Of a stretch of DNA of 64,000 nt, positions 1 through 64,000 are shown piece after piece. The notes beneath the pieces are model-generated. The model ran no database searches and was not told where the DNA came from. It was given only the letters and a program-made list of their open reading frames with translations. The position numbers were made by a program, and so were the translations under genes. The DNA comes from Pelagimonas varians (GTDB lineage: Bacteria; Pseudomonadota; Alphaproteobacteria; Rhodobacterales; Rhodobacteraceae), in contig NZ_QKMF01000006.1 in the NCBI RefSeq assembly GCF_003208435.1, positions 1 to 64,000 of the forward strand. The letters run 5' to 3'. Every line of letters starts with the position of its first letter. Positions within the stretch are counted from its first letter, which is position 1.

Positions 1-1010
1 CAACAGGTGTGCATTCACGAACACCGCTTTTGTTGCAAACTTCTCCCCACCGCGTGAGCCAGCACATCCCGTTTCGTGATCCAATGACATAAACTGGGGA
101 TTGGGCGCGTTTGGTGGCACAGGTTTTCTAGATCTTGAAGCGCGTCCCAATTGGATTCGCTATTTTTGGTTGACCCTTTTCAGGCTTTGGAGATTCGTTG
201 CCCGGATACCGCTGTCCGTCGATGTCGAACCGGCGGGGCAGGACTGTGGGCGGTGGTGAGAAACTCGGTGCCGCCGCCAATGCACTCACCTGACAGTGAC
301 GTTTTCCCAACCACCGCCAACCACACTCAAAATGCGGTTGCTTCCCTCACGAGGTGGACTGTCACACCACGTCCAGCGATCACCCTTGGTTCGATCGTGA
401 TGGCTAGGCCATCGGCGTTCTTGTGCCCGGTGCGTGTCTGGATCTGTCCGTGAGAGAAATGTCAGTCTGGTTGAAGGTGGATCGGATTCCGCGTTCCGCA
501 ATCCGGCTGCCAGCCTTCATGTTCTTTCAGGCTGTCCAGCTGTCGAAATCGATAGAGTTTTCACGCAGGCGCTGTTCGTTCATCCGCCTCTGTAGATCGA
601 TACAGCCTAACTTCTGCACGCCAAGCCCAGCCTGATGCCCCTTCGATACTCCAATGGTCTGTTCATACAAAAGCGGCTTCACCTCATCGTTTGCCTTCTC
701 CCTTGAAGCACAGGCTATCCTTAAACGCGGAACACATCAGGGATGCAGATTGCACGCCGTCGATCGGCTGGCCGCATCCTGTGAAAATGATAAGGGTAGA
801 TCTGTTAACTTGGAGGGAGCAACTTTTCGACAGAAGGAAGCTGTCATTACCTCATCGTTCGTGAGGCCAACGGCCGCATTAGACTTTGTAGCGGGATGCG
901 CTTTGTCCGACGGCAGGTGCTAAGCTAGTTATTGAGGGTGCAATCGAGGGCTAAACACTTTTTTCCCTCGACCGGAGGCTCCGGTCGAAGGCAGTCATTA
1001 TATACAGTGG
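1..1010. other. Region without a recognisable gene
   Basis: No open frame here gives a protein I recognise. Short frames exist on both strands and overlap each other. One minus-strand frame of about 70 codons ends near 530 and reads like real protein (it contains GLGVQKLGCIDLQRRMNEQR), but it has no clear start and is interrupted upstream by stops. Just downstream on the same strand further protein-like patches continue in shifted frames. This looks like decayed sequence rather than a working gene. The usual tuf gene upstream of rpsJ is not present in this stretch. Confidence 0.4.
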
Positions 1011-1241
1011 TCAGTTGTTTGACTTGCGAACCACGTTGCGGATCTTGCTTCGTTTGTGGCCTTCAAAGTCGCTGCTAGACAAAATCATCTGGATTTGCTG
1101 TCTGTCAAAGTCGGTCAAGTTAGATAGGTCTTGGTTCGGAGCGTATCGCGCAATATCGCTTTCGAGGCTGGCATACGCCGTCGAAGAAAAACCGAGTGAG
1201 GCAACAAACGTCGAAAGGGCGACCAAAAATATGAAACGCAT
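1011..1241 (-). CDS. Small exported protein of unknown function
   Basis: This encodes 76 residues. The first 24 form a clear Sec signal peptide: a basic N-terminus, a hydrophobic core and a cleavage-like STAYA ending before SLE. The mature part is about 52 residues, polar, and ends in a basic stretch (KRSKIRNVVRKSNN). There is no cysteine and no membrane segment, so a soluble periplasmic protein is likely. A GAGGAC ribosome-binding site lies just upstream of the ATG. It is transcribed away from the rpsJ operon. I do not recognise a characterised family, and no function is claimed. Confidence 0.7.
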   Translation of the reverse strand: MRFIFLVALSTFVASLGFSSTAYASLESDIARYAPNQDLSNLTDFDRQQIQMILSSSDFEGHKRSKIRNVVRKSNN

Positions 1242-1570
1242 TTTGCGTCCTCTTCTGTTACTAAATAAGGCAATTGTACCAGACGTGCGCAGGGGGCAAA
1301 AGTAACGGTCCTGTCAACTCTGGCTGATACGCAAAAATTGGCGCATGCGAAACGGATCCGGGCTCGCTTTGAGGTCTTGTCGCAGCGGAATGGACATCAA
1401 TCTATTCGGTGCCACTATTATTGCTTGCCAGACTGCCGAACCCCGTGTACTCCGCCCAAGTTCCTATGAGGAATAACGAGGCGGGGTGATTCCCGCCTTT
1501 TGGGTTCGATGAAGGTCTGCGGCGGTCGTGGGTCCTCCTCTCAACTCCAACGCCAATAAAGGTATGTTCA
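1242..1570 (+). promoter_or_regulatory. Leader region of the S10 operon with a hairpin
   Basis: This gap of 329 bases lies between the divergent small protein and rpsJ and must hold the rpsJ promoter. I see no strong consensus promoter; TTGTCG near 1376 and TCTATT near 1401 is a weak candidate. A clear hairpin with arms AGGCGGG (1479-1485) and CCCGCCT (1492-1498) is followed by a short T run. It sits about 70 bases before the rpsJ start, so it could be an attenuator in the S10 leader or the terminator of a lost upstream gene. Confidence 0.4.
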
Positions 1571-1876
1571 ATGTCTCAGAACATCCGTATCCGGCTTAAA
1601 GCGTTTGACTACCGTGTTCTCGACGCCTCTACACAAGAGATCGTCAACACAGCCAAACGTACCGGTGCCACGGTCCGCGGTCCTATCCCGCTGCCCAACA
1701 AGATCGAAAAGTTTACTGTTCTACGTGGTCCACACGTAAACAAAAAGTCGCGTGACCAGTTCGAGATCCGTACGCACAAGCGTATGCTCGACATTGTCGA
1801 CCCGACTCCACAGACTGTTGATGCCCTGATGAAACTCGACCTCGCCGCCGGCGTTGACGTCGAGATCAAAGTATAA
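1571..1876 (+). CDS. rpsJ: 30S ribosomal protein S10
   Basis: The 101-residue product is ribosomal protein S10, a head protein of the 30S subunit that also partners NusB in transcription antitermination. The N-terminal [14 protein letters not shown] and the central GPIPLP segment are typical, and the length is standard. It is the first gene of the S10 block here, 9 bases before rplC. Alphaproteobacteria often have tuf just upstream; here the upstream DNA is gene-poor. S10-block genes are probably co-transcribed to the terminator after rplW. Confidence 0.98.
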
Positions 1877-1885
1877 GGGGGTCAC

Positions 1886-2602
1886 ATGCGCTCTGGTATT
1901 ATCGCAAAGAAAGTCGGGATGACTCGCGTCTTCATGGAAGATGGCAAGCAGATCCCAGTGACTGTTCTACAACTCGAAAACCTGCAGGTTGTTGCTCAGC
2001 GTACTGCTGAAGACAATGGTTACACAGCTGTTCAGCTGGGTGCCGGCACAGCCAAGGTTAAACGCACAAGCAAAGCCATGCGTGGTCACTTCGCCAAGGC
2101 GAATGTTGAACCCAAGCGCAAGGTTGCTGAATTCCGCGTTGCTCCTGAAAACATGATCGAAGTGGGCGCGGAAATTACCGCTGAACACTATAACGAGGGC
2201 CAGTACGTTGACGTATCCGGCATCTCGATCGGTAAAGGTTTTCAAGGCGGCATGAAGCGTTGGAACTTTGGCGGTCTGCGCGCGACACACGGTGTTTCGA
2301 TCAGCCACCGTTCGCACGGTTCGACAGGTCAGTGTCAGAATCCCGGTAAGGTTTTCAAAGGCAAGAAAATGGCCGGTCACATGGGTGCAGCCCGTGTTAC
2401 CACCCAAAACCTTCAGGTTGTCAAAGCTGACGCGGATCGCGGCATCTTGATGATCAAAGGCGCCGTTCCTGGTTCCAAAGGTGGTTGGGTTACGGTCAAA
2501 GACGCCGTGAAAAAGCCGCTGCCCGATGACGTGCCAACACCGGCCGGTCTTCGCGCAACTGCCGCACCTGCAGAAGCTCCTGCAGAAGGAGGTGAAGCAT
2601 GA
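1886..2602 (+). CDS. rplC: 50S ribosomal protein L3
   Basis: The 238-residue product is L3, an early assembly protein of the large subunit whose loop reaches toward the peptidyl transferase centre. The N-terminus ([15 protein letters not shown]) and the [13 protein letters not shown] and [22 protein letters not shown] segments are diagnostic. The C-terminus has an extra Ala/Glu/Pro-rich tail ([13 protein letters not shown]) of the sort common in alphaproteobacterial L3. The stop overlaps the rplD start by four bases (ATGA), which points to translational coupling. Confidence 0.98.
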
Positions 2603-3216
2603 AACTTGATGTGATCAAACTTGACGGCGCGTCCGTAGGTTCGGTGGATCTGGACGAAGCACTGTTCGGCGTTGAGCCGCGTGCAGACATCCTTCACCGT
2701 GTGGTTCGCTGGCAGCGTAACAACGCGCAGGCCGGTACCCACAAGGTAAAGACCCGCTCGGAAGTTAGCTACTCGACCAAGAAGATCTATCGCCAAAAAG
2801 GCACCGGTGGCGCACGTCACGGTTCCCGCAAGGCGCCCATCTTCCGTAAAGGTGGCATCTATAAGGGTCCAACACCGCGTTCGCACGGTCACGACCTGCA
2901 AAAGAAAGTCCGCGCACTTGGTCTGAAAATGGCTTTGTCTGCTAAGGCTGCAACTGGTTCGCTGGTTGTGATCGAGGACATCAACACCGACGGCAAGACC
3001 AAGACCTTGGCAAATCAGATCAAGGCTCTGGGTTGGAAGCGCGCGCTGGTCATCGACGGAGCTTCGGTTAACGAAGAATTCCTGAAGGCCGCTCGCAACA
3101 TCGAAGGTCTGGACGTTCTGCCCACCATGGGTGCCAACGTTTATGACATCCTGCGCCGTGACACGCTTGTGCTCACAAAAGCGGGTGTCGAAGCACTGGA
3201 GGCTCGCCTGAAATGA
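2599..3216 (+). CDS. rplD: 50S ribosomal protein L4
   Basis: The 205-residue product is L4, which lines the exit tunnel and in enterobacteria also represses its own S10 operon. The [23 protein letters not shown] region is the conserved tunnel loop. The GGA.GP.PRSH segment and the C-terminal domain are normal and the length is standard. It overlaps rplC and rplW by four bases each, so the three are coupled. Whether L4-mediated control operates here cannot be read from the sequence; the leader hairpin at 1479-1498 is one place it could act. Confidence 0.98.
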
Positions 3217-3509
3217 GCGCGAAAGCACAACACTACGACATCGTTCGCAAGCCGATCGTAACCGAGAAAACCACAATGGCATCCGAAAACGGTGCAGTGG
3301 TTTTCGAAGTCGCCATCGATAGCAACAAGCCACAGATCAAAGAGGCCGTTGAGGCTCTCTTTGGTGTGAAGGTGAAAGCGGTTAACACCACAATCACCAA
3401 AGGCAAAGTCAAGCGTTTCAAGGGCACCACCGGTCGCCGTAAAGACGTTAAAAAGGCCTATGTAATGCTCGAAGAGGGCAACACCATCGACGTGACCACT
3501 GGTCTCTAA
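3213..3509 (+). CDS. rplW: 50S ribosomal protein L23
   Basis: The 98-residue product is L23, which sits at the polypeptide exit and docks trigger factor and SRP. The [14 protein letters not shown] opening and the GKVKRFKG segment are characteristic. It is the last gene of the first ribosomal block. Instead of running straight into rplB, the transcript meets a strong intrinsic terminator about 22 bases after the stop codon. The next ribosomal gene is almost 2.8 kb away. Confidence 0.98.
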
Positions 3510-3530
3510 GAAGGTTTGGCATCGCCATTG

Positions 3531-3565
3531 AAAAGGCCCTCTGCGCAAGCAGGGGGCCTTTTTCG
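3531..3565 (+). terminator. Intrinsic terminator after rplW
   Basis: A GC-rich hairpin with arms AAGGCCCTCTGC and GCAGGGGGCCTT is followed by TTTTTCG. It ends the first ribosomal block and implies that rplB needs its own promoter downstream. Confidence 0.9.
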
Positions 3566-3669
3566 TTGTGGCGAATGGGCTACAGGTGAGCCATGAGATT
3601 TGTCTTTCCCCTTATGCGCGTGGCGTCAAAATAAGATGTTCTCTTCATACAGCTTTGTGGTGAGGGAAT

Positions 3670-4353
3670 ATGAACAAACAAATAGCGGAATTTCTTGGGA
3701 CTTTTACCTTGGTCCTGTTCGGGTGTGGGGCCGCGGTGATTGCCGGAGATGACATCGGCCTGACTGGCATCAGTTTTGCATTCGGTTTGGCGTTGATTGG
3801 AATGGCCTATGGTATCGGGTCCGTTTCCGGCTGCCATATCAACCCAGCGGTTTCTTTGGGAATGGTGGCCGCGGGCAGGATGAGTGTCGGTGAGGCGATC
3901 ACTTACATTGTCGCGCAGGTTGCCGGTGCGGTTGCGGCTGCGGCTGTCTTGTTGATGATTGCGTCGGGCAAAGCGGATTACACCGTCGCCGCCAACGGGC
4001 TTGGCCAAAATGGATGGGGCGCGGGTTATCAAGCTGAATACGGCATGATGGCGGCCTTCGTCTTTGAACTGGTGGCGACTTTTCTGTTTATGGTGGTGAT
4101 TTTAGGCGCAACCAGTGCAGGGGCTCCGGCGCAGTTGGCAGGTTTGGCGATTGGTCTTGCCTTGGTGGCAATTCACCTTGTCGGGATCAAGGTTACTGGT
4201 GTTTCAGTGAATCCGGCACGGTCGATTGGCCCAGCCTTGTTTGCAGGATCAGCTGCGGTTGGCCAGCTTTGGCTGTTTATCGTTGCCCCGATTTTGGGTG
4301 CCGCCGCCGCAGGTGTTTTGTTCCGTAGTGGAATGCTAACAGCACCAGAGTAA
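3670..4353 (+). CDS. aqpZ: Aquaporin Z (water channel)
   Basis: The 227-residue product is a bacterial aquaporin for rapid water movement across the inner membrane. Both half-helix signatures are present: NPAVSLG at about residue 58 and NPARSIGPALF at about residue 180, within a six-helix hydrophobic protein. The length and the sequence around both boxes fit the water-selective AqpZ group rather than glycerol channels. It stands alone between two terminators and interrupts the S10 gene order. An osmotic role is inferred from the family. Confidence 0.95.
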   Translation: MNKQIAEFLGTFTLVLFGCGAAVIAGDDIGLTGISFAFGLALIGMAYGIGSVSGCHINPAVSLGMVAAGRMSVGEAITYIVAQVAGAVAAAAVLLMIASGKADYTVAANGLGQNGWGAGYQAEYGMMAAFVFELVATFLFMVVILGATSAGAPAQLAGLAIGLALVAIHLVGIKVTGVSVNPARSIGPALFAGSAAVGQLWLFIVAPILGAAAAGVLFRSGMLTAPE

Positions 4354-4380
4354 ACGGGCCGGCCAGAGTATCGAAAATGG

Positions 4381-4411
4381 AAAGCCCCCTGTCAGGCGGG
4401 GGCTTTTTCTT
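4381..4411 (+). terminator. Intrinsic terminator after aqpZ
   Basis: A perfect hairpin AAAGCCCCC / GGGGGCTTT with a T run follows. The convergent permease gene ends at 4439, and because the stem starts with an A run the hairpin may also act for that strand. Confidence 0.88.
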
Positions 4412-4438
4412 GTTAGCAGCGCTCAAAAAGACAGAAGA

Positions 4439-5179
4439 TCAACCAAAGATAACTTCGTACAAGAGTTTGAAGGACACCAAACCAAGAGCGATTTCCACCA
4501 ACAGATAGAACATGCGCTCTGACAAAATCTTCGAAACGGTTGCACCGCTCCATGCGCCGGCAAGGGCCATCGGGGCCAGCCAGATCGCTTGGGTAAAGCT
4601 GTCCCACGTGATTTGCCCCGCGATAATGAAGGGCGGAACTTTCATCAGGTTGATGGCAGAAAACAGGATCGTTGTTGTCCCGAGGTAGACCATTTTGTCC
4701 AAACGTTGCGGTAGGACATAGGCCTGATAGGGCGGGCCGCCAGCATGAGAAATATAGCTGGTCAGGCCGGTCAACGTGCCCCAAAAAATACCGCGCGGAA
4801 TGTCCGCAGGCTTTGCTGGAACATCGCCTTTGGACAAGCGGCCGCGCAAGGCATTGGCGAGATACAAAAAGCCGACAGCAGCGACCAGGAGCTTGACAAG
4901 ATCTCCGGACACGTGAGCTACGGCGACATATCCCAAAAGAATTCCTGCAATGGCTCCGGGCATTAGAATTTTGAGGTTCCGAACCGAAAATGCCTTGCGA
5001 AACAGATACACTGCATAGGCATCCGCAACGATATAGATCGGCAACAACAAACCCGCTGCCTGAGCCGGATCCATGAACAGCGACATCAATGGAACCGCGA
5101 GGATGGCAATCATCGGCACGCCGCCCTTGGACAGCCCCATCAAATAGGCCGCAAGTCCTGCGACAATCCAGTATTCCAT
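4439..5179 (-). CDS. TSUP family (TauE/SafE) anion permease
   Basis: The 246-residue product is an integral membrane protein of the TauE/SafE (TSUP) family, whose members move small sulfur-containing or organic anions. It has about eight hydrophobic segments, the N-terminal GLSKGGVPM motif and the repeated C-terminal half (RGIFWGTLTGLTSYISHAGGPP), both typical of the family. An AAAGG ribosome-binding site precedes the ATG. The substrate cannot be predicted. It lies convergent to aqpZ and 59 bases downstream of the lysE-type gene on the same strand, so the two may be co-transcribed. Confidence 0.88.
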   Translation of the reverse strand: MEYWIVAGLAAYLMGLSKGGVPMIAILAVPLMSLFMDPAQAAGLLLPIYIVADAYAVYLFRKAFSVRNLKILMPGAIAGILLGYVAVAHVSGDLVKLLVAAVGFLYLANALRGRLSKGDVPAKPADIPRGIFWGTLTGLTSYISHAGGPPYQAYVLPQRLDKMVYLGTTTILFSAINLMKVPPFIIAGQITWDSFTQAIWLAPMALAGAWSGATVSKILSERMFYLLVEIALGLVSFKLLYEVIFG

Positions 5180-5238
5180 GCGTTGACCTTTATTTGGCGG
5201 ATTTAGGCGGTTTCGGGTGCCTTGTGTCGGGTTGGCTT

Positions 5239-5829
5239 TTACCGTTGTGCCAAGACGGCGAGCAGAACAACAGCCATCATAGTGGTGGCCATCGCTATAT
5301 TTATGACCGAATGCGTGCGGTCAGATAGGTTCAGGCGGTGGAGTGATACGCCAGCCCACAGCCAGAGAAAATGTATGGGAATCCAGATCGCATTGACGAT
5401 CAGAAATTTAAGTCCAACTTCGACGACATAAGAGTCGGGCCAAAAGGCAAAGCCGGTAAAGAGTGCTGTGTTGACGGCATAGGCCTTGGGGTTAAACAGC
5501 TGGAGCACTATGCCACCATAAATGCCGGGCGGATCAGCGCGTTCAATAAATGCGATGCGTGATCCAGCAAAAGCAATCCGCAGGGCAAGATAGGCGACAT
5601 ATCCAAAAGACAGTATAAAAAACACCGTCCGGATACGTTCGTCAGCGATAATCAGAGTCGCCAAGCCGCTGACGACAGCCAAGGCAACCAGATTTGTGCC
5701 AATGAACAACCCACCGACGTAGCGCGCTCCGGTCCGAAAGCCGAACCCAGCCCCAACCCCGGCAGTAGAGAGCACACCGGGGCCGGGTGTGATAATCAAG
5801 AAAAAGACTGCGGCGGCGAAGGTTAACAT
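5239..5829 (-). CDS. LysE/RhtB family exporter
   Basis: The 196-residue product is a LysE/RhtB-type exporter, a family that pumps out amino acids or small metabolites. The N-terminal FFLIITPGPGVLSTAG is the family signature, followed by about six membrane helices. I chose the ATG at 5829 because it begins directly at the first helix as in relatives. The frame is open for 133 more codons upstream, but that extension is not hydrophobic and resembles no exporter. There is no strong Shine-Dalgarno at the chosen start, so the exact start is the weak point. Confidence 0.85.
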   Translation of the reverse strand: MLTFAAAVFFLIITPGPGVLSTAGVGAGFGFRTGARYVGGLFIGTNLVALAVVSGLATLIIADERIRTVFFILSFGYVAYLALRIAFAGSRIAFIERADPPGIYGGIVLQLFNPKAYAVNTALFTGFAFWPDSYVVEVGLKFLIVNAIWIPIHFLWLWAGVSLHRLNLSDRTHSVINIAMATTMMAVVLLAVLAQR

Positions 5830-6276
5830 GTGAATTGGATAAGCTTTTCGGAGGCGGTTTGCAATGGGAGGGCCGGGACCGGTATTGTATAGGTCTGTTG
5901 TGTCCATGAGGGCCCCAAGCTGCGTTATGGGTTCTGCGCCGCCAGCGTGAGTTAAATGCGCCTTCCTGATCGCGCTTAAGAGAGGCGATTTATTTCCCCG
6001 CCGCCCCTGTCGCACCGGTTCATTCTGAACGCTCGACCACAGGTTCAGGCCCTGCATTTTGAGGAGTTTGAACGCGCAGCTCAAAAAAGAGGTGGGGCCT
6101 ATAGACCACCCCATGATTCCCTGATAGACGCGCTCCATGTCCAAGGCTCCAGATTCGTTCTGGGGCCTTGTGATCTTTTCGTCGGGGACCTTCGGGGCCC
6201 TATACTCCGGGGCTAACGCCCCAAACACAGGCGAGCCCCGTTCGGGGAATTCGTCGAAAAACGGAAGTCAGAAAGC
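5830..6276 (+). promoter_or_regulatory. Gene-free leader upstream of rplB
   Basis: These 447 bases have no convincing gene. Because the rplW transcript is terminated, the promoter for the rplB block must lie here or read through the accessory genes. A TATACT hexamer at 6201 is a possible -10 element but no good -35 pairs with it. Two short hairpins follow, at 6209-6222 (GGGGCTAACGCCCC) and 6236-6247 (CCCCGTTCGGGG), within 70 bases of the rplB start. They could form a leader structure. The ribosome-binding site for rplB appears to be GGAAG. Confidence 0.4.
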
Positions 6277-7119
6277 ATGGCATTAAAGTCGTATAAGCCG
6301 ACTACGCCAGGCCAGCGTGGGCTGGTTCTGATCGACCGTTCGGAGCTGTGGAAAGGTCGTCCTGTCAAGGCACTCACTGAGGGTCTGACTAAAAAGGGCG
6401 GTCGTAACAACACCGGACGGATCACGATGCGTCGCAAAGGCGGTGGGGCAAAGCGCCTCTATCGTATCGTAGATTTTAAGCGGAACAAATTCGACGTGAC
6501 AGCAACTGTTGCACGTATTGAATATGACCCTAACCGGACCGCATTTATCGCACTCGTTCAATATGACGATGGCGAACAGGCCTATATTCTTGCACCTCAG
6601 CGTCTCGCCATTGGTGACCGCGTTGTTGCAAGCGCCAAGGCCGACATCAAGCCCGGTAACGCGATGCCCTTCAGCGGCATGCCGATCGGTACTATTGTTC
6701 ACAACATCGAAATGAAGCCTGGTAAAGGTGGTCAAATCGCGCGTGCAGCTGGTACTTATGCCCAGTTTGTTGGTCGTGACGGTGGCTACGCCCAGATCCG
6801 CCTCAGCTCGGGTGAACTGCGCTTGGTTCGTCAGGAATGCATGGCCACCATCGGTGCTGTGTCCAACCCTGACAACTCAAACCAGAACTTCGGTAAAGCC
6901 GGCCGTATGCGCCACAAAGGCATCCGTCCGAGCGTTCGTGGTGTCGTAATGAACCCAATCGATCACCCACATGGTGGTGGTGAAGGCCGGACATCGGGTG
7001 GTCGTCACCCTGTTTCGCCTTGGGGTAAACCGACCAAGGGCAAGCGTACCCGCAATACCAACAAAGCGTCGCAGAAGCTGATCATCCGCTCGCGCCACGC
7101 CAAGAAGAAGGGACGCTAA
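6277..7119 (+). CDS. rplB: 50S ribosomal protein L2
   Basis: The 280-residue product is L2, needed for subunit joining and peptidyl transfer. The [19 protein letters not shown] and [16 protein letters not shown] segments, including the conserved histidine of the latter loop, identify it. Length is standard. It opens the second ribosomal block, with rpsS starting 3 bases later. Its separation from rplW by about 2.8 kb with a terminator in between is unusual compared with the textbook S10 operon. Confidence 0.98.
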
Positions 7120-7122
7120 TTA

Positions 7123-7401
7123 ATGTCTCGCTCTGTTTGGAAGGGCCCATTTGTCGATGCCTACGTCCTGAAAAAGGCCGAAAAAGCACGCGACTCGGGC
7201 AAGAACGAAGTTATCAAGATCTGGTCGCGTCGTTCGACAATCCTGCCGCAATTCGTCGGTCTGACTTTTGCCGTGTATAACGGTCACAAGCATATCCCAG
7301 TGAACATCACTGAGGACATGATTGGTCAGAAGTTCGGTGAATATTCGCCAACGCGTACCTATTATGGTCACGCGGCCGACAAAAAAGCCAAAAGGAAATA
7401 A
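7123..7401 (+). CDS. rpsS: 30S ribosomal protein S19
   Basis: The 92-residue product is S19 of the 30S head, near the A-site bridge. [13 protein letters not shown] at the start and the [20 protein letters not shown] core are diagnostic. It lies 3 bases after rplB and 3 bases before rplV, which is normal for this block. Standard length; nothing unusual. Confidence 0.98.
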
Positions 7402-7404
7402 GCC

Positions 7405-7785
7405 ATGGGCAAGGATAAAAATCCCCGCCGCGTGGCGGACAACGAAGCGATGGCAAAGCTGCGCATGCTGCGCACCTCGCCGCAGAAACTCAACCTTGTT
7501 GCCCAACTTATTCGTGGCAAAAAAGTTGATCGCGCTCTTGTCGATCTGACCTTCTCTAAGAAGCGGATCGCCGAAGATGTGAAAAAGTGCCTGCAGTCCG
7601 CCATTGCAAACGCTGAGAACAATCACGGTCTGGACGTTGACGAACTCGTCGTCGCCGAGGCCTATGTTGGTAAGAACCTGATCATGAAGCGCGGTCGTCC
7701 TCGGGCGCGTGGTCGTTTTGGTCGGATCAACAAGCCGTTCTCGGAACTCACCATCAAGGTGCGTCAGGTTGAGGAGCAAGCCTAA
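7405..7785 (+). CDS. rplV: 50S ribosomal protein L22
   Basis: The 126-residue product is L22, which contributes the extended hairpin in the exit tunnel that is linked to macrolide resistance and nascent chain stalling. The [18 protein letters not shown] segment and the tunnel hairpin [15 protein letters not shown] are visible. The stop overlaps the rpsC start (TAATG), which indicates coupling. Confidence 0.98.
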
Positions 7786-8504
7786 TGGGTAATAAAACAA
7801 ACCCGATCGGTATGCGTCTGCAGGTGAACCGCACCTGGGACAGCCGTTGGTACGCTGACACCAAAGACTACGGTGATCTGCTGTTGGAAGACCTCGCGAT
7901 CCGCGATTTCATCCACAAAGAGTGTAAGCAGGCCGGTATTGCCCGCGTGATCATTGAACGCCCTCACAAGAAGTGCCGTGTATCTGTACACACAGCGCGT
8001 CCGGGTGTGATCATCGGCAAAAAAGGTGCTGACATCGAAGTTCTGCGCAAGAAGCTGGCGGCTATGACCGACAGCGAAGTGCACCTGAACATCGTTGAAG
8101 TGCGCAAGCCCGAGCTGGACGCCCAGCTTGTTGGTGAGAGCATTGCTCAGCAGCTGGAACGCCGTGTGTCTTTCCGCCGTGCGATGAAGCGCGCTGTTCA
8201 AAACGCCATGCGTATGGGCGCCCTGGGTATCCGGGTGAACGTTGCTGGTCGTTTGGGCGGTGCAGAAATCGCGCGTACCGAATGGTACCGCGAGGGCCGA
8301 GTGCCCCTTCACACGCTGCGTGCTGACATCGATCACGCCCAAGTCGAAGCTTCGACCGCCTATGGTATCATTGGTATCAAGGTCTGGATCTTCAAGGGTG
8401 AGATCATGGAGCACGACCCGGCGGCACGCGATCGTAAATCGCAAGAAGTTCAAGATGGCCCAGCACCTCGCGGTGCAGGTGGTCGTCGTGATAACCGGGG
8501 GTAA
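7785..8504 (+). CDS. rpsC: 30S ribosomal protein S3
   Basis: The 239-residue product is S3, part of the mRNA entry helicase centre. The start [21 protein letters not shown] is the well-known S3 N-terminus, and the KH domain [11 protein letters not shown] is present around residue 75. The C-terminal tail is Arg/Gly-rich ([15 protein letters not shown]), as in alphaproteobacteria. It shares one base with rplV and is 2 bases from rplP. Confidence 0.98.
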
Positions 8505-8506
8505 TC

Positions 8507-8920
8507 ATGCTTCAGCCAAAGCGTACTAAATTCCGCAAGATGTTCAAAGGCCGTATCAAAGGCCTTGCCAAAGGTGGTTCCGATGTAACGTTCGGCACTT
8601 ACGGTCTTAAGGCTCTTGAGCCTGAGCGCGTAACTGCCCGTCAGATCGAAGCTGCACGTCGTGCCATGACTCGTCATATGAAGCGTCAAGGTAACGTTTG
8701 GATCCGCATCTTCCCAGACACACCTATCACTGCCAAGCCTATCGAAGTTCGTATGGGTAAAGGTAAGGGTTCTGTGGACCGTTGGGCCTGTAAGGTTAAG
8801 CCGGGCCGCATCATGTTCGAAATCGACGGTGTATCCGAAGATGTCGCCCGTGAGGCTCTGCGTCTGGCCGCGATGAAACTGCCGGTGAAAACCCGCGTAG
8901 TCATCCGCGAAGACTGGTAA
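8507..8920 (+). CDS. rplP: 50S ribosomal protein L16
   Basis: The 137-residue product is L16, which helps position A-site t[21 protein letters not shown] and the [24 protein letters not shown] region are typical. It is the last gene of the second block. In the standard order rpmC follows immediately, but here a terminator and four non-ribosomal genes intervene, so rpmC is 3.1 kb away. Confidence 0.98.
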
Positions 8921-8961
8921 ACTGCGCAGGGGGTTCGCCCCCTTCCAGTGCCAAGATTAAC

Positions 8962-9002
8962 AAAACCCCCGGCGCTTCATGCGCCGGGGGTTTTGCTTTT
9001 TG
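8962..9002 (+). terminator. Intrinsic terminator after rplP
   Basis: A near-perfect hairpin with arms AAAACCCCCGGCGC and GCGCCGGGGGTTTT is followed by a T-rich run. It ends the second ribosomal block. Confidence 0.92.
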
Positions 9003-9048
9003 AAAAATCGGATACTGTGCGCCCACAACCGGAAGGGGAGGCTGTCCA

Positions 9049-9723
9049 GTGTTGTCACATCTCAAAGGCAAAGTGACCCTTGCCGTCATGTCTGCGGCCA
9101 AGCGTGGAAATCCCTTGGCCAAACAGCTGGTGACACAGGAAACCAAACGGTTCGCCAGCACCTTGCCTGATCAGTCCCCAATCATTACCGGCGATTACAT
9201 GATACCGGACCTCAACCGGCCCCTGCCAGAAGACATGCAAGGTGGAATGCTGGGTGACTACGAGATGAAGGCGCTGGATATCACGCCAATTCAATCAACC
9301 GATTTGAAGGGCCGCAAGGTTGCCGCAGCCATGATCTCTCTGGGGTCCTACGGTGTCGGAACTCATGGCTTTTTCGGCCTTCTATTCGAAGACGAGCACT
9401 GGCTGGTTGTCCCCGTCCATATGGCGCGGTCTTGGTTGTCTTTGGATGGTCGTATTCTTGAGGATGAACGTGACACACGGGCTTGGATTCAAAACGGCGA
9501 CGATGCCGCGATGTCCGACCGCCTTATGGGAGCCGAGATAACAGAGGCGATGTTTGCGGCGCACGCGTTGGCGCTGGAGTTTGACAATGGTGCCTCCTTG
9601 AGGATCGCCAAAGATCCCGCGCAAAGGCCAAAGTTCCCAGATGGAGCCGCCCGCGCATTTCTACCCACCGACAACTTGGCAAACGCAGTTTTTCTGAGCC
9701 CGTCAGGCGAGATCTTCGTCTAG
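9049..9723 (+). CDS. Hypothetical protein, 224 residues
   Basis: I do not recognise this family. The protein is soluble, with no signal peptide or membrane helix. The middle has a glycine-rich hydrophobic stretch (ISLGSYGVGTHGFFGLLF) followed by a region rich in Trp, Leu and acidic residues. The proposed start is GTG with a GGAAGGGGAG ribosome-binding site 8 bases upstream; the next Met is 13 codons in. It is the first of four accessory genes placed between rplP and rpmC. Codon use looks like its neighbours, with no sign of recent transfer. Confidence 0.7.
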   Translation: MLSHLKGKVTLAVMSAAKRGNPLAKQLVTQETKRFASTLPDQSPIITGDYMIPDLNRPLPEDMQGGMLGDYEMKALDITPIQSTDLKGRKVAAAMISLGSYGVGTHGFFGLLFEDEHWLVVPVHMARSWLSLDGRILEDERDTRAWIQNGDDAAMSDRLMGAEITEAMFAAHALALEFDNGASLRIAKDPAQRPKFPDGAARAFLPTDNLANAVFLSPSGEIFV

Positions 9724-9844
9724 GGTTCTTTTCTGATATGGCTACACGCATGGGGCATATTTGCAGCACCTGCCGTTTGGTATTGCGAGGGGTGAGCCCT
9801 GTCGCTACTTCAGCTAAAGGCCACCTAAGCTGAGGAGGGCATTC

Positions 9845-10468
9845 ATGTCCGAGATCAAATCGCTGTTTGCGACCCGCCTGTACCGCGCCGAACTTTCTGA
9901 ATTTGGCGATCCCATCGACCCAGCTGTCCTTGAGGCGTCGTGCTATTCCATTGCCGAGGATGATGAAGCCGGTCAGGAGTGGTGCGAGAACGAGGGCTAT
10001 CCGGGCTACACATCCTATGCATCCTTGACGGATTTGCCGTGGCGGTTCCCCATCTTTAAGACCCTTGTCGACGCACTGGATCAGCATGTCGCGGCCTTTG
10101 TCGAGGAACTTGATTTCGATCTGGGCGACAAGGGGCTTAGCCTTGAGGATATCTGGATCAACATCCTGCCCCCCGGCGGCATGCATTCGAACCACATCCA
10201 TCCCCATTCGGTGATTTCGGGTACAACCTATGTTGAGATGCCAGAAGGTGCGAGCGCGCTCAAACTTGAAGATCCGCGTTTGCCGATGATGATGGCTGCC
10301 CCGCCCCGCAAAAAGACGGCCCGCGAGGACCTGAAAGCTTTTGTCTATCAGGCCCCCAAGGTTGGCGACGTGCTGCTTTGGGAAAGTTGGCTGCGCCACG
10401 AAGTACCAATGAACCTAGCCGAAGAAGACAACCGCATCAGCGTGAGCTTCAACTACAAGTGGGAATGA
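9845..10468 (+). CDS. Putative 2OG-Fe(II) oxygenase, TIGR02466 type
   Basis: The 207-residue product resembles the TIGR02466 group of predicted 2-oxoglutarate/iron oxygenases. The double-stranded beta-helix metal and cosubstrate residues seem present: the SNHIHPHSVISGTTYV stretch with the first histidine, the WLRHEVPMN stretch with the distal histidine, and the arginine in RISVSFNYKW that would bind 2-oxoglutarate. A GAGGAGG ribosome-binding site precedes the ATG. The substrate is unknown. It lies 121 bases after the preceding hypothetical gene. Confidence 0.82.
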   Translation: MSEIKSLFATRLYRAELSEFGDPIDPAVLEASCYSIAEDDEAGQEWCENEGYPGYTSYASLTDLPWRFPIFKTLVDALDQHVAAFVEELDFDLGDKGLSLEDIWINILPPGGMHSNHIHPHSVISGTTYVEMPEGASALKLEDPRLPMMMAAPPRKKTAREDLKAFVYQAPKVGDVLLWESWLRHEVPMNLAEEDNRISVSFNYKWE

Positions 10469-10492
10469 CGCCTCAGGGCGTGATTGATGAAT

Positions 10493-10534
10493 AAGCATTG
10501 CTAGGTCTCTGGAATTGGAGGCTCTGCAATGCTT
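10493..10534 (+). terminator. Possible hairpin after the oxygenase gene
   Basis: Perfect 9-base arms AAGCATTGC and GCAATGCTT flank a 24-base loop. There is no real T run, so terminator function is uncertain. Confidence 0.3.
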
Positions 10535-10586
10535 TGGTAATTGTCCTGCCGTAACCTTCAGCTCTGATGAGTGATCCGAGCTGACT

Positions 10587-11006
10587 GTGCTATTCAAAAC
10601 AATCAATCTTCTGTTGCCTGTATTGCTGCCTTCATGGCGGTTTTTCAAAACCGTGGCGGCATCTCCGCGCGTCGAAGTTCGGGTCACGATAGATGGACAC
10701 ACCTCGGATTGGGTCTGCAGTCACCCGGAACCGGATCACATTGGCCTTGGCGCAATGATCGCCCGGCTGTTCTGGAACCCGCAGCGCAACAACAAGCTAT
10801 ATATGGTTAGCCTCTCTGAGCGCTTGGCAGAGGCGGAAACCAAGCATTCCACACAGGAGCTGGCGCGTTTGGTAGGCGCTACTCTGTCCGGTCGTGAAGG
10901 CGCGTTCGAATACCGCCTGCTCTTTTTGCAGCGTGATGGCAAGAAGATCATCCGCTTCTTGGAATACCAAAGCCCTCTTTTGCCCATTGGCAAAGGTGCG
11001 GCGTGA
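10587..11006 (+). CDS. Hypothetical protein paired with the HTTM gene
   Basis: This is a 139-residue protein from a GTG start, basic and without clear membrane helices apart from a mildly hydrophobic N-terminal stretch (LFKTINLLLPVLLPSWRFF) that might anchor it. The rest is mixed alpha/beta with many charged residues. Its stop overlaps the next start by four bases (GTGA), so it is translated together with the HTTM membrane protein. I do not recognise the family. A role linked to that partner is inferred from the overlap only. Confidence 0.65.
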   Translation: MLFKTINLLLPVLLPSWRFFKTVAASPRVEVRVTIDGHTSDWVCSHPEPDHIGLGAMIARLFWNPQRNNKLYMVSLSERLAEAETKHSTQELARLVGATLSGREGAFEYRLLFLQRDGKKIIRFLEYQSPLLPIGKGAA

Positions 11007-11683
11007 CGTCAGCAGAAACCGTTCAGATCATGGGCCCGATGTTGGGTTTGGTGGTCGGTCAACAAACGTTGGAGCACCTGGCGGACCGATCCCTGAGGGC
11101 TCTGCTTGCCTTGCGCCTAGTCCTGTGCGGAATGCTGATCCTTGGCCTATATCCTGCGTTGGCGACTTGGGGATTGTTTGCTTACGGCATCGCGCTGTTG
11201 CATCGCTTTGACGGTCCGTACAACGGCGGTTCGGACAAGATGACCATGCTGATTTTAGCCTGCCTAAGCGCTTTCTATATCGCTCCTAGCCCGCTCTGGC
11301 AGGATATGGCGTTGTCCTATTTGGCGGTGCAGTTGGTTCTGTCATACTTTGTCTCCGGATACATCAAGATCATCAATCAGGAATGGCGGACCGGACAAGC
11401 GCTGCAAGATGTATTTCTCTTTTCGGCTTATCCGGTATCAACATCGTTGCGTGGTTTCGCGACCCATCCTCGGTTGCTATGGGGAATGTCTTGGGCTGTT
11501 ATGGGGTTTGAGGTCTTGTTCCCTTTGACGCTGATGCATTCCACAGCTTTGCTATTTGGATTGCTGGTCGCAGCCGCGTTTCATTTAACGAATGCCTGTC
11601 TTTTCGGCTTGAACCGGTTTTTCTGGATCTGGATTTGCGCCTATCCATCACTGATCTGGTTTCAAGATAGGATTATCGGCTAA
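11003..11683 (+). CDS. HTTM domain membrane protein
   Basis: The 226-residue product has about six hydrophobic segments and resembles the HTTM (horizontally transferred transmembrane) domain related to vitamin K-dependent gamma-carboxylase. The SGYIKIINQEWRTGQAL stretch and the F.R.FATHPRLLWGMSWAVMGFEVLFPLTL stretch fit that family. The enzymatic activity of bacterial members is mostly unproven. It starts with GTG overlapping the preceding small gene, so the pair is one unit. It is the last of the accessory genes between rplP and rpmC. Confidence 0.72.
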   Translation: MTSAETVQIMGPMLGLVVGQQTLEHLADRSLRALLALRLVLCGMLILGLYPALATWGLFAYGIALLHRFDGPYNGGSDKMTMLILACLSAFYIAPSPLWQDMALSYLAVQLVLSYFVSGYIKIINQEWRTGQALQDVFLFSAYPVSTSLRGFATHPRLLWGMSWAVMGFEVLFPLTLMHSTALLFGLLVAAAFHLTNACLFGLNRFFWIWICAYPSLIWFQDRIIG

Positions 11684-11986
11684 CGAGGCTGGGCAAAATG
11701 GCCAAAATTTGCGCTATGATCGCAGGACTGCCTCTCTCAATTCCGCCTTGCTGGCAAGGAAAAAGCCACTATTTTCGTCACAGGCTTCTTTGGGTTGGAT
11801 AAGGTCTCCAAAGGCCCTTGCCAGAATCTTCTGGCGGGCGTATAGGCACCCTTCATGCACGGAAAAACGGAATCAGTGCGCCTTGCGCGTGGCTTCTACG
11901 TTGACTGTAAACCACCTCACCAGATTTAGGGTGACCCGGACGCAAATGACCGGGGCTCTCTGGTGGAAACCAAAAGGAACAGGCGA
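11684..11986 (+). promoter_or_regulatory. Gap before rpmC, likely promoter region
   Basis: These 303 bases carry no convincing gene. They follow an accessory gene and precede the third ribosomal block, so they should hold its promoter. I could not pick a confident -35/-10 pair, and there is no strong hairpin. A GGAACAGG element supplies the rpmC ribosome-binding site. Confidence 0.3.
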
Positions 11987-12193
11987 ATGAACGCCCAAGA
12001 ACTTATGGACAAGACACCGGATCAACTCCGGGAAGATCTCGTTCAGCTCAAAAAGGAGGCCTTCAACCTCCGCTTCCAAGCCGCATCTGGCGCGCTGGAA
12101 AACACTGCTCGCATGCGCGAAGTTCGCCGCAGCGTTGCCCGTGTAAACACCATTTTGAATCAAAAAGCGGCAGCTGCCGCAGCGGAGGCGTAA
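11987..12193 (+). CDS. rpmC: 50S ribosomal protein L29
   Basis: The 68-residue product is L29, near the exit tunnel and next to L23. The [20 protein letters not shown] opening and the [11 protein letters not shown] core are standard. I placed the start at the ATG giving MNAQEL; a GTG eight codons upstream keeps the frame open but does not match relatives. An alanine-rich tail ends the protein. It opens the third ribosomal block, which includes the spc genes. Confidence 0.96.
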
Positions 12194-12196
12194 GCA

Positions 12197-12427
12197 ATGC
12201 CCAAGCGTATCCTTACTGGCACTGTAACCTCCACTGCCAACACCCAGACTGTAACTGTCTCGGTTGAGCGCCGTTTTAAGCATCCGGTCATGCAAAAGAC
12301 CGTGAAGCGTAACAAGAAATACCGTGCTCACGACGAGGCGGAAAAGTTCGCAGTCGGCGATATGGTTCGCATCATTGAATGTGCGCCTCGCTCGAAAACG
12401 AAACGTTGGGAGGTTCTGGCTGACTAA
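12197..12427 (+). CDS. rpsQ: 30S ribosomal protein S17
   Basis: The 76-residue product is S17, a primary 16S rRNA binder. [20 protein letters not shown] at the start and the [23 protein letters not shown] segment are typical. Three bases separate it from rpmC. The next gene, rplN, starts 75 bases downstream, a slightly longer gap than is usual in this operon. Confidence 0.98.
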
Positions 12428-12502
12428 GCCAGAGCCTTTTGGCATTCATCGAAACCCTGGGGGAGCTAACGAGAACAGCCCCCATAGGTCGGGAGAAACT
12501 AT

Positions 12503-12871
12503 ATGATCCAGATGCAGACCAATCTGGATGTAGCTGACAACTCCGGTGCCCGGAAAGTTCAGTGCATCAAGGTCCTCGGCGGCTCGCATCGCCGCTACGC
12601 ATCGGTCGGCGATATCATCGTCGTATCGGTCAAAGAGGCCATTCCACGTGGTCGCGTTAAAAAGGGTGACGTCCGTAAGGCCGTTGTCGTTCGCACCGCA
12701 AAAGAAGTTCGTCGTGATGATGGCACCGCCATCCGTTTTGACCGCAACGCTGCAGTGATCTTGAACACTGCAGGTGAGCCGGTTGGCACGCGTATCTTTG
12801 GCCCAGTCGTTCGTGAACTGCGCGCAAAGAACTTCATGAAGATCATCTCACTCGCCCCGGAGGTGCTGTAA
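12503..12871 (+). CDS. rplN: 50S ribosomal protein L14
   Basis: The 122-residue product is L14, at the subunit interface (bridges B5 and B8). [20 protein letters not shown] at the N-terminus is unmistakable and the length is standard. It is 1 base from rplX and part of the third block. Confidence 0.98.
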
Positions 12872-12872
12872 G

Positions 12873-13184
12873 ATGGCTGCTAAGTTGAAAAAGGGTGACA
12901 AAGTCATCGTTCTTGCTGGCAAAGACAAAGGCAAAACCGGCGAGATCACTTCGGTGAACCCAGCTGCTGGTAAAGCCATTGTTGACGGCGTGAATGTTGC
13001 GATCCGTCACCAGCGTCAGTCGCAAACAGCTCAGGGCGGCCGCCTTCCTAAGGCCCTGCCAATCCAGCTGTCGAACCTGGCACTTGTTGATGCAAACGGC
13101 AAAGCAACCCGCGTTGGCTTCCGCATGGAAGGTGACAAGAAGGTTCGTTTCGCCAAGACCACAGGGGATGTAATCGATGCTTGA
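12873..13184 (+). CDS. rplX: 50S ribosomal protein L24
   Basis: The 103-residue product is L24, an assembly initiator. The KOW motif [19 protein letters not shown] lies at residues 7-25 and the mid-region is typical. It overlaps rplE by 8 bases, so the two are translationally coupled. Confidence 0.97.
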
Positions 13185-13737
13185 TGAGCAAAAGTATACC
13201 CCGCGTCTTAAGACGAAGTTCCGCGACGAAATCCGCGCCAAGCTGAAAGAAGAATTCGGCTACAAGAACGACATGCAGATCCCGCGTCTGGATAAAATCG
13301 TTCTGAACATTGGTTGTGGTGCCGAAGCGGTACGTGATTCCAAGAAAGCCAAATCGGCGATCGAAGATCTGACAACAATCGCTGGTCAACAGGCCGTCGG
13401 TACAAAGGCCAAGAACAGCCACGCGCCGTTCCGCCTGCGTGAAGGCATGATCATTGGTACAAAGGTAACCCTTCGCGGTGACCGTATGTACGAATTTCTT
13501 GACCGTCTGACCACTGTTGCAATGCCTCGCATTCGTGACTTCCGTGGCGTGAAACCTTCGTTTGACGGTCGTGGCAACTTTGCCATGGGCCTGAAGGAAC
13601 ACATCGTCTTCCCCGAGATTGATTTCGACAAAGTCGACGAAGTCTGGGGCATGGACATCATCATCACCACGACCGCGGACGACGACGCGGAAGCCAAAGC
13701 GCTGTTGAAGCATTTCAACATGCCTTTCAACGCGTAA
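13177..13737 (+). CDS. rplE: 50S ribosomal protein L5
   Basis: The 186-residue product is L5, which binds 5S rRNA and contacts P-site tRNA. The [17 protein letters not shown] and [20 protein letters not shown] segments are diagnostic. It overlaps the end of rplX. Standard length. Confidence 0.98.
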
Positions 13738-13751
13738 GGGGATCCACAGAC

Positions 13752-14057
13752 ATGGCAAAAAAATCCATGATCGAACGCGAGAAAAAGCGCGAGCGTCTGG
13801 TGGCAAAATACGCCGCCAAGCGCGCCGAGCTTAAAGAAATCGCCAACGACGAATCGAAGCCGATGGAAGAGCGTTTCAAAGCGCGTCTGAAACTGGCGAA
13901 ACTTCCACGCAACTCTTCGGCCACACGCTTGCACAACCGCTGCCAGCTGACCGGTCGTCCTCATGCCTATTACCGTAAGCTCAAAGTCAGCCGTATCGCC
14001 CTGCGCGAACTCGGTTCGACCGGCATGCTGCCCGGTATGGTCAAGTCAAGCTGGTAA
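13752..14057 (+). CDS. rpsN: 30S ribosomal protein S14
   Basis: The 101-residue product is the long, zinc-free form of S14: the cysteine pairs of the short zinc-binding type are missing and the protein is about 100 residues. [20 protein letters not shown] at the start and [14 protein letters not shown] near the end are typical. It lies between rplE and rpsH. Confidence 0.98.
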
Positions 14058-14070
14058 GGGAGAGTAGAAT

Positions 14071-14463
14071 ATGAACGATCCTATCGGCGATATGCTAACT
14101 CGTATCCGCAACTCGCAGATGCGTGGTAAATCCACCGTTTTGACACCAGCTTCCAACAAGCGCGCACGCGTTTTGGACGTTTTGGCATCCGAAGGCTATA
14201 TCCGCGGCTACGAAAGTGGCACGGATTCCGCAGGTCACCCGACCTTCGAAATCAGCCTGAAGTATTATGATGGCGAACCAGTTATTCGCGAATTGGCACG
14301 GGTTTCAAAGCCTGGCCGTCGTGTTTACATGGGCGTTAAGGAGATCCCACAGGTCCGTCAGGGTCTGGGTGTCTCGATTGTCTCCACCTCTCAGGGTGTG
14401 ATGTCGGATGCAAAAGCACGCGCAGCCAATATTGGCGGCGAAGTGCTCTGCACCGTCTTCTAA
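14071..14463 (+). CDS. rpsH: 30S ribosomal protein S8
   Basis: The 130-residue product is S8, a central 16S rRNA binder that in E. coli also represses the spc operon. [20 protein letters not shown] and the C-terminal [20 protein letters not shown] are standard. The rplF start follows 10 bases after the stop. Confidence 0.98.
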
Positions 14464-14473
14464 GGAGGGCTCT

Positions 14474-15007
14474 ATGTCTCGTATTGGGAAAAAACCGGTT
14501 GAGCTGCCTTCTGGTGTGACAGCATCTGTTTCGGGTCAGGTTGTTGAAGTTAAGGGGCCGAAAGGCGTCCAGACTTTCACTGCCACCGATGATGTTTCAA
14601 TCACCGTTGAAGACAGTGCCGTAAAAGTTGCACCGCGTGGCAAGTCAAAGCGCGCGCGTCAGCAATGGGGTATGTCCCGCACAGTGGTGGCCAATTTGGT
14701 CCACGGTGTGCAGAACACCTTCAAGAAAGAGCTTGAGATCCACGGCGTTGGTTATCGTGCAGCTGTTCAGGGCAAAACCCTGAAGCTGAACCTTGGCTAC
14801 TCGCATGACGTGGACTTTGCTATCCCTGAGGGGATCAGCATTGTGTGCGCCAAGCCTACTGAAGTTGTGATCGAAGGTCACGACAAGCAGCAGGTTGGTG
14901 AAGTGGCGGCTAAGATCCGCGACTGGCGCCGCCCCGAGCCCTACAAGGGGAAGGGTATTCGCTACAAAGGCGAATTCATCTTCCGCAAAGAAGGCAAGAA
15001 GAAGTAA
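14474..15007 (+). CDS. rplF: 50S ribosomal protein L6
   Basis: The 177-residue product is L6. I chose the ATG at 14474 because it follows a perfect AAGGAGG ribosome-binding site and begins with [14 protein letters not shown], the usual N-terminus. The frame is open 66 bases further upstream but only inside rpsH. The C-terminal [19 protein letters not shown] is typical. Confidence 0.98.
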
Positions 15008-15019
15008 GGACGCACAGCA

Positions 15020-15379
15020 ATGGCAAACAGCAAACGTGTACTGTTCCAAAAGCGCCGCATGCGCGTCCGGAACAAACTCCGCAAGGTCAACGCTGGTCGC
15101 GTTCGTCTTTCGGTTCACCGTTCGAACAAGAACATCAGTGTTCAGCTCATCGACGACGTGGCAGGCCGCACTTTGGCAGCTGCATCGACACTCGAGCCAA
15201 CTCTGGGCCTTGTCGGCAAGAACAACGTCGAAGCCGCAACCAAAGTGGGTGCTTTGATCGCCGAGCGTGCGAAAGCCGCTGGTGTAGAGGAAGCATACTT
15301 CGATCGTGGTGGTTTCTTGTTCCACGGCAAAGTGAAGGCCTTGGCCGACGCTGCGCGTGAAGGTGGTTTGAAGATCTAA
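15020..15379 (+). CDS. rplR: 50S ribosomal protein L18
   Basis: The 119-residue product is L18, which binds 5S rRNA with L5. [20 protein letters not shown] and the C-terminal [20 protein letters not shown] are diagnostic. A gap of 141 bases separates it from rpsE, longer than elsewhere in this block, and holds no strong structure. Confidence 0.98.
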
Positions 15380-15520
15380 GACCGATACCGGTCTTACTTG
15401 CAGGCGGCGGGTATTCTCGCCGCCTCGATGATTGGGGGGCCCGTTTCGGCGGGTTCACTTCAATTGAAATAATAGGCGCTCTTTTGAGAAATCGCGCGCC
15501 GGAAATTAAAGGGATGCCAA

Positions 15521-16084
15521 ATGGCTGAACGTGATAACCGCCGGGGCAACCGTCGCGACCGTGACGAAGCACCGGAATTTGCAGATCGCCTAGTCGCGAT
15601 CAACCGCGTATCTAAAACTGTAAAAGGCGGTAAGCGCTTTGGTTTTGCTGCGCTTGTTGTTGTTGGCGACCAAAAAGGCCGCGTTGGTTTCGGTAAGGGT
15701 AAAGCGAAAGAAGTGCCCGAAGCGATCCGTAAGGCGACCGAGCAGGCCAAACGTCAAATGATGCGCGTGCCTCTCAAAGAGGGCCGCACATTGCACCACG
15801 ACATCGAGGGCCGTCACGGCGCTGGTAAAGTTGTGATGCGCACTGCACCACAGGGTACTGGTATCATCGCCGGTGGTCCAATGCGTGCTGTGTTCGAAAT
15901 GCTTGGTGTTCAGGACGTCGTCGCGAAATCGATCGGCTCCCAGAACCCTTACAACATGATCCGCGCCACTCTGAACGGTTTGGGCAAAGAACAGTCTCCT
16001 CGCAACGTCGCTCAGCGTCGTGGCAAAAAGGTTGCTGATATTCTTCCCAAGCGTGACGAAGCGCCAGTAGCAGAGGAAGCATAA
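15521..16084 (+). CDS. rpsE: 30S ribosomal protein S5
   Basis: The 187-residue product is S5, involved in decoding accuracy and mRNA unwinding. The conserved [20 protein letters not shown] and the [19 protein letters not shown] segments are present. The N-terminal extension is Arg/Asp-rich ([19 protein letters not shown]), as in relatives. Three bases separate it from rpmD. Confidence 0.98.
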
Positions 16085-16087
16085 ACC

Positions 16088-16276
16088 ATGGCTAAAACCA
16101 TCGTTGTAAAACAGATCGGTTCCCCGATCCGTCGCCCCGCTGTTCAGCGTCAGACCCTGATTGGTCTTGGCCTCAACAAAATGAACCGCACCCGTGAGCT
16201 GGAAGATACTCCTTCGGTTCGCGGCATGGTTCGCAAGATTTCGCATCTTGTTGAGATCATCGAAGAAAAGGGCTAA
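16088..16276 (+). CDS. rpmD: 50S ribosomal protein L30
   Basis: The 62-residue product is L30. [20 protein letters not shown] and [19 protein letters not shown] are typical. In most bacteria rplO follows at once; here a terminator and two unrelated genes separate them by about 1.7 kb. Confidence 0.97.
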
Positions 16277-16302
16277 CCGCCACTTCGACTAAGTCAAAGT
16301 TT

Positions 16303-16338
16303 GAGGGCCTCGACAGTAATGTCGGGGCTCTTTTTCTT
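16303..16338 (+). terminator. Intrinsic terminator after rpmD
   Basis: An imperfect hairpin (GAGGGCCTCGACA with TGTCGGGGCTC) is followed by TTTTTCTTT. It closes the third ribosomal block. Confidence 0.8.
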
Positions 16339-16449
16339 TGGGCATCATAAATAAAATCGATATTATTGTGAAATTGGCGAGAAAATCATTTGCTATGTGC
16401 GTCGTTCGAACTAACTTTGAGACAAGACATGTTCAACGGAGAAACCAAA

Positions 16450-17214
16450 ATGAACCGAAGAGATTTTCTTGCCAGCAGTTCAGCCATTGGGGCTATCACC
16501 ATTCTCCCGTTTGCCGCTCGGGCAGATGGCCATATGGCGGATAGTTTCGCGACACCCGCTGGTGACATCAAAGTACATCCTGTTGCCCATGCTTCTATCG
16601 TTTTGGAAACGCCAACTGGTGTGATCTATGTTGATCCCGTCGGAGAACCCGAGATCTATTCCGAATTTCCCGCGCCCGATTTGATTTTGGTGACCCATGA
16701 ACATGGCGACCATCTCAACGTCGAAACACTTGCTGCTCTTGCCGGGGCGTCCACGCCCATCGTGACCAATGCGGGGGCGCATGCCAAGATGACGGAGGCC
16801 CAACAGGGAAATGCTACAATTCTAGCGAATGGTGATAGCTCCGATGTCCTTGGTCTGACGATCGATGCGATCCCGGCTTATAACACAACCGAAGACCGTA
16901 TGAAGTTCCACCCGCAAGGCCGTGACAATGGCTATGTCCTGACTTGGGACGGCTTCAAGATGTATATTTCAGGCGATACGGAAGGCACCCCTGAAATGCG
17001 GGCCTTGGAAAACATCGATCTGGCCTTTGTTTGCATGAACTTGCCTTTCACCATGGATGTGGCTGCTGCGGCAGATGCTGTGGCTGAGTTTTCCCCGACA
17101 GCAGTCTACCCTTATCACTACCGTGGCCGTGATGATGGTACTCAAGATCCGCAGGCCTTTGCCGATTTGATCGGAGACAAAGCAATTGTCAAAATGGGAA
17201 ACTGGTACGGCTAA
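16450..17214 (+). CDS. Tat-exported metal-dependent hydrolase, MBL fold
   Basis: The 254-residue product starts with a twin-arginine signal (MNRRDFLASSSAIGAITILP, then ARA), so it should be folded with its metal before export to the periplasm. The mature part is a UlaG/UPF0173-like metallo-beta-lactamase fold: THEHGDHLN carries the metal-binding histidines and aspartate, and GDTEGTPEM and the YPYHYRGRD histidine complete the site. A GGAG ribosome-binding site supports the ATG at 16450. The substrate is unknown. It is isolated between two terminators inside the ribosomal cluster. Confidence 0.88.
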   Translation: MNRRDFLASSSAIGAITILPFAARADGHMADSFATPAGDIKVHPVAHASIVLETPTGVIYVDPVGEPEIYSEFPAPDLILVTHEHGDHLNVETLAALAGASTPIVTNAGAHAKMTEAQQGNATILANGDSSDVLGLTIDAIPAYNTTEDRMKFHPQGRDNGYVLTWDGFKMYISGDTEGTPEMRALENIDLAFVCMNLPFTMDVAAAADAVAEFSPTAVYPYHYRGRDDGTQDPQAFADLIGDKAIVKMGNWYG

Positions 17215-17254
17215 AGGGCAAGCGTCTTTAGCTGAGCACAAATTTTGAAGATGC

Positions 17255-17284
17255 AAACACCTCCGGCTTTCGGGGGTGTTTTCT
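17255..17284 (+). terminator. Intrinsic terminator after the MBL gene
   Basis: A hairpin with arms AAACACCTCC and GGGGGTGTTT has a short loop and ends in T residues. Confidence 0.82.
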
Positions 17285-17551
17285 ATTTCCGGTCCAAACT
17301 ATCCAGCAAATTCAACAAGCCGGAGCGTCCATAGCGATTTTTTAGGGGGACTTGTGCGGGAACCTTCCCAAGACTGAACGCCTGTGCCGAATTCAAGGCT
17401 TGCTGCATTGCAGCAATTGCATAGCGGCAAGTCGAAAACGTAAATTGTTAGCGCAACCTGCATCTTCTATATCAGTTGCAGGTGAGGAAATGAAAACACA
17501 TTAACTGCGCTCTTGGAATTCGCCTCGAGCCCCTCGAAAGGACCTAATACA
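17285..17551 (+). other. Gene-free gap upstream of the DUF1127 gene
   Basis: Between the terminator and the next start I see no gene. The stretch is comparatively AT-rich near 17430-17510 and presumably holds the promoter of the DUF1127 gene, but no confident promoter could be picked. Confidence 0.3.
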
Positions 17552-17767
17552 ATGGCACATATCGCACACACAGCCCCCACAGGTTTCGCCCCAGTCGCTT
17601 TGGTTCGTGGCCTGATCGCAGACGCCCAAGACTACATGGCGCGCCGCAAAGAATATAACCGCGTCATGCAAGAACTGATGTCGCTGAACGATCGCGAATT
17701 AAATGACGTTGGCCTTAGCCGCTCTGATTTTCACGCGATTGCTGTGGAAACCGCAGCCCAACTGTAA
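17552..17767 (+). CDS. Small DUF1127 (YjiS-like) protein
   Basis: The 71-residue product ends in a DUF1127 domain: the YNRVMQELMSLNDRELNDVGLSRSDF segment with its characteristic LNDRELNDVGLSR core. Small proteins of this family are abundant in alphaproteobacteria; some bind RNA and influence RNA turnover and phosphate responses, but this member's role is not known. I chose the ATG after a GAAAGGAC site; an upstream in-frame ATG at 17513 would add 13 unrelated residues. It stands alone with its own terminator. Confidence 0.85.
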   Translation: MAHIAHTAPTGFAPVALVRGLIADAQDYMARRKEYNRVMQELMSLNDRELNDVGLSRSDFHAIAVETAAQL

Positions 17768-17784
17768 GCCTGACCGCTTTTGCT

Positions 17785-17817
17785 TGAACGCCCTCGAAGT
17801 TTCGGGGGCGTTTTGCG
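17785..17817 (+). terminator. Intrinsic terminator after the DUF1127 gene
   Basis: Arms AACGCCC and GGGCGTT enclose an 11-base loop and a T-rich tail follows. Confidence 0.8.
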
Positions 17818-17997
17818 TTTGTTGGTGCAAATCAACGGAGCAGAGCAAGGGTTACGGTCCAGGCAAGCAAAGGCTTGCAAGGTGCCCAACTGGCGTCTAT
17901 ACGCGCCCAGTGGCCTGATGGCCGCATTAGAATCATAAAGATATGCCGTGTACGTCCCAGATCGCTTCGGGGGCGCTTCCGGCGAAGGAGAAGCGAC

Positions 17998-18468
17998 ATG
18001 AAACTCAATGAACTGCGTGATAACGATGGCGCAACAAAACGCCGCAAACGCGTTGGCCGTGGTGCCGGTTCGGGCATGGGTAAGACCGGTGGCCGTGGTA
18101 TCAAGGGTCAAAAATCCCGCTCGGGTGTAGCCATCAATGGTTACGAAGGCGGTCAGATGCCTTTGTACCAACGTCTGCCTAAGCGCGGCTTCAACAAGCC
18201 GAACCGCAAGGCATGGGCCGTTATCAACTTGGGCCTGATCCAGAAATTCGTAGACGCCGGCAAATTGACTGCGGGCGATATTTCCGAAGATACACTGGTG
18301 TCTTCCGGTCTGGTTCGCCGCAAGCTGGACGGTATTCGCGTTCTTGCAAAAGGCGAAGTTACTGGCGCTCTGACCATCAACGTAACCGGCGCTTCCAAGT
18401 CCGCAATCGCGGCTGTTGAGGCAAAAGGTGGCGCGCTGACAGTCACGAACGCGGCAGCAGCGGAATAA
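17998..18468 (+). CDS. rplO: 50S ribosomal protein L15
   Basis: The 156-residue product is L15, a late assembly protein. [20 protein letters not shown], the [12 protein letters not shown] loop and [15 protein letters not shown] are typical. The ATG at 17998 follows a GAAGGAG site; a longer open frame upstream is not coding. It starts the block that continues to secY and adk. About 1.7 kb separate it from rpmD. Confidence 0.97.
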
Positions 18469-18521
18469 ACGCCTTGTGAGCGGCGCATCCGCCGCTTACA
18501 TACCTACCTAGTTTTCCATCA

Positions 18522-18561
18522 ACGCCGCCCGAGCAGGAGAACGCTCTGGGCGGCGTTTGTC
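18522..18561 (+). promoter_or_regulatory. Long hairpin between rplO and secY
   Basis: Arms AACGCCGCCCGAGC and GCTCTGGGCGGCGTT form a strong stem-loop 20 bases before the secY start. It ends in GTTTGTC, a poor T run, so it may be a partial terminator, an attenuator or an RNA processing site that tunes secY against the ribosomal genes. A smaller hairpin (AGCGGCG / CGCCGCT) lies at 18479-18497. Confidence 0.55.
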
Positions 18562-18579
18562 TGACAAGAGAGACCCCGC

Positions 18580-19941
18580 ATGGTATCCGCAGCAGAGCAA
18601 ATGGCCGCAAACACAAGTTGGGCGGCACTGGGCAAAGCAACCGACCTGCGCAATCGCATCCTCTTTACCCTTGGCCTATTAATCGTCTACCGCCTCGGCA
18701 CCTTCATTCCCGTTCCGGGAATTGACGGCGCTGCTTTGCAGGAATTCGTTGATCAGGCCGGGCAAGGGATCGCTGGCATTGTGTCGATGTTCACAGGGGG
18801 CGCGCTTGGCCGCATGGGCATCTTTGCCCTCGGTATTATGCCCTATATTTCCGCCTCCATTATCATTCAGTTGCTGACGGCCATGGTGCCGGCACTTGAG
18901 CAGTTGAAGAAAGAAGGCGAACAGGGCCGTAAAAAAATCAACCAGTACACACGCTACGGCACGGTGGTTCTGGCGACTTTTCAGGCTTACGGCCTTGCGG
19001 CCTCGCTTGAGGCGGGCGACCTGGCTACCGATCCCGGTTGGTATTTCCGCGCAGCCTGTGTGATCACCCTTGTGGGCGGCACCATGTTCCTGATGTGGCT
19101 GGGTGAGCAAATCACCGCACGCGGTATCGGCAACGGCATCTCGCTGATCATCTTCGTCGGTATCATCGCCGAAGTTCCTGCCGCTTTGGCGCAGTTCTTT
19201 GCCTCTGGCCGCTCTGGTGCGATCAGCCCTGCAGTGATTGTCGGTGTCATGCTGATGGTTGTGGCGGTGATTGCCTTTGTGGTCTTTATGGAACGGGCGC
19301 TTCGAAAGATCGCCATCCAGTATCCCCGCCGTCAGGTGGGCATGAAGATGACAGAAGCGCAACAAAGCCATCTGCCACTCAAAGTGAACCCGGCGGGCGT
19401 CATTCCTGCGATCTTTGCCAGTTCTTTGCTGTTGCTACCGGTGACGATCAGCACCTTCTCCGGCTCTGAAACCGGTCCGATTATGTCGACAGTTCTGGCC
19501 TACTTTGGTCCCGGACAGCCGCTATATCTGTTGTTCTTTGCGTCGATGATCGTCTTCTTTGCGTATTTCTATACGTTCAATGTGTCGTTCAAACCTGATG
19601 AAGTTGCGGACAACCTGAAGAATCAGAACGGTTTTGTTCCGGGCATTCGCCCAGGCAAAAAGACAGCTGAGTATCTTGAGTATGTCGTGAACCGTTTACT
19701 TGTTGTTGGCGCTGCATATTTGGCTGCTGTTTGTTTGCTGCCGGAAATTCTGCGGGCTCAATTCAGCATTCCGTTCTACTTTGGCGGAACTTCGGTCCTT
19801 ATTGTCGTTAGCGTGACAATGGACACTATTCAGCAAGTGCAAAGTCATCTTCTCGCACATCAGTACGAAGGTCTTATTCAGAAGTCGCAGCTTCGCGGTA
19901 AAGGTAAGGCTCGTAAGCGGAAAGGGCCGGCGCGCAAATGA
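18580..19941 (+). CDS. secY: Preprotein translocase subunit SecY
   Basis: The 453-residue product is the channel subunit of the Sec translocon in the inner membrane. Ten hydrophobic helices can be traced, the early [13 protein letters not shown] and the [15 protein letters not shown] segment are family signatures, and the C-terminus ends in a basic tail. The stop overlaps the adk start (ATGA). Its place after rplO in the spc cluster is the usual one. Confidence 0.98.
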
Positions 19942-20582
19942 ATATCATACTTCTAGGACCACCGGGTGCCGGTAAAGGAACCCAAGCAAGACTGTTGGTT
20001 GAACAACGAGGAATGGTGCAGCTGTCCACTGGTGACATGCTGCGCGAGGCGAAGGACAGCGGAACAGAGATGGGCCTGAAAGTGGCCGAGGTCATGGCCA
20101 AAGGCCAGCTGGTCACAGATGAGATCGTAATCGGTCTGATTCGGGAAAAGCTGCAAACGGTCAAAGCCAACGGTTTCATCTTTGACGGCTTCCCACGGAC
20201 GCTTAAGCAGGCTGATGCACTGGCCGAGCTTCTGGAAGAAGTGGGTCAAACGCTGGATCGCGTGATCGAGCTGCGTGTCGAAGACGAATCTCTGGTTAAG
20301 CGCATCACCGCGCGTTCAACCTGCGGAGACTGTGGTGAGGTTTACAATGACATCACCAAGCCGATTCCCAAGGATGAGAAATGCATCAACTGCGGCGCGT
20401 CTAACTTCAAGCGTCGTGCGGACGACAACGAAGAAAGTCTGCGTACCCGTTTGATGGAGTATTACAAGCAGACTTCGCCGTTGATCGGATACTACTACGC
20501 ACTGAACAAGCATTGCCGTGTTGATGGTTTGGGTGAGATCAACGAGATCAAAGCCGCAATCGATGAGAAGCTGGACAGCTAA
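19938..20582 (+). CDS. adk: Adenylate kinase with zinc-type lid
   Basis: The 214-residue enzyme interconverts ATP, ADP and AMP. The P-loop [10 protein letters not shown] is at residues 7-16 and the AMP-site GFPRTLKQ lies near residue 85. The LID domain (about residues 128-160) carries a four-cysteine site, CGDCGEVY then CINCG, so it should bind zinc as in Gram-positive and many alphaproteobacterial enzymes, unlike the E. coli form. It is translationally coupled to secY, a common arrangement. Confidence 0.97.
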
Positions 20583-20604
20583 ACTAGAATTGCCAAGACT
20601 TTTG

Positions 20605-20634
20605 AAAAACCCACCCATTGCGGTGGGTTTTTTG
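20605..20634 (+). terminator. Intrinsic terminator after adk
   Basis: A hairpin AAAACCCACC / GGTGGGTTTT is followed by T residues. It separates adk from the small exported protein gene. Confidence 0.9.
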
Positions 20635-20672
20635 TTAGGTTGATGGAACTTTAGGTATACAAGGATAGCGCG

Positions 20673-21044
20673 ATGCTCCGTAACTCAATTTTTCTGCTCT
20701 GCGTCCCGTTTTTCTCTTTGGCGCATGCGGCGACGGCAGACACAGATTTTGTGACTGATGCCGCATTGTGCCCGCTTTCCTCAATGGAACGGCATGAAAA
20801 GGGCATGAGCTTTGATGGCCAAAGTTTTTGGGAAATAGAATATCATTGCGAGATTGACGGGGCTCTACCAGCGCTTGATTGGTCTACTGACCAGACTTTC
20901 ATCAAGGCAGGCTATTGCGAAGAGCCGGGTGCATTGATGCCAACGGTCTTTGTGTTTCGGACATTTACGTCGGAACCCCGGGTGCTCTATGTTTACGAAG
21001 GCCAAGGCGGAGAGCCGGTACTGTATCACCTATGCAACGGTTAG
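20673..21044 (+). CDS. Small exported protein of unknown function
   Basis: The 123-residue product begins with a Sec signal peptide of about 20 residues (hydrophobic FLLCVPFFSL then AHA). The mature part has four cysteines in CPL, HCE, YCEE and LCNG contexts, which suggests disulfide bonds in the periplasm. I do not recognise the family. It lies alone between adk and rpsM and may use its own promoter. Confidence 0.7.
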   Translation: MLRNSIFLLCVPFFSLAHAATADTDFVTDAALCPLSSMERHEKGMSFDGQSFWEIEYHCEIDGALPALDWSTDQTFIKAGYCEEPGALMPTVFVFRTFTSEPRVLYVYEGQGGEPVLYHLCNG

Positions 21045-21326
21045 CGGTGGGGACTTTTCCGATTTTTGTCAGGCAACAACTGTGCCTTTGATGGCATTTT
21101 GAGGTCGCGTGCCTGCGCGGCTTCTGTCTTGATTTGTAAACAGTCTTGACGAGGAGTGCGAATCCTCATAGGCACCGCGTTCTAGTAAGAATCAAATATG
21201 CAATATGGGTCAATCCCATTGCGCAGATCACCTGATCAGCTACGGCCCGGCGGTGTATGCCTCGGGCCTCATGTTGTGAAAAAAGGGTCCGGATCTACGG
21301 ACTCGCAACAAAAAGGAAGATGCACT
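21045..21326 (+). promoter_or_regulatory. Leader region of the rpsM operon
   Basis: The alpha operon needs a promoter here because the adk transcript is terminated. A TTGACG hexamer at 21146 is a good -35 candidate, but the matching -10 (TAGGCA at 21169) is poor. A short inverted repeat GAGGA/TCCTC overlaps the proposed spacer. There is no gene in the stretch. Confidence 0.35.
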
Positions 21327-21695
21327 TTGGCACGTATTGCCGGCGTTAACATCCCGACCAACAAGCGGGTGCCCATCGCACTCACATATATCACAGGTAT
21401 CGGCCACACTTCGGCTGCTGCTATCATCGAAGCGGTAGGCATCGACGCCACACGCCGCGTAAATGAGCTGTCCGACGCTGAAGTATTGGCGATCCGTGAG
21501 CACATCGATGCAACCTATACCGTAGAAGGCGACCTGCGCCGCGAAGTGACCATGAACGTTAAGCGTTTGATGGACCTCGGTTGCTACCGTGGCCTGCGTC
21601 ACCGCCGCAATCTCCCAGTACGCGGTCAGCGTACTCACACCAACGCTCGTACCCGCAAAGGCCCCGCAAAGGCCATCGCAGGCAAGAAGAAGTAA
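21327..21695 (+). CDS. rpsM: 30S ribosomal protein S13, TTG start
   Basis: The 122-residue product is S13 of the 30S head. [20 protein letters not shown] at the start and the [20 protein letters not shown] segment are diagnostic. No ATG or GTG is available at the right place: the start must be TTG at 21327, which sits after an AAGGAAG ribosome-binding site. The longer frame upstream does not match S13. A TTG start on an abundant ribosomal protein is notable. Confidence 0.95.
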
Positions 21696-21710
21696 GGGAG
21701 ACACCTACCA

Positions 21711-22103
21711 ATGGCACGTGATACTCGCCGCGCTGGCAAGAAAAAGGTCTCCAAGAACATCGCTGCTGGCGTTGCTCATGTAAACTCGACCTTCAACAAC
21801 ACCAAAATCCTGATCTCTGACGTACAGGGCAACGCCATTTCATGGTCGTCCGCCGGTACAATGGGCTTCAAAGGCTCGCGTAAGTCGACGCCTTATGCGG
21901 CTCAGCTTGCAGCAGAAGATGCTGGCAAGAAAGCTCAGGAACATGGTGTTAAAACTCTGGAAGTCGAAGTTCAGGGCCCCGGTTCGGGTCGTGAATCGGC
22001 TCTGCGCGCCTTGGCCGCAGCTGGGTTCAACATCACATCGATCCGTGATGTAACACCTATTGCGCACAACGGCTGCCGCCCGCCAAAGCGCCGCCGCGTT
22101 TAA
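21711..22103 (+). CDS. rpsK: 30S ribosomal protein S11
   Basis: The 130-residue product is S11, on the 30S platform near the Shine-Dalgarno helix. [20 protein letters not shown] and the C-terminal [19 protein letters not shown] are typical. It lies 15 bases after rpsM; rpoA follows after 113 bases. Confidence 0.98.
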
Positions 22104-22116
22104 GCAAATATTTTCG

Positions 22117-22148
22117 TATTGGGGCTTGGCATCTGTCAGGCCCCAATA
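22117..22148 (+). promoter_or_regulatory. Hairpin between rpsK and rpoA
   Basis: Arms TATTGGGGC and GCCCCAATA form a perfect stem with a 14-base loop. No T run follows, so it is more likely an RNA stability or processing element, or a weak attenuator that lowers rpoA relative to rpsK, than a terminator. Confidence 0.5.
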
Positions 22149-22216
22149 TGCCGTTTTGAAACCTCGGGCGTCGGGACCTATGGACATGGGGGCCGGACAG
22201 GTATGGAGGGACTTGC

Positions 22217-23233
22217 ATGATCCACAAGAACTGGGCCGAATTGATCAAGCCAACACAGCTTGAAGTCAAACCCGGCAATGATCCAGCACGCAAAGCCACT
22301 GTTGTTGCCGAACCGCTGGAACGCGGCTTTGGTCTGACACTTGGTAATGCTCTGCGCCGCGTACTGATGTCGAGCCTGCAAGGCGCGGCCATCACAAGCG
22401 TTCAGATCGACAATGTTTTGCACGAATTTTCATCGGTTGACGGTGTTCGTGAAGACGTTACCGACATCATCTTGAACCTCAAAGGCGTTTCGATCCGCAT
22501 GGAAGTCGAAGGCCCCAAGCGTTTGTCTGTGACCGCCAAAGGTCCGGGCGTTGTTACCGCTGGTGACATCACCGAAAGTGCTGGCATCGAGATTCTGAAC
22601 CGCGATCACGTGCTCTGTCACGTGGACGAAGGTGCCGAAGTGTACATGGAATTCACTGTGAACACTGGCAAAGGTTATGTGTCCGCAGACAAGAACAAGC
22701 CTGAGGATGCGCCAATCGGACTGATCCCGATCGATGCAATCTATTCGCCGGTTAAGAAGGTCGCTTATGACGTTCAGCCGACACGCGAAGGTCAGGTTCT
22801 GGACTATGACAAGCTGACAATGAAGGTCGAAACTGACGGCTCGATCAGCCCCGAAGATGCAGTGGCCTACGCCGCGCGTATCCTTCAGGATCAGCTGTCG
22901 ATCTTCGTCAACTTCGATGAGCCTGAGTCGGCTCAGCGTCAGGACGATGATGATGGTCTCGAGTTCAACCCGCTTCTGCTGAAGAAAGTGGATGAACTGG
23001 AACTGTCTGTCCGTTCTGCAAACTGCCTGAAAAACGACAACATCGTTTATATCGGCGATCTGATCCAGAAAACCGAAGCAGAAATGCTGCGCACACCTAA
23101 CTTTGGCCGTAAGTCTTTGAACGAGATCAAAGAAGTGCTGTCGGGCATGGGTCTGCACCTTGGCATGGACGTTGAGGACTGGCCACCGGACAACATCGAA
23201 GATCTGGCCAAGAAGCTTGAAGACAACTTCTAA
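22217..23233 (+). CDS. rpoA: RNA polymerase subunit alpha
   Basis: The 338-residue product is the alpha subunit. The N-terminal dimerisation and assembly domain includes [19 protein letters not shown] around residues 34-52. The C-terminal DNA- and activator-binding domain includes [20 protein letters not shown] and [19 protein letters not shown]. It is flanked by hairpins on both sides inside the alpha operon. Standard length. Confidence 0.98.
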
Positions 23234-23250
23234 GCCAAATGATTTTGCAA

Positions 23251-23269
23251 GGGGGGCCTGTGGCCCCCT
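23251..23269 (+). promoter_or_regulatory. Hairpin between rpoA and rplQ
   Basis: A compact GGGGGCC / GGCCCCC hairpin lies about 20 bases after the rpoA stop with no T run. It resembles the hairpin before rpoA and may be a processing or pausing element. Confidence 0.45.
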
Positions 23270-23370
23270 GCGCTAAGACCGGGCTCCGGCCCCAAGGAGA
23301 GTTGCTGACACGCATCGGCAGCCAGACAAAGCAAAACAGCCCGTAGAGGGCACATTCTGGAGTAAGACAT

Positions 23371-23790
23371 ATGCGTCATAAACGTGGATATCGCCGCCTT
23401 AATCGTACACATGAGCACCGCAAAGCGTTGTTCTCGAACATGGCAGGCTCGCTCATCGAACATGAGCAGATCAAAACCACTTTGCCAAAAGCAAAAGAAC
23501 TCAAGCGTATCATCGACAAGCTGATCACCTTGGGCAAGCGCGGCGATCTGCACGCGCGCCGTCAGGCTGCAGCTCAGCTGAAAGAAGACAAGGACGTTGC
23601 AAAACTGTTCGAGATCCTTGGCCCACGTTACGCCGAGCGTTCGGGCGGCTATTGCCGTGTTCTGAAAGCTGGCTTCCGTTACGGTGACATGGCACCCATG
23701 GCGATCATCGAATTGGTTGACCGCGACGTAGACGCTAAAGGCAAGGCTGACAAAGCCCGCTTGGAAGAAGCAGAAGCTGCTGACGCATAA
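23371..23790 (+). CDS. rplQ: 50S ribosomal protein L17
   Basis: The 139-residue product is L17. [20 protein letters not shown] and the [20 protein letters not shown] segment are typical, and the C-terminal tail is rich in Ala, Glu and Lys. It ends the alpha operon and the whole ribosomal cluster in this window. Confidence 0.98.
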
Positions 23791-23811
23791 GCGAATTTTC
23801 ATCGAAAATTC

Positions 23812-23846
23812 AGAGCCCTGCCGGAGACGGTGGGGTTTTTCTTTTG
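23812..23846 (+). terminator. Intrinsic terminator after rplQ
   Basis: An imperfect stem (CCCTGCCG with CGGTGGGG) is followed by TTTTTCTTTT. A second inverted repeat (GAATTTTC / GAAAATTC) lies just before it at 23793-23811. Confidence 0.8.
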
Positions 23847-23899
23847 TGAAGGGTGAATTTCTGCGTGACAGTGGTGATTTGTCTGACTAGCTTAAGCCC

Positions 23900-23977
23900 A
23901 TGACCCAAACGTACGCCACATTTTGGTACTTTTATTATCCGAGCCATCAGGCGGACGGAGGGGTTTGCGCGTTCTGA
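23900..23977 (+). CDS. Aromatic leader peptide of the DAHP synthase gene
   Basis: This is a 25-codon frame with an ATG start. Its residues 8-13 read F-W-Y-F-Y-Y, six aromatic codons in a row, plus Tyr at position 5 and Phe at position 25. The stop lies 30 bases before an intrinsic terminator hairpin (24007-24033), and the DAHP synthase start is 38 bases after that hairpin. DAHP synthase commits carbon to Phe, Tyr and Trp, so ribosome stalling on these codons would sense the pathway products. This is the layout of classical transcription attenuation. The peptide is inferred from sequence; no homologous leader was searched. Confidence 0.85.
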   Translation: MTQTYATFWYFYYPSHQADGGVCAF

Positions 23978-24006
23978 CACCACGCGAAAACAAGTTACCA
24001 CACCGA

Positions 24007-24033
24007 ACCGCCCCCCTTTAGGGCGGTATTTTT
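24007..24033 (+). promoter_or_regulatory. Attenuator terminator in the DAHP synthase leader
   Basis: Arms ACCGCCC (24007-24013) and GGGCGGT (24021-24027) form a hairpin followed by ATTTTT, a good intrinsic terminator. A G-rich stretch inside the leader peptide gene (GGCGG at 23950 and GGAGGGG at 23957) is complementary to the C-rich arm and loop (CCGCC at 24008; CCCCTTT at 24013), giving an obvious antiterminator. Stalling at the aromatic codons (23912-23938) would leave that stretch free to pair. Confidence 0.75.
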
Positions 24034-24070
24034 GTATCCGCCGGGGGCAAACCAAAGCCAGGAAGATACA

Positions 24071-25141
24071 ATGCCCATCGTTACCCAAAACCTCCGCGTC
24101 ACCCAGATGCAAGAATTGACCACACCCGCGGATTTACGCGCCAAGGTGCCTTTGACGGATGCGATTTCGCAAACTGTTCAAGGTGGCCGTAGTGCGATCC
24201 AGCGCATTTTGAAAGGTGAGGATGATCGCGTTATCGCTGTAACCGGACCGTGCTCGATCCACGATCCTAAGGCGGCTCTGGAATATGCTCGCAAATTGCA
24301 GGCGCTGCGTGTCGAACTGGCCGACACTGTGGAAATTGTGATGCGGGTGTATTTTGAAAAGCCGCGCACCATTGGTGGTTGGAAAGGTCTGATCAACGAT
24401 CCACGGTTGGATGGTTCCTTTGCGATCAACGAAGGTCTTCTGGCGGCACGTGAGCTTCTGGCGCAAATCAATGAAATGGGTCTGCCGGTTGGAACAGAGT
24501 TTCTGGATACCGCTGTGCCGCAATACGTGGTCGATATGGTGTCATGGGCGGCGATCGGTGCGCGGACCACTGAAAGCCAGATTCACCGTGAAATGGCTTC
24601 GGGGTTAAGTTGCCCGGTTGGGTTTAAGAACGGTACGCGCGGCAATATCCAGATTGCGCTTGATGCTGTGCGCTCTTCTGCGCAGCCTCATCATTTCATG
24701 GGTCTCAGCGAAAGCGGACAGGCTGCAATTGTCGGCACGCAGGGGAACCCGGATTGTCATGTGATTTTGCGAGGCGGCGCAGGGACAAACTATGACGAAG
24801 CCTCGGTGGACAAGCTTTGCTACAAGGCTGAACAGGATGGCGTTCGCCCGCAGGTGATGATTGACGCCAGCCATGCCAACAGCGGCAAAGACCCTGAGCG
24901 GCAACCGGATGTGCTCTCCAATGTGGGTGATCAAATCGCCCGCGGTGACCAGCGCATCACCGGCGTGATGATTGAAAGCAACTTGGTGGCAGGCGCACAA
25001 AAACTGGGCACCAAGCCCTTGGTCTATGGCCAATCAGTGACGGATGGATGCATTGGCTGGGCTCAAACAGAAGACGTCCTGCGTGAGCTGTCTCAGAATG
25101 TTCGCAAAAGGCGGGCAGGGGCACTTCGCCAAGCCAGTTAA
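24071..25141 (+). CDS. aroG: DAHP synthase, class I (AroG-like)
   Basis: The 356-residue product is 3-deoxy-7-phosphoheptulonate synthase of the E. coli AroF/G/H type, joining phosphoenolpyruvate and erythrose 4-phosphate in the first shikimate step. GPCSIHDPKAALEYA, MRVYFEKPRTIGGWKGLINDP (split here for length), GARTTESQ and PVGFKNGTRG are family signatures. The ATG follows an AGGAAG site. Feedback specificity (Phe, Tyr or Trp) is not clear by eye. The mixed Phe-Trp-Tyr leader suggests control by more than one aromatic amino acid. It is monocistronic with its own terminator. The name aroG is by family, not a proven isozyme type. Confidence 0.93.
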   Translation: MPIVTQNLRVTQMQELTTPADLRAKVPLTDAISQTVQGGRSAIQRILKGEDDRVIAVTGPCSIHDPKAALEYARKLQALRVELADTVEIVMRVYFEKPRTIGGWKGLINDPRLDGSFAINEGLLAARELLAQINEMGLPVGTEFLDTAVPQYVVDMVSWAAIGARTTESQIHREMASGLSCPVGFKNGTRGNIQIALDAVRSSAQPHHFMGLSESGQAAIVGTQGNPDCHVILRGGAGTNYDEASVDKLCYKAEQDGVRPQVMIDASHANSGKDPERQPDVLSNVGDQIARGDQRITGVMIESNLVAGAQKLGTKPLVYGQSVTDGCIGWAQTEDVLRELSQNVRKRRAGALRQAS

Positions 25142-25146
25142 AATCG

Positions 25147-25191
25147 GCGTGTCATGCCGGTGGCGATCAGCGGCCATGACACGCAATTTTT
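25147..25191 (+). terminator. Intrinsic terminator after the DAHP synthase gene
   Basis: Arms GTGTCATG and CATGACAC, extended by CCG/CGG pairing, are followed by GCAATTTTTG. Confidence 0.85.
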
Positions 25192-25211
25192 GCGGTGTGG
25201 ATGTTCTTTCA

Positions 25212-25277
25212 ACACCTGAACCGCATTTCCAGCCCCTGAACCGGAGAGTCCGCTCCCTACTCCTCGGTTCAGGGTGT
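25212..25277 (+). repeat. Competing inverted repeats before the HtrA gene
   Basis: Two copies of a CCTGAACCG-type half-site (25214-25223 in ACACCTGAACCG, and 25235-25243) can each pair with one downstream complement, CGGTTCAGGGTGT (25265-25277). The two foldings exclude each other. The element sits 66 bases before the HtrA start codon. Confidence 0.5.
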
Positions 25278-25342
25278 AGTCTCAACTTGCATTCCAGCAT
25301 GAGCATCCGCATATCAAACGTGTATTTGAAGAAAGCGATGCC

Positions 25343-26716
25343 ATGCTCTTACGCCTTTGCCTCATATTGACAGTCCTTGCTGCCCCGTTATGGGCGGAGA
25401 CCCGTGTTCCGCAGTCCCAAGTCGAGTTAAGCCTATCCTTTGCACCCTTGGTGAAACAGGCAACACCGGCGGTGGTGAATATCTACGCCCGCCGGATCGT
25501 AGAACAAAGGAACCCTTTTGCGGACGATCCGTTCTTTAGCAATCTGTTTCGAGATTTTAAGAGCCAACCACAGGTGCAAAATTCGCTTGGGTCCGGAGTG
25601 ATCTTGTCGGACGACGGGATTGTGGTTTCGAACTATCACGTGGTTGGCATGGCCACAGACATCCGCGTGGTGCTCACAGACCGCCGCGAATTTGAAGCGT
25701 ATGTTGTCTTGGCGGATCAGGAATCCGATCTGGCCATTTTGAAACTTCGCGACGCTACGGATATGCCGCATCTGACACTGCGTGATAGCGATACTGTAGA
25801 AGTGGGTGAGTTGGTTTTGGCCATCGGGAACCCCTTTGGCGTGGGGCAAACAGTGTCATCCGGAATCGTATCGGGTTTGGCACGTTCTGGCGCGGCGACA
25901 GGCAATGGACGCGGGTATTTCATCCAAACCGACGCAGCGATCAATCCGGGGAATTCGGGTGGGGCGTTGATCGATATTCACGGTGCATTGATTGGCGTAA
26001 ACACCTCGATTTTGACTAAGTCAGGCGGTTCGAACGGTATTGGCTTTGCGATTCCGTCGGCTTTGGTTGGGTCATTTGTTGATCAGGCAAGATTGGGGCA
26101 TGAACAGTTTCAGCGTCCTTGGGCTGGGATGACAGGGCAGCCGGTGACGGCGGATTTGTCCGAATCATTGGGTCTGGGCATTCCGAGTGGCGTTTTGATC
26201 GCACAATTGCATGACAAAAGTCCGTTCAAGGCTGCGGGGCTGCGGCCAGGTGATGTGGTTTTGAGCGTTGATGATCTGCCTGTGAACACGCCCGCCGAAA
26301 TGTTGTTTCGGATGTCTGTTCGCAGCATTGGGCAAGACGTAAGGGTCACGTTTGTATCGCGCGAAGAAACAAAAGACGCCTCTGTGACATTGATGACTCC
26401 TCCGGACAGTCCAGAGCGCGAGCAGGTGACCTTGGGCAATCGCGATGTGTTGCCGGGGCTGACGATTGCGCGGATCAATCCTGCGGTCCTTGCTGAATTG
26501 GGGCTGTCGGGCAATGCCGAGGGCATAATTGTTTTGGACACCGGACATGCAGGCTCGCGCGTCGGGTTGCGGCGCGGCGATGTGATCTTGGGGGTGTCCG
26601 GTAAACAGGTGACCAGTACGGGGGATGTCACCACTTTGCTCAAAAAGTCAGGCCGGCGTATTCGGCTGGATGTGCTGCGCGGTGATCGCCGGATCACTTT
26701 GCAGTTCCGGACCTAA
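25343..26716 (+). CDS. HtrA/Deg-family periplasmic serine protease
   Basis: The 457-residue product has a Sec signal peptide (cleavage after PLWA) and a trypsin-like domain with the catalytic triad in view: His in SNYHVVG, Asp in ESDLAILKL and Ser in INPGNSGGALI. Two PDZ domains follow, from about residue 275 (GVLIAQLHDKSPFKAAGL) and about residue 390 (GIIVLDTGHAGSRVGLRRGD). This is the Do/DegP/DegQ architecture for quality control of envelope proteins. It is followed after 3 bases by rarA, so the two may be co-transcribed. Confidence 0.93.
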   Translation: MLLRLCLILTVLAAPLWAETRVPQSQVELSLSFAPLVKQATPAVVNIYARRIVEQRNPFADDPFFSNLFRDFKSQPQVQNSLGSGVILSDDGIVVSNYHVVGMATDIRVVLTDRREFEAYVVLADQESDLAILKLRDATDMPHLTLRDSDTVEVGELVLAIGNPFGVGQTVSSGIVSGLARSGAATGNGRGYFIQTDAAINPGNSGGALIDIHGALIGVNTSILTKSGGSNGIGFAIPSALVGSFVDQARLGHEQFQRPWAGMTGQPVTADLSESLGLGIPSGVLIAQLHDKSPFKAAGLRPGDVVLSVDDLPVNTPAEMLFRMSVRSIGQDVRVTFVSREETKDASVTLMTPPDSPEREQVTLGNRDVLPGLTIARINPAVLAELGLSGNAEGIIVLDTGHAGSRVGLRRGDVILGVSGKQVTSTGDVTTLLKKSGRRIRLDVLRGDRRITLQFRT

Positions 26717-26719
26717 GCG

Positions 26720-28033
26720 GTGGTGGATCTCTTCGACCGTTCCGGCGATGTGCCCGACACTGCACCTAGGCCCTTGGCGGACCGATTGCGGCCGCAAGTG
26801 CTGGGGGATGTGATCGGGCAAGCGCAGGTTCTTGGGCCTGAGGCACCTTTGGGTGTGATGCTTGAGGCCGGCACGCTGGGCTCGATCATTTTTTGGGGCC
26901 CGCCGGGTGTTGGAAAGACCACCATAGCGCGGCTGTTGGCCGATGCCACCGATCTACATTTTGTGCAAATCAGCGCGATTTTCACCGGTGTGCCCGATTT
27001 GCGCAAAGTCTTTGAGGCGGCAAAGCTGCGCCGCCGGACGGGGCAGGGGACGCTGCTGTTTGTGGACGAAATCCATCGGTTTAACAAAGCCCAGCAAGAC
27101 GGATTTTTGCCTCATATGGAGGATGGCACCATTTTGCTGGTTGGGGCCACCACTGAAAATCCGTCGTTTGAATTGAACGCCGCCTTGCTCAGCCGTTCCC
27201 AAGTTTTGGTTTTGGAACGCCTGTCGCCGGATGAATTGGAGTTGATGGCGCAGCGCGCGGAAAACGAGCTGGATCGGAAACTGCCACTCGAGGCGTCGTC
27301 CCGCGCCGCTCTGTTGGAAATGGCAGATGGCGATGGTCGGGCGCTGTTGAACCTGATTGAACAAGTGATGTCATGGCGGGTCAGTGCCCCCTTGGACACT
27401 GATGCCCTAACCAAACGATTGATGAAGCGGGCTGCGCAATACGACAAAGGCGGCGATGGTCATTATAACCTGATCTCGGCTTTGCATAAGTCGGTGCGCG
27501 GGTCCGACCCCGACGCGGCGCTTTATTGGTTCGCGCGTATGCTAGAGGCAGGAGAAGACCCTCGCTTCTTGGCCCGCCGGATCACGCGGATGGCCGTCGA
27601 AGACATCGGGCTTGCTGATCCGCAGGCGCAATCGGTGTGCCTGCAAAGCTGGGAAACATACGAACGGCTTGGCTCGCCTGAGGGCGAGTTGGCGCTGGCG
27701 CAGGCGTTGGTCTACATCGCCTTGGCTCCGAAATCGAATGGGGTCTATGTCGCTTACAAGGCCGCACGGGTGGCGGCAAAAAAGACCGGTTCATTGATGC
27801 CGCCCAAACATATTCTGAATGCGCCAACCAGCTTGATGAAGGACCAAGGGTACGGCACGGGCTATGCCTACGATCATGATGCCGAAGACGGCTTTTCAGG
27901 TCAGGATTATTTTCCAGAAGACATGGGACGGCACAGTTTTTACACCCCTGTTGAACGCGGGTTTGAACGCGATCTGGCAAAGCGTGTTGCCTATTTCGCC
28001 AAACTACGCGCCCGCCGGGAAGCCGATACATGA
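26720..28033 (+). CDS. rarA: Replication-associated recombination protein RarA
   Basis: The 437-residue AAA+ ATPase (RarA/MgsA/WRNIP1) acts at stalled replication forks. Walker A is WGPPGVGKTTIARLLA, Walker B is LFVDEIHRFNKAQQD, and the sensor region ATTENPSFELNAALLSR is typical. The start is GTG (26720; a second GTG follows directly). Its stop overlaps the next gene by four bases. It heads a tightly packed run of short-gap genes up to 31388. Confidence 0.96.
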   Translation: MVDLFDRSGDVPDTAPRPLADRLRPQVLGDVIGQAQVLGPEAPLGVMLEAGTLGSIIFWGPPGVGKTTIARLLADATDLHFVQISAIFTGVPDLRKVFEAAKLRRRTGQGTLLFVDEIHRFNKAQQDGFLPHMEDGTILLVGATTENPSFELNAALLSRSQVLVLERLSPDELELMAQRAENELDRKLPLEASSRAALLEMADGDGRALLNLIEQVMSWRVSAPLDTDALTKRLMKRAAQYDKGGDGHYNLISALHKSVRGSDPDAALYWFARMLEAGEDPRFLARRITRMAVEDIGLADPQAQSVCLQSWETYERLGSPEGELALAQALVYIALAPKSNGVYVAYKAARVAAKKTGSLMPPKHILNAPTSLMKDQGYGTGYAYDHDAEDGFSGQDYFPEDMGRHSFYTPVERGFERDLAKRVAYFAKLRARREADT

Positions 28034-28560
28034 GCATTGATCTGACAGCAGACTGCAGCCGCTGTGCCGCGCTGTGCTGTATGGCCTTGGCTTTCGACAA
28101 GGGGGCTGATTTCGCATTGGACAAGCCCGCGGGGGTTGGCTGTGTAAACCTGCGCGGTGATTTTGGCTGCCAGATTCATGACAGCCGCATTGATGCCGGT
28201 TTTTCCGGCTGCCTGAAATTTGACTGTCTGGGGGCGGGGCAGAGGATCACGCAAGAGGTGTTTGCCGGAGTTGATTGGCGCGACACGCCTGCCGCAATTC
28301 CGGACATTATCGAAGCGTTTCGGATCTTGCGCGAAGTGCATCGTCTCCACGAGCTGCTTGGCTTTGCAGCGGACTTGCCTTTGGCTCCGGCGCAGCGTGA
28401 CCTGCTGCATGCCTTGATGGAGGAGCTGGCTCCGAATGGAGGTTGGACCGCAGACAGCTTGAACCAACTGCCGCTTGGCAGATTGTCGTCAGACGCCACA
28501 TCTTTCCTTGGATCGCTTAAAACCCTCGCCAAACGGGGCGGAATTTCAGGCAAGGCTTGA
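28030..28560 (+). CDS. Cysteine-rich protein, YkgJ-like cluster at N-terminus
   Basis: The 176-residue product has a cysteine-rich N-terminal third: CSRCAALCC at residues 9-17, GCV, GCQIHD and FSGCLKFDC. This spacing resembles the YkgJ/UPF0153 group of predicted zinc- or iron-binding proteins. The C-terminal two thirds is helical and cysteine-free. It is coupled to rarA by an ATGA overlap. I do not know its function; metal binding is inferred from the cysteines only. Confidence 0.75.
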   Translation: MSIDLTADCSRCAALCCMALAFDKGADFALDKPAGVGCVNLRGDFGCQIHDSRIDAGFSGCLKFDCLGAGQRITQEVFAGVDWRDTPAAIPDIIEAFRILREVHRLHELLGFAADLPLAPAQRDLLHALMEELAPNGGWTADSLNQLPLGRLSSDATSFLGSLKTLAKRGGISGKA

Positions 28561-28590
28561 CTCTGGCGGGGTAGCGCGCAACAGACGCGC

Positions 28591-28968
28591 ATGGTTTTCA
28601 CCCTCTCACAAGTGGCCCTCGGCGGGGCTTTGGGCGCTGTTTTGCGCTATCTGACCTCGCTTGGCGCGATGCGTTTGATCGGGGCAGGGTTCCCGTGGGG
28701 GACCGTCATCGTCAATATCGCCGGGTCATTTGCAATGGGGGTTATCGTGGTGGTTCTGGCACATATGTCAGGCACCCGCTTTGCGCCGCTGTTGATGACG
28801 GGCTTACTAGGTGGATTTACGACCTTCTCGGCCTTCTCACTGGACGCAGTGACCTTATATGAACGGGGTGACGTGACGCTGGCCGCAGGCTATGTGCTGT
28901 CCTCTGTTGTTCTTTCCATAGCCGCGCTTTTTGCCGGCCTTTTACTTGCCCGGAGCTTTGCCGCATGA
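28591..28968 (+). CDS. crcB: Fluoride exporter FluC/CrcB
   Basis: The 125-residue product is a four-helix inner-membrane fluoride channel that works as a dual-topology dimer. GALGAVLRY, the VNIAGSFAMG asparagine segment and GLLGGFTTFSAFSLD, which lines the pore and sodium site, are all present. It overlaps the pseudouridine synthase gene by ATGA. There is no room upstream (30 bases) for a fluoride riboswitch, so it seems constitutively read with its neighbours. Confidence 0.94.
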   Translation: MVFTLSQVALGGALGAVLRYLTSLGAMRLIGAGFPWGTVIVNIAGSFAMGVIVVVLAHMSGTRFAPLLMTGLLGGFTTFSAFSLDAVTLYERGDVTLAAGYVLSSVVLSIAALFAGLLLARSFAA

Positions 28969-30005
28969 GCCGTGTTCAGACCATAACCGTTGCCCAAGGT
29001 GACGGCGACCAGCGCCTTGATCGCTGGTTCAAGCGCAATTTCCCGCATGTCGCACAGGGGCGCATTGAAAAGATGTGCCGCAAGGGCGATTTGCGTGTTG
29101 ACGGTGGACGGGTCAAAGCCTCGACCCGCCTTGAAGTCGGCCAGCAGGTGCGTATCCCACCGCTGCCCGAACCCGGCCAGATAGTGAGCCAGCCCAAGAC
29201 CGATATTTCGTCTAAAGATGCAGAGATGATCCAGTCTTGTGTCTTGTGGAAAGACGACCACATTATCGCGATCAACAAACCGCCTGGCCTCGCCTCGCAG
29301 GGGGGGAGTAAGACGACCCGCCATGTGGATGGGCTTTCCGAAGCGCTGCGTTTTGGCAGCGAGGAGAAGCCGCGCCTTGTGCACCGGTTGGACAAAGATA
29401 CATCCGGTGTCTTGTTGTTGGCCCGTTCGCGCGAAGTCGCCAAAGGCCTGACCGACGCTATCCGCCACAAAGAGACCCGCAAGATCTATTGGGCACTGGT
29501 TGGCGGTGTTCCGGTGCCTTACTTGGGTGAAATCCGCTATGGTCTGGTGAAAGCGCCGGGGCATGGCCCCCATGGCGAAGGCGAAAAGATGGTCGCCGTG
29601 CATCCGCGTGACATGAACAGCACGCCGGATGTAAAACGCGCCCACACGCTTTATGCAACTTTGTACCGCGTAGCATCGCGCGCGGCTTGGGTCGCGATGG
29701 AGCCGATCACAGGCCGGACCCACCAGCTTCGGGCGCACATGGCCGAAATTGGCCATCCGATTATTGGCGACGGAAAATATGGCGGTTCCGGTCAGGAAAA
29801 CCTTGGGGATGGTTGGGGCGCACAATTGGGCGGCCTTATCTCGCGCAAGCTGCATCTGCATTCTCGCTCCATGACGTTTATCCATCCGATGACCCGCAAG
29901 GAAATCACGGTGACGGCACCACTGCCTGAACACATGGCGCAAAGCTGGGACACCTTGGGTTGGTCCGAAGATCTGGCCGCAGACGATCCATTCGAAGGCC
30001 TCTGA
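28965..30005 (+). CDS. RluA-family 23S rRNA pseudouridine synthase
   Basis: The 346-residue product starts with an S4-type RNA-binding domain (residues about 12-80, RLDRWFKRNFPHVAQGRIEK) followed by the RluA catalytic domain. The active-site aspartate is in LVHRLDKDTSGVLLLARS and GRTHQLRAHMAEIGHPIIGD is the second conserved box. The layout fits RluC/RluD. RluC is the better guess given the S4 domain, but the target site is not proven. It lies in the overlapping run between crcB and the HAD phosphatase gene. Confidence 0.92.
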   Translation: MSRVQTITVAQGDGDQRLDRWFKRNFPHVAQGRIEKMCRKGDLRVDGGRVKASTRLEVGQQVRIPPLPEPGQIVSQPKTDISSKDAEMIQSCVLWKDDHIIAINKPPGLASQGGSKTTRHVDGLSEALRFGSEEKPRLVHRLDKDTSGVLLLARSREVAKGLTDAIRHKETRKIYWALVGGVPVPYLGEIRYGLVKAPGHGPHGEGEKMVAVHPRDMNSTPDVKRAHTLYATLYRVASRAAWVAMEPITGRTHQLRAHMAEIGHPIIGDGKYGGSGQENLGDGWGAQLGGLISRKLHLHSRSMTFIHPMTRKEITVTAPLPEHMAQSWDTLGWSEDLAADDPFEGL

Positions 30006-30006
30006 T

Positions 30007-30675
30007 ATGACGCTCAAATTGGTTGTGTTTGATGTCGACGGCACGCTTGTCGACAGTCAGGGTGATATTGTGGCATCGATGCAGATCGCTTTTGACGGCG
30101 TTGGATTGCCATTGCCTGACCGCGCGGCGGTACTGTCGATTGTTGGTCTATCCCTGCCGCAAGCGATGGCGCGTTTGGTTCCCGGGGCTTCGGATGCAAA
30201 AATTGATGCCTTGGTGACGGGCTATAAGGATGGCTACTTTGAGCGCCGCAAGGTCAGCGGGCATGCCCCGCTATATCCGGGCATCACGGATCTGCTGACG
30301 GCATTGGGCAAATATGACAATTTGCTTCTGGGGATAGCAACCGGCAAATCAAGGCGTGGATTAGATGCATTGTTGGAAGGGTTGAACCTTCCCGTGCGCT
30401 TTGTCACCACACAGGTGTCTGACGATCACCCATCGAAACCGCACCCCGCGATGCTGCACGCTGCATTGAGGGAAAGCGGCGTAGACGCGGCGGATTCTGT
30501 GATGATTGGCGACACCAGCTACGACATGGATATGGCCCAATCTGCCGGAATGAAATCCATCGCGGTTGGCTGGGGTTATCACGATGACGCGGCCTTGTCG
30601 GGGGCCAATACATTGGTTCATGACGCAGAAGCCCTGCAACAGGCAATTTACCAACAGTTGGGAGATTTGGGATGA
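30007..30675 (+). CDS. HAD-family phosphatase, phosphoglycolate type
   Basis: The 222-residue product is a HAD-IA hydrolase. Motif I is VFDVDGTLVDSQ with the nucleophilic Asp at residue 9, motif II is in IATGKSRRGLD and motif III/IV in PSKPHPAML and MIGDTSYDMDMA. It is closest in style to Gph-like phosphoglycolate phosphatases, but HAD substrates cannot be assigned by eye. It is one base after the pseudouridine synthase gene and overlaps the ATP12 gene by four bases. Confidence 0.88.
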   Translation: MTLKLVVFDVDGTLVDSQGDIVASMQIAFDGVGLPLPDRAAVLSIVGLSLPQAMARLVPGASDAKIDALVTGYKDGYFERRKVSGHAPLYPGITDLLTALGKYDNLLLGIATGKSRRGLDALLEGLNLPVRFVTTQVSDDHPSKPHPAMLHAALRESGVDAADSVMIGDTSYDMDMAQSAGMKSIAVGWGYHDDAALSGANTLVHDAEALQQAIYQQLGDLG

Positions 30676-31388
30676 GTGAATGGACACCCAAACGGTTTTG
30701 GAAAGCGGCAGATGTTGTTGAGGTGAGCGGCGGTTTTGCGGTCACTTTGGATGGCCGGAACGTCAAAACCCCAGCCAAAACTGCGCTGGTTGTGCCAACC
30801 CGCGAACTGGCTCAGGCGATTGCAGAAGAATGGCAAGCGCAAGAAGACAAAGTCGATCCTGCGACGATGCCCTTTACCCGGATGTCCAATTCCGCGCTCG
30901 ACAAGGTTGCAACTCAATTCGCCGAAGTGGCAGAAATGCTGGCGGCTTACGGTGATGCTGATTTATTGTGCTATCGGGCTGAATCGCCGGCAACACTGGT
31001 TGAGCGCCAAAATGAGCGCTGGAACCCCTTTCTGGACTGGGCCACTCAAAATTTGGGGGTGCGGCTCGAGACGCGATCCGGGTTGATGCACGCAGCGCAA
31101 GATCCGGCAGCATTGGCCGTTCTTACAACCAAAGTGCATCAGCTGACTCCGTTTCAATTGGCTGCGTTCCACGATTTGGTTTCTCTTACCGGGTCGCTAA
31201 TCTTAGGGTTTGCAGCGACTTATCCAGAGTTTGACATAGAGACCCTATGGGATTTGTCCCGTCTGGATGAGAACTGGCAAGAGGAGCAATGGGGCCCTGA
31301 TGACGAAGCAACGGCCCTTGCGAACCGGAAAAAGGGTGATTTGGTCTTTGCAGCACGGTTTTACCAGCTTGCAACCAAAGTGGCATAG
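30672..31388 (+). CDS. ATP12-family F1-ATPase assembly chaperone
   Basis: The 238-residue product is an ATP12 chaperone, which protects F1 alpha subunits during ATP synthase assembly. This family is typical of alphaproteobacteria and mitochondria. KRFWKAADV, GFAVTLDGRNVKTPAKTALV and the RMSNSALDKV and YRAESP segments are characteristic. It is the last gene of the packed run begun at the HtrA gene and has no clear terminator. Confidence 0.92.
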   Translation: MSEWTPKRFWKAADVVEVSGGFAVTLDGRNVKTPAKTALVVPTRELAQAIAEEWQAQEDKVDPATMPFTRMSNSALDKVATQFAEVAEMLAAYGDADLLCYRAESPATLVERQNERWNPFLDWATQNLGVRLETRSGLMHAAQDPAALAVLTTKVHQLTPFQLAAFHDLVSLTGSLILGFAATYPEFDIETLWDLSRLDENWQEEQWGPDDEATALANRKKGDLVFAARFYQLATKVA

Positions 31389-31579
31389 GGCTTACACCGC
31401 TAATCTATTGGTATAGTGGCCTTTGAAACAGGGTGCTCAGTGGCATCTTGGCTTGACCTTACAGCGGGAAATCGCCCAAACTGGTTGGCATAAGGCAGGG
31501 ACACCCAGAATCTGGTAAATAACGCCTGCGTAAAAGGGCCGCCCGTTGTTCAGAGGCGAAAACCTAAGAAGAGGGAAAG

Positions 31580-32587
31580 ATGCGGAATTTTATTCTCCTG
31601 AGCGCGCTCTTGGGTGCCGCGGGAGCCGCACAGGCAAGGACATTGGATGATGTCAAGGCAAATGGCGTCCTGAGGTGCGGAGTGAATTCCGGTTTGGTCG
31701 GCTTTGCATCGCAAGATGCAAACGAAGACTGGCTTGGGTTTGACGTTGGCATTTGCCGCGCTGTGGCAGCAGCAGTCATTGGCGATCCAACCGCAATCGA
31801 ATTTGTGCCGACCACCAACAAAACAAGATTCACGGCGCTGTTGTCCGGTGATATTGACGTCTTGGTGCGCAACACAACTTGGAGCCTGTCGACTGACGTT
31901 GACCTCAAGCTGGAATTTGTCGGGATCAATTACTACGATGGCCAAGGTTTCATGGTGCCCAAAGCGTCAGGTATTTCATCAGCCAAGGAACTGAATGGAA
32001 ATTCAGTTTGCGTGCAAGGTGATACCACCACAGAACCGAACCTAACGGAATTCTTTGCCCGAAATAATATCGAATACGAAGCCCTCTTGATCGAGTCGAC
32101 TGCCGAAGCGCAGGCGCTGTATCTGGACGGGGGATGTGACGTTTACACCAATGATGCCTCGGCATTGGCGGCGATCCGTGCGACCTTCGAAAGCCCGGGT
32201 GATCATGTTTTGCTGCCTGAAATCATCTCCAAAGAGCCGCTGGGTCCTGTTGTGCGCCACGGCGATGATGAATGGAGTGATGTGGTGCGTTGGACGCTCA
32301 ATGCTTTGATTTCGGCAGAAGAATTGCGCATCACCTCAGCCAATATTGATGAATTGCTTGAAGGGACTGATAACCCTGAAATCAACCGGTTGCTGGGTAC
32401 CGAAGGCTTTTTGGGCGAAATGCTTGGACTGGACAATGATTGGGCTGTCAAAGCGATCAAGGCTGGCGGCAACTACGGCGAATTGTTCGAAAAGAACATC
32501 GGTGAAAAGACACCGATTGGTCTGCCGCGCGGCCTGAACGCGCAATGGACGGACGGCGGCTTGCTCTACAGCCCACCTTTTCGTTAA
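31580..32587 (+). CDS. General amino-acid ABC transporter binding protein
   Basis: The 335-residue product is an AapJ/BztA-like periplasmic binding protein for L-amino acids. It has a signal peptide (GAAQA before RTLDDVKANG), then a family 3 solute-binding fold with the typical RCGVNSGLVGF, GFDVGICRAVAAAV and NTTWSLSTD stretches. No permease or ATPase genes follow; instead the next gene is convergent and overlaps at the stop codons. It therefore depends on a transporter encoded elsewhere or works as an orphan receptor. An AGAGGGAAAG ribosome-binding site precedes it. Confidence 0.92.
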   Translation: MRNFILLSALLGAAGAAQARTLDDVKANGVLRCGVNSGLVGFASQDANEDWLGFDVGICRAVAAAVIGDPTAIEFVPTTNKTRFTALLSGDIDVLVRNTTWSLSTDVDLKLEFVGINYYDGQGFMVPKASGISSAKELNGNSVCVQGDTTTEPNLTEFFARNNIEYEALLIESTAEAQALYLDGGCDVYTNDASALAAIRATFESPGDHVLLPEIISKEPLGPVVRHGDDEWSDVVRWTLNALISAEELRITSANIDELLEGTDNPEINRLLGTEGFLGEMLGLDNDWAVKAIKAGGNYGELFEKNIGEKTPIGLPRGLNAQWTDGGLLYSPPFR

Positions 32588-33078
32588 GACGAGCCGTCCA
32601 GTTCTTTTGGAATGACAAATGTCACAACCCGGCCTGTGCCGGGTTTGACCGTTTCCCAGCTGTCGGTGTCAAAATCGACCACCAAAGTCGCGCCGGTCGG
32701 GAAATCCTGGAACCGCGGGTGCGCCGGAGCTTGCGCGACCAATCCTTCGGCTAACATGGCCATGCCGGGATTGTGCCCCAACAAAAGCACAACGTTGCCT
32801 GTCGCGCCGCAAAGCGTATCCAGAATAACGCCGGGATCTGCCAAATACAGCGCCGGTTCAAACCTCGCTTGCACTGACAGACCCAATCCGTCCAACGTTT
32901 GACGTGTGCGCATCGCGCTCGAACTTAGGACCTGATCGGGAATCAGTCCTTGGGTGCGCAACCAGTTGCCCAACATCTGAGCGGAGTTCTTCCCACGCGT
33001 GTTTAAAGGGCGGTCATGGTCCTCTTGACTAAGAGACCAGTCGGATTTTGCGTGCCGCATCATGATCAGACGTTTCAT
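32584..33078 (-). CDS. SixA-like histidine phosphatase
   Basis: The 164-residue product is a small histidine-phosphatase-superfamily enzyme. The catalytic MMRHAKSDWS at residues 6-15, the SSSAMRTRQT segment and LLGHNPGM with the second histidine match SixA, which dephosphorylates phosphohistidine in signalling proteins. The true substrate is not known here. It is convergent with the binding-protein gene and overlaps it by four bases at the stops. Confidence 0.88.
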   Translation of the reverse strand: MKRLIMMRHAKSDWSLSQEDHDRPLNTRGKNSAQMLGNWLRTQGLIPDQVLSSSAMRTRQTLDGLGLSVQARFEPALYLADPGVILDTLCGATGNVVLLLGHNPGMAMLAEGLVAQAPAHPRFQDFPTGATLVVDFDTDSWETVKPGTGRVVTFVIPKELDGSS

Positions 33079-33082
33079 AGCG

Positions 33083-33739
33083 TCAGTTTTTCAGAAATGC
33101 GGCCATGTGGAAAGCGGACTGTGCCTCCAAACGTGAGAAATTTTCTGAAACGGGGCAAGCGCGCCTGACCAGGCAACCTTGGGTGCGGCATGTTTCCCCT
33201 TCAAGGCTCCGCATATGGGCTTTGCAAGTTGCGATGTCATAGGCCTTGCCGGGCGCTATAGCGGACACTGGACAAGCCGTTTTGCAGGGGGCTGCGCAGG
33301 TGGTGCAAGGTTGTTCAGGGGCTGTGTCAGGCTCCAAAAGGGCGGGAAGGGCTATTGCACAGCGATAGCTAATAAATAGCCCGGCTTGGTGGTGGACCAA
33401 AAGGCCGACAGGGGAACTCCACGCGTGTTCTGAGTGCGTTGCCCAACTTAGGAATGGCGGGTAGGGCGGCCCGTCCGAAGGAAACACAGCGGTTCCTGAC
33501 CAATCTGCGGCAAGACCATTGCATATGCGTTTCGACCAGCGGTCCATTGGATCCGGATTGTTGTCGTGAAATTCCGCAGAGCCTGAAAAGACCGGCCAAA
33601 AGGCGGGTTCGTCCGGACCAAGCAATATCAGCGTTTTGGTGTGATCTGGTAGGCAGTCATCAGGTTGCGGGTGCAAAACTCCGCGTACAGCCAGTCCGTG
33701 GGATTTGGCTGTACGTTCGATAGCTTGTAGTGTGATCAT
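33083..33739 (-). CDS. Predicted 4Fe-4S protein, QueG-like C-terminus
   Basis: The 218-residue product has two four-cysteine clusters: [14 protein letters not shown] near residue 145 and a CKAH...[13 protein letters not shown] series. These resemble the ferredoxin domain of epoxyqueuosine reductase (QueG), but the protein is shorter and I cannot see the usual cobalamin-binding N-terminal half. It may be a degenerate or specialised QueG relative. I placed the start at the ATG that overlaps the argB stop (ATGA) rather than upstream inside argB. Confidence 0.78.
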
Positions 33740-34623
33740 TCGCCGAGCGGCGGAAGACTTGTCGAGCGGATCATCGAGCCCGACCCATGTTCGGTAAACA
33801 GTTCCAGCAAACACGCGTTGGCCACCCGCCCGTCAATGATGACGACACCGCGTACGCCCTGATCAATGGCCTTCAGTGCGGTTTCGGTTTTCGGGATCAT
33901 GCCGCCAGCGATGGTTCCGTCATCGGTCATGCTGCGTACATCGCTTGGCGTCATTTCTGTAACCACTTTGCCTGAGGTGTCCTTGACCCCCTCCACATCG
34001 GTCAGCAGCAACAGGCGGTCAGCCTTGAGAGCGCCTGCAATGGCCCCGGCGGCTGTATCGCCGTTGATATTATAGGTATCAACACCGTCCGGACCCGTGC
34101 CAACCGGCGCAACAACGGGAATGATACCTGCCGAGAAAAGATCTTGCAGAACCTGCACGTTCAATTCCGTCGGGCGTCCGACAAAGCCCAGCTCGGGGTC
34201 GTCAGGTTCACAGACGATCAGATTGTCATCTTTGCCAGACAAACCAACGGCCCGGCCTCCTTCGCCCATAATGGCCTGAACGATCCGTTTGTTCACGCGG
34301 CCTGTAAGGACCATTTCGACAACTTCGACAGTAGCGGCATCTGTCACTCGTTTGCCGCGAACAAAATTGGATTCGATGTTCAACCGGCCCAACAATTCGT
34401 TGATCATCGGCCCGCCGCCATGCACGACAACCGGATTTACGCCAACCTGACGCATGAGCACGATGTCACGGGCGAATTGTGACATTGCTTCATCGTCGCC
34501 CATGGCGTTGCCGCCAAACTTAACTACAACCACAGCGCCGGTGTAGCGCTGCAAATAGGGCAACGCCTCTGAAAGAGTGCGGGCGGTGGCGATCCAATCA
34601 CGGTTCATATTTTGCGTTCTCAT
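33736..34623 (-). CDS. argB: Acetylglutamate kinase
   Basis: The 295-residue product phosphorylates N-acetylglutamate, the second step of arginine synthesis. [10 protein letters not shown], the [17 protein letters not shown] loop and the [15 protein letters not shown] segment are diagnostic. I chose the ATG giving [10 protein letters not shown]; an ATG five codons in is possible. It lies in a minus-strand run engB-argB-ferredoxin that overlaps at stop and start codons. Confidence 0.95.
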
Positions 34624-34678
34624 TGATTGTCCCATCGGCAAATCTGGGAATGAATTTGCCCCGTCGTTTTGGTTATTG

Positions 34679-35335
34679 CTAGTCCAGACCAGCGATGATC
34701 GCCCGCAGCGTGGCAATCCCGTCGCCCTTTTCGCTGCTGGTCAAAACCATTTCAGGGTATGCGGCCGGATGTTTGGCGATCGCCGCACGGACCTGTGCCA
34801 GAACCTTTTCACTGTCCTTGTCTTTAACCTTGTCGGCCTTGGTCAGGACGACCTGAAAAGTGACGGCAGATCTGTCTAGCAACTTCATGATCTCTTCGTC
34901 AGCGGCTTTGACGCCATGGCGGAAATCAATCAGCACAAAGGCGCGGCGCAAACTGGCGCGGCCTGCCAAATAGTTTTTCAACAGCGCCTGCCATTTTTCC
35001 ACCACCGGAAGCGGTGCATTGGCAAAACCATAACCAGGAAGGTCGACCAAATACCGTTCGGCCCCAAGGGTGAAATAGTTGATTTCCTGTGTCCGGCCCG
35101 GCGTGTTTGAGGCGCGCGCCAGTGCTTTGCGGCCTGTCAGTGCATTGATCAAGCTGGATTTCCCGACGTTTGAACGCCCGGCGAAACAAACCTCGGCACG
35201 GTCATCGGGTGGCAAGCCGTCCATGGCGACCACGCCCTTGAGAAATTCGACTTCGCCCGCGAACAAAATGCGTGCGGCTTCGCGCACATCTGCTTCGGGT
35301 TCTTCTACCAGTGGAAAGGGGAGTTGCTGTGTCAC
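34679..35335 (-). CDS. engB: GTP-binding protein EngB/YsxC/YihA
   Basis: The 218-residue TRAFAC GTPase assists 50S assembly and cell division. G1 is [15 protein letters not shown]2 is in [12 protein letters not shown]3 is DLPGYGFA and G4 is TKADK. The start is GTG at 35335, overlapping the stop of the MOSC gene by four bases; the upstream open frame is not needed. Typical length. Confidence 0.95.
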
Positions 35336-36075
35336 AGTCTTTGAACCTTGTCGCCCTGCCGGATCGTGCCCGCTTTGACCACCTTGGTCTGGACCGAGAA
35401 GTCGCGATGCCCCCAAGTGTCCAATGCCGCAAGAATGTTGTCGTCGCGTTGTCCGGTTTCGGGATTGTTATGAGTGGCAAGGCAGCGCTCGGTGCGTTCC
35501 ACCACTTCGAGAATTGCGTCGCCTATTTGAACCTGATGACCGACCCAGTCGAATTCTTCCCACGGAGCCATGCCATCAACCCATAGGTTACAGCGCCAAC
35601 GGTGGATCGACAAAGGGTGTCCAATGCGCTGTTCAACAGCACGATGCGAAGATGTGTTGCCCAACGTGATGGACTGAAAATTGCAGTCAGTGAACCCGAA
35701 ATTCTGCCCGCGCACAACACGCGAAGACTGTGCCCGATTCTCAGGGATAAAGGGCCCAGCCCAATCGATCAGCTGATCGCCTTCTGTATCGGGGTTAAAT
35801 GTCAGGTCAGCGCGCTCTGGATGCGACAGTGTCACATTGCCGGTGGTTTCATCAAGTTTGGCTGATATTGCACTGAGAAGTGGGGCCTTGGCCCCGCGCG
35901 AGAACTGGCTGCAAGGAGCCCATGCACTGCCGTCGGCCTTGGATGCCTCATGCGCAACAGCCCACACCCGATCCCAAGGCAAAGCTTTGCCAGTGGTCAG
36001 GTCCGCAAATGAAAGCGGCTCCCAACCATGACTTTTGATTGGGAACCGCCAGATTTCAGCAAGAGTTTGGGTCAT
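35332..36075 (-). CDS. MOSC domain protein
   Basis: The 247-residue product has an N-terminal MOSC-N beta-barrel (IWRFPIKSHGWEPLSFADL) and a C-terminal MOSC domain with the conserved RCLATHNNPETGQRD cysteine. MOSC proteins move sulfur or use molybdenum cofactor to reduce N-hydroxylated compounds. The substrate is unknown here. It overlaps yidC by ATGA and engB by GTGA, so it is firmly placed in this operon, as in other Rhodobacteraceae. Confidence 0.9.
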   Translation of the reverse strand: MTQTLAEIWRFPIKSHGWEPLSFADLTTGKALPWDRVWAVAHEASKADGSAWAPCSQFSRGAKAPLLSAISAKLDETTGNVTLSHPERADLTFNPDTEGDQLIDWAGPFIPENRAQSSRVVRGQNFGFTDCNFQSITLGNTSSHRAVEQRIGHPLSIHRWRCNLWVDGMAPWEEFDWVGHQVQIGDAILEVVERTERCLATHNNPETGQRDDNILAALDTWGHRDFSVQTKVVKAGTIRQGDKVQRL

Positions 36076-37895
36076 TTGTCCTCAGGCTTGCCTGCTTTTT
36101 TCAAGCCGCTCGTGATATTGCCCAGTATGTCAGGTTTAAAGCCCTGGCTGCGCATAATCAGGTACTGCTGTGTAAATGTGATCGTGTTGTTCGCGATCCA
36201 GTACACCACAAGACCACTCGCAAATCCACCCAGCATGAACATGAAGACCCAAGGCATCCAGGCAAAGATCATCGCCTGAGTTGGATCCGTTGGTGCCGGG
36301 TTTAGCTTTTGCTGCAGGAACATCGAGATACCCAACAGCAGCGGCAAGATACCAATAAAGATCAGTGCCATGATGGAACCCGCTTCTGGTGCCGCCCAAG
36401 GCAGGGCACCAAACAGGTTGAAGATCGATGTTGTATCTGGTGCAGACAAGTCCTGGAAAGGACCAAGAAAGGGAGCGTGACGCAATTCAAGCGTTACAAA
36501 AATCACCTTGTACAAAGAGAAGAAGATCGGGATTTGCATCAAGATCGGCAAACAACCGGCGGCCGGGTTCACTTTTTCTTTTTTGTACAAAGCCATCATT
36601 TCTTTTTGAAGCTTTTCGCGATCGTCGCCGGTGCGTTCTTTGATTTTGGCCATTTCTGGCTGAAGCTCTTTCATCTTTGCCATGGAGACATAAGATTTAT
36701 ATGCCAGCGGGAAAAGCAGTGCCTTGATTAGCAAGGTCAGACCAATGATTGACCAACCCATGTTGCCGATTGCGGCGTTCAGCCAGTGTAAAACAGCAAA
36801 GATCGGTTTGGTTAGGAAGAAGAACCAACCCCAGTCGATGGAGTCGAGAAAGCCATCAACGCCGCCCTTTTCATAGCCACGGATGGTTTCCCACTCCTTG
36901 GCACCAGCAAACAGTTGGGTGCTGGCGTTTTTCGTCTCGCCCGGTGCCACTTGGACTGTCTGCAACACTGTTTCGGTCTGATAGATATCGCGGCGTTCGT
37001 CGTATTTGGCGACCTGTTTATAAGGGGTGCCTGCAGCGGGGATAAGGGTGGTCATCCAATAGTGATCTGTGAAGCCGATCCAGCCGCTCTCAGCGACCTG
37101 AGTCACTTCGGCGCGCGCACCTTCGCTGGCGATCACGTTGAAATCAGGCATATCGCCGTAGTCTATTTCCGATAGCGTACCGTCTGCCATCGCAACAACA
37201 CCTTCGTGTAGAACGAAGAAGTTTTTCAGATCGTCTGGTTCGCCTTTACGAGCAAGAATGCCGTAGGGAGCAAGAGAGACCGTAGCTCCGCCAGTGTTTT
37301 CAACTGTTTGTGTGATTGAAAACATGTAGTTGGCGTCAATTGCAACTGTGCGTCGAAACGTCAGGCCAGCGGGGCTGTCCCAACGCAAAATCACAGGGGA
37401 TGTCGTTGTCAGTGTCTGGCCGGTTTCAATCGCCCAAAGAGTGTTGGCACCGGGGACATCGTCTAATGTCAAACCCGCGCCGGGCGCCCAGCCGTACAGG
37501 GCGTAGTAAGGATTATCGCTACCAGCTGGATCGAGCATCTGCACAATGGCTGAATCGTCATCCAGAGTTTCGCGGTAATCTTTCAGCCGTAGATCATCAA
37601 TGCGGCCACCAACCAACGAAATCGAGCCTTCAAGGCGGTCGGTGTCCAAAGTGACACGGGGCGCTTCTGTGGTTTCGCTTGCGGTCTCAGCTGCCTGAGC
37701 CGGGGCACTGCCCGGTGCAGCAGCCGGTGCCACTGCAAGGTCGTTGTCCGCCGCAGGTGCTGCGCCCTCGATCGCAACAGGTGCGTTCGGGTCAATCTCA
37801 GGCTGTTCGGGTGGGGGAAACAAGATGAACCAGGCCAGGATCACCACAAAGCTGAGTGCCGTTGCAAGAAACAGGTTCTTGTTCTGATCGTCCAT
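36072..37895 (-). CDS. yidC: Membrane protein insertase YidC
   Basis: The 607-residue product inserts and folds inner-membrane proteins, alone or with SecYEG. An N-terminal helix and the large periplasmic domain precede the conserved membrane core (about residues 360-590), where AYKSYVSMAKMKELQPEMAK and VNPAAGCLPILMQIPIFFSL are recognisable. The N-terminal stretch after the first helix is rich in Ala, Pro and acidic residues. It is the first gene of a minus-strand operon through MOSC, engB and argB. It is unusually separated from yidD. Confidence 0.97.
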   Translation of the reverse strand: MDDQNKNLFLATALSFVVILAWFILFPPPEQPEIDPNAPVAIEGAAPAADNDLAVAPAAAPGSAPAQAAETASETTEAPRVTLDTDRLEGSISLVGGRIDDLRLKDYRETLDDDSAIVQMLDPAGSDNPYYALYGWAPGAGLTLDDVPGANTLWAIETGQTLTTTSPVILRWDSPAGLTFRRTVAIDANYMFSITQTVENTGGATVSLAPYGILARKGEPDDLKNFFVLHEGVVAMADGTLSEIDYGDMPDFNVIASEGARAEVTQVAESGWIGFTDHYWMTTLIPAAGTPYKQVAKYDERRDIYQTETVLQTVQVAPGETKNASTQLFAGAKEWETIRGYEKGGVDGFLDSIDWGWFFFLTKPIFAVLHWLNAAIGNMGWSIIGLTLLIKALLFPLAYKSYVSMAKMKELQPEMAKIKERTGDDREKLQKEMMALYKKEKVNPAAGCLPILMQIPIFFSLYKVIFVTLELRHAPFLGPFQDLSAPDTTSIFNLFGALPWAAPEAGSIMALIFIGILPLLLGISMFLQQKLNPAPTDPTQAMIFAWMPWVFMFMLGGFASGLVVYWIANNTITFTQQYLIMRSQGFKPDILGNITSGLKKAGKPEDK

Positions 37896-38045
37896 GAGGG
37901 GAGCTGCCTTATCCGTTCAAAGTCACCGGTGCGTTCAAACGTCCCAAGCCCCAAAGGTCAAGGGGATTCGCAGGTTCTACCCATGGGTAGCGGCATCAAA
38001 GCCCCATGATCACCATAAAACCGGTCAGATTGTGCCGAAACAGGG

Positions 38046-39593
38046 TTAACCTCCGGTGCGTCCCAAACGCTGGGCCCCTTCGATACGGACGGCATGTTCT
38101 TTGGCCCAATCGATCATTTTGTCCCCGGGCATCGGGCGCGCAATGCCAAAACCTTGAACGTGATCGCAACCCAGTTGAGACAGCAAAGCATGTTCCCCGA
38201 CACTTTCGACACCTTCAGCCAAGGTTTCAAGTCCAAGGCGGTCTGCCATCCCAAGGACTGCAGCCAGCATGCGGTGTTGGTCTTCGTCGCGGTCGACCCG
38301 AGTGACAAAACTGCGGTCAATTTTCAAACGGTGTACCCGAAATTTGCGCAACGCGGTGATTGAGGCGTGACCGGTGCCAAAGTCGTCAAGGTCAATATGG
38401 CACCCCAACTCACCCAGTGCGACGATGTTACGAGCCACAATACCTTCTGGAGAACCGGCAATGACGGTTTCGAGCACCTCGATGCCTAGGCGCTGTGGGG
38501 TCAGGCCAAAGCGGTCGAGTTCCCACTGGATTTTCTCAACCAGATTTGGACTGCGCAATTCGGAATCGGAGAAGTTGACACTCACACGCGGAATATCAAG
38601 ACCTGCTTGGTCCCAACTTCTCAGCGCCGTCAGGCTATGTTGCAAGATGACTTCGCCCAGGTTTTCCATGCGGCCGGAATCCTCCAATACGCGCAGGAAC
38701 TGAGCAGGCGGAACAATTCCGCGCTCCGGATGGATCCAGCGGGCCAAAGCTTCTGCTCCGCTGATATTGCCGGTGGATGTGCATATTTGCGGTTGAAACC
38801 ACGGTTGAATTTGACCGTTTGCCAAAGCGCGGTCGACCTCGGTTTTCAGGTTTTGCTGTTCCTTGTGGGCTGCGCGCATGTTTTCCGACCACGCCCGAAT
38901 AGCAGAGGGGCCATTGTTGATCGCTTCATTCAAAGCGACATGGGCTGCTTCAAGCATTTGAATGCCCGTCGCGCTATCAGGTAAGCGCGAGCTACCGCAA
39001 AAGCCGATTGAGGCCGAAAGGTAGCGCATTGAGTTTTCTAGTGAGGCAGGTTCTTCGACAGAGGTTTGTAGTCGGGTTGAGAGCTGCAACAGCGCTTCAA
39101 GATCGAGCCGAATAGACGGCGCGAGCAAGATCAAGAAGCGATTGTCGCTCATCCGGACGGCGCGATCATCCCGGCGAAGGGTATTGCGCAAACGGTTCAA
39201 GGCTAGATCACGCATCGCCTCTGCGGCGGCGTCGCCGCCGCGACTTGCAATTTCTTCGAGCCCATCGACCTCAACCAATATGCAGCCTGAGGCCAAACTG
39301 GCAGATCGGGCCTGAGCAAGGCAGGCATCGGCCATCTTGTTGGCGGTCATCGTGTTGACCACGTCGGCGTAGCCGGGGGGCGCGCTGCCTTGATTGGAGG
39401 GAACTGAAAAATTGCCAGTCAGCAACAAAATTGCTGGTAACCCAAAGGCCACGGCAATCAACAAAGGTTCGCCGCCAAGCCAAAAAGCGGCCAGTGCAAG
39501 AGCCGGCAAAAATGCCAAAGCATGTGGCCCATTCAGGCCGCGATGCAATACTAAACGAAGTCTACCAATTTGGGCGTTGATGGCCGCTTTCAT
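38046..39593 (-). CDS. EAL phosphodiesterase with degenerate GGDEF
   Basis: The 515-residue product has two N-terminal hydrophobic segments (about residues 20-65) followed by a GGDEF-like domain and an EAL domain. The GGDEF motif is lost: the site reads RMSDNRFLIL, so cyclase activity is unlikely. The EAL domain keeps AEALARW, the NFSDSELR glutamate, DLDDFGTGHAS and KIDRSFV, so c-di-GMP hydrolysis is plausible. The ATG at 39593 follows AAAGGA; a TTG 14 codons upstream is the alternative. It sits between ttcA and yidC. Confidence 0.88.
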   Translation of the reverse strand: MKAAINAQIGRLRLVLHRGLNGPHALAFLPALALAAFWLGGEPLLIAVAFGLPAILLLTGNFSVPSNQGSAPPGYADVVNTMTANKMADACLAQARSASLASGCILVEVDGLEEIASRGGDAAAEAMRDLALNRLRNTLRRDDRAVRMSDNRFLILLAPSIRLDLEALLQLSTRLQTSVEEPASLENSMRYLSASIGFCGSSRLPDSATGIQMLEAAHVALNEAINNGPSAIRAWSENMRAAHKEQQNLKTEVDRALANGQIQPWFQPQICTSTGNISGAEALARWIHPERGIVPPAQFLRVLEDSGRMENLGEVILQHSLTALRSWDQAGLDIPRVSVNFSDSELRSPNLVEKIQWELDRFGLTPQRLGIEVLETVIAGSPEGIVARNIVALGELGCHIDLDDFGTGHASITALRKFRVHRLKIDRSFVTRVDRDEDQHRMLAAVLGMADRLGLETLAEGVESVGEHALLSQLGCDHVQGFGIARPMPGDKMIDWAKEHAVRIEGAQRLGRTGG

Positions 39594-39665
39594 CGCGTAT
39601 CCTTTCCCTTGCCTTACAAGGGAAACTAGACGCAACCGGTAACTCGGCTATTAACAAAACGACAT

Positions 39666-40514
39666 CTAATCGTTCGAATTATCCGCGTTCGCCTGCCGCA
39701 TCAGACCGGCAAAGTCGAATAATTTGGGGTCTAGCATATGCGATGGACGTATATTTGTCAGGGCTTTGAACATGACATTGCGGCGGCCAGGGCTGTTCTT
39801 CTCCCAGCCGTCCAGAATTTGTTTCACTTGTTGCCGCTGTAACCCATCCTGACTACCGCATAAATCGCAGGGAATAATCGGATAGTTCATAGCTTTGGCG
39901 AATCGTTCACAGTCGACCTCGGCTACATGGGCCAAGGGGCGGTAGACAAACAGATCGCCTTCTTCGTTGATCAATTTGGGCGGCATCGTTGCCAATCGCC
40001 CGCCGTGAAACAAATTCATAAAGAAGGTTTCTAGGATGTCGTCGCGATGATGGCCGAGTACAACCGCACTACAGCCTTCTTCGCGGGCAATCCGGTAGAG
40101 GTTGCCCCGGCGCAGGCGCGAACACAGAGCGCAAAAAGTGCGGCCTTCTGGGACTTTGTCCATCACGATGGAATAAGTGTCTTGATATTCAATCCGGTGC
40201 GGCACTTCCATTTTTTCGAGGAACGCGGGCAAAACTGTCGCGGGAAACCCCGGCTGCCCTTGGTCAAGGTTGCAGGCTACCAGTTCGACAGGCAGCAGGC
40301 CGCGCCACTTAAGTTCATGTAAGATGGCCAACAAAGTATAGCTGTCTTTACCGCCCGACAGGCAGACCAACCACTTTGTGCCTTCTTCGATCATACCATA
40401 TTGATCGATTGCTTCGCGCACGTTTTGTACGATGCGTTTGCGCAGCTTTTTGAACTCGGTGGTTTTGGGCGCACCGTAGAACAGCGGGTGAATATCATCG
40501 GCGTTGTCAAACAT
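39666..40514 (-). CDS. ttcA: tRNA 2-thiocytidine synthetase TtcA
   Basis: The 282-residue product thiolates cytidine 32 of tRNAs using an iron-sulfur cluster. The PP-loop SGGKDSYTL at residues 54-62, CALC and CDLC cysteine pairs and [10 protein letters not shown] are the family features. It shares the minus strand with yidD upstream and the EAL gene downstream. TtcA reads tRNAs including tRNA-Arg species in E. coli; that is family knowledge, not shown here. Confidence 0.95.
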
Positions 40515-40593
40515 AGGGTGTGTTCACTGTTCTGGTGGGGTTGCGAAAGTCGAGAGGTCTGGAGTCTGAACGCTCATACCATCATTTCGGCGC

Positions 40594-40824
40594 TTAGTCT
40601 TTGCGGGGAGGTACGTTGTCAATCCCGGACCCGCCCCATGGGTGACACCGGCCAATGCGGCGCAAAGTCAGCCAAATGCCTTTGATCGCGCCGTGCTTTT
40701 CCAGCGCCTCCAACGAATAGGCAGAGCAGGTGGGGTGATAGCGGCACCCGTGCCCAACCCACGGAGAAAAGAGCAACCGATAGGCGCGCACCGGCAATGC
40801 CGCGACATGGGCCATCGGGCTCAT
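40594..40824 (-). CDS. yidD: Membrane protein insertion efficiency factor YidD
   Basis: The 76-residue product is the small YidD factor. [28 protein letters not shown], with its conserved cysteines (CRYHPTCS), is diagnostic. It overlaps rnpA by ATGA as usual. In most bacteria yidC follows, but here ttcA and an EAL gene intervene. Confidence 0.95.
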
Positions 40825-41219
40825 GCGTGCAACTTTTTCAGGGCGTGGGCCAAATCGGCCTGCATGGCGGTAAATTCATGAGAGGCGGTTTTCTCGGCCC
40901 GGCCAATTAGCACGTAATCATAGCCGTCTTGCCCCATGCGGGGCAGTACGAGGCGGGCGATTTCGCGCAACCGGCGTTTGGCACGGTTGCGGGCAACGGC
41001 ATTGCCAACCTTTTTGGAACAGGTAAAGCCGACCCGCATGCCCATAGCTTCGCCATCAGCCCGTTTTCTGGCTTGAACCAGAAACGCAGGGCAGGGCGCA
41101 CGGCGGGCGCGGGCCGCTTTCAGGAAATCACTGCGCTTACGCAGGACTGCCAACGGCAAAAGAGCCGCCCGCGGTTCACCCGAGGCGGCCTTTTGATCTT
41201 GTTCGTCCGGCTCCGTCAT
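40821..41219 (-). CDS. rnpA: Ribonuclease P protein component
   Basis: The 132-residue product is the protein subunit of RNase P, which trims tRNA 5' ends. [25 protein letters not shown] is the conserved RNR motif. It has an N-terminal extension of about 20 acidic residues before the KRSDFLKA segment. It lies 17 bases downstream of rpmH and is coupled to yidD. Confidence 0.95.
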
Positions 41220-41236
41220 ATGCGAAGCTCCGGTCG

Positions 41237-41371
41237 TTACGCGCTCAGGCTCTTACGGCCACGTGCACGACGGGCGTTCAGAATTTTGCGACCTGCTTTG
41301 GTTGCCATGCGCGAACGGAAACCGTGACGGCGCTTGCGAACGAGGTTCGACGGCTGGAAGGTACGTTTCAT
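41237..41371 (-). CDS. rpmH: 50S ribosomal protein L34
   Basis: The 44-residue product is L34, read on the minus strand: [20 protein letters not shown] is the universal N-terminus and the [18 protein letters not shown] end is typical. It is too short to be found by long-frame searches. A consensus promoter lies upstream at 41434-41462. The rpmH-rnpA-yidD order is the common bacterial one. Confidence 0.98.
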
Positions 41372-41433
41372 AGCGGCTACTCCGATCCTTGGCCTAGAGC
41401 GGATTCGCCAGACCAGTGGTAATTGAAGTCCGT

Positions 41434-41462
41434 GCTATAGGGAGGTGATTGGGGTATGTCAA
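41434..41462 (-). promoter_or_regulatory. Strong sigma-70-type promoter of rpmH
   Basis: On the minus strand TTGACA (41462-41457), a 17-base spacer and TATAGC (41439-41434) match the housekeeping consensus closely. Transcription would start near 41427, giving a leader of about 55 bases before rpmH. Confidence 0.8.
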
Positions 41463-41652
41463 ACGCCAATCAGGGCAGTGTTGCAACATTTCACTGCCAA
41501 AACCGGCGGCAAATGTTTCACTCTGGCAATATTAACCCCGAATTCTCACGCTGGCGATAACTCTGCATCAACGGGATGTGAGAAGGCTATTGTTGCGTGG
41601 CATTCATACGCATGTTTGCTGCATGAATGCGACAACCGAAAGCCCCAATGAT

Positions 41653-42396
41653 ATGAGCGATATGACCCAGACACCTCCAAATGCCACCCAAGGTGGCCTG
41701 CGCAGATACCTTCCACTGTTGGGGATCGGGACGGTTGCTATCATTGGTGCCTTTACGTTGCGCGATTATCTTACATTTGAAACCCTGCGCGACAACCGAG
41801 AGGCGTTATTGGCCTTCCGAGACAGCAATCTAATTCTGACTTTGGGCGTGTTTGTAGCGGCCTACGTGGCAATTGTTGGATTTTCGCTGCCGGGTGCATC
41901 CATTGCAACGTTAACGGGCGGCTTTTTGTTTGGCACGCTGACCGGGTCCATGGTCAACGTTGTGGCCGCAACTGCCGGAGCTTCGACAATCTTCTTGGCT
42001 GCGCGTTGGGGGCTTGGTGCGCGCTTGGGGGCGAAGCTGGAAAACTCCGAAGGAACGGTGAAGCAAATCAAAGACGGGATCGATGAAAACCAATGGTCGA
42101 TGCTGTTTCTGATTCGGCTTGTTCCAGCCGTGCCATTCTTTTTGGCAAATCTGATTCCGGCGTTCCTTGAGGTGCCTCTGTATCGCTTCGTTGTCTCAAC
42201 CTTCTTGGGAATCATCCCCGGTACGGTTGTCTTCACATCGATTGGCGCGGGTTTGGGCGAAGTGTTTGCCCGCGGCGAAACCCCTGATTTCGGCATTATA
42301 TTCGAGCCGCACATCATTGGCCCTATCCTTGGTTTGGCCGCTCTTTCTGCACTTCCCATCGTTATCAAAGCCGTTCGCGGCAAAAAGGACCTGTAA
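41653..42396 (+). CDS. TVP38/TMEM64 family (VTT domain) membrane protein
   Basis: The product is about 247 residues with several helices and the VTT domain shared with DedA proteins. FSLPGASIATLTGGFLFGTLTG and RLVPAVPFFLANLIPAFLEVPL are the conserved regions. Members act in lipid or small-molecule handling at membranes but this one's job is unknown. The start is uncertain between ATGs at 41623, 41653 and 41662. The next gene, a flavin reductase, begins 2 bases after the stop, and such pairs (TVP38 with a dihydrolipoamide dehydrogenase-like protein) recur in proteobacteria. Confidence 0.85.
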   Translation: MSDMTQTPPNATQGGLRRYLPLLGIGTVAIIGAFTLRDYLTFETLRDNREALLAFRDSNLILTLGVFVAAYVAIVGFSLPGASIATLTGGFLFGTLTGSMVNVVAATAGASTIFLAARWGLGARLGAKLENSEGTVKQIKDGIDENQWSMLFLIRLVPAVPFFLANLIPAFLEVPLYRFVVSTFLGIIPGTVVFTSIGAGLGEVFARGETPDFGIIFEPHIIGPILGLAALSALPIVIKAVRGKKDL

Positions 42397-42398
42397 TC

Positions 42399-43817
42399 AT
42401 GGAAACCATCAAAACTGATCTGCTGATTATTGGTGCCGGTTCTGGCGGGTTGTCGACAGCGGCAGGGGCGGCGCAAATGGGGGCCTCTGTTGTTTTGCTT
42501 GAGGGCCACAAAATGGGCGGCGATTGCCTGAACTATGGCTGTGTCCCTTCCAAGGCGTTGATCGCCAGCGGTAAGGCCGCATTCGAAATGACCCATGCGC
42601 AAGACTACGGGGTGGCCAACGTTGTGCCTCAGGTCGACTATGCCGCTGCCAAAGACCATGTGAATGACGTGATCGCCACGATTGAACCTGTCGATAGCCA
42701 AGAACGCTTTGAGAGTTTTGGCGTTCGGGTGATCCGTGAATACGGGCAGTTTATCTCACCGACCGAAGTTGAAGCAGGCCCCTATAAGATCATCGCGCGC
42801 CGCGTGGTGATTTCGACTGGCTCTTCTCCCTTCGTCCCGCCCATTCCGGGCTTGGACAATGTTCCCTATCTGACCAACGAATCCTTGTGGGAGTTGCGCG
42901 AGAAGCCTGAGCACCTGCTTGTCATTGGCGGTGGCCCAATCGGAATGGAAATGGCCCAAGCGCACCGCCGCCTTGGATCCGAAGTCACGGTGATTGAGGG
43001 TATGAAAGCCCTTGGTAAAGATGACCCCGAGATGGCAGAGGTGGTTTTGGAAAATCTGCGCGCCGAAGGGATCGAGATCGCCGAGGAGGCCCTTGCAAAA
43101 GAGATTCGCGGTGAAGCGGGGGCGATTGAAGTCGAAACCCAAGATGGCCGCATCTTTAAGGGCACGCATTTGCTGATGGCCGTGGGCCGCAAGGCGAATG
43201 TCGCCAAGTTGGGATTGGACAAAGCCGGGATCGAAACCACCCGGACCGGCATCAAAGTCGACGACAGCCTGCGCACAACCAACAAAAAGGTCTATGCGAT
43301 CGGGGACGCTGCTGGCGGTCTGCAATTTACCCATGTTGCAGGCTATCACGCTGGTATCATCATCCGGTCGGCTTTGTTTGGGCTACCCGCCAAAGCCAGC
43401 ACCAAACACATCCCTTGGGCCACCTACACCCAGCCCGAATTGTCCCAAGTCGGGCTAACCGAGGCGCAGGCAAGCGAGCAATATGGAGACAAGCTGGAGG
43501 TTGCGCGTTTTCACTATCATCATAATGATCGCGCCATCGCGGAGCGCAAAACCAAAGGTCTGATCAAGGTGATGGTTGTCAAAGGCAAACCAGTCGGGGC
43601 GTCAATCGCGGGCTACCAAGCGGGTGAGTTGATTTCGACTTGGTCGCTAGCCATTGCCAATGGTTTGAAAATGAGCGCAGTGTCCAACATGATTGCGCCC
43701 TATCCCACAGTCTCTGAAATGAACAAGCGGGTGGCAGGCGCGTATTTCTCACCTAGATTGTTTGAGAATGACACCGTGAAAAAGGTTGTCCGATTTGTAC
43801 AACGCTGGCTGCCGTAG
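42399..43817 (+). CDS. FAD-dependent disulfide reductase (MerA/Lpd-like)
   Basis: The 472-residue product is a class I pyridine nucleotide-disulfide oxidoreductase. The FAD site is LLIIGAGSGGLST, the redox pair is GDCLNYGCVPSK (Cys43 and Cys48), the NAD site is VIGGGPIGMEMA and the second FAD site is AIGDAAGG. The usual C-terminal His-x-x-x-x-Glu proton relay is altered to YPTVSE, as in mercuric-reductase-like enzymes of unknown substrate. Its tight link to the TVP38 gene suggests a shared membrane process. Confidence 0.88.
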   Translation: METIKTDLLIIGAGSGGLSTAAGAAQMGASVVLLEGHKMGGDCLNYGCVPSKALIASGKAAFEMTHAQDYGVANVVPQVDYAAAKDHVNDVIATIEPVDSQERFESFGVRVIREYGQFISPTEVEAGPYKIIARRVVISTGSSPFVPPIPGLDNVPYLTNESLWELREKPEHLLVIGGGPIGMEMAQAHRRLGSEVTVIEGMKALGKDDPEMAEVVLENLRAEGIEIAEEALAKEIRGEAGAIEVETQDGRIFKGTHLLMAVGRKANVAKLGLDKAGIETTRTGIKVDDSLRTTNKKVYAIGDAAGGLQFTHVAGYHAGIIIRSALFGLPAKASTKHIPWATYTQPELSQVGLTEAQASEQYGDKLEVARFHYHHNDRAIAERKTKGLIKVMVVKGKPVGASIAGYQAGELISTWSLAIANGLKMSAVSNMIAPYPTVSEMNKRVAGAYFSPRLFENDTVKKVVRFVQRWLP

Positions 43818-43823
43818 ACCCTG

Positions 43824-45206
43824 ATGCTGAATTCTCTCTCAGGCCGTTTCCTTATCCTAACCACCATCTTTGTGATGCTGGCCGAAGTGATGATTTTTGT
43901 TCCTTCGGTCGCGCGGTTTCGCGAGGATTATCTTACGACACGGCTTGAGAGGGCGCAGATCGCCTCTTTGGCGCTGCTCGCGGATGATATGCTGACTGAG
44001 GAGCTTGAAGCAGAGCTGCTTAAAAACGCCGGGGTCTTCAACGTTGCTTTGCGCCGCGATGAAGTCAGTGAGTTGATGCTGTCATCGCCCATGCCCGCCG
44101 AAATCACCAAAAGTTTTGATTTGCGCGGGGCGCGGCCCATGCCGCTGATCCGCGACGCGATGATGCGATTGGCCAATCCGGATCCACAAGTGATCCGGGT
44201 GATTGGCAATCCGTCCTTGGACGCCGGTCAGCAAATCGAAATCACCATGGATACAGAAGATTTACGCAATTCCATGATCGACTACGGGCTGAATATCTTG
44301 TGGTTGTCCGCGGTGATTTCGGTGTTCACAGCCTTTTTGTTGTTCTTATCGGTGCGGGTCTTGCTTGTGCGGCCGATCAAAGGCGTGGTGGGCCACATGC
44401 AAGCTTACTCCGCTGCGCCAGAGGATGCGCGCCAGATCATCGAGCCATCTGCCAGCGTTCGAGAGCTTAGAGAAGCGGAAGAGGCGTTGCACAGTCTGCA
44501 AACGCAGCTGACCTCCGCGCTCAAGCAAAAAGATCGTCTGGCTCAGCTGGGCGGTGCTGTAGCGCGGGTCAGCCATGATCTGCGAAACATTCTAACAGCC
44601 GCGCAGCTGTTCACAGACAGGATCGAAATGTCCGAAGATCCGACAGTCAAACGTATGGCACCGAAACTGGTGAATTCGATCACCCGGGCAGTGTCATTAT
44701 GCGAGAACACACTTGCATTTGGTCGCGCCGAAGAACCTGCGCCGGCCCTGATCCATTTCGATTTAGCCAGTTTGGCCAGCGAAGTGATTGAAGCCGAACG
44801 GCTGGCCATCGGTGAATATGATCTGAGCATTTCCGAAGACATCCCCGCAGGAATGATGGTGCGCGGTGATCCTGAACAATTATACCGCGCTTTAGGCAAT
44901 TTGATCCGCAATGCGCGCCAAGCGATTGTGGCCAGCAGCCAGCCCGGTGAAATTGGCGTGCAGGCACTGTCTACGGATACGGATTGGATCATCCACGTTA
45001 CAGATACCGGCCCCGGCCTGCCACCGAAAGCCAAAGAGCATTTGTTTCAGGCCTTTCAGGGTGGCGTGCGCAAAGGTGGCTCCGGACTCGGGCTTGCGAT
45101 TGTCTTTGAGCTTGTCCGTGGTCACGGCGGCGAATTGACCCTTGATCGCAGCGATGAAACCGGAACAGTTTTCACCATTCGACTTCCGATGGGAAAATTG
45201 ATGTAA
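43824..45206 (+). CDS. Sensor histidine kinase
   Basis: The 460-residue product has two membrane helices (about residues 8-27 and 155-180) flanking a periplasmic region, then a HAMP-like segment, a dimerisation domain with the phosphoacceptor histidine at 251 (ARVSHDLRN) and an ATPase domain (NLIRNARQA N-box, TDTGPGLP G1, GGSGLGLAIV G2). No response regulator gene is adjacent, so it is an orphan kinase in this window. It lies 6 bases after the flavin reductase gene and likely belongs to that operon. Confidence 0.9.
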   Translation: MLNSLSGRFLILTTIFVMLAEVMIFVPSVARFREDYLTTRLERAQIASLALLADDMLTEELEAELLKNAGVFNVALRRDEVSELMLSSPMPAEITKSFDLRGARPMPLIRDAMMRLANPDPQVIRVIGNPSLDAGQQIEITMDTEDLRNSMIDYGLNILWLSAVISVFTAFLLFLSVRVLLVRPIKGVVGHMQAYSAAPEDARQIIEPSASVRELREAEEALHSLQTQLTSALKQKDRLAQLGGAVARVSHDLRNILTAAQLFTDRIEMSEDPTVKRMAPKLVNSITRAVSLCENTLAFGRAEEPAPALIHFDLASLASEVIEAERLAIGEYDLSISEDIPAGMMVRGDPEQLYRALGNLIRNARQAIVASSQPGEIGVQALSTDTDWIIHVTDTGPGLPPKAKEHLFQAFQGGVRKGGSGLGLAIVFELVRGHGGELTLDRSDETGTVFTIRLPMGKLM

Positions 45207-45262
45207 AAAGCTGAAATTGCCTCTTGCGCTCCTGCTCTACTAACTCTAAATCCTGCCCTCAC

Positions 45263-45339
45263 GGACCGATAGCTCAGCTGGATAGAGTACCTGACTACGA
45301 ATCAGGGGGTCGGGGGTTCGAATCCTCCTCGGTCCGCCA
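45263..45339 (+). tRNA. tRNA-Arg (anticodon ACG)
   Basis: A 77-base cloverleaf including the encoded CCA: acceptor GGACCGA pairs with TCGGTCC, the D arm is AGCTCAGCTGGATAGAGT, the anticodon stem CCTGA/TCAGG encloses the loop CTACGAA with anticodon ACG, and the T arm contains GGTTCGAATCC. Its 3' end is the attachment site of the downstream element, which restores the full gene. Confidence 0.97.
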
Positions 45340-45343
45340 TTAC
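45324..45343 (+). repeat. attL core (20-bp direct repeat, copy 1)
   Basis: The 20 bases CCTCCTCGGTCCGCCATTAC cover the T-stem end, acceptor and CCA of the tRNA plus four bases. An identical copy lies at 55074-55093. Confidence 0.92.
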
Positions 45344-45359
45344 ACCCCTGATCATAAAC

Positions 45360-46466
45360 TTATCCCTTCGATTTCAAGTGGTTATGTTCCTGAGTTGGAA
45401 CTTGCTCTGAAAGTTGGAACTTTTCTGTTCCCTCTACGGTCCTGCGTAGATCGGCGGACTTCGAATAACGTGTCGCTTCCCCAATAGTCTCATGGCCTAA
45501 AATAGCCATTCGTTGATCTGCGGAAGCACCATTCTCTTTGAACATCGCTGCACGACCCTTGCGAATCCCGTGAGCGGTCTTGCCCTTCTCAAGGCCAGCA
45601 GCGTTAGCGGCCTTAGAAAACCATGATGCGGCACTCTTTGGAGAGCGAGATTTTCCGGTTTGGGTCGTTAGAAAAGTGATGTGATTATCTTCGGCGTTTA
45701 GACATGCCTGCAAATCTGTTGTGCCTTCAAACCAATCTGGCCCATCGGCGTAGAAAGGGCAGGCCGCAACACTGTTTGATTTTTGCCGGGTGTAGGACAA
45801 CCAACCATCTTTGACGTTGCCACGTGTGAGATTGCAGGTGTCGCCAATTGCGGCGCAGGTCCGATACATCAGCTCGAAAGCCAAGCGTTCTTTGGTGCCG
45901 ATTGCCCAGAAAGCCCGGAAAGCAGCAAAGTCATTACGCGTCCAGGGGGTGTGCCCATCGGTTGCCGCAGTCTTGCTCAGTGAAACTTGGCGCGCCACGT
46001 TGATTTCAATCATTCCTTGCTCATCCCAGAAGGAACAGAGTGAGCGCCAAACCTTGAGGCGGTTGTTTCGAGAGTGTCCCTCGAATGTCGATAGGTCTTT
46101 TTTAATGTGGCGGGCTGTCAGGCTTTCCAGATTGGCAATCCCGTAACGCAGGCGAATATCATCGCAACGAGTGCGCCAGCGTTCCTTGGTGCTCGATGCC
46201 ATCCCGTGAAAACTAGAAGATCCCAGATAGGCCGTAACGCCTGCGCCCAAGCTGCCTAGGCCGAATGCCTTAGGTTTCGGGGTAGGGGCCTTGCCTGATG
46301 CATCAACATATGCCGCTAGAAATGCTGCACTATCTTTTGGAGCGTCGGGCATTCGAACGCCCTTTTCCCCTTTGGGTCGATAATAGAAGCGTGGGTTACC
46401 GCTAGCAAAGAAACCGGATTGGGAAAGATGCTTCAACCTGACCGTTCCTCGAAAATGGCGTCGCAT
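45360..46466 (-). CDS. int: Tyrosine recombinase (integrase)
   Basis: The 368-residue product is a phage-type tyrosine integrase. Catalytic residues can be placed: Arg202 (YRTCAAIGDTC), His299 and Arg302 (AHGIRKGRA), His325 (ILGHE) and Tyr334 (ATRYSKS). A core-binding domain precedes it around residues 75-165. It reads toward the tRNA and stops 16 bases before the att core. The gene's 3' end contains two AGTTGGAACTT repeats likely to be arm-type binding sites. The start at 46466 overlaps the preceding small gene. Confidence 0.94.
   Translation of the reverse strand: MRRHFRGTVRLKHLSQSGFFASGNPRFYYRPKGEKGVRMPDAPKDSAAFLAAYVDASGKAPTPKPKAFGLGSLGAGVTAYLGSSSFHGMASSTKERWRTRCDDIRLRYGIANLESLTARHIKKDLSTFEGHSRNNRLKVWRSLCSFWDEQGMIEINVARQVSLSKTAATDGHTPWTRNDFAAFRAFWAIGTKERLAFELMYRTCAAIGDTCNLTRGNVKDGWLSYTRQKSNSVAACPFYADGPDWFEGTTDLQACLNAEDNHITFLTTQTGKSRSPKSAASWFSKAANAAGLEKGKTAHGIRKGRAAMFKENGASADQRMAILGHETIGEATRYSKSADLRRTVEGTEKFQLSEQVPTQEHNHLKSKG
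45393..45422. repeat. Putative integrase arm-type sites, left
   Basis: AGTTGGAACTT occurs twice (45393-45403, 45412-45422), 19 bases apart, about 60-80 bases from the att core. A 14-base version, TGAAAGTTGGAACT (45408-45421), recurs at the other end of the element (54974-54987). Confidence 0.6.
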
Positions 46467-46639
46467 GTTTTGGCCTCACTTGCGTTGGTTGTGTTTTCGA
46501 CTTCACCAACCAAGATACGCACAATACCACCGCCGCGCACCTCAACCGCTGAAACGGGCAATCCAGCGCGTTTTGCGCCTTCAATGGCCGTCTGGACTAG
46601 CTGAGGTGTTGTGCGACGATTCTGGATGGCTTCATTCAT
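46433..46639 (-). CDS. Small element protein before the integrase gene
   Basis: The 68-residue product has an N-terminal TTPQLVQTAIEGAKRAGLPVS helix pair and a compact VEVRGGGIVRILVGE strand, then a polar tail with one cysteine. It overlaps portal by 8 bases and integrase by 34. I do not know its function. The position just upstream of integrase suggests it could be a directionality or regulatory factor, but no AlpA or Xis motif is clear. Confidence 0.65.
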   Translation of the reverse strand: MNEAIQNRRTTPQLVQTAIEGAKRAGLPVSAVEVRGGGIVRILVGEVENTTNASEAKTCDAIFEERSG

Positions 46640-47849
46640 CGTTGCCCCCTTCCCGCTGGCCCAGCTCGGTCATGTTGAGCGGTGACAGGTATTCGTTGCC
46701 GTCTTCGATCTCGCTTAGGTTTTCCCAACCACGAATTTCATTCGGGCTGATCCAGCCCCATTCCCGGCCGATCCGATAAGCCTCATAGCGGGCCTTCATA
46801 TCGCCGCGCAGTAGGCCAGCAAGGTCATGCTCTACAAAATAGCGCTTGCGCCCTTCGCTGGTAAGAAGCGCCGCATTCATAGCCTGTTCAATGCGGCGGG
46901 CCATCGGGGCCAGACAGCGCACCACCAGCGCGCGACTTTCGCCATCTACATTTGAATAGGTGGCGTTATCTGTGATCCCAACAACTGTGGGCGGAACACT
47001 GAATGTGCGGGCCACGTCCATGTTGGACAGCTTGCGGCTTTCCAAAAACTCGGCATCCTTGGATGACAGCGACAGGCTTTTCCATTCAACGCCGCCATCC
47101 AAAACCAGAATACCGGATGACTGCACCTCGCCTTCAACGCGGGTGCGCAGCTTGTCCAAAGCATCAACCTTTTTGTCACCGCCGATGGATTGAGGAAACA
47201 CAAGCGCGCCCTCGGGACGGAAGGCTTTGCCCGCTTGACGGTTCGCCTGTTCTTGCTGTGTCAGTGCCAAGGAAAAGGTTTCTCGCGCGAGTTGGATAGG
47301 CGATGCGCCCATGATCCCATCGGGGCCAAGGCGATAGCGCAAATGCAGGATTTCTTCTTGCAGGTGGACCTTTGTGCCGCCGCGTGCGTCCGACACGCGA
47401 TAGCGAAGCCGCCCGCTTTCCAAGCGCTCAACCGCAACCATGGCTGGGTTGAGTGGGAACAAACCCACCACCTGCCCGCGGGCGTTGCGGTCGATCTGGG
47501 CAAAGGCATTGCCCGTGGTCAATAGCGAGACAATCAAATGCTCACGACCTTCAAAGGCGGTCAATTGCTCGTTGAAGTTATCATGCAAACAGGTGTGAAG
47601 CGGGTGCGACGTGGCGCGGTTCCGACCGCTGCCTTCGCCGTGCTGATAGACATTGAACGGCATTGCGGCCAAGTTTTGACTGATTACCGAAATACATGCT
47701 TGAGCTACGGAAAGGCCGGACGCGCGGCTTGGATCAACAAATCCGCTTGCGGTGCTGCGTTGGCCCAAAAACGCTGCAAGCGCCGGGTCAGAGGAGGTGA
47801 TCGTAGAGTCGCGCTGTTCACGGCCAAAGATGCGAGACAACAGGCTCAT
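46632..47849 (-). CDS. HK97-type portal protein
   Basis: The 405-residue product is the phage portal, the ring at the head vertex through which DNA passes. The segments VAQACISVISQNLAAMPFNVYQ, RYRVSDARGGTKVHLQEEILHLR and PSQ-like ESRALVVRCLAPMARRIEQAMN match the HK97 family. It is coupled to the protease gene by ATGA. In this element it comes after capsid in the direction of transcription, the reverse of the usual portal-protease-capsid order. Confidence 0.92.
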   Translation of the reverse strand: MSLLSRIFGREQRDSTITSSDPALAAFLGQRSTASGFVDPSRASGLSVAQACISVISQNLAAMPFNVYQHGEGSGRNRATSHPLHTCLHDNFNEQLTAFEGREHLIVSLLTTGNAFAQIDRNARGQVVGLFPLNPAMVAVERLESGRLRYRVSDARGGTKVHLQEEILHLRYRLGPDGIMGASPIQLARETFSLALTQQEQANRQAGKAFRPEGALVFPQSIGGDKKVDALDKLRTRVEGEVQSSGILVLDGGVEWKSLSLSSKDAEFLESRKLSNMDVARTFSVPPTVVGITDNATYSNVDGESRALVVRCLAPMARRIEQAMNAALLTSEGRKRYFVEHDLAGLLRGDMKARYEAYRIGREWGWISPNEIRGWENLSEIEDGNEYLSPLNMTELGQREGGNDE

Positions 47850-48379
47850 GTCATCAACTCCAAAATTGTCAGGGTGCGGGCTGCATGATTGCGGGCTGTG
47901 AATATGCTGGGCTTTGAGCGGGCCTGAATGACCGTGCCACCATAGGCTGGGAACGCTGCAACAATGCTGATTTCGAACAGATCCACCGCCCGCAATTCGC
48001 GGCGGTTGTCGTCAATCTGCTCATCGCGGGCGTTAAACCCAAAGGACATTCCGCCAAGGTCGCCGCGTTCGGCCAATGCCAACACATCGCGGCCAGCTTG
48101 TGTATCTGGCACATCCAGATCAAAAGCCAAGCCGCGTGTGTCTTCGCTCAGGCGCAGAGTGCCGGACTTGGTGCGGGCCAAAACGCGGGCCGGATCATGG
48201 TCAACCAGCGCCAAAATGTCAGACCTTTGTGCCAAAGTGGTCGCAAAAGCACCGGGGGCGATGGTTTCAAGCATCCCCCCACCAATCCGTGCCTCTGTGC
48301 CAAATAGGGCTGCGTAGCCTTCTAGGCGTCGGCCTTTGGTACGCAGTTCGGCGGTTTGAAAGCGTTTCTCAAGGGTCAC
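47846..48379 (-). CDS. HK97-family prohead protease
   Basis: The 177-residue product is the head maturation protease. The catalytic histidine is in ALVDHDPARVL and the serine in LGGMSFGFNA; EGYAALFGTEA and FEISIVAAFPAY are family features. It would cleave the capsid delta domain. It overlaps the connector and portal genes by four bases each. Length is normal. Confidence 0.92.
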   Translation of the reverse strand: MTLEKRFQTAELRTKGRRLEGYAALFGTEARIGGGMLETIAPGAFATTLAQRSDILALVDHDPARVLARTKSGTLRLSEDTRGLAFDLDVPDTQAGRDVLALAERGDLGGMSFGFNARDEQIDDNRRELRAVDLFEISIVAAFPAYGGTVIQARSKPSIFTARNHAARTLTILELMT

Positions 48380-48657
48380 AGGTTAAACTCCCGATATGGG
48401 GCAATCAGGCGCGATACGCCCAAAGGGACAACGGTTAGTTGTCCCTCGGTCACGGCCTCTTTGTTTTCGAAGAAATGAGCGGCAAGCATCAATGCCGCAT
48501 GTTTTAGTGCCGGAGGAAGTGGGTCAACCGTCATGCCCACATCAATTGAATTGAGATGATCCACAGCCGCATCCAACGCGTTCTGTAATTCCAAATCAAA
48601 ATCCGTATCCTCAGGCAAAACCCGACAGTGGGCCTTCACATCCTCCAGCGTCACCAT
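48376..48657 (-). CDS. Head-tail connector (gp6-like)
   Basis: The 93-residue product resembles the gp6-like adaptor that stacks on the portal: VTLEDVKAHCRVLPEDTDFD at the start and the KHAALMLAAHFFENKEAV helix are typical. Its start shares a base with the capsid stop (TAATG). The presence of a connector makes sense if finished heads must accept tails made by another phage. Confidence 0.85.
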   Translation of the reverse strand: MVTLEDVKAHCRVLPEDTDFDLELQNALDAAVDHLNSIDVGMTVDPLPPALKHAALMLAAHFFENKEAVTEGQLTVVPLGVSRLIAPYREFNL

Positions 48658-49895
48658 TAGCCAATCTCCGCGTAGCGGAAGCCTTCGGGGTGGCGGACCA
48701 CCACGTCAGCATCAAGGAAGGCATGAAGCAGAGCGCCGCCCTTGCTGGCCACATCCGAATGATAGGGGTTCACAAGCAGATCCACACCAGACCAGTAGCC
48801 GATATAGAGGCTGGCCCATTCACCATAGATCAGCGCGTCTTTGTCGCTACCTGCGCCAATGTCACTGGGAACCTGTGTGGACGACTCTACGCGCTCATTG
48901 TGGAACGTTTCAGACAGCGGAATGTTGCGGCCATCAGAGTCTTGAAGCTTGCGGGCGAGGTTCATAACCGCTGGATTGGTCAGGAACGCCGCCGTACCAG
49001 AAACGTTGTCCGATTCCAGAGCCGCAATCAAGTCCGACGCTAAATCCGCGTCAATCGGGCCACCGGTAACACTCGAAACGTCACCGTTGGCCAAAATGCC
49101 CGTAGGTTCATTTGTGCCGCCCCCACGTATGGCCGCGCTATCCAGCTTTTGAGCCAGCAAAAAGGCCAGATCTGCCCGCAACACCGTTTCCAAAGCCGTG
49201 TTGGATTGCAGCATCATCCGGCGTGACAACTCATATTCCGCTGTAACTGTCTTTGGCCCCATGGACGTTTTGCTAAAGGTAGCGTCTGAGCGGTTGGCAT
49301 CGGTGTGCTCCGCTACCCAAGATGCAGAACCAGATCCGGCAAGGCGGGGCAGTTCAAGATTGCCAGACAAGCCGCGCAAAACTGTTGCACCCATGCTTTC
49401 GATCTTAAGGGCCGGGCGGCGGCGGTCGGTCATGGCGGCAAGGTTTGTTGCCACCAGATTGCCCCCCGTGCCGCCCGTGGTCAAAGCGCGGGTTTCGCCG
49501 CCAAGAATGATTTCAGTCGGAACCATAACGCCGCGCACTTCGCCGCGATCTCGGGCCAATTCTTGGTGGTGTTCCGCTTCAAGACCGGTCAACCGGCCAG
49601 AGCGGCTTTCGGTCAGCGCCTTCGACAGCGAATAGCCCGTTGTGGTCAACGTGCCGCTGCCATTGCCGGAAACATCTTCGCCGCGCGCTTCGAACCGCTC
49701 AAACTCTGCTAGTTTTTCCGCATTGGTCAAACGGGTTTGCAAACTACGCGCTTCACCTTCCAGCGTGTTGAAGCGCTTTTGCTCTTCGCCAGACAAGTCA
49801 CGGTTTTCCGTGTCTGCCTTGTCATTGATTGCCCGCATTTCTGCGGTTTTTGCTGCACGTTGCTCACGCAGCTCATGGGCCTTATCAAGAGTCAT
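48657..49895 (-). CDS. Major capsid protein, HK97 fold
   Basis: The 412-residue product has a coiled-coil N-terminal scaffold (delta) domain, about residues 1-110, then the HK97 capsid fold, with a GGNLVATN start region, ELSRRMMLQSNTALETVLRADLAFLLAQ and LLVNPYHSDVASKGGALLHAFLDAD near the end. Cleavage by the neighbouring protease is expected near the end of the delta domain. An AAGGAGA ribosome-binding site precedes it. Confidence 0.94.
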   Translation of the reverse strand: MTLDKAHELREQRAAKTAEMRAINDKADTENRDLSGEEQKRFNTLEGEARSLQTRLTNAEKLAEFERFEARGEDVSGNGSGTLTTTGYSLSKALTESRSGRLTGLEAEHHQELARDRGEVRGVMVPTEIILGGETRALTTGGTGGNLVATNLAAMTDRRRPALKIESMGATVLRGLSGNLELPRLAGSGSASWVAEHTDANRSDATFSKTSMGPKTVTAEYELSRRMMLQSNTALETVLRADLAFLLAQKLDSAAIRGGGTNEPTGILANGDVSSVTGGPIDADLASDLIAALESDNVSGTAAFLTNPAVMNLARKLQDSDGRNIPLSETFHNERVESSTQVPSDIGAGSDKDALIYGEWASLYIGYWSGVDLLVNPYHSDVASKGGALLHAFLDADVVVRHPEGFRYAEIG

Positions 49896-49925
49896 CTTGA
49901 TTCTCCTTTGTGGATGTTAAGATAA

Positions 49926-49971
49926 AGGCCAGCGCGTTCTCTGCGTCCAAACTTTGCGCGCGCTGGCCGGT
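49926..49971 (-). terminator. Hairpin upstream of the capsid gene
   Basis: On the minus strand GGCCAGCGCG and CGCGCTGGCC form a strong stem with a 22-base loop followed by TTTATCTT. It lies between the 240-residue gene and capsid and could partly separate early from head-gene transcription. Confidence 0.5.
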
Positions 49972-49979
49972 TTAGAAAC

Positions 49980-50702
49980 CTATGGAATGTCCTCCCATTG
50001 GTCAGCGCATGCCGCCACTAGGGGCGCAATCATGTTTCCTTCGATTTTCATGCTAACTTCGCGTTTGTCTTGTTGTTCTTCCAGCAAGAGAAAGTTGGCC
50101 GTCACAAGCCAATCGTGTTCTTCTTCGCAGTCAGTGAAACGAAGGCGGTCGCTGCTATCGCCAGACGCCTCAATGTAGCGCTTTTGCATTTCTGCTTGAG
50201 ACGTTTTGACATTCATCTGGATTTCCCAGCTAAGAGCGTCTTGGCTGGATTTTGACGTTATGCCTGTCAATCGGTTGTTTGGCTCTTGGTTCTTGGAAAA
50301 CAACAATGCGGTTGCGAGAACTTTAATCAGGTCGTTGCTTTTAAGCATATCGCAATAATTTGTGGGCAGCGGTGCGCCATACCACTTGTACGGCATCGCC
50401 TTCTCATCTTCGGGCCTTCCAAGACCATTTTGCAGGGCGGTTAAATCTGTCCAGTCACAGAAGTCAAACTTGGCACGAGACAAATCCCGCAAGGCGTATC
50501 CTGTGCCGGTTGGCTCAGAAAAAGAATTAAACCCCAAGAGAACAGCGGCAAGGTCATCGGGCTGCATCTCGGCAGCGCCCTTGCCGCGCCCACCGCTGCG
50601 CAAAAAACCATGTTCACGCATGAAACGGGCGCGCGTTTTTGCTTCGCTGGGTTTTATCCCGATTTCCATAGAAGCGGCGTTTATGAGTGCAGCAAGTTTC
50701 AT
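49980..50702 (-). CDS. Unknown element protein, 240 residues
   Basis: I do not recognise this protein. Its N-terminal 55 residues, with IGIKPSEAKTRARFMREHG and GRGKGAAEMQPDDLAAVLLG, look helical and basic and may bind DNA. The rest is mixed. Its promoter region is covered by two copies of a palindrome, TTGCA-N5-TGCAA, in a perfect 18-bp inverted repeat. It could be a regulator or replication factor, or occupy the small-terminase role, which otherwise seems unfilled in the element. These are guesses from position. Confidence 0.65.
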   Translation of the reverse strand: MKLAALINAASMEIGIKPSEAKTRARFMREHGFLRSGGRGKGAAEMQPDDLAAVLLGFNSFSEPTGTGYALRDLSRAKFDFCDWTDLTALQNGLGRPEDEKAMPYKWYGAPLPTNYCDMLKSNDLIKVLATALLFSKNQEPNNRLTGITSKSSQDALSWEIQMNVKTSQAEMQKRYIEASGDSSDRLRFTDCEEEHDWLVTANFLLLEEQQDKREVSMKIEGNMIAPLVAACADQWEDIP

Positions 50703-50713
50703 ATGCGTTCTTT

Positions 50714-50760
50714 TTGCACGAGATGCAAAAAAGGGTCAAGTGTTTTTGCATCTCGTGCAA
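50714..50760. promoter_or_regulatory. 18-bp inverted repeat with two palindromic sites
   Basis: Arms TTGCACGAGATGCAAAAA (50714-50731) and its exact complement (50743-50760) are separated by 11 bases. Each arm holds the palindrome TTGCA-CGAGA-TGCAA, so this looks like a pair of operators. A TTGACC hexamer on the minus strand lies between the arms. It could also fold as an RNA hairpin just after the upstream gene's stop codon. Confidence 0.65.
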
Positions 50761-51207
50761 TTAAGGGCGGCGTTGCGAATTCTTGTGACGTGCTGGTTTG
50801 CTCAAGATCTGGGATATGTGGTCAAGTTGTTCTGCTGTGCGGTGCAAGGCGAAAGTAACACGGTATGAGATATACAGCGCCGCGTCGCGGGTTCTACCTT
50901 CGGTGTCTAGGTCGCCATCTTTCACCAAGGCATCAAGCGCGTGGGATAGGTGCAGCGCTTCTTCAAATCCTTCGGGGTATTCTTCTCCGTCCGAGTGCAA
51001 GAGAGTCCATGCCTCAGAAATTGCGTCACATTCGTTGTCCGGAAGGCTATCCAGATAGGCCGCTTGGCGGCTCCGCAAGGCTTCAACTTCCTCCATGTGG
51101 TCACTGAAAACATTGCTGCCGCATAGGGCAAGGCCGCTTACCTGATTGTTTTCAAACATGGAAACAGGGTGTGGCTGATCGTTCGCGCAGGCGCGGTCTT
51201 TGGGCAT
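50761..51207 (-). CDS. Unknown element protein, 148 residues
   Basis: The product is acidic, largely helical and unrecognised. It has the features of a small soluble protein, with EEVEALRSRQAAYLDSLPDNE in the middle. An AGGAGA site precedes the ATG. It is transcribed away from the HTH pair, and the intergenic region carries two operator-like repeats, so it may be the first gene controlled by that regulator. Confidence 0.65.
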   Translation of the reverse strand: MPKDRACANDQPHPVSMFENNQVSGLALCGSNVFSDHMEEVEALRSRQAAYLDSLPDNECDAISEAWTLLHSDGEEYPEGFEEALHLSHALDALVKDGDLDTEGRTRDAALYISYRVTFALHRTAEQLDHISQILSKPARHKNSQRRP

Positions 51208-51228
51208 TGTCAGGGTCTCCTGAATGGG

Positions 51229-51286
51229 TTATCAACAGTTTATGTTGATAACGACGGTGAGTATCGCCGTCAACAGAAAATGTTGA
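51229..51286. promoter_or_regulatory. Two TCAACA-N5-TGTTGA operators
   Basis: The intergenic region of the divergent genes has two palindromes of the same type. The first (51229-51251) has 9-base arms TTATCAACA and TGTTGATAA; the second (51270-51286) has 6-base arms TCAACA and TGTTGA. Both have 5-base spacers, and their centres are about 38 bases apart. The second ends 1 base before the HTH gene's start codon. This is the pattern of a phage-type switch. Confidence 0.8.
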
Positions 51287-51287
51287 T

Positions 51288-51512
51288 ATGACACCTGCAC
51301 AATGCCGAGCCGCGCGCGCCTTGATTTCTATGACACAACCAAAACTCGCCGAAACTGCATCAGTTGGCTTGTCCACGGTCGTAGATTTCGAAAAGGAAAG
51401 AAGGGCTGTCGCAGAACCTTCAATTATGGCCATCTGCGAGGCTCTAGAACGCGCGGGTGTAGAACTCATTCCTGAGAATGGTGGCGGCGCAGGCGTTCGG
51501 CTTAGAAAATGA
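51288..51512 (+). CDS. Small HTH transcription regulator (Cro/CI-like)
   Basis: The 74-residue product is little more than a helix-turn-helix domain: QCRAARALISMTQPKLAETA then GLSTVVDFEKERRAVAEPS, ending with a short tail. It resembles the XRE/Cro-CI group. It lies next to two operator-like palindromes, which it probably binds. The start codon is 1 base from the second palindrome, so a bound repressor would block its own expression. It overlaps the following gene by four bases. Confidence 0.85.
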   Translation: MTPAQCRAARALISMTQPKLAETASVGLSTVVDFEKERRAVAEPSIMAICEALERAGVELIPENGGGAGVRLRK

Positions 51513-51844
51513 AAAGCTTGGATGAATTTAACGGGGACACCAGTCTAGCAGTAAGAGTAGAGGGCGCAGTAATGTGCCTATTGGTAAGCAAAGGCGCTTA
51601 CTCGGAACAGCTTGCTAGTGCTCTGGATTGGGTTCTCCCACTTGGCCCGGGCGACTTCCCCCAAGAGCTTCAAGACAGTTGGGCGTGTATTCAAAGGACA
51701 ATGGAACAATGCCCCAGCGTCCAAATAACTGGCTGCCCCCCACATAGGGACACACTTTCTATTTCGAGAAGCCCCAAGAGAAAGTCTGAGTTCGCGCAAG
51801 CACTGCTCGAAATCTATCGCGCGACGCTTTCTGGAAAAACCTAG
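51509..51844 (+). CDS. Unknown partner of the HTH regulator
   Basis: The 111-residue product is coupled to the regulator by an ATGA overlap. No motif is recognised. It is soluble, with three cysteines and mixed helix/strand. Such partners of small HTH proteins can be antirepressors, toxins or co-regulators, which the sequence does not tell. Its stop lies 3 bases from the convergent terminase stop. Confidence 0.6.
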   Translation: MKSLDEFNGDTSLAVRVEGAVMCLLVSKGAYSEQLASALDWVLPLGPGDFPQELQDSWACIQRTMEQCPSVQITGCPPHRDTLSISRSPKRKSEFAQALLEIYRATLSGKT

Positions 51845-51847
51845 AAC

Positions 51848-53515
51848 TTACTCCAAAAGCTGCGCCAAACACGCCGGAAGCTCTTCTTCCAACTCTCGGT
51901 CAATCGCTTCGATCGCCATGGCAAGCGCCACCAGCCCATCGATCCGCCCGCTTGACCGCGCTTTGTCCAATTTTCTGTTGCCAGCGGCATCACGCTCAAT
52001 CACCGCGTTGGATGCGCAAAAGGTCAGGATCGGGTTGCCGGCATGACGCAACCGGCCTTCCGCAACCATGCGTTCCAGCTTGTCCACCGCTGGCCCCATA
52101 TCGCGAAAGCCCTGCCCGAATGGCTCCAGCGGCGGAGCGACGTTGATGCGGTCCAATTCCCGTTTCAGATCATTGATGCGCCAGCGGTCATAGGCGATGG
52201 TGCGCAGATCGAAGTCTTGGCAAGCCTCTGCAATGGCTTCGGCCACGGCGCTAGGATCGATCACGGGACCGGGGATCAGGGTTAGAAAACCCTGTTTCGC
52301 CCAAACCTCGTATGGCACCCGATCTTGTTCCGATTTTTCGCGAATGCCAGCCTCAGGCAAGAAGAACCTGGCGAACACATCAATGCCGCCATCGGCATCG
52401 GGAAAGACCAGCACAAAGGCGGTCAGGTCGCGGCTCTGCGACAGATCCAGCCCGCCCCAGCATTCACGCCCTGCCAACGCCGCATAATCCACCGCGCCGC
52501 CATTGGCGTCCCATTCTGCCTTGGCCAGAAACCTGACATGCGCGTCAACGCGTTGGTTTAAGATCAGGTTGCGGAATGATTGTTCCTTGGACGGAATACG
52601 CTGCGCTTGCGCCGCTTGACGCTGCACATCCTCAAGGGATCGAAAGTCACCAAGCGCCGGATTTGCTTTGAGCCAAGTTTCTTCGCTCCAAGGGTCATCG
52701 TCTTGATCTGCTCCGTAAAAAGTCAGGTGAAAGCTTGGGTCGATTTCTTCGCCCGCGTTTATCTTTTTGCCATAGTCCACCAGTTCGGACAAAACCGCGT
52801 GGTCATTGGCGGCTTGGGTGCTAATCACGCAAAGCAGCGGGTTGTCACGCGCGCCCATGGCCGTATCAAGCGCTTCGTAGAGGTCGCGCTTGGGGGCGGT
52901 GCCAAGTTCGTCGTAAATGGTAAAACTGGGACTCAAACCCTGTTTGGTGGAAGCATCGGCGCTAAGTGCTTGAAAAATTGAACCTTTTCCAGTGCCGCTT
53001 AGGACTTCGATCCGCTTTGAGAATTTGACCACGTTGACGCGCGTGTCCAGTTCGGGGTGTTCGTCCAGTATCGCGACCATTTCCATGAAGGTCTTTCCGG
53101 ATTGCTGTTTGTCGTTTGCGGCGGCATAGACTTCGCCCCGGCTTTCCGCCTCTGGCCCGACAAGGTGGCAAAGGCCAAGACCCGCGACCAATTGCGTTTT
53201 GCCGTTCTTGCGGGCCATGGACAAAACCGCAGTGCGCACCGGGCGTTGGCCGGTTTCATCTTCGGCGTAGACGGCTTCAAGGAAGTCGCGTTGCCAATCG
53301 CGGATTTCAAGTTTTGAACCGGCCAAACTGCCCTGAGTGATCGGCAGATCCTCAAGAAACGCAACCACGCGTTCAACGCGGCTTAGACCGGGCTTCTCCC
53401 ATGGCAAGACGCTGCGCAGGGGCGAAACTTCGTCTTGCGCGAAGCCAAACGCGCCTTGGGCCGTGTTGCCAACCACTGCCAGTTTAGGCTTGGCCCCCTT
53501 GCCGCGTTGTCCCAT
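51848..53515 (-). CDS. Terminase large subunit
   Basis: The 555-residue product is the DNA packaging motor and headful or cos nuclease. The ATPase has a Walker A-like MARKNGKTQ at residues 100-108 and Walker B FTIYDE at 198-203. The C-terminal nuclease shows conserved aspartates in WGGLDLSQSRDLTAFVLVF and AYDRWRIND. It lies 43 bases downstream of the HNH gene. Unlike in typical phages it is separated from the portal by regulatory genes on the opposite strand. Confidence 0.93.
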   Translation of the reverse strand: MGQRGKGAKPKLAVVGNTAQGAFGFAQDEVSPLRSVLPWEKPGLSRVERVVAFLEDLPITQGSLAGSKLEIRDWQRDFLEAVYAEDETGQRPVRTAVLSMARKNGKTQLVAGLGLCHLVGPEAESRGEVYAAANDKQQSGKTFMEMVAILDEHPELDTRVNVVKFSKRIEVLSGTGKGSIFQALSADASTKQGLSPSFTIYDELGTAPKRDLYEALDTAMGARDNPLLCVISTQAANDHAVLSELVDYGKKINAGEEIDPSFHLTFYGADQDDDPWSEETWLKANPALGDFRSLEDVQRQAAQAQRIPSKEQSFRNLILNQRVDAHVRFLAKAEWDANGGAVDYAALAGRECWGGLDLSQSRDLTAFVLVFPDADGGIDVFARFFLPEAGIREKSEQDRVPYEVWAKQGFLTLIPGPVIDPSAVAEAIAEACQDFDLRTIAYDRWRINDLKRELDRINVAPPLEPFGQGFRDMGPAVDKLERMVAEGRLRHAGNPILTFCASNAVIERDAAGNRKLDKARSSGRIDGLVALAMAIEAIDRELEEELPACLAQLLE

Positions 53516-53558
53516 TTTTAGATTTCCTTATTAAATATTTGTTTGTCTATGCAGACGG

Positions 53559-53909
53559 TTAGCAGGATGATCCGCTTTCGTGATCTGACCCGCCCCCACC
53601 CCACCAGCCGTCACTCGGATCGATCGGTTCGCCCTCCGCATCACACCCTTTGAAGCGGCGACCAGTTGAGTTGCCGTGTGTTCGATCAAAGCCCGCCGTC
53701 TTCTCATTGTGACAGCGAGCGCACAGAGCCATGAGGCCAGAGAGTTCTGGATAAGCTGCGCCGCCTTGGCTGATCGGTTTGATGTGATCGACGGTGTTGG
53801 CTTCGACAGTCATCCCACGGCGTTCGCATATTTCGCAGATTGGGTTCTGCCCCAGCTTGACCAAGCGTAGCTTCTTCCACTTGCTGGTGATGTACGGCCA
53901 ACGTGCCAT
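53559..53909 (-). CDS. HNH endonuclease
   Basis: The 116-residue product is a small HNH nuclease: CEICERRG and CARCHNEKT supply the zinc cysteines, and VDHIKPISQGG plus the HN of CHNEK the catalytic histidine and asparagine. HNH nucleases next to terminases are needed for cos cleavage and packaging in HK97-like phages. It is immediately followed by the terminase gene and shares one base with the preceding small gene. Confidence 0.92.
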   Translation of the reverse strand: MARWPYITSKWKKLRLVKLGQNPICEICERRGMTVEANTVDHIKPISQGGAAYPELSGLMALCARCHNEKTAGFDRTHGNSTGRRFKGCDAEGEPIDPSDGWWGGGGSDHESGSSC

Positions 53910-54076
53910 CAGTTCACCTGCCTTGCTAGTTCGGACAGATCATAAGCAATCTCGCTTTTCTCCTCGTGAAAGCGGTGCGGGTTGCGATGGTCAGGGCATA
54001 GCCGGTGAATGCGGTAGACCAGATCTGCTATCTGTTGACTTGGTTTCTCAGGCTTCAACAACTCATTGCGCCGCAT
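53909..54076 (-). CDS. Small element protein, 55 residues
   Basis: The protein is basic and helical with a HRLCPDHRNPHRFHEEKSEIA stretch rich in histidine (given in part). I chose the ATG at 54076 because a GAGGGGG ribosome-binding site precedes it; a TTG seven codons upstream is the alternative. It overlaps the replication protein gene at its start and the HNH gene at its end. No function is recognised. Confidence 0.6.
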   Translation of the reverse strand: MRRNELLKPEKPSQQIADLVYRIHRLCPDHRNPHRFHEEKSEIAYDLSELARQVN

Positions 54077-54839
54077 GGCTGGCCCCCTCGAAGTCAATCA
54101 GTTGCTCGAAGTACCACCGAGCTTCTGCACAGGCGTCTGGCGTGGTGGGGGGGGTCTTGCTTGGAAGGTGGAAGAATTTCTTGTTCCCCTTCTCCTGCAA
54201 TTGCTGGATTGAGAAAAAACACAACTTTGGAAATTGGTTTTCATCCAGCCAATCACCCCAAGCGTTTAGAGCGCTGTGTTCTGTGGTTGGTACGACAACC
54301 AGCCCCGCGAATGTCCGGCCTGCAAAGTGGTGGTTTCTGAATTGCGACAAGCATTCCGGGCGCTTTGTGGAAACATCTGCCCTCTTATGTTCTTTATACT
54401 GTTCTTCCTTATAATGCGGAGGGATGATTTGCCCCCCCTTTTGCTGCAAATCATCCCCCCTTTCTTTACCTTGCGTGGGTGGATTTGCCCCCCCTTTATC
54501 GGTCTTGACAGGTGCATTTTGCCCCCCCTTTACAGGGCGGAACGGGATGATTTTTGAGGGTGAAAGAAGGCGTAGCATTGGCGATTTTCCGCGCCCGCCG
54601 TCGCCAATCGACAGTATCCACCCGGCGTTTCTGAGTTCCCGCAAGACGCGCTTTACGGTGTCTTTATGGACCTTCAAATAGTTCGCCAAGGTTTCTTGTG
54701 AGGGGTTCAGTCGGCCTGTTTCGTCGTTGTAGAATTGCAGTGCCAAGGCGGTGCAAACGTTCTTGGCGGTGGCGGAAAGCCCTTCTACCTGCATCACGGC
54801 TTTTAGCCACTCATAGCGGCTAATTGTGGCGCTGGTCAT
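54063..54839 (-). CDS. Winged-helix replication protein
   Basis: The 258-residue product starts with a winged-helix domain (residues about 1-95, YNDETGRLNPSQETLANYLK then VHKDTVKRVLRELRNAGWI), typical of phage replication initiators of the DnaT/O type. A middle segment with repeated KGG units (KGGQNAP, KGGANPP, KGGQIIPP) corresponds to four DNA iterons, so the origin is probably inside the gene as in lambda O. The C-terminal third, with WGDWLDENQFPKL, may bind a helicase loader or helicase. Coupled to the next gene by overlap. Confidence 0.8.
   Translation of the reverse strand: MTSATISRYEWLKAVMQVEGLSATAKNVCTALALQFYNDETGRLNPSQETLANYLKVHKDTVKRVLRELRNAGWILSIGDGGRGKSPMLRLLSPSKIIPFRPVKGGQNAPVKTDKGGANPPTQGKERGDDLQQKGGQIIPPHYKEEQYKEHKRADVSTKRPECLSQFRNHHFAGRTFAGLVVVPTTEHSALNAWGDWLDENQFPKLCFFSIQQLQEKGNKKFFHLPSKTPPTTPDACAEARWYFEQLIDFEGASHAAQ
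54426..54531. repeat. Four iterons inside the replication gene
   Basis: A 16-base repeat, GATTTGCCCCCCCTTT, occurs at 54426-54441 and 54482-54497, with close variants at 54448-54463 and 54516-54531. Starts are spaced by 22, 34 and 34 bases. Iterons inside an initiator gene usually mark the replication origin. Confidence 0.7.
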
Positions 54840-55090
54840 GCTGCACCCCCAAGGCTTGCGTAGGGGGAGTGGGCCATGTTATCAGGAAGTGAAAGCTTAG
54901 CCGCTTCGTGAACGTCTTTAGCCTCGGTTGCGCCCGCCAGCGCACCGGGGCTTTCGTTTGCCAGAACTCCTTTTGAAAGTTGGAACTCTGTGGCGTAACC
55001 CTTTGAACGGTTTAAGGCGTCAATGTTGGAAGTTTTGCCTGTAACCGATTGTTCTGGTTTGAAATTGTGCGACCCTCCTCGGTCCGCCAT
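54836..55090 (-). CDS. First gene of the replication operon, start in attR
   Basis: The 84-residue product begins MADRGGSHNFKPEQ; its ATG is at 55088-55090, inside the 20-bp att core, so its first codons are att sequence. No domain is recognised. The frame runs on into host DNA to 55216, but that part is antisense to a tRNA terminator and unlikely to be coding. It overlaps the replication gene by four bases. The DNA for its FQLS residues contains the right arm-type site (54974-54987). Confidence 0.65.
   Translation of the reverse strand: MADRGGSHNFKPEQSVTGKTSNIDALNRSKGYATEFQLSKGVLANESPGALAGATEAKDVHEAAKLSLPDNMAHSPYASLGGAA
54974..54987. repeat. Putative integrase arm-type site, right
   Basis: TGAAAGTTGGAACT is identical to a 14-base stretch at the integrase end (45408-45421). 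A weaker copy, TGTTGGAAGTT, is at 55024-55034. Such matched sites on both sides of the core are expected for integrase arm binding. Confidence 0.55.
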
Positions 55091-55093
55091 TAC
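55074..55093 (+). repeat. attR core (20-bp direct repeat, copy 2)
   Basis: This is an exact copy of CCTCCTCGGTCCGCCATTAC. Only the last part of the tRNA is present here, so this is the element's right junction. Confidence 0.92.
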
Positions 55094-55096
55094 TTC

Positions 55097-55136
55097 AAAA
55101 AACGCGCGCAAACTCAATGAGTTGCGCGCGTTTTTG
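55097..55136. terminator. Displaced tRNA-Arg terminator, bidirectional
   Basis: A strong hairpin (AAAACGCGCGCA with TGCGCGCGTTTTT, helped by AACTC/GAGTT pairing) lies just beyond attR. It probably ended the tRNA-Arg transcript before the element inserted. On the minus strand it also ends in a T run, so it would block host transcription from entering the element. Confidence 0.75.
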
Positions 55137-55225
55137 CGTGAATGGGTTGAAGGTTTTGATAATTCGTCGGACTCGGCATTGGGATTTGTGTGGGCAGCGA
55201 TCTTTTTTGCTTCCAAAATAGTGGC

Positions 55226-55702
55226 CTACTGTGCAGGTGCTCCAACGGTTTTGGCGTGCACCTTGCTCAAGCCTTGGAAATTTCCGTGTTTCCTAGGCAT
55301 ATGCGATAAGCGCTTTTCAATGATCGGCACCACGGACATAGTGCTCAATTTCCTTTCGGCTTTCATGTCCGCTACTAGCCAGAATTTCGTTGTTTCTGGC
55401 ACGTTTTCAGCGCGTAAAAGCATTCTGCATATTCTATCCTTCAAGATAAGCAGGCAGGCGCGTCGTAATCTGTCTGCCCAAGCGACAGAGGTGAACTGGC
55501 TGCTCTTTTCTATGTTCACTATGTCTGGCTGGCCGAACTTGTGAATGGCCTCATTTGGTGCGTGAATGCAGAATGCGCCTTCGAACGTGCTTGCGATCCG
55601 CCGCCATAATATTGCGCATGTGTCAGCTCGTCGTCCTCCAGCGCTGCCCACGCCAACTTGGCCTTGAACCCCGGGTGATGTCGCTTCCGATTCGACAATC
55701 AT
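55226..55702 (-). CDS. Hypothetical protein, possibly composite
   Basis: This is an open frame of 158 codons. The C-terminal two thirds (WLVADMKAERKLSTMSVVPI) reads like real protein but matches nothing I know. The first 30-40 codons lie over an IS3 remnant in another frame, so the true start may be later or the gene may be a relic. The opposite strand is also open here, which weakens the case. Confidence 0.3.
   Translation of the reverse strand: MIVESEATSPGVQGQVGVGSAGGRRADTCAILWRRIASTFEGAFCIHAPNEAIHKFGQPDIVNIEKSSQFTSVAWADRLRRACLLILKDRICRMLLRAENVPETTKFWLVADMKAERKLSTMSVVPIIEKRLSHMPRKHGNFQGLSKVHAKTVGAPAQ
55623..55698 (-). pseudogene. Remnant of an IS3-family orfA
   Basis: Read from a TTG at 55698, the frame gives SNRKRHHPGFKAKLAWAALE and a few more residues, which matches the N-terminus of IS3-family OrfA transposase proteins (RKR...FKAKVAL.AL). 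After about 25-30 residues the similarity is lost. No inverted repeats or orfB are seen. It marks a past insertion close to the right end of the tRNA-borne element. Confidence 0.5.
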
Positions 55703-55952
55703 GATGAAGATCAGAAGACTACAAATTGCAACTTACATCAGTGTCTGTAAATCGGGGGGAACCCGCCTGTCATTCAGTGCGGGTGGCTTCTCATTTTGCG
55801 TTCGTGAAGTTGATTTTCAACTTGTAGCGGGCTATCTGAGGCTGACGACAGCATCGCGATGTTTCTTACGAAATTGCGGAAACCAGCAGGGCAGAGCATT
55901 TGACCCAGTTTGCACAACTAAAAACCAAACGGGGTTAACAATCTCACACGTT

Positions 55953-56549
55953 TTGAAAATTTCCGACCAAAAATGGCTTGGTAAAGGTAAACAACGGTTG
56001 GTGTTCGCGCATCCAAACGACCGTAGCAAGGTGTTGAAGGTTAAATATGAGAGGGATGGCAAAGCTTCATCTTATCGTCATTGGCTTCGGGAAAAACACG
56101 CTTTCCGGCAGATAAAAAAGCGACTTGAAGACGATTCCAATCCGCCTTTCTCCAAGTTTTACGGCTCGGTTGCCACCGATATGGGACCGGCTGACGTCTT
56201 TGAGGCCTTCTATGGACCGAAAGGTGTACGCCTTGCCCCGACGCTTAGACATTTTTTTCGCGTGGGGGAGTTTAACAAAGTGAAGCTCGGACATCTGAAC
56301 GGGCTGATTCAGAAGATCGACAAATGGGATGTACCGGTGTCGGACATGCATGCCGGGAATGTGGTGTTCAGCGAAAGGCAGGGGCAGCTACAGTTCGTTT
56401 TGGTTGACGGTCTTGGAGATTACAGATGGATACCAACTGCGCGGTGGTCATCGCGTGTCAGGCGAGAGCGGCTTGCGGAGGAATGCAAGCGCCTGACAAT
56501 TGATCGAGACCTGCACTGGGATGACGATGCGCGCCAATTTCGGTTTTGA
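55953..56549 (+). CDS. YrbL-like kinase-fold protein
   Basis: The product is about 198 residues of the PhoP regulatory network YrbL type. A glycine/lysine ATP-site-like segment (LGKGKQRLVFAHPNDRSKVLKVKY), a catalytic-loop-like VSDMHAGNVVF and a VLVDGLGDYRW element are visible, a protein-kinase-like fold. The frame stays open 84 codons further upstream, but that part is unrelated, so I placed the start at TTG 55953; the start is uncertain because no good ribosome-binding site is present. Function is unknown. Confidence 0.75.
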   Translation: MKISDQKWLGKGKQRLVFAHPNDRSKVLKVKYERDGKASSYRHWLREKHAFRQIKKRLEDDSNPPFSKFYGSVATDMGPADVFEAFYGPKGVRLAPTLRHFFRVGEFNKVKLGHLNGLIQKIDKWDVPVSDMHAGNVVFSERQGQLQFVLVDGLGDYRWIPTARWSSRVRRERLAEECKRLTIDRDLHWDDDARQFRF

Positions 56550-56735
56550 TCGGCCTCTTACCAGTTTGGAGGCATGGGCGAAAACCGATAAATGTTAGGC
56601 TGTAGAATCGTGCAGCTAGGGTCTTTTTCGCAACCCTGTCCATTCATATGGCAAAAAGACTGATCAGTTGATTTTGCATTGCTGGACAGGCCCTTAAAAC
56701 TGCGTCATTCAAGGGCCAAGAAAAAGGGGTAAACT

Positions 56736-57260
56736 ATGGCAGATGGTACATTCGCAGTTTTGATGTTGGTTCTTGGACTAACAGACATGGGTATGAATCA
56801 TTGTGGAAGCGGCTCGGGTTGCCTTGGCAAAGATGAACAAACCCCGAGATTGGCCTTTTCGGCTGGCCAAGTGTTGGAGCGCCGCGCAGAGGCACAAGGC
56901 GAGATATATTTTCGCTATGATATGGCAACTAAATTTGGGCCTTTCGGAAATGCAGTCGGCGTTTCCTATACGGAGCAAGGGGCCTTGTGGCTTGGCCTTG
57001 GCCAGACTTACACGCTGACAAATGCCAACACCCCGTTCTACGCAGAGCTGCACGCTATGCCGGGCCTCTATGTGGAAAACGGTGGCTTTGACCTTGGCGG
57101 GCCAATCGAGTTTCGATCCGGGATAGAGATCGGATATGAAAACCGATCGGGTGTCAGGTTTGCAGCCAGCTATGACCACAGATCAAATGCCGGAATTTAT
57201 GATGACAATCCGGGTATTGAAACCGTTCAGTTCAGGGTGTCTGTGCCCGTTGGTTTTTAG
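56736..57260 (+). CDS. PagL-like lipid A 3-O-deacylase
   Basis: The 174-residue product is an acyloxyacyl hydrolase of the PagL type, a small outer-membrane barrel that removes an acyl chain from lipid A. The family's catalytic region is present near the end: FAASYDHRSNAGI with the His-Ser pair, followed by NPGIETVQF. The N-terminus is hydrophobic but a standard signal cleavage site is not obvious. It ends 10 bases from the convergent rnc gene. Confidence 0.85.
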   Translation: MADGTFAVLMLVLGLTDMGMNHCGSGSGCLGKDEQTPRLAFSAGQVLERRAEAQGEIYFRYDMATKFGPFGNAVGVSYTEQGALWLGLGQTYTLTNANTPFYAELHAMPGLYVENGGFDLGGPIEFRSGIEIGYENRSGVRFAASYDHRSNAGIYDDNPGIETVQFRVSVPVGF

Positions 57261-57270
57261 GGCAAAAACC

Positions 57271-57948
57271 TTATCCCAGTTTGTCGAGCAAGGCCTTTGC
57301 AGCCGCTTGTTCCGCTTGTCGTTTTGATCCCGCCGTGGCGGTTGATGTTTCGCCCGAAGCAAGGACCGCCTGAATCGTAAACACAGGGGCATGATCGGGG
57401 CCGGACCGTTCAGCCAATATGTATCTGGGCGGTTCTTGCGCGCGGGCCTGTGCCCATTCTTGCAAGCTGGTCTTGGCGTCTTTGGCGTCGTCTTCAACGG
57501 CCTCGATGCGGGTGCCCCACAGCCGTAGGATGAGCGTGCGGGCAGTTTCAAATCCGCCATCCATATAGACGGCAGCAATCACCGCCTCCATGGCATCGCC
57601 GAGCAATGCCAATTTCCGCCGTCCGCCAGACATTTGTTCAGAACGCCCGAGTTTGAGTGCCGCACCGAGATCAATCTGCCGTGCAACATCGGCGCAGGTC
57701 TCCTTGCGCACCAAAGCGTTAAAGCGGGGGGCCAACACCCCCTCAGTTGCCTGCTGATCATGCAGTAAAAGCGCTTCGGACATTACAAGGCCCAGCACCC
57801 GGTCCCCCAGAAATTCCAACCGTTGGTTATCATTTCTGCCCGGGCTCGACATTGAACTGTGCGTCACAGATTGGCGCAGCAGTTCCGGCTTGGTAAACGT
57901 GTATCCAAGCCGGTCTTGTAGGGCGATAAGCTCGGCTGATTGTTTCAT
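57271..57948 (-). CDS. rnc: Ribonuclease III
   Basis: The 225-residue product cleaves double-stranded RNA, including rRNA precursors. The RNase III signature [18 protein letters not shown] is at residues 40-57, with the second acidic residues in [19 protein letters not shown]. The dsRNA-binding domain is C-terminal ([28 protein letters not shown]). The ATG overlaps the lepB stop by four bases. The usual next gene, era, is missing; instead the cluster ends at the convergent pagL-like gene. Confidence 0.96.
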
Positions 57949-58781
57949 TGGACAGCTTTGAAGAAACGGTCGCTGCGCCATGTCCAGAAGTACAGCATGG
58001 AAGTGCCGGCAGACGAGAACATGATGCGGTCCGCACGGCCAATCAGATTTTCAAAGGGAACAAAGCCAACGCCGCCAACGATGCTGCGCACCCGGCTATC
58101 CGAGGAATTGTCACGGTTGTCACCCATAAAGAAGAAATGCCCAAGCGGCACGGTATAGACGTCGGTGTTGTCAGACGACTGGTTGCCGATGTTCAAAATG
58201 CTATGTGACACGCCATTGGGCAGTGTTTCGATGTATTTGGATTTGAGGCAGTCACCGCCACGGCCAACGGCTGCGTTTTCACATCTTGGTGTCAGGCGCT
58301 GCGGGCCCTGCGCATCATAGGTTTCAACAAATTGGCCGTCAGGTTCTACGGAAACCGGCGTGCCATTGATGATTACAACGCCGTCGCGCACCTGAACTTT
58401 GTCTCCGGGCAAGCCAATCACGCGTTTGATGAAATCCGTACCGGTGCCGGGGTGGCGAAAGACCACAACATCGCCGCGCTCTGGCTCAGACCCGAACAGG
58501 CGTGTATTATCGCCATCTGCCCAGCCGCAAATATTCGCGGCATCGATATTGATGCCAAAACGGGGCATGATGACAGACGGGCAGGAAGCATAGGAATAGC
58601 CATAGGCCATCTTGTTCACAAAAAGGAAGTCGCCGATTAAAAGCGTGTCTTTCATCGACCCCGAGGGGATCCAAAAGGGCTGAAAGAACAAAGACCTAAA
58701 GACGCCCGCGATCACCAGCGCATAGACCACAGTCTTGATCGTTTCAACGATCCCGCCGCTCTTTTGTTCGGTGGCTGCCAT
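57945..58781 (-). CDS. lepB: Signal peptidase I
   Basis: The 278-residue product removes Sec signal peptides. After one membrane helix ([17 protein letters not shown]) the catalytic serine is in [13 protein letters not shown] and the lysine in [25 protein letters not shown]; box E is [18 protein letters not shown] chose the ATG giving [10 protein letters not shown] because AAGGA precedes it; the frame is open upstream. Coupled to rnc. Confidence 0.96.
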
Positions 58782-58892
58782 GCGATGTAATCCTTGCTTA
58801 AAATCCTTGCGCTTCATGCGGGGGACGACGCTTGGAGTCAAGTCAGACCGAGCCAGATTGCCGCTAGACAGGCGGGTCCAATGTCAAAGGTT

Positions 58893-59309
58893 TCAGGCTT
58901 TGGAAGGCGGCGCTATCGGGCGGGCTTCGATCATGACGATGGCTTGGGCCCATGGGTGGTCGTCGGTCAGGGTGACATGGATCACGGCCTCATGTCCGGG
59001 CGGTGTCATATCGTCTAAACGCTCCCTTGCCCAGCCTGTCAGATGCATCATGGGTTGTCCGGTTCTTAAATTGGACACCGCCATGTCCTTCCAGGATATG
59101 CCCATCCGCAGCCCGGTTCCAAGCGCCTTTGAGCAGGCTTCCTTGGCGGCCCAGCGTTTTGCATAGGTTCCGGCGACATCGCGGCGTCGTTCGGATTTGT
59201 GTTGTTCTATCTCGGTGAATACCCGATTGCGAAACCGATCCCCGAACCGGTCAAGCGTGCGCTGGATTCTTTCTATATTGGCCAGATCGGTTCCAATGCC
59301 CAATATCAT
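58893..59309 (-). CDS. acpS: Holo-[acyl-carrier-protein] synthase
   Basis: The 138-residue product transfers phosphopantetheine to acyl carrier protein. [16 protein letters not shown] and [16 protein letters not shown], with the magnesium-binding Asp and Glu, are diagnostic. It lies 111 bases upstream of lepB in the usual pdxJ-acpS-lepB-rnc order, with one extra small gene between pdxJ and acpS. Confidence 0.95.
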
Positions 59310-59328
59310 GTCTGCCGCCTGTTCCGGT

Positions 59329-59775
59329 TCACCGCAAATCCGTTCGAATCTGGCCGGTGGCCTGATTCAGCTGGAACCACAGCTGCCTTGGGACTCCGAC
59401 GCCACGATTAAAGTCATATACATCGACCGGCACCGTAAAGCTAAGACCGGCAGCTGGGTCATAGGCGCTGCGCAATTGCCTAAAATCCATTCCGGCAAAG
59501 CCCGATCCGTTCATTCCGATTACTCTGCACTGTCGGTCCCCGAGTTCGGAATAAGGCGGCGATAAAACAAGCACATAAGCCCACCCGGCGGCCGGTTCGA
59601 TGGTGTCCAAGGCGGCCACACGGGTCTTACCGTTCGAAAAGCTGCGTGAATTTTCTTCCCATGGCTCAACGATATTGCGGGCTGAAGATTGCCAATCACA
59701 GTCCATAATTTGCACACCGTTGGCAAGTGCGGGCGAGGCAATCAAACTGAGCACGGTAATCAACAATCGAAACAT
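59329..59775 (-). CDS. Small exported protein of unknown function
   Basis: The 148-residue product has a Sec signal peptide ([18 protein letters not shown]). The mature domain has two cysteines (MDCDWQ and RQCRV) that may form a disulfide. I do not recognise it. The ATG at 59775 is 7 bases after AGGAG. It is inserted between pdxJ and acpS and ends 19 bases before acpS, so it is likely in the same operon. Confidence 0.7.
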
Positions 59776-59924
59776 CGGCATCTCCTGAAACTGGATTCTC
59801 AGGCAGGTTAGCATGACGAAGTTAATTCGCCATGCCGAGAGTGGTCTGAAATTCAGGTCAGCTGTTGGCCATGAACGCGCCGATGGCCGCTACACATTGC
59901 CGACAACGAGGCAGTTTTCAGCTC

Positions 59925-60677
59925 TTAAAGGCGCGCTTGGTCCATCAGGCTGCGCATTTCGTCCATCGCAGGCGTGAGCCCCCGGAAGATGCTTTCGCCA
60001 ATCAAGAAGTGACCGATATTCAGCTCCATCACTTCCGGGAATGCGGCGACGGGCTGTACTGTGTCGTAGGTCAATCCGTGACCTGCGTGCACCTCTAGTC
60101 CAAGCGAATGCGCAAAGGCACACATGTCGCGCAATCTGGCCAATTCAGCGTCCCGCTCTGCGAATTTGCCTTCTGCGTGAAAGTCGCAGTAGGCACCCGT
60201 GTGCAGTTCAATCACCTGAGCACCGATACGATTGGCGGCTTCGATTTGGTTCTGGTCGGCGGCAATGAAAATCGACACTCGGCAGCCCGCGTCCCGCAAA
60301 GGCGCAATGAAATGCGCCAGCTTGTTCTCCTCGCGGGCGACTTCCAAGCCACCTTCCGTGGTGCGTTCTTCCCGCTTTTCCGGAACGATACAGACCGCGT
60401 GCGGCTTGTGGCGCAAAGCAATAGCTTGCATTTCGTCCGTTGCGGCCATTTCAAAGTTCAGCGGAATGGTCAGTGCTTCCATCAATCCGTCAATGTCCGG
60501 ATCGGTGATATGTCTGCGATCTTCGCGCAGGTGGGCAGTTATGCCATCTGCACCGGCATCTTCGGCCAGTTTGGCGGCACGGATCGGGCAGGGATAGGCC
60601 CCGCCACGCGCATTACGCACTGTCGCCACATGGTCAATGTTCACACCCAGACGCAGTTTGCCAATAAATTGGGTCAT
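59925..60677 (-). CDS. pdxJ: Pyridoxine 5'-phosphate synthase
   Basis: The 250-residue TIM-barrel enzyme makes pyridoxine 5'-phosphate, the last ring-closing step of vitamin B6 synthesis. LRLGVNIDHVATVRNARGG, DGITAHLREDRRHI and VHAGHGLTYD are family signatures with the catalytic His and Glu. Length is normal. It lies between the DUF2062 gene and the small exported protein gene. Confidence 0.96.
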   Translation of the reverse strand: MTQFIGKLRLGVNIDHVATVRNARGGAYPCPIRAAKLAEDAGADGITAHLREDRRHITDPDIDGLMEALTIPLNFEMAATDEMQAIALRHKPHAVCIVPEKREERTTEGGLEVAREENKLAHFIAPLRDAGCRVSIFIAADQNQIEAANRIGAQVIELHTGAYCDFHAEGKFAERDAELARLRDMCAFAHSLGLEVHAGHGLTYDTVQPVAAFPEVMELNIGHFLIGESIFRGLTPAMDEMRSLMDQARL

Positions 60678-60751
60678 GATATCTTCCCTACACGATGATT
60701 CCGAATTTGATCATATGTCCGAAGATCGAACCATCCAAGGCGTGAGATCGC

Positions 60752-61390
60752 TTAATCGGCGCTCTTGTCGGCCTTTTTCTTACGCAGTGTCGCCAGCCGC
60801 GCCTTCAACGCGCCCTTGCGGCGGTTTTGATAGGCTGTGACCAAAGGCAAGGAAATATAGTAAGCGACCGTGGCGGTTATCAATCCGGGCATGATGCCAC
60901 CGATCAGATATGGGTAGAACACTTCGTCATAAAAGATGACAAGGTTGGTCCAATCGACATCCGAGCCATTAAACAGCGCTAATAGATTGGTCCATAGGTC
61001 CTCGCCAGCGCTGACGAATTTATGGCCCAGGCCGCCGTGTTCGGGATTTCCTTCGATCCCGAGCAGCCAATAGCCGGTTTTCATCGCTGAAACGCCAATC
61101 GGAACGTAGGTCAGAGGATTGCCAAAGAAGGTCGACAAAATCGCGGCAATAAGGTTCCCGCGCATGGCCAAGGCGATCAATATCGCAGTGACAAAATGGA
61201 ACCCGTAGAAGGGGGTGAAAGTGGTGAGAACCCCGGCGAAAATTCCGCGGGCAATACGGTGCGGCGGATCAGGCAGACGGTGTAAACGGTGTTGGACATA
61301 ACGCGCAGCGCGCCCCCAACCGCCACGCGGCCAGAAGAATTCGAGCATGATTTTCCAAATTGGCCGCCTATCGCGTCGTTTGAAGACCAC
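60752..61390 (-). CDS. DUF2062 membrane protein
   Basis: The product is about 212 residues. The DUF2062 domain covers most of it: DPPHRIARGIFAGVLTTFTP and FFGNPLTYVPIGV are its conserved stretches, with two to three membrane helices. I chose the GTG at 61390 (MVFKRRDRRPIW), which has a GAAAGG site; a TTG five codons upstream keeps the frame. The function is unknown. It follows rsh closely in this and other Rhodobacteraceae. Confidence 0.85.
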   Translation of the reverse strand: MVFKRRDRRPIWKIMLEFFWPRGGWGRAARYVQHRLHRLPDPPHRIARGIFAGVLTTFTPFYGFHFVTAILIALAMRGNLIAAILSTFFGNPLTYVPIGVSAMKTGYWLLGIEGNPEHGGLGHKFVSAGEDLWTNLLALFNGSDVDWTNLVIFYDEVFYPYLIGGIMPGLITATVAYYISLPLVTAYQNRRKGALKARLATLRKKKADKSAD

Positions 61391-61405
61391 TGCCTGCCTT
61401 TCCAA

Positions 61406-63544
61406 TCACTCCGTTGCCGCAGGTGCGGCGGCCAAAGCAGGGTTGCGGCGCCGGTCAACCGAGGCAACATCACTTTCTGCTTCGAGCGCTGACATCACCG
61501 TATGCAGATGTTCTGCGTCTCTCAAATCTACATCCACCAGAAGCCTGTAAAAATCAGGTTTCCGATCCATAAATGTGAGGTCCGAGATATTGGCCTTCCG
61601 CTCGCCAATCAATGTGCAAATCCGTCCCAGGACGCCTGCGTCATTGCCGATGGTCAGTTCCAGCGTGACAGTATAAACCGGAGGGTGAGTTCCTTCAGCC
61701 CAATGCAAGTCCATCCAGCGCTCAGGTTGGTCTTCAAACGCGGCTAAGGCCCCGCAATCTATGGCATGAACGGAAACGCCGCGTCCACGTTGTGCCAAGC
61801 CGATGATGCGTTCATGTGGTAGAGGCTGACAACATGCCGCACGGGCGAAACCTTGCCCATGGTTCAGACCGACCACCGCGCGGGTGGCTTCGATTTCCCC
61901 GTCATCGCGAATCGCCAGATCGGGGTAAACAGATTCGACTACCTCGCGGGCTGTGATTTCGGCGCTGCCAAGACGCGCTAGCAGCGTGTCGATGTCTTCA
62001 TAGCGCAGCGTTTTGGCGGCTTTTTCAAGCACCTTGTCGGTGGATTTCTTGCCGCTGTTTTCGAAAGCGGCGCGCGCCAATTCGGCACCCAGTTTTACAT
62101 AGCGCTCTTTGTTCGCCTCCCGCAAAGAACGGCGGATCGCGGTTTTGGCTTTGCCGGTGGTGGCGATATCCAGCCAAGTTGCTTGCGGTGTTTGCCCTTC
62201 GGCAATGATGATCTCGACCGATTGGCCGTTTTTCAAACGCGTCCAAAGGGGCACACGAATGCCGTCGACCTTGGCCCCGACGCATTTCGACCCGATCCGG
62301 GTGTGGATCTGGTAGGCGTAATCCAGCGGTGTCGCCCCCTTGGGAAGCTTGACCACATCCCCTTTGGGGGTAAAGCAGAACACTTTGTCCGAATACATCT
62401 CAAGCTTTACGGCTTCGAGGAATTCGTCGTGATCGTCTTCGCCGTCAAACTGTTCTGTCAGCGAAGCAATCCATTTCACCGGATCAACTGCAAAGGGGTT
62501 CTCGGCGCGCTGGCCGTCTTTGTAGGACCAATGCGCAGCAACACCTGTTTCGGCCACTTCGTGCATTTGGCGGGTTCTGATCTGGACCTCGACCCGTTTG
62601 CCATCGCGGCCAGACACGGTGGTATGGATCGACCGATAGCCGTTGGATTTCGGCTGGCTGATATAGTCTTTGAACCGTCCGGGCACGGCGCGCCACCGTT
62701 GGTGAATCGCACCCAAGGCCGCATAGCACTCGGCCTCGTTCATCGTGATAATGCGAAAGCCGTAAATGTCGGACAGTCGTGAAAAGCCGATTTGCTTTTC
62801 TTGCATTTTACGCCAGATCGAAAACGGTTTTTTTGCGCGGCCAAAGACTTCTGCTTCTATGTTGATGTCACCCAATTCGTGGCGCATATCGCCGGTGATA
62901 CGGTGAATCACATCTCCGGTTTCTTTTTGCAGGGTGATAAAGCGGCGAATGATACTGCTGCGGCCTTCGGGATTCAGCACGCGAAAGGCCAGATCCTCCA
63001 GCTCTTCGCGCATCCATTGCATACCCATGCGACCGGCGAGCGGAGCATAGATATCCATGGTTTCGCGGGCTTTTTTGATCTGCTTTTCGGATTTCATTGC
63101 GCGGATCGTGCGCATGTTGTGCAACCGGTCCGCCAACTTGACCAAAATTACCCGCATGTCTTTGGACATTGCCATGAACAGCTTGCGAAAGTTTTCCGCC
63201 TGTTGGGTTTCGGTACTGGAAAGCTGTAGATTGGTCAGCTTGGTCACACCATCGACAAGATCGGCAACCTCGCGGCCAAATTTTTCGGCCACATCGGAAT
63301 ACGTAGAACGGGTGTCTTCGATCGTGTCGTGCAGCAGGGCGGTGATGATGGTGGCATCGTCAAGCTGTTGCTCGGTCAGAATGGCCGCAACGGCGACAGG
63401 ATGCGTGAAATAGGGTTCCCCGCTTTTGCGAAACTGCCCTTCATGCATCTCGCGGCCATAATCATAGGCCGCGAGGATCAATTTTTCATTGGTCTTGGGG
63501 TTGTAGTTACGCACCAGCGCAACAAGGTCTTCCGCCGCGATCAT
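61406..63544 (-). CDS. rsh: Bifunctional (p)ppGpp synthetase/hydrolase (RSH)
   Basis: The 712-residue product makes and degrades the stringent alarmone (p)ppGpp. The hydrolase HD domain is intact (His48, and His72-Asp73 in ALLHDTIEDT). The synthetase domain has YGFRIITMN and PKSNGYRSIHTTV. TGS and C-terminal ACT domains follow. The single bifunctional enzyme is usual for alphaproteobacteria. It lies between rpoZ and the DUF2062 gene. Confidence 0.96.
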   Translation of the reverse strand: MIAAEDLVALVRNYNPKTNEKLILAAYDYGREMHEGQFRKSGEPYFTHPVAVAAILTEQQLDDATIITALLHDTIEDTRSTYSDVAEKFGREVADLVDGVTKLTNLQLSSTETQQAENFRKLFMAMSKDMRVILVKLADRLHNMRTIRAMKSEKQIKKARETMDIYAPLAGRMGMQWMREELEDLAFRVLNPEGRSSIIRRFITLQKETGDVIHRITGDMRHELGDINIEAEVFGRAKKPFSIWRKMQEKQIGFSRLSDIYGFRIITMNEAECYAALGAIHQRWRAVPGRFKDYISQPKSNGYRSIHTTVSGRDGKRVEVQIRTRQMHEVAETGVAAHWSYKDGQRAENPFAVDPVKWIASLTEQFDGEDDHDEFLEAVKLEMYSDKVFCFTPKGDVVKLPKGATPLDYAYQIHTRIGSKCVGAKVDGIRVPLWTRLKNGQSVEIIIAEGQTPQATWLDIATTGKAKTAIRRSLREANKERYVKLGAELARAAFENSGKKSTDKVLEKAAKTLRYEDIDTLLARLGSAEITAREVVESVYPDLAIRDDGEIEATRAVVGLNHGQGFARAACCQPLPHERIIGLAQRGRGVSVHAIDCGALAAFEDQPERWMDLHWAEGTHPPVYTVTLELTIGNDAGVLGRICTLIGERKANISDLTFMDRKPDFYRLLVDVDLRDAEHLHTVMSALEAESDVASVDRRRNPALAAAPAATE

Positions 63545-63586
63545 TAGGCGTCTTTATCCCCTCAAAGTCCCCAAGCCGGTCAGAAG

Positions 63587-63940
63587 TTACCCTTGACCTT
63601 GCGCTTCCATCAGGGCGCGCAGCAATTTCTCTTCGGACATGTCGTCGTCTTGCGGCTTGTCCTGTTCGGCACCCATCAGAAGCGCCATGGCGTCTTCTTC
63701 TGGTTCGTCGACTTCGATCTGTGTCTGGTTTGATTCGATCAAACGCTCACGCAGGTCATCAATCGACTGGGTCTCTTCAGCGATTTCGCGCAGGGCAACC
63801 ACAGGGTTTTTATCGTTGTCACGATCTACAGTAATCGCTGCTCCTGCAGACACTTCGCGGGCCCGATGGGCAGCAAGCATCACCAGTTCAAACCGGTTAG
63901 GAACTTTGTCGACGCAGTCTTCTACGGTTACGCGGGCCAT
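63587..63940 (-). CDS. rpoZ: RNA polymerase subunit omega
   Basis: The 117-residue product is omega. [20 protein letters not shown] and [13 protein letters not shown] are the usual N-terminus, and the second half is an acidic tail. It lies directly upstream of rsh, a common and functionally sensible pairing because omega forms part of a ppGpp-binding site in proteobacteria. Confidence 0.96.
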
Positions 63941-64000
63941 GGGGCGCTTTACCTCTTTTGGGGGTATTCGAAGTTGCGCTTCTAACGCAGCGGCCGGGGC

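Follow-up and report, generated by a model that had tools for sequence, protein, structure and literature searches.

A tail-less, head-encoding element in a tRNA gene of Pelagimonas varians, a probable capsid-forming phage satellite with relatives across Alphaproteobacteria

The tRNA-Arg(ACG) gene of Pelagimonas varians holds a mobile element of 9,770 bp (~9.8 kb), at positions 45324-55093 of the window, as we call the whole 64-kb stretch of DNA analysed. Exact 20-bp att repeats form its borders, and this repeat is the sole 20-mer occurring twice on the plus strand of the window. With its integrase and att borders the element is a chromosomal island in the sense used for capsid-forming PICIs (cf-PICIs), reportedly described by Alqurainy et al. 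in 2023. The GC content is 0.548 in the element versus 0.545 in the remaining window. Adjacent genes abut or overlap, and no frame is visibly broken. An earlier note on this DNA had described this intact, overlapping layout between identical repeats, and had listed an integrase, a replication gene with iterons, an HNH nuclease, terminase, portal, protease, capsid and connector, all of which were matched in Pfam, PHROG and repeat searches (Table 1). The regulatory switch that it also proposed stands less firmly; a Xre-type match was found, but at 16.7 bits, below the Pfam cut-off of 23.

Table 1. Features of the element and its integration site, in window coordinates.
Feature	Position	Strand	Evidence
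tRNA-Arg(ACG), integration target	45263..45339	+	ARAGORN
Left att repeat, overlapping tRNA 3' end	45324..45343	.	exact repeat
Tyrosine integrase	45360..46466	-	PF00589 2.5e-11, phrog_1 2.6e-20
orf68, small, portal/integrase gap	46433..46639	-	no Pfam/PHROG match; weak match 9e-8 to cluster 8
Portal	46632..47849	-	PF04860 8.3e-94
Prohead serine protease S78	47846..48379	-	PF04586 5.5e-43
gp6-like head-tail adaptor/connector Ad1	48376..48657	-	PF05135 2e-8, phrog_40 9.1e-19
HK97-fold major capsid protein (mcp)	48657..49895	-	PF05065 1e-27, phrog_617 4e-58
orf240, helical N-terminal domain	49980..50702	-	cluster 11 (21 loci) 2e-14
Perfect 18-bp inverted repeat, 11-nt loop	50714..50760	.	repeat search
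orf148, divergent from regulator	50761..51207	-	cluster 29 (5 loci) 1.6e-47; no Pfam/PHROG match
Xre/Cro-type HTH regulator	51288..51512	+	HTH_3 0.0076 (weak), phrog_5823 7e-5; cluster 12 at 3e-31
orf111, same strand as regulator	51509..51844	+	no Pfam/PHROG match
HK97-type large terminase (TerL)	51848..53515	-	PF20441 5.6e-42, PF03354 9.4e-21, phrog_9 5.6e-142
cos-like site RACCG-N19-(A)(C)TTA(A/G)TT, read 53560 to 53529	53529..53560	-	conservation among family loci
HNH endonuclease adjoining terL	53559..53909	-	PF01844 3.3e-11
orf62	53909..54097	-	cluster 21 (11 loci) 2.6e-23
O-like replication initiator (rep)	54063..54839	-	phrog_678 9.1e-11; iterons within gene
orf126; open frame extends beyond right att repeat	54836..55084	-	48.7% identity/39 residues near its end, L024
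Right att repeat	55074..55093	.	exact repeat

The head block is ordered mcp-Ad1-protease-portal. The slot before mcp, held by MerR-like proteins in some relatives, is occupied by orf240, whose predicted model is of low information (pLDDT 65.5) with no PDB match at E 0.001, and whose helical N-terminal domain is perhaps DNA-binding. On the packaging side, 94 of the 99 relative terL loci have an HNH domain upstream of the gene, at a distance of no more than 700 bp. Between hnh and terL we found a cos-like site of fixed spacing. Of 94 family loci, counting that of the window, 65 carry it near terL, and it was matched only twice elsewhere in those loci. Fetching the exact site from viral_contigs returned 199 loci, 8 of them with an HK97-type TerL directly downstream; all 8 are elements of the same kind, and 3 lie on new contigs. 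The site is new here, and its conservation makes it a candidate cos at which DNA may be cleaved.

At the other end of the element, the 368-residue integrase corresponds to the longest frame, the gene caller placing its start at 46352. The neighbouring orf68 is a possible excisionase, and the cluster that it weakly matches is present in 33 of 116 relative loci. Homologs of the Xre/Cro-type regulator (cluster 12) occur in 20 of the 116, always on the strand opposite to the head genes, and the protein is probably the master repressor. The inverted repeat next to orf148 is a likely terminator. Within rep, the iteron AAAGGGGGG occurs four times, at about 54421-54531.

The window proteins submitted to Pfam and PHROG matched no tail, lysis or fibre family, in agreement with the absence of such genes claimed earlier. 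In HK97-type phages head closure is located between head and tail; no window protein matched closure clusters (E up to 0.5, then up to 10) or a closure family in Pfam or PHROG. The same two databases revealed no AlpA-type regulator, typical of Gram-negative PICIs, among the window proteins. They gave no small terminase (TerS) match there either, except one of the HNH protein to phrog_4581, within its HNH part; TerS sequences diverge fast.

The earlier note had proposed a search for the same gene set within att repeats, and 36 other such loci were found (39 before three copies of the same genomes were removed), falling into 33 capsid groups at 98% identity. Together with the window's, the att-bounded elements measure 9,074-11,262 bp (median 10,283), and relatives sit in many different tRNA genes. 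The capsid-protease-portal order holds in 114 of 116 relative loci (93 capsid groups). Head closure is encoded in at least 38 of the 116, including one whose capsid is 77% identical to that of the window (L136); an AlpA-like gene cluster occurs in 17 relatives, and phrog_66 was matched among relatives. No excised circle came to light, and direct repeats of at least 18 bp were absent from the termini of all 86 viral-contig loci, a few of which are parts of longer contigs. A TerL tree built from 35 selected elements together with 27 other TerLs shows two label changes. In it the distant L050, L093 and L132 fall outside the branch uniting the other 32 elements (support 80/99), with HK97-type TerLs in between.

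Some relatives depart from the common content. A major-tail-protein homologue is present in two Rhizobiaceae lineages (L121/L196 and L129), and the distant L093, from genome G981, carries one tail-assembly gene. Decay is seen among relatives too, L091 containing stops and L092 scattered int, terL and portal pieces.

A prophage stripped of its tail and lysis genes and now decaying would explain what is missing, and L091 and L092 illustrate such a fate. We consider this very unlikely for the window copy, since the compact set and its borders are repeated in the 36 other loci, dN/dS is 0.05-0.14 for four head and packaging genes in the window's comparisons, indicating purifying selection, and the head-gene order differs from that of HK97-type phages. 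An HK97-type prophage would have tail and lysis genes and a portal-protease-capsid order, neither of which the element has. HK97 itself likewise has protease, portal, capsid and gp6, but arranged as terS-terL-portal-protease-capsid-gp6-gp7 followed by tails, with gp74, which we take to be its HNH protein, at the opposite end; in the element the head block is reversed and nothing follows it. The earlier note's view that this is neither random decay nor a single degraded prophage is thus borne out, and the same head genes within tailed phages, which it had named as counter-evidence, were not found. All phage records matching TerL (n=2,343) and capsid (n=231) are below 60% identity, the best among the matches listed reaching 44% for TerL, which is homologous to that of HK97-type tailed phages, and 32% for capsid. 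Across 384 family genomes, three TerLs scored above 900 bits, all within tail-less elements; of those with the next scores (433 and 395), one (G051) lies in a tailed-phage gene order and the other (G118) on a contig too short to judge. Still less probable is a hypothetical island that interferes with phages through decoy heads or decoy terminase and is not itself carried in particles. In favour of this reading, neither a helper nor a particle was seen, but the element encodes an integrase, a replication gene and the HNH-TerL pair and has the conserved cos-like site, which together argue for packaging of its own DNA. Least probable of all appears a self-sufficient tail-less virus or host-domesticated particle: heads and packaging are encoded and no tail donor is known, yet integrase and att sites are kept, the family's tRNA-gene sites are many, and some members encode closure.

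A further source of tails might be the gene transfer agent (GTA) of the host. Two relatives, both encoding head closure, are inserted at one identical position in g2, the large-terminase gene of an RcGTA-like GTA, a location that is new here; Chelativorans intermedius LMG 28482 is a host of such an insertion. RcGTA-like GTAs possess homologous head genes (GTA and element portals are about 24-35% identical over aligned parts), but in portal-protease-capsid order and followed by tail genes. Of 22 genomes that host the family, 15 carry the GTA_TIM tail gene, including that of the window, where the copy lies elsewhere in the genome and Pfam and PHROG found none inside the element. That the element takes its tails from the host's own GTA and not from a phage nevertheless seems unlikely, as 7 of the 22 genomes (some of which may be incomplete) yielded no GTA_TIM, g2 flanks only 2 of 116 loci, and the window copy occupies a tRNA gene. 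A wider proposal, which we regard as doubtful, is an alphaproteobacterial capsid-forming satellite lineage with its own cos and packaging logic, at least one branch of which would use the host GTA as both home and tail source. Insertion severs the ~41 final codons of the GTA large terminase, so excision would re-enable GTA packaging, and element heads would then compete for GTA tails.

Satellites that make heads and take tails offer the closest parallel by description. According to passages of PMC10690885 and PMC11389934, cf-PICIs build their own heads and take helper tails, and the former reports such satellites as widespread, with named examples from E. coli and Vibrio. Like them, the element is an island integrated in the chromosome that encodes capsid, protease, portal, adaptor, HNH and TerL and lacks tail genes; as described, they are set apart from it by its unrecognised TerS, AlpA and head closure, its alphaproteobacterial hosts and perhaps its mcp-Ad1-protease-portal order. 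The cf-PISP satellite-plasmid of Vibrio crassostreae, as portrayed in part of PMC13230959, likewise lacks a tail, encodes capsid, portal, protease, adaptor, HNH and terminases, and has a marine host; it is a 15.8-kb extrachromosomal molecule with plasmid functions and no integrase, and encodes closure. The Streptomyces satellites MulchRoom and MiniFlayer also carry their own capsid and packaging genes and, in the account excerpted from PMC10690885, have direct terminal repeats, virulent helpers and no significant homology with cf-PICIs.

Together, these observations suggest, with a probability of about 0.82, that the element is a phage satellite which forms its own capsids, belongs to an alphaproteobacterial lineage and functions like a cf-PICI. 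Because TerS, AlpA and head closure are unrecognised in the window copy, this manner of functioning is surer than strict cf-PICI membership, which is unproven. The capsid-forming class proposed by the earlier note is supported, with the qualifications that these three components are unrecognised, that decayed relatives occur and that a few relatives have a tail-family gene.

We infer helper induction, small heads and tail borrowing, and the cycle would proceed as follows. Integrated in tRNA-Arg(ACG), the element would be silenced by the Xre-type repressor until growth of a helper phage relieved it. The integrase would then excise the element at its att sites, and the O-like protein would initiate replication at the iterons inside rep. 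HNH and TerL may cut at the conserved hnh-terL site and package one unit of ~10 kb into heads presumably built from the element's capsid, protease and portal, with Ad1 added. The helper would provide head closure, tail, lysis and perhaps the small terminase. Head size would be the likeliest cause of the narrow 9.1-11.3 kb range.

A family of ~10-kb elements in roseobacters, rhizobia and their relatives points to a gene-transfer route that is readily mistaken for a broken prophage. With members located inside the GTA terminase gene, conflict between satellite and GTA becomes directly testable.

The 9,770-bp element is bounded as the earlier note had described, the flanking repeat being the sole 20-mer present twice on the plus strand of the 64-kb window. 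Pfam and PHROG assignments bore out the set of genes proposed for it: integrase, HNH nuclease, HK97-type large terminase (TerL), portal, S78 protease, HK97 capsid (mcp) and a gp6-like head-tail connector (Ad1). They also identified an O-like replication protein whose gene contains AAAGGGGGG four times, in line with the suggested iterons. Of the proposed regulatory switch, an Xre-type gene has weak profile support (Pfam/PHROG). On the minus strand, 5' to 3', the genes run orf126-rep-orf62-hnh-terL, followed by xre and orf111 on the opposite strand, and then orf148-orf240-mcp-Ad1-protease-portal-orf68-int. As claimed, no window protein matched tail, lysis or fibre families in Pfam or PHROG; nor was a small terminase (TerS) recognised among them, the HNH protein matching the TerS family phrog_4581, but only across its HNH part. 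To the right of the element lie two neighbouring genes, one YrbL-like (55701-56549) and one for a PagL-like lipid A deacylase (56736-57260).

Coordinates of the element and of features in related loci
Feature	Coordinates	Setting
Discrete element (window)	45324-55093	Inside tRNA-Arg(ACG); exact 20-bp repeat at either end
Element in L115	5030-14955	Inside the gene transfer agent (GTA) g2 large-terminase gene
Element in L149	1607-11798	Inside the GTA g2 large-terminase gene
Single major-tail-protein homologue, L121	9216-9659	Between terL and mcp; Rhizobiaceae
Single major-tail-protein homologue, L129	9283-9726	Between terL and mcp; Rhizobiaceae
Single major-tail-protein homologue, L196	5500-5946	Between terL and mcp; Rhizobiaceae
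Tail-assembly protein (phrog_32), L093 (G981)	7155-7796	Behind portal; distant relative outside the family

The search of Rhodobacteraceae for repeat-bounded copies of this gene set, advised by the earlier note, recovered such relatives within the family and beyond it. The window capsid matched 17 of 394 family genomes at 1e-20; the window aside, only G263, G294 and G297 exceeded 40% identity, the G116 capsid (34%) belongs to a diverged element, and the remaining matches (28-37%) are parts of longer open frames (549-821 aa). The G116 element (L033:246-9319) is att-bounded and has capsid, protease and portal genes; no terL turned up in it, and its 681-aa reverse frame gave no PHROG match. Alignment searches of 390 order genomes gave 12 matches, G592 and the distant G536 being new, and capsid matches numbered 4 in 385 class genomes and 8 in 398 phylum genomes. 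The window's own genome excluded, elements of this kind occur in 3/393 family and 3/389 order genomes, about 1% of species. Alignment scans of genome_contigs yielded 30 loci, including one distant capsid-only match (L134), from hosts including Sulfitobacter, Phaeobacter, Sedimentitalea, Gemmobacter, Haematobacter, Chelativorans, Rhizobium, Ensifer, Sinorhizobium, Afipia, Pleomorphomonas and Brevundimonas; the viral contigs yielded 145, of which 80 were retained.

Our census, with ORFs from our own caller, covered 116 loci, which form 93 capsid groups when clustered at 98% identity. TerL, Ad1 and integrase clusters were each present in 99 loci, and in 94 of the 99 with terL a domain search located an HNH domain upstream of that gene, no more than 700 bp away. 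Direct repeats flank 39 loci. For 36 of these the repeats lie at tRNA genes (Arg, Ser, Met, Lys, Glu, Gly, Asp, Ala, Thr and Phe), and for L049, L115 and L149 they are other repeats; the shortest tRNA repeat is 14 bp, so a few tRNA-bounded loci could be chance. Dropping three same-genome copies leaves 36 bounded loci (33 capsid groups), which with the window span 9,074-11,262 bp (median 10,283), have no ORF longer than 681 aa, and include two, L033 and L133, where no terL was found. Whereas HK97 has the order terS-terL-portal-protease-capsid-gp6-gp7, the element has mcp-Ad1-protease-portal, and its head block is therefore reversed; capsid, protease and portal follow in this order in 114 of 116 loci (exceptions, L134 and L159). 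Comparison of the window with five selected relatives gave a dN/dS of 0.05-0.14 for terL, portal, capsid and protease, with synonymous sites near saturation; for Ad1 the value was 0.35 against L106, and values in other pairs went up to 0.29.

Comparison of 119 small non-core ORFs from 23 elements, including the window's, with PHROG gave 25 families: head closure Hc1 (6 members), an AlpA-like regulator (5), other regulators, families of unknown function and a single major tail protein, traced to L121 and also found in L129 and L196. Together with the tail-assembly gene of L093, this makes taillessness the rule, not an absolute. No fewer than 38 of the 116 loci, from 33 groups, carry head closure, a homologue of HK97 gp7 and PF05521; among them is L136, where it lies between Ad1 and protease and the capsid is 77% identical to the window's. 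A cluster search of the window proteins found no head closure, and this copy would thus need closure from a helper. One possible helper is a prophage-like region of the window's genome (L051 and L052; contig 3, 135000-174000), which contains a capsid frame of 646 aa and a GTA_TIM tail protein of 1,310 aa. Three species share another mini-element, flanked by tRNA-Cys repeats and 8.2-8.9 kb long (L034:8922-17581, L053:256-9258, L054:6887-15185). It encodes a major tail protein and a capsid fused to a protease (family assignment for L034 only), but neither terL nor portal was seen; the Xre of the L034 copy is 67% identical to the window's.

In the terminase tree that the earlier note had called for, built from 35 selected elements plus 27 TerLs of other origin (a minority of these checked for tails), the element label needs two changes. 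Thirty-two elements form one branch (support 80/99, under the starred level), and L132, L093 and L050 fall outside it. Among the elements lie G118, G051, HK97 and an HK97-type prophage of E. coli; the G118 contig stops short of any tail region.

Upstream of terL (-450 to +60), 65 of 94 loci, including the window, contain a bipartite site, RACCG-N19-(A)(C)TTA(A/G)TT, of 32 nt in 61 loci and 31 nt in 4. Elsewhere in those loci only two same-strand sites occur, a density of 1.36 near terL versus 0.0016 per kb. With a weight matrix for the 3' box, 79 of 97 loci score above the 99% level set by 1,464 background stretches, single ones of which match loci in score; pattern and matrix were both derived from the loci they were scored on. 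Three duplicate genomes are excluded from these counts, as are, from the 94, three loci with terL less than 200 bp from an end. As a partly independent check, the exact pattern was run against viral_contigs: among at least 199 loci fetched, 8 had an HK97-type TerL downstream, and all 8 are elements of this kind, L364, L377 and L411 on new contigs and five already in the set (one recognised by length and gene string). The HK97 genome end has GACCG near the cos junction, the full site being absent. Among nine further loci from tailed phages or GTAs, L090 (G051) alone matches: it has a 32-nt site opposite the phage-gene strand and another, of 27 nt, roughly 1 kb upstream from its terL. We read the hnh-terL site as a candidate cos.

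An RcGTA-like cluster houses the element in L115 (Chelativorans intermedius LMG 28482) and L149 (IMG/VR 2890837680), at an identical insertion point with ATGTGCGA on both sides. The g2 terminase (PF03237/PF17289) forms the left flank; on the right are the final 41 codons of g2, together with portal and other GTA genes. Uninterrupted g2 is visible in L221 (Aquamicrobium). GTA_TIM was confirmed beside L115, the GTA portal frame is split too in L149, and both embedded members encode head closure. GTA_TIM is present in 15 of 22 family host genomes. None of the papers listed by our literature search could be recognised as an account of satellites in GTAs, and PMC7947584 mentions neither insertion, integrase nor satellite.

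For comparison we used published descriptions of capsid-forming phage-inducible islands (cf-PICIs; PMC10690885, PMC11389934) and of the Vibrio satellite-plasmid cf-PISP (PMC13230959). Judged by titles and abstract openings, with the founding cf-PICI and SatelliteFinder papers outside the scope, our searches listed no alphaproteobacterial cf-PICI, though one may already be in print. The element belongs to a conserved kind of capsid-forming satellite that is probably functional. The best reading is that it functions like a cf-PICI; strict membership of that group is less certain.
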